From positions 2,170,001-2,234,000 of the forward strand of contig NC_134022.1 of the NCBI RefSeq assembly GCF_040712315.1: 64,000 nt of DNA, read 5' to 3'. Shown here in pieces: positions 1 to 64,000 of this stretch (its first letter is position 1; each line of letters opens with the position of its first letter). Origin of the DNA: Castanea sativa. Lineage: Eukaryota; Streptophyta; Magnoliopsida; Fagales; Fagaceae. The notes beneath the pieces were generated by a model. That model saw only the letters and a list, made by a program, of their open reading frames with translations, did no database searches and was not told the DNA's origin. The position numbers were made by a program, and so were the translations under genes.

Positions 1-751
1 TTAAATAAAAAAAAAAAAACCTTAAAACCCCCAAAACCCAAATACCAAACCCTAAAAAACAAAACCTACAAACCAAGAGGAAATCTAATCCACACAAAAA
101 ATTAAAAAAAAAAAAATTGGTAGATCTAAACCCTAATTAAAGAAGCCAAACAAAAAGAAAAACAATTTGAGAAAGAGAGAGACAAACGTACCAGAGAGCA
201 TGAGAGAGAGAGAGAGATGTGTCGAATTGTTGAATGAGAGAGCGATTGGAGAGTGAGGCGTTATGGTGAACAAATTGTGCGATGGGAGAGGCTAGGGTTG
301 AAAATGTTTGTTAGTACACTATTTATACAATGCCTAAAGCCGCATTTTTAACCTGCGGCTATAGGAAAAATCTGAAACCGCGTTTAATAAAACATGGCCC
401 CATCCCAAACTAAAGCCACGTTTTAAACACGCGGCTTCAGACTAAACTTAAAGCCGCGCCTATAAAACGCGACTTTAGGCAAAAAAAGTGGGTCTCCAAA
501 AATTAAGATTTAAAAAAAAAAAAAAAACTCAGGTCCTATAGCCGCGTGTTTTAAACGCGGCAATAGCTCCGCCCCCAAAAACATGGCTATAGCTCAAAAA
601 AACGCGTCTATAGACGCATTTTATGGCCGCATATTTAAAACGCAGCTTTTGTTGTTTTCTTTAAGCTGCGTTTTTTAAAAAAGCAGCTTTAGCCCGTCTA
701 TAGCCGCGTTTTTGCAAATGCGGCCTAAGACCCGCGTGTTTTGTTGTGATG
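1..751. mobile_element. CACTA (En/Spm-type) transposon, right terminal part
   Basis: From about 335 to 745 the sequence is packed with short copies of a motif like GCCGCGTTTTAAA in both orientations, the subterminal repeat array typical of plant CACTA elements. The outer end, read on the minus strand from 751, is CATCACAACAAAAC, close to the usual CACTACAACAAAA terminus with two changed bases. LINE coding sequence starts immediately to the right, so the element appears to have jumped into the LINE. The stretch 1-300 is AT-rich with purine tracts and looks like the 5' leader of the element's own leftward transcript. The other terminus and the transposase lie outside the window, so family assignment rests on one end only. 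Confidence 0.7.
319..328 (-). promoter_or_regulatory. Putative TATA box of leftward CACTA transcript
   Basis: On the minus strand this reads GTATAAATAG, a good plant TATA box, just inside the subterminal repeat array. Downstream (leftward) follows a CT-rich leader and, near 190, a CTG|GTACGT sequence that could be a splice donor. Position and orientation fit the transposase promoter of a CACTA element; the gene itself is outside the window. Confidence 0.45.
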
Positions 752-2796
752 GCTCCTTTTTCACTTAAATCCCTGGACCATAGCATACTCTTCCATGAGA
801 AAGAGCCGGTAGAAGGTTTAGCTTCAAAACTTGAGCTATTTGAAAAATACTTTGCCTTAAAAACTCTATAAAATAGAGACTCCTTATTATGTATCAATTT
901 TCACACCTGTTTAGTCAATATGGCTTTATTAAATTTGCAAAGATCTTTAAAGCCCAATCCCCCCTCGCTCTTTGGTTGACATAAGACCTCCCAGTTTGCC
1001 CAATGAATTTTTCTCCTATCACCCCTTTGTCCATACCAAAATTTTCAAATGAGCATCTCAATATCTTGGCAAAGACCGATTGGCAATCAAAAATAACTCA
1101 TGGCAAACGTAGGAATGGCTTGGACCACCGCTTTCAAAAGAACTTCTTTACCCGCTTGCGATAATATTTTCTCTTTCCATCCTTGGAGCTTACCCCACAC
1201 TCTATCTTTTAAGAAATTCAAGCTTGCCTTTTTTTTTTTTCTTCCCGCCACCGCCAGTAAACCCAAATATCTTTCATACTCCTTTATTTTGGACACCCCA
1301 AGCAGATTTTTTATTTCCTCCTTTGTAGCAATAGAGGAATTATTGCTAAAAAGAGAGTAGTCTTGTCCGAATTTACTTTTTGTCCCGACGCCCGTTCATA
1401 TTTCCCCAATATCTCCTGAATTTTTTCCACGCCCCCCACTCTAGCTCGGCAAAACAAGAGGCTATCATCTGCAAAAAAGATGTGAGAGATCTTTGGGCTA
1501 TTTTTACAAAGAGAAACACCCTCAATATGTTTACCATCCGCTGCATGTTCAATTAATCCATTTAGACCTTCAAAGCATAATAGAAAAAGATAAGGGGAAA
1601 GAGGATCTCCTTGATGAATACCTCGTGTGAGAATAATATGGCCTTTTGGTTCGCCATTGACTAAAATCGAATAGCTCACAGATTTTATACACTCCAAAAT
1701 CCAGCCTATCCAAGTCAAATGAAAGCCCATCTTCTTCATGATCCTTTGAAGGAATACCCATTCCAAACGATCATAAACTTTGCTCATGTCCAATTTTAAA
1801 ACCATATATCCAATTTTCTTTTTCTTTTTTTTTCCTCTTCATGTGGTGTAAAGTCTCAAAGGCCACCAAGATGTTATCGGAAATAGCTTTATCCGATAGA
1901 AAGGCACTTTGAGATTCCAAAATAATATGGGGTAAAACTTTCTTCATCCTGTTTGCCAACACTTTAAAGACATGTGCATATAAGATATTGCAAAAGGCAA
2001 TGGGGTGGAATTTAGTAACAAATTTAGGACTCTTAACTTTTGGAATAAGAGTAATAAAAGTATGATTCAAACATGTCTCTATTGAGTTAAAGTTTAGACA
2101 AGATAACACAGCTTTGACTACATCATCCCCTATACTCTCCCAATAATGTTGGAAAAAGATTGGCGGCATTCCATTTGGACCCGGGGCTTTTAATGGGGCC
2201 ATTTGCTTCAAAGCTATCTCCACTTCATCCTTTGTAAAATTTCTAATTAAACAACAGTTCATGTCTTCGGTCACCACCTGTTTTGTAAATTGAACTACTT
2301 CCTCTATTTCATACGGATTTGAGGTAGTAAACAATTGTTTATAATACTCTAAAATCATCATCGAAACCTCTTCATCACCCGAGGCCAATCTGCCCTGTGA
2401 GTCTCTGAGTTCTGAAATGTTGTTTCGCCGGAATCGCTGTGAAGCCCGATTATGGAAATAGCTAGAATTTTTGTCACCCGATACCATCCAGTGCACATGG
2501 CTTCGCTATTGCTACATTTTTTCCTCCAATCTAAGTAGCTTGGCCACCTCAGCTTTTAACCGAAGAAAAAACTCTACACTCCCACCTTTCACTGCTGCCT
2601 CTTCCGCTTTTTTCAAATTCTTTTTTCTCTCAGACAAAGTGTTAATTACATTGCAAAAAGACTTCTTACTCCAAGCTTGCAGCTGGGTTTTACACGTATC
2701 CACATTCTGCATAACTCTGGTCATAGGTGGGTCCACAAAGATGGCTTCCCAAGCACTTTTAACAGTGTCGTGGCATCCTTGCTCATCAATCCACAT
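752..2796 (-). pseudogene. LINE 1 reverse transcriptase and C-terminal region (broken)
   Basis: Between 2796 and 1311 the minus strand shows the RT domain: KAPGPNGMPPIFFQHYW, LIPKVKSP, QSAFLSDKAISDNIL, LKLDMSKVYDRLEW, GIHQGDPLSPYLFLLC and the catalytic FADDSLLF. A frameshift sits near 1800 in a T-rich run, between IYGF and LKLDMSK. Two TAG codons near 2500-2515 replace residues expected to be Trp and Gln/Arg. From 1296 to 752 the post-RT region continues (KLQGWKEKILSQAGKEVLLK, then FKAKYFSNSS and WKSMLWSRDL), where it is cut by the CACTA element. Non-functional. Confidence 0.85.
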
Positions 2797-3512
2797 TTAT
2801 TCAAAACGCCAGGGGTGTTGGGGCTTTGAATTGATCCCCTCAAGTAGGACCATGATAGGACTATGGTCTGAAGAAGCAGATACCAGAGTTGTTACCTTTA
2901 TTGCTGGGAACAAGTCAAACCATGCTGCTGTGCTCATAGCTCTGTCCAGCCTTTCCCAAACCACTCCACCATCCGGATCAGTTTTAAACCATGTAAACTT
3001 ATTTCCCACAAAACTGAGATCAAACAACCCACACTTATCTAAGGCTTCTCTGAATTTCTGCATCTGTCCATAAGGTCATAAACGGCCTCCCAACTTTTCA
3101 TGTGACTTCAAAAGTTCATTAAAATCACCTTCACATAGCCACGATACGGAGAAGCGATTGTTTAAATCTCGTAACAAATCCTAGGATTCCATACGAAGAT
3201 GAGTTTCTGGTGCTCTGTAAAAACCCGTAAAGCGCTAAACATTTTCCTTTCCTCTGTTGATCAAGACGTTAACATGACTTGCAAGTCAAAGTCCTTCCAA
3301 AACAACACCAAGCCACCGCCATGAGTTAATCTTGAAACCCCACGATGATGACCAAAACGAAGCGAGTCACGAATTCCAATTAGCCTAGTATCATCCAACC
3401 ATGTTTTGGCTTAAAACACTACTGTAGGATCTTGTGCCTGGACTAAATCACTGAGCTCTTGAACTGTTTGCAGGTTCCCAAGCCCCCGACAGTTCTAACA
3501 AAGGAGACTCAT
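2797..3512 (-). pseudogene. LINE 1 endonuclease domain (broken)
   Basis: The start at 3512 reads MSLLC, then a TAG stop at 3495-3497 where plant LINEs have the tryptophan of the conserved WNCRGLG motif, followed directly by NCRGLGN. A second stop (TAA) follows a few codons later. Further on the frame contains GNKFTW, RLDRA and SDHSPI, the familiar C-terminal signature of the exo-endo-phosphatase type endonuclease that nicks the target site. The segment ends in TAA (2797-2799), where a coding codon is expected before MW. Function is lost. Confidence 0.8.
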
Positions 3513-3989
3513 TGTTTTTGGTAGGGCTGGGAACCAGCTGCCACCAATACAAAATCAATATCCTGACATCACGAGAAACCAATTTTTTCTTCTTTGGTAA
3601 CCCACAATGACCTTCCCTTGTGTTAGAGCTTTGTTTGTTTCTTGTATGTACTTCAATCTTATTTGAATTCCCATGCCCAGCATGTGATAAGCGAACCCAC
3701 TTTGGACCAGCTGGAGGCGTGACCTAGCTTGTAGGCCCTTGTAGATTTGAATTGTCACTTAAAGGAGTTTCAAAAGGATCCCCCGAAGATTTTGACTCCT
3801 TGCTGTCAAGGGAACTTTGTACCTGATTTATGGGATGTTTTTCCATGTGAGGAAAGTCAGACTCCTGATTTTGAAAGACCTTTGTTTCCCTCACAATACC
3901 TGGGGGAAAAAAAAGAAAAAAAGAGCAACGTATTCAACAGTAAAATCTTACTCTTCACACATGAATTTGTTTTTTAGATAATTATTGTA

Positions 3990-4785
3990 ACATCTTATTA
4001 ATTCTTATAAACTTTTCTTCCATTGGTTTATATCACTTATTTGGATAAAGTTATATTGATAACAGCTTATTCTTCTTTGCATGTTTTTAAATTTTATTTT
4101 AGGTTTTGATTTATACATTAATTGATAATAATTTAAAGAAAAAAAAATTCTATCATATTTCCTTACAACCATCAATCACGTTTCTTTTTTCCTTTATTTT
4201 TATTTATGTTACGTTCTTATCAACATTTTTTTTCCTTTCATACTATTCATATAATTTTTTTTATAATTCAAATTGCATCAATTTTTTTAACTCTAAAAAA
4301 ATGTAAATAAATCACCTTCTTTGTTCTTATCAACTTTTCTTCTATGGTTTGCTTATTTCCTTCTTTCCATTTTTTTTTTTTGGTTTCGTTTCTTAAAATT
4401 TTAACCACTGAATTATCAAATGAATAAGATGTAACAATGGTTGTTGTTTTTTTTTTTTGGTGTATCGTATTAGGGATTTAAGTTGTGGTTTATATAGATC
4501 TAATTTTGGCGTTTGATTTAGGGGCATCATCTGGGGGTTTGATTTGGGTGTTCAATTTGGGGTTGATTTTATTAACAGATTTTTGACATTTTTGTATTCT
4601 ATGGAGTTAGTGAAATACCAGAATTTGACATTATGTCTTTCACATAGACAGACAAATTAATGACTTTTAGTTTTCTCTAAATTAGTGAACTATTTCTCTA
4701 AATTAGGCTTGACTGAATTTGGCATGACCCAAGCAATCTTGATGGCGCAGACAAAAAAAAACCCACAAATCAAAGGCAATTGAAC
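3990..4785. other. AT-rich spacer, no gene seen
   Basis: Low-complexity AT-rich sequence with poly(T) runs. I see no domain, RNA gene, terminal repeat or plausible coding frame. Confidence 0.6.
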
Positions 4786-4789
4786 AATG

Positions 4790-5285
4790 GAACAACAAAA
4801 TGACTTAATGTTTCACCAGATAATTTACACATGCAACACCAATCCGCAATTACAATACCCCTTTTACAGAGGTTATTTGCCATTAGAATTTTTCCCAGTG
4901 TTGCCTCCCAGACAAAAAAGGATACTAGGTGGGGAAATACCTCTCCAACCGCACTTCCATGGAAAATTAAGAGTATAAGCTGCTTTAGTATTGATCACTG
5001 TGTAATAACTCTTGATTTGAAACCCTTTGTTGGTGGAAGGGAGCCAAACCAGCTTATCACCGCCAGATGAAACAACCTGTGCAGCATACAGATCATCTAA
5101 AAACTGAGCCATAGGCTCCAACTCGCAATCTTGAACATCTCGAATAAAAATAGGTATCCAGTGTGCCTTGCCATGTACCCATTCCATACAGTCAAAGACT
5201 CGAGCATTTTTGTCTCTAGCAAATCTAAACAGCTCTGGATGTCTATCTTGAAAGGAACTATTACCGCCGATAAAATTAGATAAGC
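4790..5285 (-). pseudogene. LINE fragment: zinc-binding post-RT (zf-RVT) region
   Basis: On the minus strand a frame starting about 5285 reads PELFRFARDKNARVFDC, then DKLVW...NKGFQIKSYYTV and FPWKCGWRG, which matches the region just before and within the zf-RVT domain at the C-terminus of plant L1 RT polyproteins. Only this piece is present, with no RT core and no poly(A) tail, so it is a truncated remnant of a different LINE copy from the one at 0.75-4.0 kb. Confidence 0.75.
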
Positions 5286-5428
5286 ATTACTAAGTAGTGA
5301 ATATCTAGCCAAAGGGAGGCCACCATGGCAGTGGCTGTTGCTTGGACAAGAATGCGTGAGGCAGGAAGCCACTGTCTCCAGCGGAGGGCGGTGGCGTCGC
5401 GGCGGCTGGGCTTGGGCCTGTTCAATCT

Positions 5429-5454
5429 CCCCCCCCCCTCTCTCTCTCTCTCTC
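5429..5454. repeat. C-run followed by (TC)n microsatellite
   Basis: A run of C then about nine TC dinucleotides. Confidence 0.9.
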
Positions 5455-5499
5455 GTGGGTTTGTGAATCTCCCATCAGATTGCAAATCGCAAATTGAAT

Positions 5500-6125
5500 T
5501 TTGATTTGGAATAGGGTTTAGGATTAGGATTGAATTTAGAGCGGGTCTTCTTTATTTTTTACGTGTAAATTCAATTTTGTAATTTTTAATAAAAAAAAAT
5601 TTACCGTCATTTAAAAAAAATGTTAAGTTATTATTTAGTTAGCCACGTAAGCAACACTGCTAATAGAAGTTAACAAACAGACTTTTTTTTTTTTTTTTTT
5701 GAGAATCAAGTTAACAAACAGACTTATATCACTCATTTTAAAAATTTGAGAAACCAATTACGCTTACTTGAAACTTTAGGAACCAATTTGGTAAACAAGA
5801 GGAATTCAAATGGTAGTTTCCCAATAAAAAAACTACCTACTCATATGCTAATTAAAAAAGAGATATATTAAGATATACCTCTTTTATTTAATGGAAAAGC
5901 ATAAAACATAAATCGTTAGTATTTTTTATAATTATTTTTATTTTTATTTTATGAACAAGAGTGAGAAATATGGAGAGATAAAGTCTAAGGACAGTAAAAA
6001 AAACCATAGATGGTCTTTTTTGTGTGTGTAGTTAATGGTATATAGGCAAAGAGAGAGAGAGAGAGAGAGAGAAGGAAATGAAAAACATAAATGGTTAATT
6101 TTATTTAAAAGAAATTAATGGTTGT
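5500..6125. other. AT-rich spacer left of Tat1
   Basis: No gene seen. Contains a miniature poly(T) insertion at 5667-5725 (separate entry), a (GA)n microsatellite at about 6050-6073, and ends with GTTGT, the target site duplication of the Tat1 retrotransposon. Confidence 0.6.
5667..5725 (-). mobile_element. Miniature retroposed tail with 18-bp target site duplication
   Basis: The 18 bases AAGTTAACAAACAGACTT occur at 5667-5684 and again at 5708-5725. Between them are only 23 bases, T16 followed by GAGAATC; on the minus strand this is GATTCTC plus poly(A). This is the structure left by target-primed reverse transcription that copied only the tail and a few 3' bases of a LINE or a LINE-mobilised RNA. 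Confidence 0.8.
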
Positions 6126-6621
6126 TGATAGGCCCGACAATACCCTCGTCTAAAGAGAGAGGAAGTGGACGAGAATAGCCTCAATCTTTGTCCAACATGA
6201 CATCCGTCGGACGAGGAAAAGACCATTCATCCATAATCAATAGCCAAAAGCGTTACACAACAATAATGAGTCTCCTTACCGTTGGAGAGACGAAGACATT
6301 ACCATTAACACCTCATAGAGGCGTTGCAGATACCACAATGAAACTACCATTAATATACCTCCAACAGCTAGGAGAAGAAAACAAGTGTATATATACTAGA
6401 ACCTCAGATTAGAGAAGGTACTAAATTCTGATCTAGGAACATTGCTACTTTGATATTAAGCAATCTCTTCTCTCCCTCAATTTTCTGACTTTGCCATTGG
6501 AGGTTCTGTGGCAGGCACCACACCGGTGTTCCTTTACCATTACATTCTTGCAGAGCTTTAGACAATCCTGGTCGGCTCTCCTTTTGGACGATCATTTAGA
6601 CTAACAATTCCAGCATCATTA
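6126..6621 (+). repeat. Tat1 5' LTR
   Basis: Begins TGATAGGCCCGACAATACCC and ends CATTA where the 3' LTR has CATCA, so the terminal CA has decayed to TA. It contains a TATATATA stretch near 6390 that could serve as TATA box. It is followed after three bases by the primer binding site. Confidence 0.93.
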
Positions 6622-6624
6622 GTT

Positions 6625-6642
6625 TGGCGCCGTCTGTAGGGA
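6625..6642 (+). promoter_or_regulatory. Tat1 primer binding site
   Basis: TGGCGCCGTCTGTAGGGA just inside the 5' LTR. The first seven bases match a tRNA 3' end of the type GGCGCCA, as in many plant Ty3/gypsy elements. I did not identify the exact tRNA. Confidence 0.75.
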
Positions 6643-6699
6643 CGACATGTTTGCACTTAGGTTCAGAAGTGAGTTCCATTCAACTCACAAAGTCCAGAT

Positions 6700-8090
6700 G
6701 GAGTCCAACGTTTCCCAAGATCCTACAGCATTAGCCTTGCAAATCCAAGCAGTCACAGCCAGCATAGAGAAGCTTACCAAACAAAACCAGGAGATGCGGC
6801 TGCGACTACAGTAAGAGGACAATTGTTCTGAGACCAACTAGGATGACGAAGGGGATAGCCAAAGAAGGGACGACCGTCAACAACCAGCTATTCCAGAAGG
6901 AACGAGCTCAGACCTTTTTTGAGAAATGAGAAAGGAGATGGACGAGCTAAGGAGTGCAATCAAGGAAAAAACAGATTGAAGCTTAGACAGAATGGTCAGG
7001 AAGACAGATTCACCCTTCACCACGGTAGCCCTAGAATGCCTGGTGCCCTCAAAGTTTCATCGACCATCGCTTGAGCCATTTGACGAACTGAAGGATCCCT
7101 TGGATCACCTCAACACCTTCAAGATGACTTTGGGTCTCCAACAGCCTCCTGACGAGATATTATGCCGTTCTTTCCCCACCACTCTCAAAGGAGCGGCAAA
7201 AGAGTGGTTCACTAAGCTACCAACGTCGTCCATCGATAACTTTAAGCAGCTAGGCAATTCTTTCCTCCATCACTTCATCGGCGAATAGCGCCTGAAAAGG
7301 CTGGCAGACCATTTGCTTACCATCAGACAAGGATAAAAAGAGACCCTAAGGTTGTATGTAATGTGTTTCACTCGAGAAACTTTAGAGGTGGGCGAAGCAG
7401 ATGATAAAGTACAGCTGATGACCTTCAAAGCTGGGTTGAAGTCCAGGGAGTTCGTGGTCTCTCTCGTGAAGAATCCTTCTAAGACAGTGGCTGAAATGCT
7501 CTTGAAGGCGCAAAAATACATAATGCTGAGGACGCCCTAGCAGTAATAGAAGGAATAGAGAAGCCCAAGGAGAAGAGGAAAGAGAAGGAGGATGACCGAA
7601 GTGGAAAAAAAAAGGAACAGACAGACCGTTAGAATACTGAAAGGAATAGATGGAGAGATGAAAAAAACCCTCGGACGGTAAAATTCACTCCTTTAGTTAT
7701 GCTCGTTGACCAAATTCTGGCGCAGATTAAAGACGAACACTACCTCAAATGGCCTAGGCCGTTACACTCGTCACCCAACGTGCGTGACAAGAGGAAATAC
7801 TTTCGTTTCCACAAGGATTATGCACACTACACAGAGGATTGCAAAGACCTGAAGAAGCAGATAGAGGAGCTCATACGAAAAGTGAGGTTGCAGAAATTTG
7901 TAAAGAAGGGAGATTCCAGCAAATCTAGGGATGATAACAAGGGCCAACAGGAAGCTTCTCAGAGGGATGAAGACCATATATCCCTTCGTCCACAAAGTGC
8001 AATAGGGTAGATAAAGACAATCACAGGAGGACTGTCCACAGGGGGATTGTTCAAGTCTCTTAAGAAGTCATACCAGAGGCAGGTAAATAG
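6700..8090 (+). pseudogene. Tat1 gag (broken)
   Basis: From an ATG at 6700 the frame is interrupted repeatedly. The capsid-type retrotrans_gag region is clear at 6992-7288 (DPLDHLNTFKM, FPTTLKGAAKEWFTKL, FKQLGNSFLHHFIGE) and continues at 7352-7540. The zinc-knuckle region near 7795-7850 reads [13 protein letters not shown]; the first cysteine, kept in Tat3 as CRFHGNHGHDTTDC, is changed to Phe here. No complete capsid protein can be made. Confidence 0.85.
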
Positions 8091-8139
8091 CATTCATAGG
8101 ATACCACCTCTAAAGCAAAGGTGAACGGAAAAGGATATT

Positions 8140-11100
8140 TTGTTCTCGGAAGAAGATGCCAGAGGAGTGAAGCAGTCTCATGACGACCCATTGGTTATTA
8201 TGCTCATGATTGAGGGATTCAATACCAAGAGAGTTTTGGTAGACAATGGGAGCTCGGCAAATATCATTTACCTTTCTGCCTTTCAACAGTTAAAAGTAGA
8301 CCCGAAAAGACTTTGTCCATTTGAATCCCCCCTTGTCAGTTTCAGCGGAGACATGGTGTATCCAAGGGGAATAGTGATGTTGATGGTCACAGCTGGCTCA
8401 TACCCCCTCAAGGTAACCAATCGACACAACTTCTTGGTGGTGGACTCACCTTCGTCCTACAATGTGATCATAGGAAGGCTCACCCTCAATCGTTGCAAAG
8501 CAGCCACCGCCACGTATTGTCTGAAGGTGAAATTCCCAATAGAATAGGGAATTGGGGAAGTAAGGGGAGACCAGGTGTTGGTGCGAGAATACTACCAGGT
8601 AGTCTTGGTGTCAAAAGAAAACCATACATGGATAATTGAGGAAAAGATGCCGAAAATTGTGGAAAAACTAGAAACTGTTGAGTTGGTCGAGGGAGATCCC
8701 GCAAAGACGACCCAGGTAGGGACAAGTTTGAACCTCTAGACGAAGAAGGAAATCATCAGCTTTTTGAAGGATAACCTGGATGTATTCGCCTGGAGTCATG
8801 AAGATATGCCTGGCATACCAGCAGACATCATTCAACACCGCCTAAATGTGGATCCTAAGAAGAAACCCGTCCAGCAGAGAAGAAGATTTTTCGCTCCTGA
8901 ATGAAACAAAGCAGTCATGCACGAGGTGGACAAGCTGCTCGCTACTAACTTCATCAGGGAAGTCTATTATCCTGGATGGTTAGCCAACATCGTCATGGTC
9001 AAAAAGGCCAATGGGAAATGGAGAATGTGTGTCGACTTCACAAATTTGAATAGCGTCTACCCAAAGGACAACTTCTCCCTACCCAGGATTGACCAGCTTG
9101 TGGACTCAATGGCCGGGCACAAGCTTTTTACCTTTATGGACGCATTTTTCGGATACAACCAAATACAGATGGCAGAGGAGGATCAAGAGAAGACTACCTT
9201 CATCACTAGCTAGGGACTCTATTGCTACTGGGTCATGCCTTTAGGTTTAAAGAAGGTAGGAGCGACGAACGAAAGGCAAGTAAACCAAATGTTTAGCAAA
9301 CAAATTGGGAGGAACGTAGAAGTATATGTTGATGACATGCTCGTCAAGAGCAAGGAAGAGGAGGATCATCTGGATGATCTTAAGGAGATGTTCTACACAC
9401 TAAGTTAATATAGTATAAAGCTAAACCCAGCCAAATGCACCTTTAAGGTCTCCTCTGCGAACTTCCTCAGCTTCATGTTGTCACAGAGAGGAATAGAAGC
9501 CAATCTAGAAAAGGTGAGAGCCATCCTTAAGATGTCCTCCCCAAAGACGATCAAAGAAGTGCAGTCCCTTACGGGAAGGGTGGCAACCCTCAATAGGTTC
9601 GCCTCCAAAGCAACAAACAAATGCCTTCCTTTCTTCAAGACCTTAAAGTAGGCTTTCGTCTGGATAGACGAGTGTGAAGCAGGGTTCTAGGAACTAAAGC
9701 GTTACTTGAGCAACCCTCCACTCTTGAGTCTGTCCAAAGAAGGAGAAGACCTATTCCTGCACTTAGTTGTGTTTGCAACTGCGGTGAGCGTGGCCTTGAT
9801 TAGGGAAGTGTTAGGATGTGTGCCCTTAAATCCCATTATATGATGCTATGTATTTTATTATGTATGACATTATATATGACTTAATGTTGTGTTTACTAAA
9901 ATTATTTTATTATTATCTAAAAATAATGGTAACATGAATATTGGGACATTATCATATAATCCATGAGATGTATTGTATGTGATTTAGTCACAGAAGATGT
10001 AAATCACAAGTTCCTTGTAAACTCAGAATTGTAGTTTGTAGTCGGTGATGAAATTGCCATTTCATCTGCGAAGACTATAACGTATCAACTAAGATGATTT
10101 TTCTTGATCATGGAAATACATATTTCTAGTTGGTATGTTGATATGTTTTAAGAGTTAAAACATATTGAACTAGACCCTGTGAGATTTATCATTCTTCCAA
10201 CGACTGTCTAATGAATAATAAACTCACGACTTATATTTGCATGAATTCTTAATCCTGAGAGAATAATGGACTTGATCATGAGGTGTAGGTTGATTTGATA
10301 TATCAGGAGTGAGATCTAGAGTAACAATCAAAACCTCAGTATGTTGGGCAACCACATTTAGTGTTGATGGAACATATATTCTCAAAATGAAATTCATAGT
10401 CTCTTAGCGGAGATACAAAATATTCCCTTGAGATAAGTTTAATGGGTTTGTTATTCAGAGAGTTAGGCCTAACCACTTTAGTAAGGAGTTACTAAAGTAT
10501 ATATTTATGGAATTAGATTTCATGAATATATGATGAATAACTTAAAGGATTAAACCGGATATTCAAGGATAAGATGTAGTGATTTACAAAGTGGCAGTCT
10601 ACATTCATACCTTTGTGTTACTATGAATATTTTAATGAAGGGGTTGTATGTACAATTAAGTCTTGGGATATAATTTATAGATAAGGCCTAGAGTGCAACT
10701 ATATTTATATAGTGGTATTAAATATAGTTAATGGTAACTTTGGACTTGTCAAGAGTTGACTAAAAAGCCCAAGGCTCATTGGAGCTAGTGTCTTATTGGT
10801 CCCACTCCAAGCCACACACTTAAGTCCAATTGAAAATGCCCAAAAGGCTAGCCCAATTAGATAATCGGTTAGACACAAAGGGAGAAACATATAGAATTTT
10901 ATGTAGAGAATTTCGTAGAGAACACTATTGCGAAGTGGTGCATGTTAGAGATAGACACTTTGACATTTCTCCCTTTGGAACTGATTGAGAGATCACACAT
11001 CTTGGGCGTTAGTGGAATTGGAGTGAAGATTGAAAGTGTTCCCAAGCACTTCTAATCTTTGGTTTTGAAATTCACCGCTCCAAGGTACACTCTCTTGTTC

Positions 11101-13260
11101 TTAAATTCTAAAACTTATATAGTACATGTTAACTTTTATGAATGAAGTAGATTAGTTATTTTTCCGCTACGCACGTTGTATTTCCTTCAGGAAGAAGACA
11201 GAATACATCGCCTGGTGTATTACATTAGCCAGGCCTTCCAAGGAGTTGAAGCCCGATACCCGTGAATAGAAAAGATCACATTCGCCCTAATAGTGGCCTC
11301 TAGAAAGCTTCGTTTGTACTTTCAAGCTATCCCGATCATAGTAATGGCGGACCAACCCTTGAAGAAAGCAATGAATAAACTTGAGGCCGCTGGATGAATG
11401 GTATAGTGGGCCATTGAGCTTAGCCAGTTCGACATAAAGCATTGACCCCGGACGGCCATAAAAGCCCAAGCACTGGCAGACTTCATAGCCAAGTTCACCT
11501 CCCCCGAACACGAAGATAGCCAGGACGAACCAGCTCTCTAGATGATACATACAGACGGGTCATCCACTCATAAGAGAGGAGGAACAGGCGTCGTCATCAC
11601 CTCTCCTGAAGGGGACACTTTGAAATATGGAGTTCAACTTAACTTTCCTATAACCAACAACGAAGCAAAGTATGAGGCCATATTGACAGGGCTAAAGATT
11701 GCCTAGGCCCTTGGAGCAAAAGCCACCTTGCTAAAAAGCGATTCACAGCTTGTCATAAGGCAAGTCAACGAAGAATTCGAAGCAAAGGAGTCAAGGATGT
11801 AGAGATATCTAAAATTGACAAATCAATTAATTAGCAAGTTTGATCAGGTAAAATTTGCTTAAATCCCACGGGATCAAAATGCTGAAGTTGACGAAGTAGC
11901 TAGGAGTGCATCATCAGATGTCCAAGTGAAAGTAACTGATTGGAAGCTAGAGGAACAAAAATCTCCCAGCATCGAGGAATTCCAAGCATTTTTGGTGTAC
12001 ACCAGTACTAGTTGGACGAATCCCATCCTATCCTATCTCAAGGATGGACGATTACCTCATAATCTCGAAGAAACCAAAAAGATTAAGAAGCGAGTGGCCA
12101 GATTCAATGTGCTCAATGACGAACTTTACAAAAGGGGTTTCTCACAACCCTACTTGAGATGCGTTGAAGAAGAAGAAGCCAAGTACATTTTGGAAGAGGT
12201 TCATGAAGGCATCTGTGGCAACCACATGGGGGCAAAGTCTTTGGTAATGAAGATTATGAGAATAGGTTATTTCTAGCCAATGATACAATAAGACGCCGCA
12301 GATTTCGTCAGGAAATGTGACAGCTGCCAAAGGTATGGGAACGTCCAAATAGTCCCAGGGCAAAAGATGACGGCCATTACTTCGCCCTGGCCGTTTGTAC
12401 AATGGAGGATTGACATCATGGGACCTCTGCCACAAGGGAAGAAGCAAGTAAATTTCTTACTTGTCGCTATCGACTACTTCATGAAGTGGGTGGATGTAGA
12501 AGTGCTAGCCACAATCACAAAAGCAAAGGTACAAAGTTTTATGTGGAGAAACATTGTATGCAGGTTTGGCATCCCACAGGTGATCATCTCAGAAAATGGT
12601 TGTCAGTTCGACAGTTAGGGATTCAGATCGTTTTGCTCAAGTCTCAAAATTAAGAACAAATACTCATCCCCAGGTAATCCTCAAGCTAATGGACATACCG
12701 AAGTAATGAATTGAACATTGTTGAAAATCATCAAAGCCCGATTAGTGGGGGCAAAAGGAGTATGGCCTGAAGAGTTATCGAACGTGTTATGGGCCTACAG
12801 AACTACAGCAAGAACCCCAACAAGAGAAACACCTTTCAACTTGACGTATGGCACAAAAGCAGTCATCCCCATCGAAATAGGGCTCGCCAACCCCAGGAAG
12901 AAGTTCTTTGACGAACACAACAACGACGACCAATTGAAACTGAACCTAGATTGTCTGGACGAAGTCAGAGACCAAGCCTTTCAAAGAGTGGCCAAGTACC
13001 AGCAGAAGATGGCCAAGTACTACAACTAGAAGGTAAAACTCAAAAGGTTCAACATCAAAGATCTCATCCTACGAAAAGTGACTCTTGCACCGAAGGATCT
13101 AGCACAAGGCAAGTTAGGACCAAAATGGGAAGGACCATATAAGGTCATCCACTATTCTCGACAAGGAAGCTATCACCTGAAAGACCTGGATGGGAACAAG
13201 TTGCCTCGTCCATGAAACGTTGAGCATCTGAAAAAGGTATTACATATAGGAGTTGTAGCC
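8140..13260 (+). pseudogene. Tat1 pol: PR-RT-RH-aRNH-INT (broken, split by solo LTR)
   Basis: Aspartic protease at 8140-8547 with active site [10 protein letters not shown] at about 8800-9410 with VDFTNLNSVYPKDNF and catalytic YVDD at 9323-9334. RNase H at 9660-9808 and 11190-11500, split by a solo LTR. The second, Tat-type RNase H at 11540-11900 (HTDGSS, TNNEAKYEA, SDSQLV). Integrase from 12140: zinc-binding part, core with WRIDIMGP, and a C-terminal GPY-type module (KLGPKWEGPYKV) to 13260. Comparison with Tat2/Tat3 shows at least a dozen in-frame stops, for example TAG at 9211-9213 for Gln (ITS*GLYCY) and TGA near 13214 for Trp. Non-functional. Confidence 0.88.
9809..11189 (+). mobile_element. 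Solo LTR (probably Ty1/copia) inside Tat1 RNase H
   Basis: A 1381-bp block starting TGTTAGGATGTGTGCCC and ending TTTCCTTCA interrupts the Tat1 RNase H reading. It is flanked by a perfect 5-bp duplication GGAAG at 9804-9808 and 11190-11194, and removing it plus one copy restores continuity of the RNase H sequence. There is no internal coding region, primer site or second LTR, so this is the product of LTR-LTR recombination. The long LTR suits a copia element, but the superfamily cannot be proven from the LTR alone. Strand is taken from the TG...CA ends and is arbitrary. Confidence 0.9.
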
Positions 13261-13404
13261 TGTTTGTAAGCAACCAGTGATACCTTACGTTTTTTTTCTT
13301 AAAGAAGATCAATAAACTTATTATCCAGTGTTTAACATACTCTGCCTATCTTTTTCCTCATGTTTGAACTAAGTCACCGATCAAATACAAAAATTCCAAC
13401 CAAG

Positions 13405-13665
13405 TTAAAATGATAAGATTCCTCCAGAGGATGTAAATCATTTTAACTAGAAAAGATGATAAGATTCCTTAAATGGATGTACATCGTCCACACAAAGTAA
13501 AGACGATAAGATTCCTTAAATGGATGTACATTGTCCACACCAAGTAAAAACGATAAGATTCCTTCAATGGATGTGCATCATCCACACCAACTAAAAACGA
13601 TAAGATTCCTTAAATAGATGTACATCATCCACACCAACTAAAGACGACAAGATTCCTTAAAGAAG
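13405..13665 (+). repeat. Tat1 tandem array, about 47-bp unit, ~6 copies
   Basis: The phrase GATAAGATTCCTT recurs at about 13411, 13457, 13505, 13552, 13599 and (as GACAAGATTCC) 13646. Each unit also carries a GATGTACATC-like palindrome followed by a TCC. It lies between the end of pol and the antisense gene, the same place as the arrays in Tat2 and Tat3, but the sequence is different. Confidence 0.88.
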
Positions 13666-13775
13666 ATGTGACTCACTTGAAACCGAGATCTTGAATGGAA
13701 GAAAGTCAGGTAACTAAAAACTAAGGCCAAGGTAGTAAAACGGCAAAGTAAAATTCATAAGCGGGCAAAAATTTT

Positions 13776-13882
13776 CTAAGTCCCAGAATGGACAAAGAGT
13801 GTGCCCCAGCAAAGCAAATCATAACAAAACAAGAAGTGCAAACCAGAAGTATTCACAAACAACATGAATGCAAAGAAGGTAA

Positions 13883-13914
<32 letters not shown>

Positions 13915-15468
13915 GCAAAATTTGTAAATTGTTCAATAGCCCAAAAACAGGCAGGGCACCCAAAAAAAAAGGGGGAAAGGAAAGCATGTGATAGAATCAT
14001 GCTGTAGGAGCGTGTCCCATCTTTTTCAGGCTCTGGAGGATCCTTGCCAGTAATTACAGTAGCTTGGGCAGCCTGCGCTGTCTCATCTGCCTCGATCTCC
14101 TTATCAATGGCTTCAAAGTCTAAATCCTCCAAATCTGTCTCTGGAATGTGTTTCACTAAGTACCTTCTCAGCAATTCAAAACCCTTGAAGTACCAGCCAA
14201 ATAGAATGGCATTATACTCATCCGTAAGTTGAAAGGCATGGACGGCCTTGGCAACGGTGCTCTTCATCTTCTAGTTGACCATCGTGAGTTGTTCGTCCTT
14301 CTACTTCACCCTTCGTTGACTGATGCTGGAGAGGGGCTCATTCTTCTTCGCCTTGATCATAGCGTATAACTCCTAGTTAAACTTAGTAGTCATCTCTGCA
14401 AAAAAAAAAAAAAAAAAGGGATAACAACGAAGAAGTCAGAAAAAAAAAAAAGAAGTGACAAGGAAAGGAAGAAAGACGATCCATTTTTCGTCTTAAAGAT
14501 AACTTACTCTTCTTTTCTTCCCGATGAATGGCACGAAGGATGTAGTGAGAAGGCTCCGGTCCTAAACAGTGATGAGATAAAGTCCGGGGGTTAACTAGCT
14601 TGTCAAAATCGACGATGGTGCTCGTGTACCGAACAGTTTCTCGAAAATGCTCCTCGTACTTGCTTTCAAGCTCAGGACACTCTTTAGCTACAAAACAGAA
14701 AGTTATACAAGGAAAGAATGGACAATCAAAACAAGTGATAAATTGAAAGAAAGGTGTCACTTGAAAGGCACACACACCAAGTTGAGGGGTCTCCTACCAA
14801 CGCAGCAGCCTAGGGACATCCCCCCAAATGTCGTCAAAAAGGGTCTCCCAACCATCACCCGACACAAATGAATATCTATACTTACAATAACGGAAGGACG
14901 AAGGGAGATCGACGATGAGACGAGACCTTCTATCTTAGGGCACAAGCTCATAATATCCAAACTCTTTATACTCTTTCAAACGGTAAAGGCAAACAAACTC
15001 ATTTTACATGATCATATCCTTATCAGTTATGGTTGTCCAAATCACCATGCAACTTATGACGATTCTCCATGAATTCGACATAAGCTGTCCCAGAGCTATA
15101 TTCAGATGATGTAGGAGCTCCATTATAAATGGATGGATAGGAAATCTGTGGCCACACAAGAACGCGGCCTCATAAAAACAAACCTCACTATGGGTAAAAG
15201 CGCAAGACTTCTCGCCTTTTGTAGGAAGACAAGCCTTGGTTTCATCAGGAAACTGGAACCTATCCCTAAATTTGCTAAATGTATCTCCCTTCAGAGAGCA
15301 TGCTTCTTTGAGGGTGTGAAATGCTCGAGGTGGGGTAGGAATGGAAGGGTGAGAGGACGAGGGTACGGAAGAAGGCACGAAGGTTGCTATGTCTATCTCG
15401 GCCCCAACCATGCCAACACTAGATGACAGGCCTGTCTCTAAGTCACTCAATCTAACCTCAGAAGCCAT
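13776..15468 (-). pseudogene. Tat1 antisense gene (gypsy-type transposon protein domain)
   Basis: On the strand opposite gag-pol, a frame starting at 15468 (MASEVRLSDLE) contains a domain resembling the family known as putative gypsy type transposon (Pfam PF04195): FYEAAFLCGHRFPIHPFIME, then LLHHLN...SNSWRIVISCMVIW. It continues past a TAA and a TAG through YYELVP...RYSFVSGDGWETLF...VWGDVPRLL-like sequence to about 14760. Further exons probably lie at 14640-14520 and 14267-13990 (KAVHAFQLTDEYNAILFGWYF, acidic tail). Splice sites are less clear than in Tat2 and Tat3. Role unknown; broken here. Confidence 0.7.
13880..13914. repeat. (AC)n(AT)n microsatellite
   Basis: A run of CA dinucleotides changing to TA, inside the 3' part of the Tat1 antisense gene. 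Confidence 0.9.
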
Positions 15469-16085
15469 GTTCTCCCTCCTTAAAGCCTCTCACACAGACC
15501 TAAACCAATCCAAGGATTGGCACAAATTACCCAACACTAAACCTAGACTGCTATTGCCTAGAGCAAAATCCTCAACCAGCGGGCAATGGTTTCTAGAGGA
15601 ACCTAAAAACGCACCCAAGCGAGCAAAAAAGAAGGCAACAGAGGGGGAAATATGCCTAATTTCAAAATAATCAACCATCAAGGGAAGAACTAAAGCTCTG
15701 AAAGGAAAAAAAAAAAAAAGCACAAAGAAAGGGAAGAAATAAAACTCTAAAAGAAAAAAGGAGTAAAAAGAGGAGTACCTGAGAAAAGGGAGAAACTGTG
15801 AAGTCAAAGAGCAAAACATAAAAGGAAAATGAAGAAATGAGAGGAGAAAGGAAAGGGTTAAAAAGGTTGCCTCGAAAAACGCAGGAAAGCTAAAAGGTCT
15901 CATCAGAAACAAGACCCTCTAGCCAGTCCGGATGTGACATGTGGCCATGATGCATGCCACACCGCCATTGAACAATTAATGTGGAAGGGAGGAACCCCAA
16001 GCGCCATAATTGCCACAAAAAAAAAAAACTCTTCATATTCCCATGGTCGTCCCAAAGTTGGACGACCTTGGAATAGAGGGGCAGT

Positions 16086-16581
16086 TGATAGGCCCGACAA
16101 TACCCTCGTCCAGAGAGAGAGACAATGGACGAGGGTAGCCTCAGTCTTCATCCAACATGACATTCGTTGGAAAAGGAAAAGACCATTCATCCACAATCAA
16201 TAGCCAAAAGTGTTACACAACAATAATGAGTCTCCTTACCATTAGAGAGACGAAGACCTTATCATTAACACCTCACAGAAGCGTTATAGATACCACATTG
16301 AAACTACCATTAATATACCTCCAACGGCTTGGAGAAGAAAACATGTGTATATATACTAGAACCTCAGACTGGAGAAGGTACTGAATTCTAATCCAGGAAT
16401 ACTGCTACTTTGATATTAAGCAATCTCTTCTGTCCCTCAATTGTCTGACTTTACCATTGGAGGTTTTGTGGCAGGCACCACACTGGTGTTCCTTTACCAT
16501 TATGTTCTTGCAAGGCTTTGGACGATCCTGGTCGACTCTCCTTTTAGATGATCATTTAGACTAACAATTCCAGCATCATCA
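16086..16581 (+). repeat. Tat1 3' LTR
   Basis: Same length (496 bp) as the 5' copy, preceded by the purine tract GGAATAGAGGGGCAGT and ending CATCA, followed by the duplication GTTGT. Confidence 0.93.
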
Positions 16582-18061
16582 GTTGTAATTAAAGAAAGCA
16601 TATATATCTCATCATTTTATGCTTGGAGAAAGCATATATGTCATTATTTTATGCTTGGAGAAAGTAAAATACGAAATTACACTATTGGTCCCTAAAATTC
16701 GATTACTGAGCACTATTGGTCCCTTAAGTTTCAAAGATAATTACAATTGATTTTTATGTTAATAGCAGTTAGTTTCAATGCTTACATGGCTAACAAAGGT
16801 ATGACGTGGCAATTTTTAAGTGGCATGACATCAAATTTAACATTAAAAAATTAGAATCCAAAACCTGACTCATAATAAAAAATAAAAAATAAAAGCAAAA
16901 ATGCAAAACAAATCCTCTAAGTTTCACAATTTTTCATTTCAGTCTTATAAGTTTGGGTTTTGTCATTTTAGTCCTCTAAGTTTCATTCCTTCCCAATTAA
17001 GTCTTCCGTTAATGTGCTATTAGTTTTCGCCATTAACTTTTTATTTTTTTATATTTTATTTTTATATTTTATTTTTATATTTTATTTTTTTCTTAATATT
17101 AGAAAAAAAAAATGAGAAACCAAGAATGAAAAAGAGGTGGAAGTAAAGAGAAGGAGAGATCAAGAAGGGGAAAAGAGGGAGAAGAGAGATTGTGATCATG
17201 ACTCAACTCATCGAGACGCTCTCCACATAGTCCATTCTCTCCAAATTCTGTTTCTAGAAGTTCTTACAGTTTTTTGAGCAACAAAACAGACCATTATGTC
17301 TTCAATTTGATTTTGTGGTTGGTGTTGATTTGCTAATCCAATTTGAATCTAGATTTTGTGCAGGTTACTAGCTTTGTTTTTATTTTAGACTAATTGAGCT
17401 AATTGACTATAAAGTTTTACAAACTTTTATTGGGGCAGAGATTCATTGTCATAGACAAAAAAGTTATGTACGGCTCCTTTTTAACACTCTGGTCATCTCA
17501 ATGATATGATTGTTTTTTGGTTTCTTCTGGGCTGAGTTATAATATATTTGGTTGTGGAATCTTTGCCTTAAACATTTTCCTCAGTTTCTCTTTCTAGGTT
17601 TATAGTAAAATTAATAAAACATCTGGGTTGGATCCAAAATTTGTAACGACTTATTTCACTTTTTATCTAAAACCTGTTTGTTTTATTCACAGCTTTGACC
17701 CTTTTGATTTGAAGTTTCGTAGTGAGGTTATACTTTCTGTTTTGTGTTGTTTTGCAACTTTTTTAGTGCTGGCATAATAGTGGTTGAGACGAGATAAGAG
17801 ACAGAGTCTACGGCGTAGAGCCAGCAGTGTCGACAGAAGAAGTGGCAGAGGAGGGATGAGTTTTAACAATGTCGAGCATTCGATGGAGGCCTCATCGATT
17901 GGCAAGGTGTCGTAGCGTTTGGTTAGAAGACTTAATGTGCCTCATCTTAGCGTTTTGTTAATTAACATCTTTTCTTAAATTAAGTAGTAAATAAAAAAAA
18001 AAAAAAGTTAATGGCAGAAACTAATGGCACATTAATAGAAGACTTAATTGGAAATGAATGA

Positions 18062-20142
18062 CAATGCTATCATCCGTGAAAAATAGGTGAGATATTTGTG
18101 GCGCCCCTCTACCCACTAAGATTCCCCAGATATTACCTTGCTCTTCCTCCTTTCTTAACATGGCAAATAGCCCCTTGGCACACAACAAGAACAGATACAG
18201 AGATATTGGATCTCCTTGCCTTAAACTCCTTGATGGAACAATATTGCCCTTGGCCTCCCCATTGATTAGAACCGAGTAGGAAACAGTACTAATATACATC
18301 ATCATTAAAGAAATCCATCTCTCATTAAACCCCAATCTTCGCATTATAACTTCCAAATACTGCCACTCCACCCTATCGTATACTTTACTCAAATCTAGCT
18401 TTAGGGCCATCAAAGCATTCTTACCCTTTCTCCTCCCATTAATGCAGTGCATTGTTTCAAAGGCCACCATCACATTATCTGAAATTAACCACCCTGGGAC
18501 AAAGGCACTCTGTGATTCAATGACTACTTTAGCAAGGATTTTTTTTTTTTCAAACGGTTAGCAAGGATTTTTGAAATTAACTTGTAGATCACATTATATA
18601 AACTTATAGGACAGTACTCAGTGATTTTTTGGGGAGATTTCACCTTTGGGATAAGATAGATATAGGTTTCATTAAATCCATTAGGCATCACACTTGTATT
18701 AAGGGTTTTCAGAACACAATTACTAACATTCGGCCTTACTAAATCCCAATACTTTTGGTAAAAGATCGGAGACATACCAGCAGGGCCTGGGGACTTTGTT
18801 AGATGCATTTGATGAAGAGCACTCCATATTTCCTCAACCTTAAACTCAGCAGTCAGAGCTACATTCATGGTCGGGGTCACTCTGGGGCTTATCGCATTGA
18901 GGCTTGCGTCAAACTCAAATGGATGATTTGATTTGAATATGGAAGTAAAGTAGTCCAAAAAATCATACCTTCATACTCCTTGGCCCTTCCTGCCACTTTC
19001 CATCTGAGTCCATAAGTCCCATAACAAAATTTCTTCGCCGCCTTTGACTAGCAGTGGCATGGAAAAATTTTGTATTCCGGTCACCCCATTTCATCCACAT
19101 CGCTCTTGACCTCTGGCTCCACATGATTTCCTCTCTGGTTAGGGCCTCGTTTATATCTGATTTCAATTTCTAAACCTCTTCTACCATATCATGGAGGCTA
19201 TTTAGGGACTCTAGATGCTGCAATTGTCCTCATTTCTGTTTAATCATAGGATTCACATTCCCAAACTCTCTCCAATTCCAACTCTGAAGATTTTCCTTGC
19301 ACCGATTCAGTCTGTCAAAGAGTTCTAAATTAGAATCACTTCCATCAGAATCCCAAGCCAACTCTACCACCTCTCTACATCGATCATCCCTTGTCCAAAT
19401 TGCCTCAAACATGAACCTTTTCTTAGCCTTCCTCTGATACTGCCTATTGCTCAGTCTCAGTTTAAGAAGGCAGGGGTTTGAGATAGACATTGTGGTGTGG
19501 AATACTCTAGCCTCTGAGAAGCGCTTCAGCCATGTTTCATTAGCCACCATCCTATCAAGCCTAAGTTTTGTTTAGCGATCACTGAACCTACCATTACACC
19601 AAGTGAATTTCTATCCAACAAAACCCAAATTGACTAACCCACATCTATTCAGACAATCTTGAAAGGCCTCCATCTGCATTGCCTCCTTATCCACTCCACC
19701 CAATTTCTCATATGAAAACATGATTTCATTTAAATCACCAAATACAACCCATGGAATATTACATTGAGCATTAAGAGATTCAAGAAGTTGCCATGAAATG
19801 TACCTTCTATTCGCATCGGGATGTCCATAAAATCCCGTGGCTCACTAGTGCACCAAGGTCGAAGACCCGTGGATGATCACGTCTATATGGGAGTTAGAGC
19901 AGCTCTTGAAGGTAATTTCGGTGCCCTCCTTCCACAATAAAGCTAATCCTCCACTCCGACCATCACTGGGGACCGTAATCCCCTGGGAATACTCGATCTT
20001 TCGCTGAATACCATTGATGCAATTCACGCTGGCCTTCGTTTCAGCTAGGAAAACCAGTGTCGAGTCCGTTGCCTTCACCTCATCGATGAGTATGCGAACC
20101 GCTAGGGTGGACCATAAACCCTGGCAGTTCCACACCAGAAGT
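18062..20142 (-). pseudogene. LINE 2 endonuclease and N-terminal RT (inverted arm)
   Basis: The endonuclease begins at 20135 with WNCQGLW, followed by VFLAETKA and GGLALLWKEG. The RT part from 18958 reads ALHQMHLTKSPGPAGMSPIFYQKYW, LIPKVKSP, LKLDLSKVYDRVEW, SLRQGDPISLYLFLLCAKG and ends in LFFTDDSIV at the inversion point. Stops and frameshifts occur, including a 14-bp insertion with duplication (18529-18572). Confidence 0.85.
18529..18572 (-). mobile_element. 14-bp miniature insertion with 15-bp duplication
   Basis: TTAGCAAGGATTTTT occurs at 18529-18543 and 18558-18572. Between them is only TTTTTTTCAAACGG. Read on the minus strand this is CCGTTTG plus a poly(A), the same design as the other miniature tails in this window but with a different tail sequence. 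It interrupts the LINE 2 RT frame. Confidence 0.65.
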
Positions 20143-21542
20143 GTTATTGGGCTCGGCGGGGCTGCTCTACAGCAACCTCCACACCGCCAACCCTTTGTTC
20201 ATTCTCTAAAACCTCACCCAACTTACTCTTTCCCCGTCGTCTTTTCTGCTCTAACGCATTTGGGTCCAGGTCAATCAATGGAGTAAAGTCCTCTTTCTTC
20301 TGTTTGATTGGGCTTTCAGTTTTAATGGGCTTACTTGTTTTACTACCCCTTGCCAACCTTTTCCAATGCTTGGTTCTTGGGCCCATTTTTTCTACAACCC
20401 AGCCCACTGTTAAGTCGTATATCATTGCCATTGGGCCCAACTCAGGCTTGGAACCTTCTTCCTTCGCCTCAAACACAGATGGGAGAGAGTTTGGCGCCTG
20501 TTGATGTTTCAAATTTGGGCTCTTCCTTTTGAGTCTTGGAACCTTCCCACAGCATATTTGCCCTTTTTTCAGCCTGGAATCTTTGTGAACCCGATGACAT
20601 TTCACTTAAAAGGGCTACCCTCTCCCACGCCTCTCATCTTCTCTGACTTTGTTATCTCCCCCATTGATGCGTTGAGATCCACGACTGAGAGCGATGGCAC
20701 GTGACTCTCGCCGCTTCCATCTCCTGCGATATCTATACATGTCAGCTCCATTTGCTTTTCTCGAATGTCTCCAGCAAAATTTTGGCGAGCAACAAACTCC
20801 TTTCCTGATCCAACCTGGGTTGTATTCCATCTGTTCCTCCTTCATGGGTCCCCTCTCAACCAAGCCCCACATTGTAAATTTCCTTATTAAAGCATACTCT
20901 TCTCTGCCTAACCTTCACTACAGTCTTTAATGGCATGGTTAAGTAAACCACATCCATAGTAGAAGTTTGGGAGTCTTTCGTACTTGAAAGTCACCTATCA
21001 ACTCTTCCCTCCTTCAGCGTTTATCTTCTTCCCTCGGAAACTTTCCCCACTGCACCCCTGACTCAGAGACATCCACTTCCATTACCTCCCCCCAGCTTTG
21101 ATCCGATAGTCAAACTCATTTCCTTTGTTCTACTCTTTAGAGGGAGATTGAAAATTTGAATCCAGAAAGGTGCCCACTTCAAGACTATATCCTTAGGGAC
21201 AAGCTCCCCTTCGAACTCCTGCATGATGACCAATTGCTTTTTGAAACTCCATGGACACATGTCTAGGACTCTTTGCTTATCCTTACCGTCACCAAATTCT
21301 ACTAGGAATAGATCATTCTTTATTTCTGAAATTTGAACCCCTATGTTTGGCTTCCACAACATTCTCATGTTCTTTCTCAACGCATCCATGCTTACACTCC
21401 TAGAAGTAAGGACCTTCATTACTACACAATTCCTCCCTACAGCCCTCGCAACTTTAGTGCAGTTGCTACCCAGTTCAATGCCTTTGTCTTCCTCTTCTGT
21501 CAAGGACAATTTGCTCCACTTTTTCTCAAGTTCCTCTGCCAT
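20143..21542 (-). pseudogene. LINE 2 ORF1 (DUF4283-type RNA-binding protein)
   Basis: The minus frame from 21542 (MAEELEKKWSKLSL) contains DALRKNMRMLWKP, FLVEFGDGKDKQRVLDMCPW and IVLKWAPFWIQIFNLPL, the signature of the DUF4283 domain at the N-terminus of plant LINE ORF1 proteins. The remaining part to about 20140 is broken into several frames (for example 20605-20144, a basic, Lys-rich segment) with stops and shifts. ORF1 proteins bind LINE RNA; this one cannot be made intact. Confidence 0.75.
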
Positions 21543-21689
21543 AATCAGTCTCTCTCACTCACTAAAACTTTTACAACACTTATTCACTACGTAGACTAAA
21601 CAATAGCACACAACCTCACACCAAAGAGGTCACTTAAACTCCTATAAGGTCACTTCAGGACTCCCCACTGCTACCACATGCGCTAGGCA

Positions 21690-23760
21690 TGAGAGCACCT
21701 CTGTTGGAAGTCAGTGCGGTTTCACTTTCACTTAGACTGTTTGGCAGTCTAGGCTTAAAGTGTTAAAGGATTATGAAGCTGAATCGGGGCAAAAACTTAA
21801 CTAGGAAAAAACATCCTTGTTTTTAGCAAGAACACTAAGAGAGAAGTTCAAGACCAAGTGAAGTAGATTTTTGGAGCCTAAATCATCCAACACCGTGAAA
21901 ATTACCTTGGCTTGCCTCCTTTGGTAGGGAAGGGCAAAAGAAAGGCTTTTAATTGCATTAAGGACCAAGTGGGGAGGAAAATAGCCGGATAGAAAGGGAG
22001 ATTGCTTTCAAGTGCAGAGAGAGAGATCCTAATCAAGGCAATTGCTCAAGCAACTCCCACATACACAATGAGTTGCTTTAAGCTACCGGATTCACTTTGC
22101 AAAGAATTAAATTTGATGATGAGCAACTTTTGGTGGGGGCAGAAGGATAAGGAGAGGAAAATGGCATGGATTGCATGGGATAAGCTTTGTACTCCTAAGG
22201 AAGAGAGTGGCATGGGTTTTAGGGACCTTAGAGCATTCAATCTTGCCCTTCTTGCCAAACAAAGGGGAAGAATTCAACAAAACACTAACTCCCTATTTCA
22301 TAAGGTCCTTAAGGCTAAGTACTTTGCAGATAGGACCTTTAAGGAAGCTCAGTTGGGAAGAAGACCATCTTACATTTGGCGAAGTATAATGGCAACCAAG
22401 GGTATTATGGAAGTAGGATCTAGGTGGATTATTGGAAATGGGGAGCAAGTAGATATTTGGACGGATAAGTGGTTACCCACTCCAGATTCTTTCAAGCTTG
22501 CCAACCTGAGGGTCCCTTTAGAGTTGCTTGCCTCCTGGATAAAGAAACAGGGTCTTGGAATGTAGACAAAGTGAAATGCTCCTTCCTCCCCCATGAAGTC
22601 GAGGTGATATTAGGGATCTCCATCAGTCCTCGCTTATTGGAAGATTCCTTAATTTGGGCATGGACAAATAATGGAAGGTTCTCGGTGAAAAGTGCATACA
22701 AGGTGGCTCAAAAATGGTTGAAGAATCGTAATGTTAAGGCTGTTGCTGGGGGAACCTTTGATAACTCACAGATGCAAGCTCTTTCGAAGTTGATTTGGAA
22801 ACTAAATTGTCCAAATAAGATCAAACAATTCATGTGGCGCTCATGTAGAAATATCCTCCCGACAAAATACAGGTTGAAGTCTAGGGGAATTACCATTGAG
22901 GATTGTTGTGACCAATGTGGCTTAAGTGAAACCTCAGGTCACATTTTGTGGGGCTGCCAATGAGCATCAGAAGTGTGGAGTGAATCAAGGTTGAAGCTTC
23001 CCTATGTCCCAAACCATATGCAGGAGTTCATTGAGCTAGTCTGGAAAGTCAAAGAGAGGAAGCCTAACATTGACTGGGAACTCTTTGTTGTCACGGCTTG
23101 GAGTCTATGGAACCATAGGAATGCAGTCAAGCAAGGGGGGCAGAGCAAGAATGCAACTAGGATCACAAAGGAAGTTACTGAATACATGAAGGAAATCCGA
23201 CAAGACACCCATAACCCAGGCAAGAGCTCACGCATTTCCAATCTTCAATGGTCCCCCAGAAGGGGCTGGTACAAGATCAATACAGACAGTGTAGTGTTTA
23301 AAGAGAGTGGCTGCTGTAGGATTGGGGTGGTCATTAGGAATGAGGAAGGCTGTATGATGGGCGCAATGAGAAAGCAGATTAAACTCCCACTGAAGGCATT
23401 AGAGAAGCTCTGGCTGTGCAAGAGGGTATTGTGCTTGCTAGGGATTTAGGTTTGAGGGAATTAGAAATTGAAAGTGATTCCCAAATGGTGGTATATGCCC
23501 TGGTGAATGCTAAAACCGGGCCTTGGTCCATTTCCAAAGTAATTAAAGGAGTGAAGTTAAGCCTTCATTGCTTCAAGGCGTGGAAGGTAGCTTACGTGCG
23601 TAGAAAGGGGAATGTAGCTGCGCATCTAATGGCGAGGGAGGTTATCTCTGTGTTAGATTGTAATGTTTGGGTTGAGGATATCCCACCCAGTATTGCTGAA
23701 CAAGTGCTCAAAGATGTACCAAATCTATATGATGTTTCAATTTATTGAAAGTCTTTCAAA
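21690..23760 (+). pseudogene. LINE 2 C-terminal RT, zinc-binding and RNase H regions
   Basis: Plus-strand continuation of the RT: VLKDYEAESGQKLN followed by TAG, then AQATPTYTMSCFKLP and MSNFWWGQKD, then GRFSVKSAYKVA and the zf-RVT pattern IWKLNCPNKIKQFMWR, CDQCGLSETSGHILWGC. A TGA follows in GCQ*ASEVW. A plant LINE-type RNase H occupies 23265-23748 (WYKINTDSVVF, ESDSQMVVYALV, VRRKGNVAAHLMAREV), with a frameshift near 23400. The stop at 23746-23748 is followed by a short 3' region ending GCTTCTTCTC and poly(A). Confidence 0.85.
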
Positions 23761-23905
23761 GCTTCTTCTCAAAAAAAAAAAAAAAAAGGAAATGAATGAA
23801 ACTTAGAGGACTGATATGACAAAATCCAAACTTATAAGACTGAAATGAAAAATTATAAAACTTAGATGGTGAGTTTTGATTTCAGCCCAAAAAAAAAAAA
23901 CATCA

Positions 23906-24477
23906 ACTCATTAGAAGCCAAATGCCCAAACCATTTCTAATTGACCCGTTGGCAAATATTCTCATATCACTAAAAATTACTAGCCCTAATCTTAACACCG
24001 CCATCCTGCCCCTCACTTGCATCATCCTTCTCTCATGACCAATGTCCTCTCACACACATAGTCGTTGGTGCAACGCTGTGCAATCACATACCCATTAGTG
24101 TGAGTGCAACTATTTGGATCTTTGAACCCCAATTTCTTGATTTATCAAATTTTCAATGATATTAACATACCCCATGTGTATTTCCCACATGCCTCCTCGT
24201 GTCAATTAGCATGGTTTGCAGTTGTGGATTTATCAATGAAACAAAATGGAAATATTTCCAATAATTGGACCAAAAAGCAAACATCCAAGGCCAGTACTTC
24301 AGTTAGTTCATAAAAATCCTCTAATATTTCGTCTCTATCTCTCTCTTTCTCTCAGATTGGGGTTAGTAATTTTCAGTTTGATTTGGGAATACCCATTTCT
24401 CAATGGGTCAGTTTGAAATGGTTTGGCTTCTTACGAGTTGATGGGTCTTTTTAATGAGTCAAATTTTAATTTTTTGA
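23906..24477. other. Spacer inside outer TIR element, no gene seen
   Basis: AT-rich with short open frames only. I see no domain or structure. Confidence 0.5.
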
Positions 24478-24846
24478 AAAAATTACAACTTACCCACTTG
24501 TGATTTTATCAAAATTCAAATTTCCTACCCGTGGTTTGAAATTTGACACTTTACCCATTTGAGGTTTGATCAAATTTAAGTTGCCTATCTGTAATTTGAT
24601 ATCTCATAATAAAAGTGGTCCATTGGATTTTTTTTTTAATCTTATTTGATCTTGTATTTTTATGTTTTTTGAGGAGAGAGACATAAAATTGAAGTAAAAT
24701 TACATATTTAACATTGTTTCTTACAAAATGGGTTACAAAACTCTAACCAAGCTAACCTCAAGTGGGTAAAGTGTTAGATTTCAAATCACATGTAGACAAC
24801 TTAAATTTCAACCCAAACCACAAGTGGGTAAGTTGTAATTTGCGTT
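24478..24846. mobile_element. Small TIR element (MITE), ~370 bp
   Basis: The left arm AATTACAACTTACCCACTTG and the right arm CAAGTGGGTAAGTTGTAATT are exact inverted copies, and looser inverted similarity extends about 95 bp inward (ACTTTACCCA, TTGAGGTT). No coding capacity. The target duplication could not be resolved because both flanks are poly(T)-rich. Confidence 0.7.
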
Positions 24847-25394
24847 GATTTTTTTTTTTAATTTTAAATTTGATGTCATGTCATTTAAAAATTGACACAT
24901 CATACCTTTGTTAGCCATGTAAGCACTGAGACTAACAGCTGTGAATAGAAAGACTAATTGTATTCATTTTTTAAACTTGAGGGGACAAAGTGCTCAGTAG
25001 GCAAACTTCATGGACCCATAGTGTAGTTGTGCCAAAGTAAAATATGCCGTCATTGTATGCATCCTCTAGTTTAGGGATTAAACTTTTATGATAGATATAT
25101 AGATTGTTAGACACACTCACACAAATGTCAAGGGCATTGTAGCTTAATTGACACCTCTTCATGTACAAAGTACTTGCAAGTTTGGGGGAAAGGGTTCGAG
25201 TTATAGGATTAATACAATATTATAACTATCTAAAAAAAAATACAAATACACACTCACTGGTGTGTGTGCGTGTGTGTATAATGATGCAAATAGTCCTATT
25301 TATTGACTTTAGGGCCTACTCAAGATTAATGAGCATTATAACTCATTTATTCACATAACTCAAGATATTTCATTATATCTTTTGAAGGTGTTGT

Positions 25395-26247
25395 GGATAT
25401 AGCATTTCTCTTTTAGTTACCATAAAATTCACACCAGATAAATTTCATTATAATGAAAATTTAATAGTTTATTTATAATTAATATTAAAATGTGCCCAAC
25501 GTGATATTTCTTTTATAGAAGGATAATAATATGTTTATTTTTATAGGAATATGAAGCAAAATATAAAAGATAGAACAACTAAATTTAATGTGTGCGTGTA
25601 CATAAGGGTCTCATATTTGAACTGTGGCTACTTGGGGAAATAAAGAATAATTGCTCACACATAACAATCAAGGTGTTAACATGAGCTTTTTAAGTTGGTA
25701 GGTTTCGGCCTTGTGCCTAATCTTGGTTTCATGAGTGTTCTAGATAATCGCTCCAAATTTTATAGGAACACTTCCTACAAGGGGCTACAAAGTCACCAAA
25801 AATATATTAATACTAATGTGAATATAAACCCACTTATTCACATAAATAATATACCTATATTTGTCATGGTGAGAGTTTCAAAATAAAGATTGGAGTTAAA
25901 TGTAAGATGCTAACTCTCCATAAAAATTAAAACTTACACTTTTTTATTTATCACAAAATTCACTGCTAATAATTTCATCATAATGAGAATTTAAAATTTT
26001 ATTTATAATTAATATTAAAATGTGCCAACATGATATTTCTTTCATAGGATAATAATATTATGTTTATTTTTATCGGAATATGAAGCGAAATACAAATGAT
26101 TGTACAACTAAATTTAATGTGTGCATGTATACAAATGATAGAACAACGAAATTTAATGTGTGCGTGTATATAATGTGTGCGTGTACAACGAAATTTAGTT
26201 GTACTTCCTATAAGGGGCTACAAAGACACCAAAGATATATCAATACT
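25395..26247 (+). repeat. Tandem copies of the neprosin-gene upstream region
   Basis: Blocks that recur upstream of genes A and B are found here: AATTTCATTATAATGA, then ATAATATGTTTATTTTTAT, GGAATATGAAG, AACTAAATTTAATGTGTG, then CTTCCTATAAGGGGCTACAAAG and ATCAATACTAATG. One set runs about 25430-25610, the next about 25765-26110, and a third begins at 26205, is interrupted by Tat2, and resumes at 36712. No coding exon accompanies the first two sets, so they are promoter-region duplicates without genes. Confidence 0.75.
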
Positions 26248-26765
26248 TGTGAGGTTCTGAGGACCCGATAACCCGAAGACCCGAAGAGAGGAAGGCCGAC
26301 ATACAGTAGGTAAGATGGAGCAAAGGAGTAAGGGAAGTTACCTGAAAATACCCGAAGATGATGTGGCATGGGCATTGCTGACATAAGGGTTACAAATATC
26401 CGAAGGTGGTAGGCTAAGTTAGAGAGATGCATTAAATGCCCGACAACAACCATTCTGGCCGCATTAATTGGAAGATATCAGATCAATCCGTTGCATTAAT
26501 GTGGATATGACCTGAACAGTGTTGAATGCAAAGCTAGAACTCTGCTCCATTACCAACAGACAGGTGTCAGAAGGAAAAACATAGTAGATTGTGAGGTGTA
26601 GAGCCATGATGAAAAGAGCAAATAGTATAAATAAGAGTCGGGGCATTATAGAGAGGGGCTTTTTGTTGTTGAACCCTCTCTACCAAATGTATTGTACGAG
26701 GACTTTTAAGTGAATAAAGCAGCAGTAACGTTTTTAAGCTGGTTTATGAGTTTTTGGTCCTTACA
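26248..26765 (+). repeat. Tat2 5' LTR
   Basis: Starts TGTGAGGTTC and ends CCTTACA. A TATA box, TATAAATA, lies at 26626-26633, placing the probable transcription start about 30 bases on, within the LTR. Confidence 0.95.
26626..26633 (+). promoter_or_regulatory. Tat2 LTR TATA box
   Basis: TATAAATA inside the 5' LTR; the identical sequence is at 36567-36574 in the 3' LTR, from which transcription could read out toward neprosin gene A about 460 bp downstream. Confidence 0.6.
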
Positions 26766-26767
26766 AT

Positions 26768-26786
26768 TGGCGCCGTCTGTGGGAAC
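26768..26786 (+). promoter_or_regulatory. Tat2 primer binding site
   Basis: TGGCGCCGTCTGTGGGAAC two bases after the 5' LTR, the best preserved of the three Tat primer sites in this window. Confidence 0.8.
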
Positions 26787-26819
26787 AACAACAGCGTAGC
26801 ATATTCCATTTAGAAGTGT

Positions 26820-28889
26820 ATGGCGGAGGTGTATTTAGAAGGGGAAGAATCAGTAAGTTCACGAAGCAGGGACGTAGCTGTAAGTCTCCAGCGTGACAAG
26901 GGGAAAGGGCATACTTCGGGTGTGGTGAAGGAATATGATGGCGGTCAGAGGGCTGAGCAAAGATCGTTAACTGAGGGGCATATGTCTCGCGACGATGTAT
27001 TGCGACAGATGCAATCTGAGATAGCGTACTTACGCAAGCGCGTGGATAGTAAGAAGCGGAGACGTAAGGGTAATGCTAGCTCTTCCAGTGATAGTTCGGA
27101 AGCAAACCCAGGAGGAATTCATCCCCCAATGTTTGAGCCTACTCGAAGTATGACCCGTGCTAGTGTGTCTTCGGGCGTTAGGGCAAAGCAGCTGAAAGTG
27201 ACGAGGATGCCCGATACTGATGGAATATATCGCGAGGACGGGAGTGATGCAATGGGTAAAGCCTTGAGACAAATTGCCAAATCCCCTTTTGTGGCAAGGA
27301 TAAACAGGGCAAAGCTACCTCGTAGGTTTTCCCAACCCATCTTTACTGTGTATAACGGGAGGACTGACCCTGTAGAGCACGTTAGTCATTTTAGTCAGAA
27401 GATGGCCGTTTATTCGAATAATGAGGCATTGATGTGTAGAGTTTTTCCCTCCAGTTTGGGGCCCGTGGCTATGAGGTGGTTTGATGCTTTGGCAGAAGGT
27501 TCCCTGAGGTCTTTTGAGGAATTGACTAGGGCATTTGGAGCAAGGTTCATAACTTGTACAAGGATTCCAAAACCTTTGGATGCTCTACTGTCTATGTCTA
27601 TGAGGGAAGGTGAAACACTCAAAACCTATTCTGACCGATACTGGGAAACGTATAATGAAATTGATGGGGATGTGGAGAGTGTAGCCGTGAGAACTTTCAA
27701 GGTGGGTCTTCCCACGGAGCATGGGTTAAGAAAGTCTTTGACAATGAAGGCTGCGATAGACATGCGTCAGCTTATGGACCGGATAGATAAATATAAACGG
27801 GTAGAAGAGGATCAGATGCAAAGCAAAGGCAAAATGAAAGGGTATCTAGAGAGGAAGGATCTTCGGGTAGGGGGGTTTCAAGGTATTCGGCCCAAACGAG
27901 ACTTTACAAGCCATCCGAGGACCGCCGAGTCTCCTCTAGTTAACTCACTATTTAAGGAACCTGTGCATCACGTACTGGAGAAAATTCGGCATGAGCCATA
28001 TTTTAGGCCACCAAACAAAATGAGTGGAGATGCATCCATGAGGAACCAAAACCTCCACTGCCATTACCACCAGGATAAGGGACATACCACGGAGAAGTGC
28101 CGGACGTTGCGTGACCATTTAAATCAATTGATTAGGGCCGGGAAGATCAATCACTTATTGGCAAAGCCGAATGGGAATCAGGAACAACTAGATACTCGGA
28201 AATTTTGGGGTCAGGCCCCTCAACCATCTTTAGGCACTATTAACGTCATCTTGACCCAGACGAGAGGAGACTTTGGGAAACCTTCTCGGGTCATGACCGT
28301 TCAAAACAAGTGTGGGAATGAGGACGTGGAAGAGAATCATCAAACAAATAAAAGACTCAGATCCTCGGTGACGCTTACTTTGGGTTTTTCTGATAAGGAT
28401 AAAGAGGGAACGTTTCAACCCCACGATGATGCCTTGGTCGTCACAGTTCGTATCGGGGGATATGATGTGAAACGAGTCTTGGTGGACGATGGAAGTGGTG
28501 CCGAGATTATGTATCCGGACTTATTCAATGGATTAAAGTTGAAAGAGGAGGACTTGGAAAAATACGACCATCCCTTGGTCGGTTTTGATGGAAACCAGGT
28601 GATCCCACGAGGAATGATTAGGCTGCCCGTGCAGGTGGAGGGTTCCGAAGTACAGGTAAACTTCATAGTTGTTATGGCATATTCTCCATACACGGCCATT
28701 TTGGCTAGACCGTGGTTGCATGCAATGGAGGCAGTTTCATCAACTTTACATGTGATGGTGAAGTACCCTACAGGGGGAAGCGTGGGAGTGTTACATGGCA
28801 GTCAAACGGTGGCTAGGCAATGTCTAATGTCTGCCACTATTCGCACAGGCCGAGGTTCGTTGGAAGGGGAAGTTCCTGAGACATCATAG
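26820..28889 (+). CDS. Tat2 Gag-protease polyprotein
   Basis: 689 codons from ATG. Residues 1-130 are charged and of low complexity. The capsid-like retrotrans_gag region is about 160-300 (FTVYNGRTDPVEHVSHF, MRWFDALAEGSLRSFEELTR). A zinc knuckle of the form CxYHxxxxHxxxxC lies at 414-427. The aspartic protease follows at about 540-650 with active site VDDGSGAE (Asp556 by position). The frame ends in TAG at 28887-28889, but the same frame continues directly into RT, so this stop probably arose by mutation, or less likely is a read-through point between protease and RT. Gag would form the particle around the element RNA and the protease would cut the polyprotein. Confidence 0.88.
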   Translation: MAEVYLEGEESVSSRSRDVAVSLQRDKGKGHTSGVVKEYDGGQRAEQRSLTEGHMSRDDVLRQMQSEIAYLRKRVDSKKRRRKGNASSSSDSSEANPGGIHPPMFEPTRSMTRASVSSGVRAKQLKVTRMPDTDGIYREDGSDAMGKALRQIAKSPFVARINRAKLPRRFSQPIFTVYNGRTDPVEHVSHFSQKMAVYSNNEALMCRVFPSSLGPVAMRWFDALAEGSLRSFEELTRAFGARFITCTRIPKPLDALLSMSMREGETLKTYSDRYWETYNEIDGDVESVAVRTFKVGLPTEHGLRKSLTMKAAIDMRQLMDRIDKYKRVEEDQMQSKGKMKGYLERKDLRVGGFQGIRPKRDFTSHPRTAESPLVNSLFKEPVHHVLEKIRHEPYFRPPNKMSGDASMRNQNLHCHYHQDKGHTTEKCRTLRDHLNQLIRAGKINHLLAKPNGNQEQLDTRKFWGQAPQPSLGTINVILTQTRGDFGKPSRVMTVQNKCGNEDVEENHQTNKRLRSSVTLTLGFSDKDKEGTFQPHDDALVVTVRIGGYDVKRVLVDDGSGAEIMYPDLFNGLKLKEEDLEKYDHPLVGFDGNQVIPRGMIRLPVQVEGSEVQVNFIVVMAYSPYTAILARPWLHAMEAVSSTLHVMVKYPTGGSVGVLHGSQTVARQCLMSATIRTGRGSLEGEVPETS

Positions 28890-31800
28890 CAATTAAAGGA
28901 GGCTGCTCGGGAAGTCGGCCTAGTGGAGGATGAAGGATCTGCCGAGAAGCTAACCAAGGTAATTATTGGGGAAGATAAAGAGAAGTATTTTCAAGTCGGA
29001 TCCAAGCTGCCGACACAGGAAAGAGAAGAGTTGATTCAATTCTTGCGAGATAATATTGATGTTTTTGCATGGACGACTTATGATGTACCAGGAATTAATC
29101 CAGAAGTTATCTGCCACCATTTGAATATTAACCCTCATGCGACGCCTAGACAGCAGCCTCCTCGGCGAGCATCTCAAGAGCACGCCGAGGCAGTTAAAGA
29201 GGAGGTTGGTAAGCTAAAGCAAGCCGGTGCGATCAAGGAGATCTTCTATCCTGAATGGCTGGCCAATACTGTCGTAGTAAAAAAGAAGAATGGGAAATGG
29301 AGAGTCTGTATTGACTTTACAGATCTGAATAGGGCATGTCCCAAGGATCCTTTCCCTATTCCTAGAATTGACCAATTGGTGGATGCAACTGTGGGGCACC
29401 CCCGAATGAGCTTCTTGGATGCGTTCCAAGGGTATCATCAAATCCCGTTGTCACTGAATGATCAGGAGAAGACGGCTTTTCGTGCCCCGAATGGTAACTA
29501 CCATTACCGAGTAATGCCCTTTGGTCTAAAGAATGCAGGGTCCACTTATCAACGAATGGTGACCAGAATGTTTGATGCGCAGTTGGGACGTAACATGGAA
29601 GCTTATATTGATGATATGGTAATCAAAAGTAAGAAGACAGAAGACCATTTGACAGATTTACAGGAGACCTTCTCGGTGTTAAGAAAGTATAAGTTACGCT
29701 TGAATGCATCAAAGTGTTCTTTCAAAGTGGGCTCGGGAAAATTTTTGGGGTACATGATTACTCATCGGGGCATTGAAGTTAATCCTGACCAAATTAAGGC
29801 TGTCTTAGGATTGCATCCCCCTCGGAACCCGAAAGAGGTGCAGAAGTTAGCTGGCATGATTGCAGCCTTGAACAGGTTCATTTCATGGTCCGCAGACAGG
29901 TGCCGCCCATTTTATCGCCTTTTGTACAGGTGGAAAGATTTCTAGTGGTCTAACGAATGCAATTTGGCTTTTGAGGATTTAAAGCAATACCTATCTAGAC
30001 CGCCGATATTATCGACGCCCGAGAAGGAAGAAGTGCTATATGCTTATCTAGCCGTTACAAATCACTCCATAAGTCTTGTCTTAATACGGAATGATGACGG
30101 GGTCCAGAAACCAATATACTATGTCAGCAAGTCCTTGCAAGAAGTTGAACAGCGATACCTACTGCTGGAAAAAGCGCTTCTAGCCGTGGTGCACGCAACA
30201 AGGAAATTGCCTCATTACTTTCAAGCTCACACCGTGGTAATACTCACTCAGTTGCCTCTACAAGCTATCACGCGGAAGTCAGATTATACGGGTCGTGTAG
30301 CAAAGTGGGGAACCAAGCTGGGAGCTTATGATATCAAGTATATGCCCCGGACAGCTATCAAAGGGCAAATCCTTGCCGACTTCGTGGCCGAGTTCACGGA
30401 CGGTCAGGCTCACCCCGAAGATGCCGTGATGACAATAATGTCCATTGGAACGGAAAATATCACTCCATGGGAAGTCTACACGGATGGGGCATCAAATCGA
30501 AAGGGAGCCGGGGTTGGAGTTGTGTTAATATCCCCCGAGAAACTAGTCATTGAAAAGTCATTGAGGTTGGGATTCCCAGCAACTAATAATGAGGCCGAGT
30601 ATGAGGCTCTCTTAGTGGGCTCCCAGATGGTTAGACATTTGGGAGGGAAAGTAGTGAGGGTGTTCTGTGATTCCCGATTGGTGGTCGGGCAAGTTAATGG
30701 AGAGTTTGAGGCAAAAGATGAGCGGATGAAAAGCTATCTGAAACGAGTCCAAGGGGTGTTGGGTTTGTTTGACAGTTTCAAGGTACAGCAAGTCCCAAGG
30801 GGACATAATTCTCATGCTGATTCATTAGCAATGTTAGCCACTTCGCTGGGATCGAAGTTACCGCGTATGGTTATGGTGGAGGATTTGTTGTCCTCTAGCT
30901 TGACCAGCATCCCGGCCGTACGGGTTCACAGCATTCATGTAGGCCCAAGCTGGATGGACCCAATTATAGCTTTCTTACAGCACGGAATACTACCTGAAGA
31001 TGGAAAAATGGCCGAGACGATACGAAGAAGCGCACCCCGTTACTGGCTATCGGAGGAGCAAAAACTCTATAGGCGTTCCTATTCAGGTCCGTACCTCCTT
31101 TGCGTACATCCTGAAGCCGTGGAACCTTTGCTGGAAGAATTGCATGAGGGTGTGTGTGGGAGCCACACTGGAGGAAGATCATTAGCTCATAGAGCCATGA
31201 CCCAAGGGTATTGGTGGCCAAGCATGCAGAGAACCTCTCAAGAGTATGCCAAGAAGTGTGATCAATGTCAAAGGTTTGCGCCCAATGTACATTAACCAGG
31301 AGGTAACTTAAATCCGTTGTCCAGCCCATGGCCCTTTGCTAAGTGGGGTTTAGATATCGTCGGGCCGTTTCCTCGGGCAACGGGTAATAGGAGATGGCTC
31401 ATCGTCGGCACGGATTACTTCACGAAATGGGTGGAGGCCGAGCCGTTAGCCAACATTAGGGATGTGGATGCAAAAAGATTCATCTGGAAAAATATCATAA
31501 CTCGCTTCGGGGTCCCACACACCTTGATATCTGATAATGGTCTTCAATTTGATAGCAAGGTTTTCCGGCGGTACTGCGCAGAAATGGGAATAAGAAATGG
31601 ATATTCCACACCGTACTATCCCCAAGGAAATGGACAGGCCGAAGCAACAAATAAAGTCATCTTGGCAGGTTTGAAGAAACGATTGGATGACGCTAAGGGA
31701 GGCTGGGTAGAAGAATTACCTCATGTGTTATGGGCTTATCGCACTACACCCCGAAGATCAACAGGCGAGACTCCCTTTTCAATGACGTATGGAATGGAAG

Positions 31801-32189
31801 CTATAATACCATTAGAGTCAGGTTTTCCCACCCTGAAGTCCGACCAGTATGACGAAGCGAGCAATCACGATCTGATGTATGATTGTTTGAATACTATTGA
31901 GGAAAGTAGAGAAATAGCCAATGTGAAGATGGGCAACTATCAGCAGAAGCTCAAGCAGACATATGACAAGGGAGTTAGGACCAGGCCCTTGGTACCAGGA
32001 GATTTGGTACTAAGAAAGGTAGTGGGGGTAGCAAAGAATCCCGCCTAGGGAAAGTTGGGTCCTAACTGGGAGGGGCCATATAGAATTACCTCAATGGCAG
32101 GTGTAGGGGCTTATCGTTTAGAGGATCTGGATGGAAGGGTGATTCTTCGCCCTTGGAATGTAAATAACTTACGACGATATTATTATTAA
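28890..32189 (+). pseudogene. Tat2 pol: RT-RNase H-aRNH-integrase (three stops)
   Basis: In phase with gag. RT about 28930-29700 with FTDLNRACPKDPFPIPRID and catalytic YIDD at 29604-29615. First RNase H about 29960-30420. A second RNase H of the Tat type at 30460-30860 (YTDGAS, NNEAEYEALL, FCDSRLVVGQV, SHADSLA). Integrase: zinc-binding HHCC part 31130-31280 (ending KKCDQCQRF), core with WGLDIVGP, SDNGLQF and GQAEATNK carrying the D-D-E residues, and a C-terminal GPY-type end at 32189. In-frame stops: TAG 29943, TAA 31293, TAG 32046. The last two align with glutamine in the sister elements. Apart from these the protein is complete, so loss is recent. Confidence 0.9.
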
Positions 32190-32240
32190 GAAAAGAATCT
32201 CCTTTTGTGTGAGGCTTCTGTTCGTTTCAATTCTGTATCG

Positions 32241-32955
32241 GCAAAAAGCATAAGTATTAAACTGACCTTAGTGCTTGTTCGGCTCCTCGGGCCACAAGTC
32301 TAAGAGAAATTAATCACTTGCAAAAAGCATAAGTGTTAAACTGACCTTAGTGCTTGTTCGGCTCCTCGGGCCACAAGCCTAAGAGAAATTAATCACTTGC
32401 AAAAAGCATAAGTGTTAAACTGACCTTAGTGCTTGTTCGGCTCCTCGGGCCACAAGTCTAAGAGAAATTAATCACTTGCAAAAAGCATAAGTGTTAAACT
32501 GACCTTAGTGCTTGTTCGGCTCCTCGGGCCACAAGCCTAAGAGAATTTAATCACTTGCAAAAAGCATAAGTGTTAAACTGACCTTAGTGCTTGTTCGGCT
32601 CCTCGGGCCACAAGCCTAAGAGAATTTAATCACTTGCAAAAGCATAAGTGTTAAACTGACCTTAGTGCTTGTTCGGCTCCTCGGGCCACAAGTCAAAGAG
32701 AAATTAATCACTTGCAAAAAGCATAAGTGTTAAACTCACCTTAGTGCATGTTCGGCTCCTCGGGCCACAAGCCTAAGAGAATTTAATCACTTGTAAAAGC
32801 ATAAGTGTTAAACTGACCTTAGTGCTTGTTCGGCTCCTCGGGCCACAAGTCTAAGAGAAATTAATCACTTGCAAAAAGCATACGTGTTAAACTCACCTTA
32901 GTGCTTGTTCGGCTCCTCGGGCCACAAGTCTAAGAAAAATTAACCACTTGCAAAC
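32241..32955 (+). repeat. Tat2 tandem array, 79-bp unit, ~9 copies
   Basis: Nine near-identical units containing AAAAAGCATAAGTGTTAAAC, GACCTTAGTGCTTGTTCGGC and TCCTCGGGCCACAAG. Two units are one to two bases shorter. Each has an inverted repeat CTTGT..GGC/GCC..ACAAG. It starts about 50 bp after the integrase stop codon. Confidence 0.95.
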
Positions 32956-33402
32956 CATTACACAGGAATTGTAAGTCCAACAAGATCACGACTAAAGAAT
33001 CTCAAACATCTAAAGCAGTGGCATAAATAAATCATTAAGTCTCGTTGCTTGTTATCATATAGGATTTTATGCCTTCTCTCAAACGTCAAAAGGTTGAGTA
33101 ATGAAGTTATGGAACTTAGGTTAAGCTTTTCGCGTTTCTTAAAAATCACAAGTACAACGAACAAGTTAAAGTAGTATTATGATCTTTTTTAGTAAGCTTC
33201 TGAATGCGTATAAAGTAACAGTTGCAGGGTAGCGCATTGAAATAAGACTTGTGTATAAAACAATAGAAAAGGACTAAACATTAATCTCTTAACAAATATC
33301 CGTTACAAAATGGGGGCAATTATGTAACCCCTTACATCCGATAAAAAAATATATAAGTAAGAAAACAGCAAAAAGAAGAAGGAAACAACTATGATAGAAT
33401 GA

Positions 33403-35844
33403 TTAGGCAACAGGCTGTTTGTCCTTCCTTTTCTCTGGTTCTTTATCTTTTTTCTTCTTTTTTGGCTCTTCAGCCACATCACCCTCAACTACTCCTTCCA
33501 CAGACTGAGCTGGGGGAGAATGGCCTTTGGAGGCTGCTGCATCAGAAGGATCAGGAACAGGAACAGGCGCAACTGTTTCACTTGGTGGCATGGGAGGATC
33601 AGGAGCAAGCCATAATGCCGAAGGATAGTAAACACTATCTGGAGCTCGAAGTTCAGCATCGGCAGCCACCCCAGCAGCATCCAAGGCATGACCCCAGACC
33701 TCCAAGCAAAACGCCCTGGCAACACCTTTGAGTTGGGCGGCCAAGCTATCCGAAGCCTTTTTCATGCCTGCATCATATGTTGCTTGTTCCGCTACGGCCT
33801 GTTCCTGCTCCTTGGCGGCTAGTTTGTCTTGAGCTTGCTTAAGCTCAATGACAGTAAGAGCAAGTCTGCTTTGAGCTTGTTTTTGAGCCTCAAGAGCAAG
33901 GTTTTCTTGAGACTCGTAGCTCTTCAGGGCCGACTCAGCATTCTTGTGAGCCTTCTCTACCTCGGACAGGTGGGTGAGGGTCTCTTTCAAGTTCAGCTCA
34001 GCTTCTTTTTGTGCCCTCACTGCCGCCTCGGCATTCTGATCAGCTTTTCGGGCAAGATCCAGTGAGTGATCTACCCATTCCTCAGCCATGAATGAAGCTT
34101 GGACCGCCTATGATGTATTTGAGTAAAAAAGAGTTAGTCATAATAAAGAGTTAAATTCATGTATAAAATGTGCAAAGGTTTGAAAAAATACCTTGGCTAA
34201 GTCCTGCTTCAAAGACAAGAAAACCTCCCTCTTACGGAAGGATCTTAATTCTGCCATATCCTCTGGAAGGCATAGAGCCTTCTCTAGACACTCGGCCACC
34301 AGGCTCGAGCTTCCCTTCTTCGGGTCTCTCAGGTTCGCGTCATCCATAACAGGACTGCCCGAACTGAGAGTAAAGTTGGGTCGCCAAGCTGACGCCTTCT
34401 TTGTAGGCTCACTACTGGGGTCCTTAGAGGAACCAGTAGGAGCAACCTTCTTGGAAAGGGCTTTCGCAGCCCTGGTATCTTTAACGGAAGGGTCGAGATT
34501 CTCCCCTTCTTCAATTTCTATCACGTGCTTGCTACTCTGGCCCCTTTTCCGTTTCTTATCCGTCACCTCCGAGGAAAGTGCACGGGTAGTAACTGGAGTG
34601 ATCGGACGAGGAGGAACCGGAATCGCCGGTGAAGAGTCGCCCGCATGCGCCTGCAGCAAGGCCAACAAGTCGGGCTCCTTCTCTTGAAAACCCATTTCGC
34701 TGGTTGACGGATTGGAGCTGGAAGGAGCGTCTGGACGGTAGAACACCTCGAAGTCCTTCTCGGTCACCTCGGAAGGATTTGGCTCGGGCGTATCAACTCT
34801 TTCCTCGGCTACAAGATTAGTGGCCTAGTCCAAGGGGGGATAAACTAACTGGGCCGCAAGAGGGGCTGGGAGCTGTGCGTCTTGAGTTCCTGCAGGAGGA
34901 GGTGCGAGCAATAAAAACCCAGGGGCCGCAACGTCAATCCGAGCTAAGCGTAGGTCTCTTGCTCTAATTACGTTCTTCGGGCTTTGGAAGCGTTTAGTAG
35001 ATGGTGTGTACCCGAGGATAATGTGGGCTGCTAGGAGTTGTCCGTCCCGGTGTACAAATATCTCTGACCGAAGAATCCGGTTTAGATCAGCTCGATTTAC
35101 AGCAGACAAATTCGGAGCAGTATGGAAGTCGTCTACAATAAGAAACGAAATGGTTAGAATGAATAAGTTAAGCAAAGCAGAACATATAAAAATTTTTGGT
35201 CATTCCTAAGTGCCAGGCCAGTCTTCGGGAATACTACCTGGCGTCCCTTCTCGGGTTGGGCAGTGTAAGCCATCATGCCAGTTGCCCGAGACGACAAGGT
35301 AGTCTTCGTCCATCCCTTTACTCGAATCGGGTAAGCAGGAGATCAACCTAACGGAAGGAAATCTACATTTCATGTAGTATTTAGTCCTATCCCCTTTTAG
35401 GCAGTTGTACACCCAGTTTACATCTTGCCATGTCAAATTGGTCCCCATTTTTCGGTTAAGCGCGTCTACGCATCCTAAGATTCTAAGGACGTTTGGGGAA
35501 CATTGTGAGGGGGTAAGCCTGTAGTTTATTAAAAAATCTCTGGTTACCCTACCCATAGGAATTTCCATGCCCCCCTTGATGAACGCAATCATGGGAATTA
35601 AAACGGACTCAGGGGGGCGAGGTGCGAGTGGAATTTCTTCTTCCTCACAATACGTGATGGTTACGTCATCAGGGATCCTATACCGATTTTTAAAGGCAGC
35701 CTTTGCCTCATCCGTGTTTACTAGCTTAGCGTACCTACCCATTAATCCCCGCGGTAAGAGAAGAGAAGCAAGCAAGTAGAGAGAAACGAAAGGAAAAGGA
35801 ACACACCTCTGAAGATCGCTTAAAGATGGTCCTCGGGAGCTCAC
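33403..35844 (-). pseudogene. Tat2 antisense gene, three exons, coiled-coil C-terminus
   Basis: Exons by reading splice sites: 35844-35214, 35132-34192 and 34107-33403 (631+941+705 bases = 759 codons). The second intron (84 bp) has GT-AG ends at AAG|GTATTT and TCATAG|GCGG; the first (81 bp) would be GC-AG (G|GCACTT), perhaps a decayed GT. Exon 1 carries a PF04195-like part (FLINYRLTPSQCSPNVLRIL). Exon 2 is Pro/Ser-rich and basic (DKKRKRGQSSK), exon 3 a long Ala/Glu/Gln coiled coil (about 150 residues) and a Lys-rich end. One TAG at 34825-34827 sits where CAG would fit. Antisense genes at this site are known in Tat elements; their function is not established. Confidence 0.75.
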
Positions 35845-36188
35845 TCTTCTTTCAATCCTTCAAAGTGCCAAAATGAACCACATCCAGCCAAAGGGTGTGC
35901 TTTTATAGGGGAGGGGTAAAAGAAATAAGAGCGGTAACTTTCCCGCTCATAATTGAAAGCGGGATCTGGACCGTATATTACTCATCCAGCCATAGAACGT
36001 GCGTGGGAAAAAGAAACGCCAGGTTCCATAAATGCTCCATCGTGGGATACGAGGCGCCAGGCGCGGGTCATGGGGCAGCGAAGAGACGACTATACGTGTG
36101 AAAACAAAGGGAAGGTCAGAAGCGTGTGTAAGGTGTTAAAACTTAGTTATTAACTAGTCATTAATAACTCAAGTGTTAAAGGGGCTAT

Positions 36189-36706
36189 TGTGAGGTTCCG
36201 AGGACCCGAGAACCCGAAGACCCGAAGAGAGGAAGGCCGACATACAGTAGGTAAGATGGAGCAAAGGAGTAAGGGAAGTTACCTGAAAATACCCGAAGAT
36301 GATGTGGCATGGGCATTGCTGACATAAGGGTTACAAATATCCGAAGGTGGTAGGCTAAGTTAAAGAGATGCATTAAATGCCCGGCAACAACCATTCTGGC
36401 CGCATTAATTGGAAGATATCAGATCAATCCGTTGCATTAATGTGGATATGACCTGAACAGTGTTGAATGCAAAGCTAGAACTCTGCTCCATTACCGACAG
36501 ACAGGTGTCAGAAGGAAAAACATAGTAGATTGTGAGGTGTAGAGCCATGATGAAAAGAGCAAATAGTATAAATAAGAGTCGGGGCATTATAGAGAGGGGC
36601 TTTTTGTTGTTGAACCCTCTCTACCAAATGTATTGTACGAGGACTTTTAAGTGAATAAAGCAGCAGTAACGTTTTTAAGCTGGTTTATGAGTTTTTGGTC
36701 CTTACA
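36189..36706 (+). repeat. Tat2 3' LTR
   Basis: 518 bp, five differences from the 5' copy, TG...CA ends, followed by the ATACT duplication. Confidence 0.95.
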
Positions 36707-36711
36707 ATACT

Positions 36712-37030
36712 AATGAGAATTATAACTCATTTATTGACATAAATAATATACCTATTTATGTCATGGTGAGAGTTTCTAAATAAAGATAGTAGTTAATTGC
36801 CACTAAATTTATTACAAATAAATTTCATTATAATGAGAATCTAACAATTTATTTATACTTAATATTAAAATATGCCAAAATGATATTTCTTTTATAGAAT
36901 GATAATAATACGTTTGTTTTTATCGGAATATGGAGGGAAATACAAATGACAGAACAACTAAATTTAATGTGTGTATATAAATGACAACACTCATGGTTAA
37001 ATTTGCGGTGTAGGGTTGTAGATCACATAC
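36712..37030 (+). promoter_or_regulatory. Upstream region of neprosin gene A
   Basis: Continuation of the third upstream repeat unit after Tat2. It is closely similar to the region before copy B (about 43965-44350). It contains the TATA box TATATAAA at 36974-36981, 52 bases before the start codon. Equivalent TATA: 44305-44312 before copy B. Confidence 0.65.
36974..36981 (+). promoter_or_regulatory. TATA box of neprosin gene A
   Basis: TATATAAA followed by TGACAAC, conserved in the duplicate before copy B. Confidence 0.65.
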
Positions 37031-37032
37031 CA

Positions 37033-39735
37033 ATGGCTAGAAGGATTGTCTTATTGGTTTTGTTCACATTGTTTCTTTCTTTTAGCAGTAATGATGTTGG
37101 TTGCAAGAGAATTTATCGAGAAGATCACATGGAGTTGAAAAGGCAACATGAGCTTTTAAATAAGTTGGTCAAGAAAACTATTCAGGTGAGATCAATATTT
37201 CCATTGTATGTGTATATATATTTATGTTGAAGAAATAATGTTGCAGCTATTATAGTGACAAAATGATTTTGTGATTTGTAGACAAAGTATGGCGATACAT
37301 ATGATTGCATAAATTTCTATGAACAACCGTTCTTCAATTATCATTCACTCAAGAACCATACTCATGATTTTCCAGTAAACTTCTATTACTATGTCACATT
37401 TTTCTAATTTTTTTATACTTTTTTTTTTTTTTATAAAGAAAAGTAACACTAACTTCAATATTGAATTAATTAATGTACAGGTGAGATATACCTCCAATCC
37501 CGAAGGAAGCAGAGACCAAAAGTCTTCACCACTATTTAACCCATCTAATTTTTGGCTAAATGGTAAAGGTTGTCCAGATGGTATGGTTCCCATTAAGAGA
37601 AATACAGAGAATGATCTCAAAAGGGCAAAGTTAGCTACAGAGATACATAACTCAATATATAAACCACTCACTATTGATAGACCTGGTACTCATGTGAGTT
37701 ATCATTGCTACACTCTAATTGAGTTTTATTTATTTCATACATTTGCATATAATTTGTGTTGTAGTTGTAGTTGGTTCCTTTTTTGTATATTATTTTCTTT
37801 TGATAGGAAAATAAATAGTATCTAATTATGTCAAGCAATAGCTGTGTGTGAATTATTTTTTTTAAACTAATACACAGTACCCCAACCCCACCCAATACCA
37901 TATTAATGATATATATGTGATTGATTATTTTTTGTTGAGAACAAATTTATTAATTTGAGGGATAAAAGAGGAGACAAAATAGAATACATGAGAGTTTATG
38001 CAGTTCTTATCAACATACAAGCTAAGGGACAAAAGCTGAAAGTGATACAATAATGTGTCATTCACTTATAATAATACACTACAATGGATAGCACTGATAT
38101 CGGTCGGGTTTGGTCAAGCTAAAGGGAGATTTTCACGGTTTTGCTAGATTCAAAACCAATACAGACTGATACTTTATCAAAGCCGTACCAAACTAACCAT
38201 GAAAGCCACGGTTCGGCCAGTTTGGCGTGATTAGAGTTTTTTCAGTTTCCTTAAATCATCTATTTAATTCTCAAAAAGAGTGAGTAGCATCGTTACCCCT
38301 TAGAAATCAATCTATTGATTCATTAGCCAATCTCATGATTTTCTTTTAACAATCAACGACTTGATATTGTCTTCAATGAATTTCAAAAATCTCATGATAT
38401 ATATTCTTTGGCTTTAAATTTATTGATTTGACCTTCAATGACATGCAAATATATTTATAGTATCCTAAAAATTCAGCATATAAATCACAAAAAAGAAAAA
38501 GAAAAAAAGACATTGTTGTTAATTATGGTGTGATTGATGATTAGTAATTTGGCTTGGAGTGCATAAGCACACACATACTCAATGTGCAACTAGAGTTGGA
38601 GGAGAAACACAATGAGTAATCACACAATTTCCTCTAAGAATAATTTTCAAATGATTGCTTTAAAATGTTATATATTATTCTCAGTATGCTGTAGTGCGGA
38701 CAAAACATACGAACGTGTACCATGGAGGTTCTGCAATCATCAGCATATATGGCCTAGGAGTCTCAGAAACTCAATACAGTTCTGCTCGCATAAAGGTTCA
38801 AAATGGTCCGGATAGCATAGAAGTTGGATGGACAGTAAGTGATAGAGGAAACAAGTTTACAATATGTATCTATGTATGTAAATGAGCTTGTTAAATCTAA
38901 TACTCATTTCTTTTTGTCTTAGGTAAATCCAACCTTGTACAATGATGTTCTTACCCGATTATACACATTTACAAAAGTAATTAATATATTTTTTTTCTAT
39001 TCATATTTTGTTCTATTAATTATGTAATAAACTGCACTATTTACCTACCTTTTCATATTGATGTTTCCATCTACAGACAGCTAATTCCTCATGCTTCAAT
39101 ACATTATGTAATTCAATAATTCCTACAAGTACGGATATTCCTCTTGGCGCTGCTATAGAGCCAAGTTCGACCGTAAAACAGCAATTTGAGATGAAATTCA
39201 TGCTTTTTTGGGTAAATAAATAGATATATGTTTTTATATAGATGTGTGTGTGTGTGCGCGTTTCTTTGGTACTAACCTCTTTGTGCATCAAGTATGATAC
39301 AAAAAAAGCACATAATTTGTTCTTACTTCCTGTGTTTGTGTTTTTTCTCTTGAATGATAGGATTCTAGCAATGGAAACTGGTTTCTAAAATTTGGTCAAG
39401 ATGAAACTGTAATCGGATTTTGGCCAAAAAATGTATTCACTGCTTTAGGAGATGGTGCTAATTTCGTTGAATGGGGAGGAGAGGTTTTTAGTCCTCCTGG
39501 TGTGCCTAGCCCTCCCATGGGCTCTGGGATTAAGTTAAAGAAAGACACCACATACGATGCATATTGCAGGCAAATTAAAACAATTAATGAGACTGATTAT
39601 GTTGTGAATGCTGTTGATACCGAAGCTTTTGCAGATATTGCACAATATGAAGTTTTTGATGTAGAAGAATATGGTCGAGCTGATATTCAGCACATGCTAC
39701 TATTTGGGGGTTCGGGTGGTTATACTGGGACTTAA
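37033..39735 (+). CDS. Neprosin-family (DUF239) secreted protein, gene A, 7 exons
   Basis: Exons read from the sequence: 37033-37185, 37282-37374, 37481-37693, 38685-38834, 38923-38976, 39077-39211, 39361-39735. All introns are phase 0 with GT-AG ends, giving 390 residues. Residues 1-24 are a signal peptide (LVLFTLFLSFSSNDVGC). About 25-150 correspond to the neprosin activation peptide (KTIQ, TKYGDTYDCINFYEQPFF) and about 165-390 to the neprosin domain (ARIKVQNGPDSIEVGW, WFLKFG, IGFWP, VEWGGEVFSP). Neprosins are glutamic peptidases that cut after proline; E199 (IEVGW) and E307 (WGGEV), 108 apart, fit the two catalytic Glu of neprosin (109 apart). The start at 37033 is chosen because copy B is conserved from there. 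Length is normal for the family. Probably secreted, substrate unknown. Confidence 0.88.
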
Positions 39736-39739
39736 GATT

Positions 39740-41120
39740 TCTAATTTTTCTTTTGGTTCAGTGCATGTATTCTTATCAAATAATTTAATATTTTGATCAA
39801 TAAAATGACTTTCAAATCAACTTTCAACTCACTATACTTATAGCATGAATATTGTTGTCTATTTTCCATCTAAGAGAAAAGAGCCATAAGTGATCAAATG
39901 CAAATGATTAATGAGACCATTATTAATGCAGAATACCAGAAACTGAGAAAGATGCAAAGAAATGTAGTACAAAGCCAAACAAACGAAGATTCTCATTGTT
40001 AACTTTGCCTAGTGTAGCAAAGATATCAGGACATCCTTAGTCGATGGCAGATGGGAAGACTGAGTAACATGCTGACTTCTCATTTGACACAAAATACCAG
40101 AAACAGATTGTTGATGCCATAGAATCTGTTCAGTTGTTTGCTTCTCTGTTTAAAGTTAGGAATGTCTGTCGTGGTCAATCTCTGGAATGCTTGAAGCATG
40201 ATACAGGCCTAAAGTAATTGAGATAATACTCGTAAGTAAATAAAAATATGGAAACAAAGACTCAAAGTAATTTCTATCTCACCTGAATTACATTGTCCTG
40301 AAATCAAAAACTTTTCTGCACTCCCTTTGAGTTCATAATTCCATAAACTTCTTGACTCAAGGTAACCATATATAACAATGATAAGAATGAGAAGGGATGG
40401 TTGCTTGAGTATCTTCTTTGATGACTGACAATTACACTCAAGTAAGATCTGCTTGATCTAATAATTTAAGGTATATAACATTTAACCAAAAGCTAGACAT
40501 CTTATAACATGATAGATTGATAGTTATAACTATATCCTTGATAATCAGAATTTTATATATAACACTAAAATTTTTGACATGTACTCATTTTAACTGGATT
40601 TCATTCACTAGTTTAAGATGGATTTGTTTTACATTGACAGTGAAATCCATTGAAAAGAAGAAAACGATTATACCCTGCAAATTCAGAATCAGGGTCATCT
40701 ACTTTATTTTACTGAGTCATCAGAACATTATGTTGTCCTCATGCTCTTTGTTCTTCATCCCTAACATGTGTGGATTGTGTTGAAGTTTCTGCACAGATTA
40801 GGTTATTGTGAACTTAGTTTTGTTTGACATGGTGCCATTGGAGACACCATGAATTTCTTTATTTTGATAGCTAATAAAAATACACAACACAACTCACACC
40901 TGCACAAATTGAGCCCCTGACCTCACCTTCACATTGATTTGTTCTAGGATTACTAGCTTCACATTGAGTTTGAACTAAGAAACAGATAATAAAAATTTCC
41001 TTTGTCTCATGGCATTAGCTAAATTAGAACCATAAAACATTCATTAACAATGGAATCATCCAGCATGTTAAAGCAGCTCTAAAATATAATCTTAACAACC
41101 TTAAATAGTATGTGTTTACA
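39740..41120. repeat. Duplicated segment downstream of gene A
   Basis: About 1.35 kb that recurs after copy B at 56546-57920 with scattered substitutions and small indels (for example AATGCAGAATACCAGAAACTGAG, CTAACATGTGTGGAT). I recognise no gene; one short minus-strand reading frame is open in the B copy and broken here. Confidence 0.7.
39799..39804 (+). terminator. Poly(A) signal of neprosin gene A
   Basis: AATAAA 64 bases after the stop codon; the same motif with the following ATGACTTTCAA is present after copy B near 56590. Confidence 0.6.
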
Positions 41121-41165
41121 TCAACACTAATGTAAAAAGTTTTTACTAATGTAAAAATGTTGCAA

Positions 41166-41340
41166 AGAGAGATGTTACGTCCACAACATTTTTACAACAA
41201 ATCATAAGTGGCAAGTTGTTACTGGTTGTTATTGTTGGGGTAAAAAAGTAATCTTAGTATTAGGTTCAAATTTGAACCAATAACAACTAATCATCTATGA
41301 TTTATTGTGAAAATGTTGTAGACGTAGCATCTCTCTTTTT
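41166..41340. mobile_element. Small TIR element (MITE), ~175 bp
   Basis: Left arm AGAGAGATGTTACGTCCACA and right arm TGTAGACGTAGCATCTCTCT are inverted copies with two differences, and the inverted similarity (ACAACATTTT, AAATCAT, GTTGTTA) runs about 60 bp. No coding capacity. Exact ends and target duplication not certain. Confidence 0.65.
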
Positions 41341-41348
41341 TAAATAGT

Positions 41349-41626
41349 TGTACCACGACAATCAAACATAGTCAACAATTCCTACATGTATAGCAAAACC
41401 TTGTAACCAAACAACTCACAGCCCAACTCTAAATTCCTTTCACATGAAGTTGGAACGAGTTGTGGGATTTGAAGGATTTTTTGAGTGAGAAATCTATGTG
41501 ATTGAGATTTACTTAATGGAATGTTTTTGGGAATAAAATCAAAAAATAAATAAATAATATTATTTTGTGAGTGTGCTTAAGTGTGCATGAGGTCTTGATC
41601 TCAATTTAATATTCAAGTTTAATTTT
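41349..41626. other. Spacer, no gene seen
   Basis: AT-rich spacer ending in TTTAATTTT, the left target duplication of the Mutator-like element. Confidence 0.5.
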
Positions 41627-43224
41627 GGCGAAAATGCACTTTTAGTCCCTACATTTTGGGTCAATTTTCATTTTGGTCCCAAAATTGATTTCATTACTAA
41701 TGTAGTCTCTAAAAAAAGAAAATCGTTTTTAAAATGGTCCATGCCGTCAACCCACTAACGAAAACCTCTTACGTGGCAGATGGAGGCACAGGTGGCACAA
41801 AAAATGTTGATGTGGCTATTAAAATAATATTAAAAAATATCACATCAGCATCTTATTTTAAAAAATTAATTTATCAATTTTAGCATAATTAAAAAAAAAG
41901 AAAAAAGAAAAATAAAAACGTAAAAACACATAAATTCAAATCATGTCGAAGAACATGCATAAACAAGAACTTAAACCCAGATTACAAGAACACAACCCCA
42001 GATCACAAGAATGAAGAACATAGTACTCAAAGATTTTCTTTTCCAACGTTTCTCATAACACAAATTCAACTAAATACATAAAATTATATCTCCAAAACCA
42101 GTAAATCAAAACCCAACCAAATCAACAACAAAGCATCTAAATCATCCAACATCAACAACAAAACAAAATCCAATCATCAAACCTAAATCTATAAATTCCA
42201 GACCACAAATCCTCAACAAACCCCAGAGAAAACCCAATCATCAACGCCGATTCGTGAAGGGTTAGAGCCTCCGCTAGGCTGTGCGGTTCCTCCGCCAAGC
42301 CAACAGCCGCCGCATGATGCGCGAGCTATCAATGATGGTTCGAGAGACCGCGACGGAGCAACTCGAGGAGCGTCAGAGCGACTAGGCCTACTCGAAACCC
42401 GTGGTGCTCCTCGACGTGCTTTGGAATCTCGCCTTTGAGCTTTTAAAAAAAAAATTGGTGGGTTTGTTTGGTGGCTGAGAAAATGGGGGAAAATTTTTGG
42501 TGATGGGGATTTGGAGCTTAGGTTCTTGGTTATTTGTGATGTGGGTAATGGAAAAGGTTAAGTTTTTGTGAGGTTGATGTGGTTATATAGCTTAAATGAC
42601 TCTTTTTTTTTGTATGTGTTTTTGTTTGGTAGCTGAGAAAATGAGGTACAATTTTGAGGATTGGAATGTTAGAGCTCGGGTTTTTGGTTATTGTGATGTG
42701 GGTGCTTTTGATTTTGTTTTCTCTTCTTACTTGTGTGTTGTTCATTTAGATTAAGAAATAATTAATTAAGATCAAAGGATTCCAAAGTCCACCCAGATGT
42801 GAATTTTTCTATTTTTGAACTTTTCAGGGCTTGAGGATGTATGTTCTTACGGAAAAAAAAAATGAAAAGTAAAAAAAAAATTAGATTAATGTTTATTTTA
42901 AATTTTTTATTTATTTTCTGACCTAGCTTTTTATTTTCTGGGCTTTTATTTTTTATTTTTTATTTTTTATTGATAAAAATGCTGATGTGGTATTCAAAAA
43001 TGTTAAATAATTATTTTTAATAATATTTTAATGGTCACATCAGTGCCACGTTAACAAGTAGGGCACTCCGTCTGCCATGTAAGAGGTTTCCGTTAGTGGA
43101 TTGACGGCAGGAACCATTTTAAAAACGATTTTCCTTTTTTAGGGACTACATTAGTAACGAAATCAATTTTGGGACCAAAATGAGAGTTGACCCAAAATGT
43201 AGGGACCAAAAGTGCATTTTTGCC
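41627..43224. mobile_element. Non-autonomous Mutator-like element with long TIRs
   Basis: Starts GGCGAAAATGCACTTTTAGT and ends with the inverted form (GTGCATTTTTGCC). The TIRs run about 170 bp or more (TTTTGGTCCCAAAATTGATT, AACCTCTTAC). A perfect 9-bp duplication TTTAATTTT flanks it (41618-41626 and 43225-43233), diagnostic of Mutator-type transposition. There is no transposase. The interior is AT-rich apart from a strongly GC-rich block at about 42240-42425. Confidence 0.88.
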
Positions 43225-43466
43225 TTTAATTTTTTATGGGTTTTTTTGTTTGGTGCAGATTCTGGGTTTTCTTGGGTTTAATTTTTGTTAATCCGAGTTT
43301 GGGTTTCAATTTTTTTCTGTCCTTGTGTAAACTGATTCATTTTTTCCCCTTTGTAACATTAGTTCACTTTTCATTAGCATTTTCAAGGCAAGAAAATTAC
43401 GTAAAAGTTGTGCACTTCATTTGAAGATTTCAGTTCTATTGATATATTGTCAAACTTAAATATCTG

Positions 43467-43520
43467 AGAGAGAGAGAGAGAGACAGAGAGAGAGAGAGAT
43501 AGACAGAGAGAGAGAGAGAT
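43467..43520. repeat. (GA)n microsatellite with interruptions
   Basis: Runs of GA broken by ACA and ATA triplets. Confidence 0.9.
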
Positions 43521-43585
43521 TTAATTAATCATACATAACAATCAAGGTGTTCACATGAGATTTTTAATTGGCTGGTTTTATAGAA

Positions 43586-43766
43586 GAGAAATGCTAATAG
43601 ATGTCTTTAAGACAATGGTTAACAATTCATTTAAAAAAACTTTTTATGGGAAAAAAAAAACAATGAATATTTTGATAGCTTTTTTCATTTCCCATAAAAG
43701 TGGTGTCAAAATTTTCCTAAAATTGATTGTTAACCATTGTCCTAAGGGTACTAGTTAGCTTGACCC
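43586..43766. mobile_element. 181-bp Mutator-type MITE in the copy B upstream region
   Basis: Inverted arms share ACAATGGTTAACAAT and extend about 40 bp. A perfect 9-bp duplication TTTATAGAA flanks it (43577-43585 and 43767-43775), and the uninterrupted version GTTTTATAGAAAGCCTA is present at 43820-43840 in the neighbouring repeat copy, which gives the empty site. Confidence 0.8.
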
Positions 43767-43897
43767 TTTATAGAAAGCCTAGATAATCAAGGTGTTCACA
43801 TGAGATTTTTAGTTGGCCAGTTTTATAGAAAGCCTACATAATCACTCCAAATGTTATAGAAAGTGGCACCACTTCCTATAAGGAGCTACAAAGACAC

Positions 43898-43899
<2 letters not shown>

Positions 43900-43957
<58 letters not shown>
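43900..43957. repeat. (AT)n microsatellite
   Basis: About 28 AT dinucleotides, expanded from a short ATATAT present at the same place in the other upstream copies. Confidence 0.9.
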
Positions 43958-43958
<1 letters not shown>

Positions 43959-44012
43959 ATACTAATGAGAATTATAACCCATTTATTCACATAAGTAATA
44001 TACCTATTTATG

Positions 44013-44056
44013 TCATGGTGAGATTTTTTTTTTTTTGAGAATCAATCATGATGAGA
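44013..44056 (-). mobile_element. Miniature retroposed tail with 11-bp duplication
   Basis: TCATGGTGAGA (44013-44023) and TCATGATGAGA (44046-44056) flank T13 plus GAGAATCAA. The other upstream copies, for example 36763-36780, lack the insertion, so the empty site is known. Confidence 0.75.
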
Positions 44057-44063
44057 ATTTCTA

Positions 44064-44121
44064 AATAAAGATGGAAGTTTTTTTTTTTTTTTTTTTTTTG
44101 AGAAGAGAATAAAGATTGAAG
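44064..44121 (-). mobile_element. Miniature retroposed tail with 14-bp duplication
   Basis: AATAAAGATGGAAG (44064-44077) and AATAAAGATTGAAG (44108-44121) flank T22 plus GAGAAGAG. Upstream copies at 25880 and 36778 again lack it. Confidence 0.75.
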
Positions 44122-44304
44122 TTAAATGCAAGAATCCAAATCTCCATAAAAATTAAAGTTTATGCCTTTTATTTACCACAACTTAACTACAAATAAATTT
44201 CATTATAATGAGAATTTAACAATTTATTTATAATTAATAAGTTTCTTTTTTACAGGAATATGAAGGAGATACAAATGACAGAACAACTGTATTTAATGTG
44301 TGGG

Positions 44305-44312
44305 TATATAAA
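44305..44312 (+). promoter_or_regulatory. TATA box of neprosin copy B
   Basis: TATATAAA, same context (TGACAAC) as the one before gene A. Confidence 0.55.
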
Positions 44313-44692
44313 TGACAACAGACCTGGGTTGTGGTATAGATCACATACCAATGGCTAAAATGATTGTCTTACTGGTTTTGTTCACATTGTTTCTCTCTTT
44401 TAGCAGTAATGAGGTTGGTTGCAAGAGAACATATCGAGAAGATCACATGGACCTGAAAAGGCAACTTAAGTTTTTAAATAAGTTAGCCAAGAAAACTATT
44501 TAGGTGAGATAAAAATTTCTATCTATGTGTATGTGTATATATATTTATGTTGAAGAAATAATGTTGCAGCTATATATTATAATGACAAAATGATTTTGTG
44601 ATTTGTAGACAAAGTATGGCCATACATACAATTGCATAAATCTCTATGAACAACCGTTCTTCAATTATTATTCACTCAAGAGCCATATTTAT

Positions 44693-45278
44693 TGAAGAGG
44701 ATAAAAGTATGAGATGGATCTCTCCTCGTAGAGCACGACGGAGTGGTGTTGACATGAGGTGGGTCGACGGATCAATATTACAAGGACACGTAGTGGACGA
44801 TGGCAACATTGGGTCTCCGTTGGGTACTGATTAGGCGTCATAGATTCCCAATGGGAATTAACCTACATCACGCGATATGTTTGATATGGCTTTGCTTTAT
44901 CTCCACACAAGTGTGAATACAGGGAGTTCTTGCATTACACGTTTGACCATAATAAAAGACTCCTATATGGAAAAGAACTCTATAAGGAATGTAGAATCGA
45001 AAGAAGTGTTATCCTACAAGGAAAGGGTTTCCTGGCCAAGGCATGAGTGATAACCCTACACCAACATAAATACCCCAAAAAACCCTCGCATCAAGATACG
45101 CATAATTAACTCGACTCTGGCACTCTAGGGTTGGAAAAAAGACTCTAACTTGACCTTCGGAGGGTTTTTGGCCGGCACCACACCGGTGCTCTCTGTTAGG
45201 TCTTCTATTTTCTTTTTGCAGGTGTTGTTTCGGTTTGGGAGTGCTTGCAGCTTACTGGTGATTTTTTCGGCATCATCG
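44693..45278 (+). repeat. Tat3 5' LTR
   Basis: Starts TGAAGAGGATAAAAG and ends CATCATCG, where the 3' copy has CATCATCA. The following primer site has drifted: TTGACGCTATCTGTGGGA. Confidence 0.92.
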
Positions 45279-45341
45279 GTTGACGCTATCTGTGGGAAAA
45301 AGATTATTTAGCCTTTGCTCTATTCCGGAGACAAAAAGTTG

Positions 45342-46830
45342 CATGGTACTCACTCGATCGATGGCAACAACCAACCATCAAGGTGACGAACCGTACGCCA
45401 CAACTCTAGAGAGGCAAGTCCAAACACTCGCGGCGGCGGTTGAGTGCCTAACCAAGCAGAATCATGATTTGGAAGAACAACTATGGCAAAGGAATGCACA
45501 CCCAAGCGCACCAGAGGAAGACCAAGAAGGTGCTAGTCTGGAGGAGAGGAACGCGGAAGGGCCTGAGGGTAAAAATGCTCCGACTAGACCAGAACGACAG
45601 GAGACCAATCGGCCATCCATCTCGGACACTTTGCCAACTCACATAGCAGCCGCGATACAGGAGATGAGGGAACGTATGGATGTGATGATGAACGCCCTCA
45701 GAGGACGAATCTCCAGCGACCTGGACAACCTAGTCCATAGAACAGATTCGCCTTTCACAGTGCTCGTGAATTCATGCCCCTTTCCTCCAAAGTTTTGCAT
45801 GCCTCAGGTGGAGAATTACGACGAATCCAAGGACCCATTGGATCACTTGGAATCTTTCAAGACCCTCATGCATCTTCAGGGCGTACCAGATGAAATCATG
45901 TGTAGGGCTTTTCTCACCACGTTGAAAGGGCCTGCAAGGGACTGGTACAGTAGTCTGACGCCTAATTCCATTAGCACTTTTAAGAAATTAGGCGCATAGT
46001 TCGTATCACACTTTATCGGCAGTCACCGGCATAAGAAGTCTACTGCGTGTCTGATGAACATTAGGCAACGAGAAGACGAGACTTTAAGATCATACATAGC
46101 CCGCTTTAACAAGGAAGCCCTCTCGATAGACGAGGCAGATGACAAGATACTTGTAGCAGCGTTCACAAACGGGCTGCGAAAAGGTAAGTTCCTGTTTTCT
46201 CCGTACAAGAATGACCCAAAGACTATGTCCGAAGTGTTTTACAGGGCAACGAAGTATATGAACGCAAATGATGCCTTGTTGGCTCGAGAGGAGAAACCTA
46301 GAAAGAGGGAAAGGCAGGAAGATACACAACTGGACAAGGGACGAAAAATGGCTAGAACCAGAGAACGACGGGAAGATCGACGACCCAAACTGCCTATGGG
46401 AAGATTCATGAACTTCACCCCCCTCACAGCCCCAATTGACCAAGTGCTAATGCAGATCAAAGATGAAGGAACCCTGACGTTACCTGGCAAGCTGAAGGGA
46501 GATCCGAACAAGAGGCCAAGAGACAGATACTGCCGTTTTCATGGCAATCATGGCCACGATACAACGGACTGTTATGACTTAAAACAACAAATTGAAGTCC
46601 TCATTAGGCAAGGAAGGTAGCAGAGGTTTGTGAGGAAGGAGAGAATGGATCAACTCCAGGAACAAAATCCCCGACGGGAGAACAAGCATCCCAGACCACC
46701 TGTAGGGGATATACGGATGATTGTAGGGGGCACTACTTCTGCAGGGTCGTCCAAAAAGGCCAGAAAGACCTACTTGCGGATGGTTCAAAGCGTCCAGTCA
46801 ACAGGTTCTTCACTGAAAGTGACGCAATGA
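45342..46830 (+). pseudogene. Tat3 gag (broken)
   Basis: From ATG at 45342 (MVLTRSMATTNHQ). The retrotrans_gag region at 45790-46240 shows DPLDHLESFKTLMHLQG and FLTTLKGPARDWYSSL, then a TAG at 45997-45999 (LGA*FVSHFIG), then EALSIDEADDKILVAAFTNG. Zinc knuckle CRFHGNHGHDTTDC near 46532-46573 is intact. A further TAG follows at 46618-46620. Confidence 0.85.
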
Positions 46831-46839
46831 GATACCCTA

Positions 46840-49800
46840 GCATCGGGTTTTCAGAAGAAGATGCGCAACGCCTTCACCACCCCCATGACGACGTGCTCAT
46901 CGTCAGCATACGGGCAGGGGACTACAACATGCATCGAGTCTTGGTGGACAATGGAAGCTCAGCGAATATCCTCTACTACCCTGTGTTCTAGCAAATGGGG
47001 ATTGGTATAGAACGATTGGTCCCAAAAAATGCACCCCTTGTTGGCTTCAGAGGGATAGGGGTTTACCCTTTGGGCGTCGTCACGTTGTTTGTGACGGTGG
47101 GGGATTACCCACAGCAAATAACCAAGGATGTAGCTTTTCTTGTGGTCGAATGCTCTTCTGCTTATAACGTCATCCTAGAAAGGCCAACTCTCAATGCATG
47201 GAAGGCTATTACCTCTACATACCATCTAATGGTCAAATTCCCCACTGAACACGGAGTTGGAGAGATGCGTTGAAATCAGGTGGCTGCACGGGAATGTTAC
47301 ATCGCCATGATGGAAACAGATGACCACCTACAAGCAATGAGCATCAAGAAATAGAGGACGGTGGTAGAACCGGTGGAAGAATTAGAAGAAGTACAATTGG
47401 ATGATTCTAGGCCCGACCGAACCACGAGAATCGGCACCCTGGCCAACCACATAGTCCGACAATCACTTGCATTATTCCTCAAAGAAAACCAAGATGTTTT
47501 TGCATGGAGTCACGAGGATATGCCAGGGATAGACCTAACGGTTATAGTTCACAGTTTGAACGTGTCACCCTCTTTCTCCCTTGTCCGACAAAGAAAACGA
47601 GTGTTCGCCCCCGAACGAGACCGAGCCATAGCAGAGGAAGTACGAAAGCTACAAGAAGCAGACTTCATACATGAAGTATACTACCCTGATTGGTTGGCAA
47701 ATGTAGTAATGGTCAAGAAGGCCAACGGGAAGTGGAGAACGTGTGTCAACTTCACAGATCTGATAGGGCTTGCCCTAAGGATAGTTACCCACTCCCACGT
47801 ATTGACACACTGGTAGACTCCACCGCAAGGCATGAACTTTTGAGCTTCATGGATGCCTTCTCGGGCTACAACCAAATCAAATTGGATAAGACTGATCAGG
47901 AGAAAACCTCGTTTGTAACGAGTCAGGGGTTTTTTTGCTACAAGGTAATGCCTTTTGGGCTTAAAAACGCAGGAGCCACATATCAGAGATTGATGAACAA
48001 GATGTTCGCACCCCAAATTGGCAGAAACGTGCAGGTTTATGTAGATGATATGTTGGTAAAAAGCGTAAAGGTGTTTGATCACCTGAGGGACCTCTAGGAG
48101 ACTTTCAATACTCTTCGGATGTACAAAATGAAGCTGAATCCAAACAAATGCGTGTTCGGAGTAACCGCAAGAAAATTCTTGGGATTTATGGTATCCCAGA
48201 GGGGCATTGAAGTCAACCCAGAGAAAGTAAAGGCGATTATGGAACTATCTCCTCCAAGGACGGTAAAGGAAGTCCAAAGCTTGACTGGGAAGATAGCAGC
48301 CTTGAATAGGTTCGTATCAAGAGCGACGGACAAATGCCTCCCGTTCTTTCGCACACTGAAGAGATCATTCAAATGGATAGACGAGTGCCAAATGGCATTT
48401 GAAGAGTTAAAGATGTATCTCTCCACCCCGCCATTGCTTAGCCCATCTATGTTGGGGGAAGAATTGTTCCTGTACCTTGCCGTCTCCTCAGCTGCGGTCA
48501 GTGCAGCTCTCATTAGAGAAGAAAGAAAAGTGCAAAAACCCGTGTACTTTATAAGCCGAGCACTGAGAGGAGCATAGGAGAGGTACCCTCCGATAGAAAA
48601 GCTCGCGTTTGCTCTTGTGACCGTGGCTTGGAAGGTCAAGCCGTACTTTCAAGCGCATACTATAAATGTCCTGACAGATAAACCCTTACGGAGAGCAATG
48701 AGCAGTCCCGAAGCTGCTGGATGGATGGCGCTATAGGTAATCGAGATAAGTGAGTTCGATATCCATTATCAGCCGCGGACGGTAATGAAAGGACAGATAT
48801 TGGCAGACTTCATTGCTGAATTCACTACCGCGAAGGAGTAGGGGGCAGAAGAGACGCCTATATGGAGAGTTCATACAGACGGATCTTCCAATAAGCATGC
48901 CGGAGGTGTTGGAGTTGTACTCCACACCTCGGAAGGAGACAAGATCGAATGCATGATCCGCCTGGGCTTCACCACTACTAACAACGAAGCGAAATACGAG
49001 GCCTTGGTAGCCAGACTGGACCTTGCGATAGCGATAGGAGCTAAGAGTGCGGTCGTCTACTCTGATTCTCAAATCGTGGCCAGTCAAATTAATGGGAGCT
49101 ATGAGTGCAAGAATGAAAGGATGAAAAGGTATCTTGAGGAAGTGAAGGGTCGAACGAATAACCTTCAATTCAAGATGATTCAAATCCCAAGAGAGAAGAA
49201 CCAAGAAGCGGACTGACTCGTAAAGGCAGCTTCGGCCGAACCCATGATCATCCCTGAACAGGTATTGTCCTTCGTCCAACTTTCATCATTATTAGATGAC
49301 ATTAGCATGTAGGAGGTAAGCAATGAGTGTTGTTGGATGGCTCCTATAATGGCATATCTCAAGAAAGGCAAGCTGCCCGATAATATAGAAGACGCAAGGA
49401 AGTTGAAGGTTAAAGCTGCTCGGTTCATCTTGATTAAAGACGTCCTATACAAAAGAGGATTCTCCTGACCATATTTAAGATGCCTCGGCCGTGGAGAAGC
49501 AGACTACGTGATAAGGGAGGTCCATGAAGGAGTTTGTGGAAACCATTCTGGCTCAAGGTCTTTAGTGCACAAGCTACTCCAAGTAGGATACTACTGGCCA
49601 ACAATGCAGAAGGATGCCCACACATATATTAGAGCTTGCGACAAGTGCCAACGATTTGGCAATTTTATAAGGCAACCAACGGAAGAACCTACCCCTATGA
49701 CAGCTCCATGGCCCTTTGCGCAATGGGGGTTAGACATCATGGGTCCTTTCTCGACAGCGGTAAGATAGCTAAAGTTCTTAGTGGTTGGTATTGACTACTT

Positions 49801-50569
49801 CACCAAATGGGTGGAAGCAGAGGCTCTAGCCACTATCGCGGAAAAGAATATCCGTAATTTTGTATGGAGAAGTATTATTTGCAAATATGGTATTCCGAGG
49901 GTGCTGGTTTCTGACAACGGGAAACAATTCGACAATGACACATTCAGAGACTTCTGTTCTCAGCTTGGGATCAAGAATCACTACTCATCGCCCGCCTACC
50001 CGCAGGCCAATGGACAGGTTGAAGTCACGAACCAGTCCTTGCTTAAGATTATCAAGACCTGGCTCGAGGGGGCAAAGGACATATGGCCGAACAAATTACT
50101 AAGTGTTTTATAGGTATACAGGACAACGGCGAAAACACCGACAGGGGAAACACCGTTTCAATTGACGTATGGTAGTGAGGCTCTCATACCAGCAGAACTA
50201 AGATTAACAAGCTACCGTGTGCACAGCTATGATAAGAGCAAGAATGACGAAGCTTTGCGTTTACAGCTTGACCTTGTGGACGAACTCAGGGCAGCAGCTG
50301 CACAAAGATTAGTGCGATACCAAGACATGATGGCAAAGCATTACAACTCCAAGGTTAGACGCAGGGATTTCCAGGTAGGAGATCTGATCTTAAGAAAAGT
50401 ACTCAGCATCACAAAGGATGCCTCCCAAGGAAAGTTGGGCCCTAATTGAGAAGGACCATACCAGATCATTTCATGGCACAGGAAGGGAATGTACTACTTA
50501 GAGACGCTAGACGGAACAAAGCTGAGCCATCCATGGAACATAGAGCACTTGAAAAAATACTACCAGTAG
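46840..50569 (+). pseudogene. Tat3 pol: PR-RT-RH-aRNH-INT (broken)
   Basis: Protease with VDNGSSAN near 46945 and a TAG at 46989-46991. RT from 47490, with a 1-base deletion at about 47763 (GATCTGATAGGG against GATCTGAATAGGG in Tat2) and catalytic YVDD at 48038-48049. TAG at 48095-48097 in HLRDL*ETF. RNase H to 48840, second RNase H 48865-49220 (HTDGSS, TTNNEAKYEALV, YSDSQIVASQI), ending in a TGA (EAD*LVKA). Integrase 49434-50569 with zinc part (RACDKCQRF), WGLDIMGP, SDNGKQF, GQVEVTNQ; TAG 49766, TAG 50111, TGA 50447. Most stops fit C-to-T changes at Gln, Arg or Trp codons. Confidence 0.88.
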
Positions 50570-50734
50570 ACAAAGGGTAAAGAAAACAGCAACATTTTCC
50601 TCCTCATTTCCAGTTTATTTTTTAGATAGTCATAGTTTCTACTTACTAAAGTCATAGTTTTTATTTTCTTTGAACAATATAGTCTACCAGTCAAATTATA
50701 ATAAAAGGAGTTTCATTCAGAACGTATGAAATGT

Positions 50735-51390
50735 GTTTTGCTCAAAATCTACTAAGTCCACAAAGTGGACGGATCATCCAAAATGGATGAAATCAGGTCC
50801 ACATAGTGGATAGATCTCTACTGAGTCCACAAAGTGGATGGATCATCCAAAATGGATGAAAATTTGTCGAGCCCACATAGTAGACGAAACTCTACTAAGT
50901 CCACAAAGTGGACGTATCATCCAAAATGGATGAAAATTTATCGAGTCCACATAGTGGACGAAACTCTACTAAGTCCACAAAGTGGACGGATCATCCAAAA
51001 TGGATGAAAATTTATCGAGCCCACATAGTGGATGGATCTCTACTGAGTCCACAAAGTGGACGGATCATCCAAAATGGATGAAAATTTGTCGAGCCCACAT
51101 AGTGGACAGAACTCTACTAAGTCTACAAAATGGACGGATCATCCAAAATGGATGAAAATTTATCGAGTCCACATGGTGGACAGATCTCTACTAAGTCCAC
51201 AAAGTGGACGGATCGTCCAAAATGGATGAAGATTCATCGAGTCCACATTGTGGACGAATCATCCTACAAGGATGAAAATATAATTCCACATGGTGGATGG
51301 GTAATCCAATACGGATAAAAGTGTAATGTCCACATAATGGACGGGTCATCCAAAAGGATAAATGTGTCCAGAAAATGGACGGATCAACCT
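50735..51390 (+). repeat. Tat3 tandem array, ~74-bp unit, ~8-9 copies
   Basis: Units built of three short palindromes: GTCCACAAAGTGGAC, ATCCAAAATGGAT and TCCACATAGTGGA. The phrase TCTACTAAGTCCAC (or TCTACTGAG) recurs at about 50748, 50817, 50891, 50965, 51038. Copies become irregular after about 51240. Same position as the arrays of Tat1 and Tat2. Confidence 0.9.
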
Positions 51391-51706
51391 TTAAAGGATG
51401 AAATGTACAAGTCAAATTGTGAGACGGACTGACATCATAGATAAAAGATGTCTTAATCACATACAATTCACAATTGGACGGACCCCTGCGACATGATAAG
51501 ACTGTTATATGAGCAATAAATTAAAAATACACGACGGATAAAAGCAAGCGAATAAGCTAGTTAAATCTTATAAGAGGAAATATGTCCACAAACAAATTAC
51601 GACGGTTCAACAAAACAAATTACGACGGTTAAAGTTTTGTCCTTGACATTCCAAAAAAAAAAAAAAACTACTATTGCTGATGCTTGGGGGAAGTGCTCTC
51701 AACTTT

Positions 51707-53847
51707 CTAGGTGTCGTCTAGTTGATCTTGAGGAAGAGTCTGACCTTCGTCAGCAGGAGGAGCAGTGACGGCAAACACATCTTCTGTACTCTCTGAATGG
51801 ATGGATTGAGCTAGTGTCTGCCCTTGAGCGTCTATGGAGACATGGGACACGTCCAGGTCGGGATACGAGGCCTTGACCTGACGGAGGGCATCATCGAATC
51901 CATCAGCAAAGGAGCTCCTAAGCTCTGTCAAAAGAAGGTCGGAGTCACGATACTCCTGGATCACCACTTCTTTAGCATCACGAAGCTGAGTCTTGGTGTC
52001 CGTCACCTCCTTTTCCTTGTCCTTTAAGATTTGCATCAGCTACTCCGTCTGCTTCTCCAGCTCTACTCTAACCTGCTCCGAGCAGTTGAGTTTTCTCTCC
52101 ATGTTGATCTTCCAGGTCTTTAGATCATGAAGCTCGTCCTCCATCATCTTATTCTTCTTCCTAAGACGGTCCAAAGTTGTCTCATGATTCAGACAACGAC
52201 CCATCAGCCCCTTCATCATCAACATGGCCGAAAACAAAGTACAAATAAATATCATGTAAACGATGGATAAGAAAGGACGGTTTCAAGTTTGAGGACAGGT
52301 TTAAAATACCTGAGCAATAGTGAAGAGGCCCGTCTCTCCCATCGCCTCCGTAGCGTGGTTGCCAAGGTCCTCATAATCATCAGCGGTCATGATAGACAAG
52401 AGTTTTTTCGAGGCATATTCTGAGTCTTCTCGAAAGAGGATGGGTGGTTTCTCGCCAGTATGAGCTGGACCCTTCATTAAACCTTTACCCTTTCCATGCC
52501 TCACGGGAGTGACCGTCCTCTTGGTCTCGGCCTCCAGCGCTATGATGGGCTCTGGGGTGGTCTTCTGCTTCTTTGGTAGATGGTCCATCTTCTCCGGTTG
52601 GTTCCGTTTTGACGGGACGGATGGACCCGTCCCCTTAGCTTGACCGACCTCTTGTTTCTTCTTTGCTGCTTGCTGCTTGATGAAGGCTCTTCTCTTGGCA
52701 ACGTCCATTTCTGCAAATAAAGGACGGATGTGCAGCGTTAGAAAAGAATGAGTAAAAGAGATTGAAAGTGTTTATGACGGGCTTACGTTTGCGAACTCTA
52801 CTGTCGTAACGACGGGCGGCAAAAGTTGGTTCGGGGCCTTCACAATACCAATGGAGTGTGTCGAGGGTGACTAATTGGGCCCACGTCCTCTCTTTAAGCT
52901 TCGTCTTGTTGAAAATCCTCTCCAGGAAGCTCCACTCCTCCAAAGTAACTTGCGGACGGTCTCGAACTGCAAAAGAAGACAGTTAGAATAACTTACAAAA
53001 ATAAAATGTTTGAACACATGGGAACTAAAAGCAATTGCATACCCGATGGAGGCATTATGCCCCATGTTGTGTCAATGGGCATATATGTGTTATCCCCTGG
53101 ACGACACATCCACTCGTCCCCTTCCAAGAAAAAATACCTACTCTTCCAGTCCCTATTGGAGTCGGGTGTATCACAGACAAGCCTCAACAACAGGCTCCTA
53201 GCTACGAAGCTATACATACCCTTTGACTTTATAATCTCCGTGGGACGGTAACAGTGAAAGAATTCTTCCACCGTCAACCTTCGTGCACTGTTTGACATGG
53301 CCCCGTACAAGACCTCCACGCCTATGAAAACCTTCCAGGCGTTTGGGGAGATTTGTGTGACGGATAGACCAAAATATTGAAGTAGTCGACGGTGGAGAGA
53401 GCTTAAAGGAAATCTGAGCCCCGCCTTCAATGCTTGCTCATAGATCCCAACACCGTCGACCCCCTTGTAGTAACATTTCTCAGACTTGTGGGGAAGACGG
53501 AGACGGACGTTGTCAGGAATTTGGTACTTGGCCCTAATTGTTTTGAAATGGGATTCTGTGATTGTGGACCTAAAATCATTGACCGTCCATAGGGGTAGCA
53601 TGACGAACTCCCTAAGACCGTCCGGACCGATCACAGATTGAACAGGGGGATCGACACTGTCTAAGTTATCGCTTGAAGACTCCTCTGAACTATCTGACTC
53701 CAAACCTTCATCATCTAGGGAAGGAGAGGTAGCGGACGGATTCCTTTCTTCACTTGAAGTGTCAGGATCTCTTTGACCTGACGGGAACCCCTCATCGTAG
53801 CCCGCCCCGTCGCGGACAAATGATTGATTACTCGACGCACAAGACAT
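51707..53847 (-). pseudogene. Tat3 antisense gene, at least four exons
   Basis: Exons on the minus strand: 53847-53043, 52966-52787, 52710-52310, and about 52233-51707. Introns 1 to 3 start GGTATGC, GTAAGC and GTATTT; introns 1 and 2 end TTTTGCAG and TTTGCAG. The acceptor of the last exon now reads TTTTCGG, one base from CAG. Exons 1 to 3 total 1386 bases, a multiple of three. Exon 1 has the PF04195-like domain (GVGIYEQALKAGLRFPLSSL, QISPNAWKVFIG); exon 2 has WSFLERIFNKTKLKERTW; exon 3 is basic (KRNQPEKMDHLPKKQK); exon 4 is a coiled coil (LRKKNKMMEDELHDLK) with a TAG near 52038. Function unknown. Confidence 0.75.
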
Positions 53848-54257
53848 TACCTACATATGACGGTAAAACCTAAGACATTGACGGATCTACAGAAAGTGCA
53901 TAAAAAAAAGGGGTTCAGAGCATATATCGGATCGAGGTCGAGCAATACGATATGACGGATATATTAGTAGGACGATACAAATGCGCAATATAAAATGACG
54001 GTGGCGCTCTGATTGCAAATTTTTTATACGAAGGTGAGAATGAAGGAAGAAAAGGCAAGCTTTTATAGAACGAAGGGCACAGAATACGAAGGAACACCTC
54101 GCTTAGGGGGAACAGCTAGTCAATGAAGGCCATGTGTCCTTCGTCATAAATAAGCCTAGCCCGTCAAGTCTCAATTGGTTTCCATGTAAAAATGAAGATT
54201 GCCAATCCATGAGTCCGTCTAGTTCGTAGCAACGGACTCAAGGAGTGAGGGGGCAAC

Positions 54258-54843
54258 TGAAGAGGATAAAAGTATGAGACGGATCTCTCCTCATAGAGCA
54301 CGACGGAGTGGTGTTGACATGAGGTGGGTCGACGGATCAATACTACAAGGACACGTAGTGGACGGTGGCAACATTGGGTCTCCATTGGGTACTGATTAGG
54401 CGTCATAGATTTCTAATGGGAATCAACCTACATCATGCGATATGTTTGATATGGCTTTGCTTTATCTCCACACAAGCGTGAATATAGAGAGTTCTTGCGT
54501 TACACGTTTGACCATAATAAAAGACTCCTATATGGAAAAGAACTCTATAAGGAATGTAGAATCGAAAGAAGTATTATCCTACAAGGAAAGGGTTTTCTGG
54601 CCAAGGCATGAGTGATAACCCTACACCAACATAAATACCCCAAAAAACCCTCGCATCAAGGTACGCATTATTAACTCGACTTTGGCACTTTAGAGTTGAA
54701 AAAAAGACTCTAACTTGACCTTCGGAGGGTTTTTAGCCGGCACCACACCGGTGCTCTCTGTTAGGTCCTCTATTTTCTTTTTGCAGGTGTTGTTTCGGTT
54801 TGGAAATACTTGCAACTTACTGATAATTTTTTCGGCATCATCA
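54258..54843 (+). repeat. Tat3 3' LTR
   Basis: 586 bp, TG...CA ends, followed by TTAAT and the rest of neprosin exon 2 (GATTTTCCA). Confidence 0.92.
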
Positions 54844-56545
54844 TTAATGATTTTCCAGTAAACTTCTATTTCTATGTCCCGTTTTTCTAATTTTTTAGTT
54901 TTTTTTTTTTTTTTAATGAAGAAAAGTAACACTTACTTCAATATTGAATTAATAAATGTACAGGTGAGATCTGCCTCCAACCCTGAAGGAATTAGAGACC
55001 AATAGTCTTCACCACTATTTAATCCATCTAATTTTTGGCTAAATGGTAAAGGTTGTCCAGTTGGTATGGTTCCCATTAGGAGAAATACCATGGCTGATCT
55101 CAAAAGGGCAAAGTTAGCTACAAAGATACATAACTCAAAATATAAACCACTTACTGTTGATAAACCTGGTACTCATGTGAGTTATCATTGCTACACTCTA
55201 ATTTATTTTTATTTATTTCATACATTTACACATATTTTGTGTTGTAGTTGTAGTTGACTTCAATGACATGCAAATATCTTTATAGTTTCCTACAAATTTA
55301 GCATATAAATCACAAAAAATATATACATGAGTTTGCTGTTAACTATGGTGTGATTGATGATTAGTAACTAGGCTTGGAGTGCATAAGCACACACATACTC
55401 AATGTGCAACTAGAGTTGGAGGAGTAATACTAAGAATAATTACACATTTTCTTTTATAAATAATTTTCAAATGATTGATTTAAAATGTTATATATTTTTC
55501 TCAGCATGCTATAGTGGGGACAAAAAATAAGAACGTGTACCATGGAGGTTCTACAAGCATCAGCATATATAACCCAAAAGTCAAAGGAACTCAATACAGT
55601 TCTGCTCGCATAAAGGTTCAAAATTATCCAGATAGCATAGAAGTTGGATGGACGGTAAGGGATAGAGGAAAAAAGTTTACAATATGTATTTATGTACGTA
55701 TATGAGCTTGTTAAATCTAATACTCATTTCTTTTTGTCTTAGGTAAATCCAACCTTGTACAACGATACTCGTACTAGATTATACACATTTACAAAAGTAA
55801 TTAATATTTTTTTTTTCTATTCATACGCAGTTCTATTAATTATGTAATAAACTACGCTATTTACAGAGCGAAATCCTCATGCTTCGATACATTATGTAAT
55901 TCACTAATTCCTGTGAGGACGGATATTCCTCTCGGCATTCCTATAGAGTCAATTTCAACGCCAGAACAGCAATTTGACTTGCAATTAATGCTTTTTTGGG
56001 TAAATAAATAGATACATGTATTTATATAGATGTGTGTGTGCATGTGCGTGTGTGTGCATGTGCGTGTGTGTTTCTTTGGTACTAACCTCTTTGTGCATCA
56101 AGTATGATACAAAAAAAGCACATAATTTGTTCTTACTTCCTGTGTTTGTGTTTTTTCTCTTGAATGATAGGATTCTAGCAATGGAAACTGGTTTCTAAAA
56201 TTTGGTCAAGATGAAACTGTAATCGGATTTTGGCCAAAAAATGTATTCACTGCTTTAGGAGACGAAGCTAATTATGTTGAATGGGGAGGAGAGGTTTTTA
56301 GTCCTCCTGGTGTGCCTAGCCCTCCCATGGGCTCTGGGTATAGTTAAAGGTTAGAAGAAAACACCAAATATGATGCATATTGCAGGCAAATTAAAACAAT
56401 TAATGAGACTGATTATGTTGTGAATGCTGTCGATACTGAGAGTTTTTCAGATATCGTACAATATCAAGTTATTGATGAAGGAAGAGTAGGTGCAGATCAG
56501 CACCTAGTACTGTTTGGGGGTGTGGGTGGTCATATTGGAAAATAA

Positions 56546-57920
56546 AGATTTCTAAGTTTTCTTCTGGTTCAGTGCATGTATTCTTATCAATAAAATGACT
56601 TTCAAGTCAACTTTCAACTAACAACACTTCTAGCATGAATATTGTTGGCTATTTTCCATCCAACAGTGAACCATAAGTGATCAAATGCAAATGATGATGA
56701 GACCATTATTAATGCAGAATACCAGAAACTGAGATGCAAAGAAATGAAGTACAAACGAAGATTCTCATTGTTAACTTTGCCTAGTGTACCAAAAATATTA
56801 GGACATCCTTAGTTGATGGCAGATGGGAAGCCCGGGTAACATGCTGACTTCTCATTTGACACAAAATACCATAAACAGATTGTTGATGCCATAGAATCTG
56901 TTCAGTTGTTTGCTTCTCTGTTTAAAGTTGAGAATGGCTGTCGTGGTCAATCTTTGGAATGCTTGAAGCATGATACTGGCCTAAAGTAATTGAGTTAATA
57001 CTTATAAGTAAATAAAAATATGGAAACAAAGAGTCAAAAGTAATTTCTATCTCACCTGAATTACATTGACCTGAAACCAAGCACTTTTCTGCACTCTTTT
57101 TGAGTTCATAATTTCCATGAACTTCTTGACTAAATTCCCTTTCTAGGTAACCATATATAACAATGATAAGATTGAGAAGGGATGTTTGCTTGAGTATCTT
57201 CTTTGATGACCGACAATTAGGCTCAAGTGAGATCCGCTTGATTTAATAATTTAAAGAATATAAGATTTAACCAAAAGCTAGACATCTTATAACATGATAG
57301 ATTGATAGTTATAACTATATCCTTGATAATCAGAATTTTATATAAAACACTAAAAATTTTGCCATGTACTCGTTTTAACTGGATTTCATTCACAAGTTTA
57401 AGATGGATTTGTTTTACATTGACAGCGAAATCCATTGGAAAAAGAAAAGGGTTATACCTTGGTTCAGACTTGGAGCCACCTACTTTGTTTTTCTGAATCA
57501 TCGGAACATTATGTTTGTCCTCATGTTCTTTGTTCTTCGTCCCTAACATGTGTGGATCATCTTGAAGTTTCTGCACAGATTAGGTTATTGTGAACTTAGT
57601 TTTGTTTGACACAGTGCCACTGGATACACCACGAATTTCTTTATTTTGATAGATAAAATAGACAATGCAACTCACACCTGCACAGATTGAGTCCCTGACC
57701 TCACCTTCCTTATAGGGTGATGAGATGCCACTTGTTCCAAGATCACTAGCTTCACATGGAGTATGAACTAAGAAACAGATAAAAAAAATTTCCTTTGTAT
57801 CATGGCATTAACTCAATAAGAACCATAGAACATTCATTAACAATGGAATCATCCAGCATGTTAAAGCAGCTCAAAAAATTTAATCTTTACAACCTTAAAT
57901 AGTATATGGTTTTGGCATGT
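56546..57920. repeat. Duplicated segment downstream of copy B
   Basis: Paralogous to 39740-41120. On the minus strand at 57223-57576 a frame MQKLQDDPHMLGTKNKEHED remains open; in the A copy the same stretch has a 1-base deletion. I do not recognise the product. Confidence 0.7.
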
Positions 57921-58639
57921 GCAAATCCTCTATTTTGCATTTCATCCTTAAAAAACATTGGTCTGATTCTGATAAACTTGCATCAATGCTGATAAAATCT
58001 TTGACAGATAATGCCTTTGTTTTGAATTGAAAGCTGCAAAGAGAGGGATCATCAAGTATCTTAAATCATATAACAAAATCCACGACTGCCATAGAGAGAG
58101 AGACGGAGAGGGGTTCTGGTGTTGTACTTGTATTGGAGACAGCTGTGTAAAAGGATCAAATCATGTCAGCAAAATGATGCCTACATACATTATAAGCATT
58201 AAGAGGCTTTGGGTTTCTCACACAGAGACTAGATAACAATCGTACAACTGATCAACAAAGATTATTGTCTGGCTCAGGCCAAATCCTCTATTACTTGGTA
58301 AAATGCGGGCGCCAAAATCATCTAAAACAAGAATGTCCAACATAGTCCATTCTTAAGGGTGACAACTTGTTGTATGGTTTTAGGGTCATAGAAAAATACT
58401 CTAGAAATAAACTTTACTAGATACATAGAGAGTACAGAGCTCAAGAAAAACATACCAATTAACTAGTAAAAATTTCCAAAATTATGGAAACAAAAACACT
58501 GATCAAACCTGTGTTAACTGACACTAACCACATAGCTCAAAAGGTAAATAAACCACTCAAGCTTCTAGCTTCCTTCAAAATTCAAAGATTGAACAGAAAA
58601 TTTACACAGTAACAATATGAACAACAAAAGGCTAAAACT
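57921..58639. other. Spacer, no gene seen
   Basis: No domain or repeat recognised. The last part would contain the 3' UTR of the minus-strand gene that follows. Confidence 0.5.
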
Positions 58640-60478
58640 TTATTCTTTCCAACTAAAATCACCATCTACAATTCCATGCCTCACCAAAACAATCTCCTTT
58701 ACAAGATTTCTGTAAGTGAATGGTCTTACTGCAGCTCGCAAAAACAACTCCGGAGGAATTTTACTCTTCTTAATCCTTTTTCTCCATGGACCATACCCAA
58801 CACGCTTCCATTCCCCTGGACTCACTTTTGGCCATTTGCCCCTCAGTGCAGTTTCATCTCCATCTTCTGCATTGTTTTTAACTTTTCTCTTTTTCCGTGA
58901 TTCCATTTCCCTCAACTGCTCCTTATAGAACTTATTTGACACTTCGACACTCCGTTTTGCTAACTTCTCCATTGCATCCGCACTGCTCACTGCCTTTCGA
59001 AACTCCTCCTCCCAAAACTTCTTATCCTCTTCTACACTTAAATCCTCTTCTTCAATACCAGATTCATCATCTCCACCTTCTTCTGAATCCATAACTATAT
59101 CATCATCATCATCATTCTCAACAATGCATTCATCCTCCTCCTCCTCGTCATTACCATCATCCTCAATCCACTCTACAACCTCAGCCTCACCTGCATTACT
59201 GCTGAGCCGATCCTCATCATCATCCGGGGCATCACACCCCAACTCCATCTCCTCCAACTTTGCTTTCCACTCCTTAGTATACGGATGCAACAAGTTCTGC
59301 GTTGGATGATTACTCAACAGAAACCCCAAACACTCAGACTTCCTCTCATCGCTCAACTTCTCATACTTGTTCACCACATCATCCACAAACGCTTTGGGAT
59401 TGGCCCTCAAAATCTTACACAATCCACCAAAATAAGTACAAGCATCAACACTCCCATCCTCATTCCTCACCTCAAACAAGTACTGCCTCTCCGTTTTCGG
59501 ATCCAATAACGGCATCAACCCCTTAAAAAAATCCTCCTGAGGCTCAAACCGAGACTGATACACCGGCCTCTTAACGTACAGAATATCAGGCCTCATCCAC
59601 GCCGCACATTGCGTTATAAGAGACCTCGCCTTATTCCCAAACCTACCCATCAAACTCCACTTATCCAACCTTCCTTTTTTCGGGGCTTCCACAACAACCT
59701 CACACGCCAAAGTCCATTGTTCCCAAGGCAATTCATTAACTCTCCATTTGGGGTGTCTCACAAACACCCAGAAATGCTTAAAAAACCCTTTAATACTATC
59801 AGTATTATTATTAATTTTGACATTATTTTCCATTTCCTTCAACCTCTTACCAAAATCCGTAGCCATTTCAAACTGCTCAATCTTCTCCCACTCTTCCTGG
59901 TCCCTGACTTCACTGATCAAAGTGACACGCTCGTCCGAAAAGCGGCCGCGAATGGGGTCACCAACGACAACACCACGCCAGGAGTAAGGGCCGTACTGGC
60001 CATACTTGTACCAGTCATATGGGTGTCGGAGATTGGGGTCGTCTTTGTCCATGAATCGAACCATACGGTCGTAGCCTAAGCCAATCTCTTGAAGCTCGTC
60101 TTCGGTGAAATTGTCGGCCTGGTTAAGGCTCTTGTTGTTCTTTTCGCTGTTGCGGCGGAGGAACCGGGTCTCTGCCATCCTCCTGCTTTTATCGCGGGCG
60201 CCTTCCTTTATGGCTCGCCGGAACGCGGCGTCTCCCTCTATGCGGCCTCCTGAACCGCTGCCTCCTTGCTTCTTCGGCTGCTTCTTCTTGCCTCCTCGAC
60301 CTCGTCCTCCTCCTGCTCCTCCTCCTGCTCCTGCTCGAGCGGAGCAGTGAACAGAGAAATGGGTTTTCAGAGAATTGGGGCATTGGATTTGGGGGAAGCG
60401 AAGAAAATAGGGGATAAAATGGAAGTGGGTTTTTGAGAGAGAGAGTGAGAGTGTGAGGTTTTGAGGAGGGTTTTGCAT
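58640..60478 (-). CDS. Intronless acidic protein, probably plastid-targeted, family not recognised
   Basis: 612 residues in one exon. Residues 1-47 are rich in Ser, Thr and Phe and lack acidic residues, ending VHCSA, a typical chloroplast transit peptide. 48-80 is a Gly/Lys/Arg-rich stretch. 120-410 is a conserved-looking globular part with DWYKYGQYGPYSWRGVVVGD (155-174), RHPKWRVNELPWEQW (241-255) and WSLMGRFGNKARSL. 416-486 is strongly acidic (runs of Glu and Asp). 487-612 is charged with a basic KKRKVK at 529-534 and ends in VRHGIVDGDFSWKE. The ATG at 60478 is the first in frame; upstream lies a purine-rich leader. The stop lies in AATAAAG, a possible poly(A) signal. No transposon hallmarks, so a real host gene. 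I cannot name the family. Confidence 0.82.
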   Translation of the reverse strand: MQNPPQNLTLSLSLSKTHFHFIPYFLRFPQIQCPNSLKTHFSVHCSARAGAGGGAGGGRGRGGKKKQPKKQGGSGSGGRIEGDAAFRRAIKEGARDKSRRMAETRFLRRNSEKNNKSLNQADNFTEDELQEIGLGYDRMVRFMDKDDPNLRHPYDWYKYGQYGPYSWRGVVVGDPIRGRFSDERVTLISEVRDQEEWEKIEQFEMATDFGKRLKEMENNVKINNNTDSIKGFFKHFWVFVRHPKWRVNELPWEQWTLACEVVVEAPKKGRLDKWSLMGRFGNKARSLITQCAAWMRPDILYVKRPVYQSRFEPQEDFFKGLMPLLDPKTERQYLFEVRNEDGSVDACTYFGGLCKILRANPKAFVDDVVNKYEKLSDERKSECLGFLLSNHPTQNLLHPYTKEWKAKLEEMELGCDAPDDDEDRLSSNAGEAEVVEWIEDDGNDEEEEDECIVENDDDDDIVMDSEEGGDDESGIEEEDLSVEEDKKFWEEEFRKAVSSADAMEKLAKRSVEVSNKFYKEQLREMESRKKRKVKNNAEDGDETALRGKWPKVSPGEWKRVGYGPWRKRIKKSKIPPELFLRAAVRPFTYRNLVKEIVLVRHGIVDGDFSWKE

Positions 60479-60826
60479 TTTTGCTTTTGTTTTTGAGGTT
60501 TGTACATAGCTATATCTATTTATTTGCTAGTTAAGACAACAAATAAAAAATATCATAGGAAATTGCAATGAGCTCCCTAGAGTTTTTTTTTTTTTTTTTA
60601 ATAAAATTATTTATACTCGCTTCCCATTTATTTTAAATAAAATTCAAATTATTTACATTAATCTACCATGAATGGCTAGAAAAAATGGGTTTTTAAAAAG
60701 CTCAAAAGAAAAAAAGTTTCAAATTTCCTATGAGATGGTGGTGTGGGTGACAAATTAAGGGAGGGTAAAATAGAAATTCAAGATTTTTTAAAAGCATTTT
60801 TTTTTAAAAAGGGAAGTGAATGTTTT
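60479..60826. other. 5' flank of the minus-strand gene
   Basis: AT-rich, with a poly(T) run at 60583-60599. The promoter of the preceding gene should lie here; I could not single out a TATA box. Confidence 0.45.
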
Positions 60827-61094
60827 GTCTCCGTTTGGATACACGGCACGTCCACATTTCTGGGTTCAGCACATTTTCAATTTTTTTTTTTTTTTTGGTT
60901 CAACCACATATTGTTGACTTTGCAGCAGTGAATAGTGCACCTGTGCACTGTTCATGGGTCCCATAAACTTCACTTTTCAGTCACTTTTTTATTAAAAATT
61001 AGTCTCACGTCACTATTCACATATTTAAAAATTATATTGCTACAGTGTTTTCAGTTTTCAATTTTAGCAAAATAAGTTCTATCCAAACAGACCC
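60827..61094. mobile_element. MITE with GTTTGGATA termini, ~268 bp
   Basis: Left end GTCTCCGTTTGGATAC and right end TATCCAAACAGACCC are inverted copies with small differences. The interior (GCAGCAGTGAATAGTGCACC, CACTGTTCATGGGTCCCA, CACTATTCACA) is of a type abundant in some tree genomes. No coding capacity. I could not match an 8-bp target duplication. Confidence 0.7.
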
Positions 61095-62051
61095 TTTATT
61101 ACAAAGAAGGGATAATTAGATAAATAGCAAGACCAATAATGAATGTGTAATAATAATGGTGATTCCACATCGGGTTCAATAAAATAATTAAACTAGATTG
61201 AAGTTATATATTAGCTTCATTGATTAACATTGTTAAGTAGCAGTTTAATCATAAATTTAAGTTAAGTGAATGAAAGTTGGGGGTTCAGGATGCTCTTGTT
61301 GTTGTTAAGGGTAGTTCTATGAATTTTGGACTTAAGGCGAAGATTAAAATGAAGCATTTTATATATTTTAAATGTTACTTAAATGTTCTATGATTGTTGT
61401 TTTATACTTCTCTCATAATTTTTGCTTGTGGTTTTGTCACGGCTTGCCAAAGGGGAAGATTGTTAGGGTCATTTTTTTTTCTTTATGTTTTAGCCTAACC
61501 TTTGACAAAACGTACTTTATTTGTAATTGGATAGATCTAAGTTGGGTTTAATGTATCAAGAAATATGTTGCTCAAAAACATCAAGCGGTATCATTAAAGA
61601 CATGAAGATTGATCCAAGAAATAAGTAAAGAAAAGCTAATTCAGTAAAGCTCGACACTAGTATCTATTGGGATTTAATGAAGCAGCTCAACACAAGCTCC
61701 ATCTATCGATACTTACGAATTTAAAATTCTCAAATCTGGATTTCGGCCCATGATGACTTGAATGATTGGGATTTCTCTCTTTACAACCCTAGCAATATAT
61801 ATGGCTTATTTTAAAAGTGATCAAGAACAAAAACAAAGACTTAGAACTCATATACTCTGTGAGAAGCTAATGCGTTTGTACACCTTAAAGTTTTGTAACC
61901 AAGTAAGAAAACCAAATATAAACTAGATACAAGGAAGCAAATATTGAATGACAACTCATAAAAGCAAACGTAATTTGCTGTCATACAGAGAACCCAACAT
62001 GCATGAGACATTTAAATAGAGGTCATCAAATAATTCTTCTTAGCCAAATTA

Positions 62052-62124
<73 letters not shown>

Positions 62125-62819
62125 GGCTGTTACATCCAAATTGTAGCAATTGAGTACTTGACTACTTGGGTTCTCGTTGAACATGGAAGAGATAAGCCGA
62201 AAATTAGAATGCAAAATTTTTATGTGAATCATAATATGAAATGGCATATACCTATGCTCCATGAAATCCAACCCTCTGTGTAGCTTCTACCAACCTATAA
62301 AAATAGCAATGATACAAAAATTTACAATCCAAATCCAATACCAAGGAATATTCAATTAAGAACTTCTTTTGATATTTTTTATGAAAAATAAATATAAAAA
62401 AAAAATAAAAAGAGAGAAAGTTACCTTAATAGAGATATGAAGAGTACATGCTTATGCAAATCTGCTATAGTACCCAAACTTTAAAATTAGTATTCAGATT
62501 CTTTTTTTGTTTTTTATTTTTGAATTTAATTTTGTAAATATTTAGAATATAGATACTTGGATGAGTTTAAAATTATTCACTACTAAAATTTAATTGATCT
62601 AATGCTCTACATTAACTCATCAAGAATATATCCTACTCACTTAAAGTACCCCAACTTACTTGATTTGGTATTAAGTTTGTTTGGTCATGAAAATCCAACA
62701 AACAATAAATAAATAAACATGAAATTTTTGGTGTTCCAATGAGTCAAAGAATGAGAAAAGAAGGTAGCTGTGAAAGTAGACATTGGTGGTGATTGTTGGA
62801 CAAGGCTTGAAATTGCTTC
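61095..62819. other. AT-rich spacer with (TA)n
   Basis: Contains (TA)n at about 62045-62118. The stretch 61450-61900 (TGTTAGGGTC and following) may be an LTR remnant, but I see no partner. No gene seen. Confidence 0.45.
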
Positions 62820-62827
62820 GTTTCATA

Positions 62828-63386
62828 TAAGGGTGGCAAAATCTGACACGACCCGCGAACCCGACACAATTAATCCGTTTATAAAATGGTCATGGGTTGA
62901 GGCTAAACGGGTTTGGGTCATATTCAGGTTGACACGGCTAACCCGTTTAATAAACGAGTCATGTTCGTGTTCAACATGCGAACCCGTCTAACCCGTTTGA
63001 CCCGTTTAGCTTATAAAGTTATTATTTATTTTGATATTATTGCTTCATTAATGGTTTGTTTTATATGTTTATTACTATATTTATAGTTATAATTGTATTT
63101 TAATTTTAGATATATGGGAAATGATAAAAATTATATAGGTTAGGTATGACCTATTAATCAAATAGATTTTTAAATGAGTCATTTGTATTGACCTTTACAT
63201 GGCTTGTTAATTAAACGAGTTAAACGTGTCAGGTTAGGTCAACCTGTTTAATAAACAGGCCGTGTTCAAGTTGAGGATGCTTGACACGTTTCCTAAACAA
63301 GTCAGGTTCGGGTCAACCTATATAGCTAAATACTCATGTCTCAACAAGACACGAACCCGATCTGCGAACATGAATTGCCACCTTTA
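62828..63386. mobile_element. Non-autonomous hAT-type element, 559 bp
   Basis: Termini TAAGGGTGGCAA and TTGCCACCTTTA are inverted with one mismatch in 12. A perfect 8-bp duplication GTTTCATA flanks it (62820-62827 and 63387-63394), the hallmark of hAT transposition. The interior is filled with variants of AACCCGTTT and GACCCGTTTAA in both orientations. No transposase. Confidence 0.88.
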
Positions 63387-63577
63387 GTTTCATAGTGTCA
63401 GCATTGAACTCAAGGATCCAAAAATCACAAACACAATCAAAACTAATTAAAATGCAAAATTGGACTTCGAAATCAGAACCCCACAAATAAAAAAAAGCTA
63501 TGAACTGCAACCTCAAAAAATAGAGAAGTATGAGTGAATAATAGTTATGTGATGAACAAAAGCATAATTAGAGATTA

Positions 63578-63904
63578 GCTTCTGAGCACGCGCTCACGTG
63601 CGTGCTTAGAGGTTCTTCTATGTTTTTGGTAAAAATTAATAATTTGCATCCATTATAAATTGGGTTACTATATTTTTCAATCACAAAAATACTTAGGGGT
63701 GTGATGAGTGTTATACGTTTGCACCAAATATTCAAATTATTAACCTTTTTCCACGCATAATACTCATTACACCCCTATGTATTTTTGTGATTGAAAAATA
63801 TAGTAACCCAATTTACAATGGATTCAAATTATTAATTTTTTCCAAAAAAAAAAAAAAAAAGTAGAAGAGCCTTTGAGCACACATGTGAATGCGTGCTCAG
63901 AGGC
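63578..63904. mobile_element. Fold-back MITE, 327 bp
   Basis: The two halves are nearly full inverted copies: GCTTCTGAGCACGC against GCGTGCTCAGAGGC at the ends, and TTGGGTTACTATATTTTTCA against TGAAAAATATAGTAACCCAA inside. It is flanked by TA on both sides (63576-63577, 63905-63906), perhaps the target duplication. The transcript would form a long hairpin. Confidence 0.75.
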
Positions 63905-64000
63905 TAGTATTGTTAAAAATTATGCGGGTTATGGTGGAGAAGTTGGTGGAGCACTATTTTTATCGCCCATTCTAATTGCTTTCTAGCAGTATTTACCATA

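What the first reader, a model, noticed from the sequence alone, without database searches (positions are those of the whole stretch)
33403..35844. A spliced gene on the antisense strand of a retrotransposon, with introns that survive retrotransposition
Seen: in Tat2 the minus strand downstream of integrase reads as three exons whose spliced length is a multiple of three (2277 bases), with a clean 84-bp GT-AG intron joining in phase and only one stop. Known: antisense ORFs downstream of pol occur in Tat-lineage elements, but their role is open. Inference: since the genomic RNA is the opposite strand, splice signals of this gene are not recognised in it, so introns can pass through reverse transcription unchanged. 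The protein (PF04195-like start, disordered basic middle, coiled-coil end) may act in trans or on chromatin.
Basis: partly seen in the sequence, partly recalled or inferred. Interest (0 to 1): 0.8.

Follow-up and report, generated by a model that had tools for sequence, protein, structure and literature searches.

The report
Spliced antisense gene in chestnut retrotransposon
A jumping element of sweet chestnut carries, on the strand opposite to its main genes, what looks like a real protein gene in three exons whose two introns are kept through copying, so the little-understood extra genes of this class of elements may have been read in pieces until now.

Summary
Downstream of integrase in the 26.2-36.7 kb Tat element the minus strand carries a three-exon gene of 716 codons: exon 1 35742-35238, intron 1 35237-35133 (GT-AG, phase 1), exon 2 35132-34192, intron 2 34191-34108 (GT-AG, phase 0), exon 3 34107-33403. 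Across 40 further genomic copies plus this one, donors never vary, intron lengths vary freely modulo 3, 8 of 41 copies are open throughout, and dN/dS is 0.09-0.18, near that of integrase. The one stop is private to this copy. TATAAAA upstream of the ATG is invariant. A distant Tat family in the same genome has two introns in the same phases; splicing it reproduces an NCBI Castanea sativa protein (LOC142640050) exactly. No copy with intron 2 precisely removed was found. The antisense Transposase_28 ORF of Retand elements is known; its being one spliced gene with conserved introns is not reported in the papers I could read. Splicing is inferred: no RNA was available. Function: probably a nuclear accessory protein (inference).

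The parts
35238..35742 (-). exon 1 (168 codons + 1 base), carries the Transposase_28-like domain
   Evidence: open with unchanged length in 36 of 40 fetched copies; PF04195 E=0.0043, below the curated cut-off; dN/dS 0.04-0.09
35133..35237 (-). intron 1, 105 bp, GT-AG, phase 1
   Evidence: GT 41 of 41, AG 37 of 41; lengths 102-113 with all residues mod 3 and an in-frame stop in 40 of 41
35153..35157 (-). CTAAC, branch-point-like motif of intron 1
   Evidence: CTRAY at this distance in 34 of 41 copies
34192..35132 (-). exon 2: second conserved part, then a stretch disordered in the model of a relative, partly basic
   Evidence: dN/dS 0.10-0.19; model of P0004
34825..34827 (-). in-frame stop (codon 271) of this copy
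   Evidence: found in 1 of 41 copies
34108..34191 (-). intron 2, 84 bp, GT-AG, phase 0
   Evidence: GT 40 of 40 present, AG 39 of 40; in-frame stop in 39 of 39 measured, all residues mod 3
34133..34137 (-). CTAAC, branch-point-like motif of intron 2
   Evidence: CTRAY at -25 or -26 in 28 of 39 copies
33403..34107 (-). exon 3: coiled-coil-like part and lysine-rich C-terminus, ends in the stop codon
   Evidence: dN/dS 0.12-0.22; C-terminal K-run in 31 of 37 copies; long helix in the model of a relative
35901..35907 (-). TATAAAA, likely core promoter of the antisense gene
   Evidence: invariant in 41 of 41 copies; zone divergence 0.016 against 0.25-0.28 in introns in the deepest band
31296..32048 (+). 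3' part of pol (integrase), sense strand, used as the control gene
   Evidence: dN/dS 0.11-0.13 in the same copies
32162..33034 (.). array of 79-bp repeats between pol and the antisense gene
26248..26765 (+). 5' LTR; target-site duplication ATACT at 26243-26247
36189..36706 (+). 3' LTR, 99.0% identical to the 5' LTR; ATACT at 36707-36711

Best explanation
The element carries a genuine three-exon gene on the strand opposite to gag-pol, between pol and the 3' LTR, with a TATA promoter of its own just outside the 3' LTR. Shown by sequence: coding in the spliced frame, purifying selection on all three exons close to that on integrase, two GT-AG introns with branch-point-like motifs kept in nearly every copy examined and matched in position and phase by a distant Tat family. 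Inferred: the gene is transcribed by Pol II from the integrated DNA, the antisense RNA is spliced and exported, and a protein of about 716 residues is made. The introns survive each round of copying because the genomic RNA that is reverse transcribed is the other strand, where they read CT...AC and are not spliced. Inferred with less certainty (about 0.4): the protein (Transposase_28 domain, disordered middle, coiled-coil end) oligomerises and acts in the nucleus as an accessory protein of the element, much as the HTLV antisense protein HBZ does and maize Grande GENE23 is thought to.
For: dN/dS 0.09-0.18 over the spliced frame in four identity bands, shifted frames 1.46 and 1.70; integrase of the same copies 0.11-0.13 against 0.10-0.19 for the antisense gene in the same pairs; 20 non-overlapping pairs: 908 nonsynonymous against 1126 synonymous changes, pN/pS 0.24. 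Intron interiors diverge nearly as third codon positions do (0.25-0.28 against 0.29-0.38 in the deepest band) while the donors do not vary. Intron lengths in all residues mod 3 with in-frame stops inside (40 of 41; 39 of 39), so only the spliced form joins the three frames into one protein. A second family, 32% identical to the window in exon 1 (P0007): NCBI protein LOC142640050 of Castanea sativa is reproduced 569 of 569 residues by removing a 91-bp phase-1 and an 84-bp phase-0 intron, with integrase on the opposite strand downstream. Third family in the window: a phase-1 GT-AG intron after the Transposase_28 exon. Spliced-junction probe 0 against 46 intron-containing places. TATAAAA 41 of 41.
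Against: No RNA data: splicing is not shown. This copy itself has an in-frame stop at codon 271, and 33 of 41 copies are not open throughout. Acceptor 1 is broken in 4 of 41 copies and acceptor 2 in 1 of 40. The 40 copies are ranks 2-41 of 150 listed, ranked by exon 1 protein similarity, which flatters exon 1's dN/dS. In the closest band the antisense gene is less constrained than integrase (0.19 against 0.12). Exon 3 has an ATG at its codon 7 in 39 of 41 copies, so it could have a start of its own. The spliced-join probe for intron 1 did not complete. In the second family a CTRAY motif is found in intron 1 of only 5 of 10 loci. A basic K[KR]3 patch in exon 2 is present in only 26 of 40 copies. 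The model of exon 1 (mean pLDDT 68.9) matches no solved or viral structure, so the fold gives no support to DNA binding.
Confidence: 0.85

Rival explanations
1. The three pieces are separate, unspliced antisense ORFs. Only the Transposase_28 ORF (exon 1, ending at the stop just inside intron 1), and perhaps exon 3 from a start of its own, are translated from an unspliced antisense RNA; the 'introns' are degenerate spacers.
For: 38 of 41 copies place an in-frame stop soon after donor 1, and the first part of intron 1 is somewhat less diverse (35231-35214: 0.147; the next three blocks 0.197, 0.291, 0.174), so intron retention would give a short protein. Exon 3 has an ATG at its codon 7 in 39 of 41 copies. 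The published survey lists such ORFs singly (PMC11963269).
Against: Exon 2 is under selection in the frame that splicing joins to exon 1 and has no ATG in its first 60 codons in the window copy; donor GTs are invariant at sites flanked by near-neutral sequence; an NCBI gene model of a distant family uses the same two introns.
Confidence: 0.07
2. The conserved thing is an antisense regulatory RNA that forms duplexes with the genomic RNA and triggers or buffers silencing; the reading frame is incidental.
For: A review proposes that antisense transcripts of plant LTR elements may do this (PMC7264820).
Against: Third codon positions and intron interiors diverge freely while first and second positions do not; an RNA-only function does not predict dN/dS of 0.1. 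It may still coexist with the protein.
Confidence: 0.03
3. The gene is real and spliced, but its protein counters host silencing or acts in the particle in the cytoplasm rather than in the nucleus.
For: No fold match points to DNA binding; the basic patch in exon 2 is not universal (26 of 40).
Against: The review reports nuclear localisation for the Grande antisense protein (PMC7264820), and PMC11963269 predicts DNA-binding residues in the domain; lysine-rich C-terminus in 31 of 37 copies.
Confidence: 0.3

Closest known systems
Antisense Transposase_28 (TRP28, PF04195) ORF of Retand-lineage LTR retrotransposons (Vicient 2025, PMC11963269)
   Same: Antisense, between pol and 3' LTR, Transposase_28 region, tandem arrays often nearby, in several clusters also other antisense ORFs ('Smc'); TRP28 reported in 97% of clusters.
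   Different: That survey used ORF prediction with a 600-bp cut, and the word intron does not occur in its main text (supplements not read). Here the pieces look like exons of one gene with two conserved introns.
Grande gene23 and other aORF-3R (review PMC7264820)
   Same: Antisense accessory gene downstream of pol; for Grande the review reports an own promoter upstream of the gene and a nuclear protein.
   Different: No sequence was held for comparison, and the primary paper is not in the library. The parts of the review read (1 and 2 of 3) report no introns in it, but do ask for a look at antisense and spliced transcripts.
HTLV-1 HBZ and HTLV-2/3/4 APH antisense genes (review PMC10186651, passages)
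   Same: Spliced antisense transcripts of an integrated retroelement whose genomic RNA is the other strand; regulatory proteins, mostly nuclear.
   Different: HBZ and APH-2 transcripts start in the 3' LTR; the plant gene has an internal TATA motif. No homology is claimed; this is a 'works like' comparison.
Ogre intron (sense strand; mentioned in PMC6317226, passages)
   Same: Intron within a plant Tat-clade retrotransposon.
   Different: [quoted passage not shown] the present introns are antisense and need no partial splicing to persist.

Membership tests
Antisense TRP28 gene of Retand elements (aORF-3R) | antisense to gag-pol, between pol and 3' LTR | tested here: met
   gene 35742-33403 minus; integrase ends 32048 plus; 3' LTR from 36189
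Antisense TRP28 gene of Retand elements (aORF-3R) | Transposase_28 domain (PF04195) above the curated cut-off | tested here: inconclusive
   this copy 17.7 bits against 26.2; related exons in the two other Tat elements of the window pass (28.8 and 29.2 bits); 47 of 69 aligned relatives match at E<=0.01
Retand lineage | position in the reverse-transcriptase tree; extra RNase H domain between RH and INT | not tested
   no tree was built; the assignment rests on the antisense gene, long pol-3'LTR region and tandem array
Spliced gene | joined antisense cDNA | not testable with these tools
   no RNA data
Spliced gene | conserved splice sites with intron lengths free modulo 3 and exon frames kept | tested here: met
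HBZ-like antisense regulator | nuclear protein that changes LTR-driven transcription | not testable with these tools
   function by analogy only
HBZ-like antisense regulator | transcription start inside the 3' LTR | tested here: inconclusive
   invariant TATAAAA at 35907-35901, about 280 bp outside the 3' LTR, points to an internal start; no start site was mapped and a start in the LTR is not excluded

The most novel reading that the evidence does not exclude
The antisense genes of Retand elements throughout flowering plants are one ancient, intron-bearing gene, and the several antisense ORFs reported per element are its exons. Because a spliced messenger could not have delivered introns in this orientation, the gene must have entered an ancestral Tat element as genomic DNA, or as the antisense strand of a read-through transcript, and the element has kept a complete host-type gene (promoter, exons, introns) through all later rounds of reverse transcription.
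Probability: 0.45. Interest if true: 0.78.

Novelty: new variant of a known kind. Interest (0 to 1): 0.62.

Why it matters
The role of the antisense genes of Tat/Retand elements is an open question in the papers read. If they are spliced, an ORF-based survey saw fragments, and the full-length protein can now be named and tested. Intron positions also give a handle on where the gene came from, and the case shows how a retroelement can carry introns indefinitely. It further warns that at least one such gene (LOC142640050) stands in a plant gene set under an uncharacterized-protein name.

Full report
WHAT IS THERE. The window is C10:2170001-2234000 of a 716-Mb genome in 13 contigs. Contig C6 has the same length, 62,754,968 bases, as the contig of NCBI protein LOC142640050 of Castanea sativa, and that protein is encoded on C6 without a difference, so the host is taken to be sweet chestnut. 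The element has LTRs of 99.0% identity and a 5-bp target duplication ATACT (read). gag-pol lies on the plus strand and its frame ends at 32048; a 79-bp tandem array follows; the antisense gene fills most of the space to the 3' LTR.

GENE MODEL. On the minus strand: ATG 35742-35740; exon 1 35742-35238; intron 1 35237-35133 (105 bp); exon 2 35132-34192; intron 2 34191-34108 (84 bp); exon 3 34107-33403; 716 codons. That is not tenable: 38 of 41 copies have an in-frame stop between 35237 and 35213, and the GT at 35237 is invariant. Gene models of Lithocarpus, Quercus suber and Quercus lobata read across at the homologous residue; their DNA was not seen.

COPIES. An exon 1 search of the genome scored and listed 150 places out of 7765 candidates. 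Ranks were by exon 1 protein similarity, which biases exon 1 towards conservation but does not select on exons 2 and 3 or the introns directly. Splice sites: intron 1 GT 41 of 41, AG 37 of 41; intron 2 GT 40 of 40, AG 39 of 40, one copy lacking the region. Intron 1 is 102-113 bp; intron 2 is 77-101 bp apart from one copy of 528 and the missing one. Lengths fall in all residues modulo 3, and in-frame stops lie inside 40 of 41 and 39 of 39 (two copies left out by size). CTRAY stands 21 bases before the end of intron 1 in 34 of 41 copies (none in range in 5), and 25 or 26 before the end of intron 2 in 28 of 39; a shuffled window intron has CTRAY somewhere in -15 to -50 in 16% and 22% of trials. 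Eight of 41 copies are open and in frame throughout; the other 33 have at least one stop or frame-breaking indel. The stop of the window copy is in none of the 40 others.

SELECTION. dN/dS (ratio of sums) of the spliced frame is 0.09, 0.10, 0.13 and 0.18 in four bands of pair identity from 0.70-0.83 to 0.94-1.00; by exon 0.04-0.09, 0.10-0.19 and 0.12-0.22; the two shifted frames give 1.46 and 1.70. Integrase, in the 35 of 40 copies that held at least 300 bases of it plus the window, gives 0.11, 0.12, 0.13 and 0.12, against 0.10, 0.11, 0.14 and 0.19 for the antisense gene in the same pairs. The sense-strand frames that share the wobble position give 0.15-0.19, as expected, but carry 3.1-8.3 stops per copy; the others give 1.2-3.5. 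With 20 non-overlapping pairs: 908 nonsynonymous and 1126 synonymous changes, pN/pS 0.24. In the deepest band intron interiors diverge by 0.28 and 0.25, third positions by 0.29-0.38, second positions by 0.03-0.12, donor GTs by 0, acceptor AGs by 0.07 and 0.03. Upstream, TATAAAA at 35907-35901 is unchanged in 41 of 41; the zone 36150-35930 diverges by 0.13, about half the intron rate.

OTHER FAMILIES. P0007 (LOC142640050), 32% identical to the window's exon 1, is reproduced 569 of 569 by splicing L049 with introns of 91 bp (phase 1) and 84 bp (phase 0), GT-AG both. Integrase lies on the opposite strand downstream, so this annotated protein is also an antisense gene of a Tat element. In ten loci of that family donor 1 is GT in 9, acceptor 1 AG in 8, donor 2 GT in 9, acceptor 2 AG in 9, and CTRAY is in range in intron 1 of 5. 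Matches of P0007 across the genome break repeatedly near residues 170 and 474. In the window's third element a phase-1 GT-AG intron follows the Transposase_28 exon; four in-frame pairs are possible, all phase 1, and the 76-bp one has the best acceptor by eye. Transposase_28 passes the curated cut-off in the first and third elements, not in this one.

RETENTION OF INTRONS. The spliced exon 2-exon 3 probe (29 letters, up to 3 mismatches) has no match in the genome; the same exon ends separated by GTA, 60-90 bases and AG match exactly at 46 places, with 0 in the reversed control. The probe for the first join did not complete in 16 tries. On the plus strand both introns read CT...AC. The principle is the one used on purpose, in the opposite sense, in retrotransposition reporters (PMC12786077, passages).

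FUNCTION. A model of the Lithocarpus relative P0004 (704 residues, mean pLDDT 59.7) has an ordered N-terminal region and one long helix 459-578, with a low-confidence middle. The window's exon 1 alone models at pLDDT 68.9 and matches nothing known. The nuclear-accessory reading rests on literature: nuclear GENE23 of Grande (review PMC7264820, parts 1 and 2 of 3 read), predicted DNA binding of TRP28 (PMC11963269, parts 1-3 of 5 read), and the analogy with spliced antisense HBZ and APH (PMC10186651, passages). It is not shown here.

WHAT IS KNOWN. PMC11963269 reports antisense ORFs in its 63 tabulated clusters and TRP28 in 97% of clusters, 104 antisense ORFs over 600 bp in total; several clusters have TRP28 only in an ORF under 600 nt. 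The word intron does not occur in its main text. Exon 1 here is 505 nt and exon 3 is the coiled-coil part, so I infer that separate TRP28 and 'Smc' ORFs there may be exons of one gene; I could not check this. The 2020 review already says that antisense and spliced transcripts should be looked for. Ten full-text searches (listings, with passages of the few papers named here) showed me no report of introns in such a gene; most subscription papers, including the two primary papers I asked for, are not held.

VERDICT. A real, selected antisense gene, spliced by inference; the antisense gene is known, the intron structure and its conservation are the new part.

Noticed in passing
26814-32048 (+): gag-pol of this element is one continuous frame broken by three in-frame stops (28887-28889, 29943-29945, 31293-31295), so the copy looks non-autonomous although its LTRs are 99% identical.
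   Followed up: no
L009-L048, integrase against antisense gene: Pairwise distances of integrase and of the antisense gene agree only weakly (36 copies, Mantel r 0.38; 5' half of the gene against integrase r 0.09, 3' half 0.43), which suggests recombination between copies near the antisense gene.
   Followed up: partly
35237-35214: 38 of 41 copies have an in-frame stop soon after donor 1, and this first part of intron 1 is mildly less diverse than the rest (0.147): intron retention would give a TRP28-only protein.
   Followed up: partly
34089-34087: Exon 3 has an in-frame ATG at its codon 7 in 39 of 41 copies, a possible start of its own.
   Followed up: no
15489-15004 and 53850-51707 (-): The two other Tat elements of the window also carry antisense Transposase_28 exons; the last one seems by eye to have one intron more.
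   Followed up: partly
L049 (G000 C6, about 45627780-45629660): NCBI gene LOC142640050 of Castanea sativa is an antisense gene of a Tat element annotated as an uncharacterized protein.
   Followed up: yes
37364-41117 and 54847-57912: A stretch of several kilobases is repeated on both sides of the third element at 84-94% identity, as if a duplicated region had been invaded.
   Followed up: no
50718-51309: A 74-bp tandem array lies between pol and the antisense gene of the third element, like the 79-bp array of the second.
   Followed up: no
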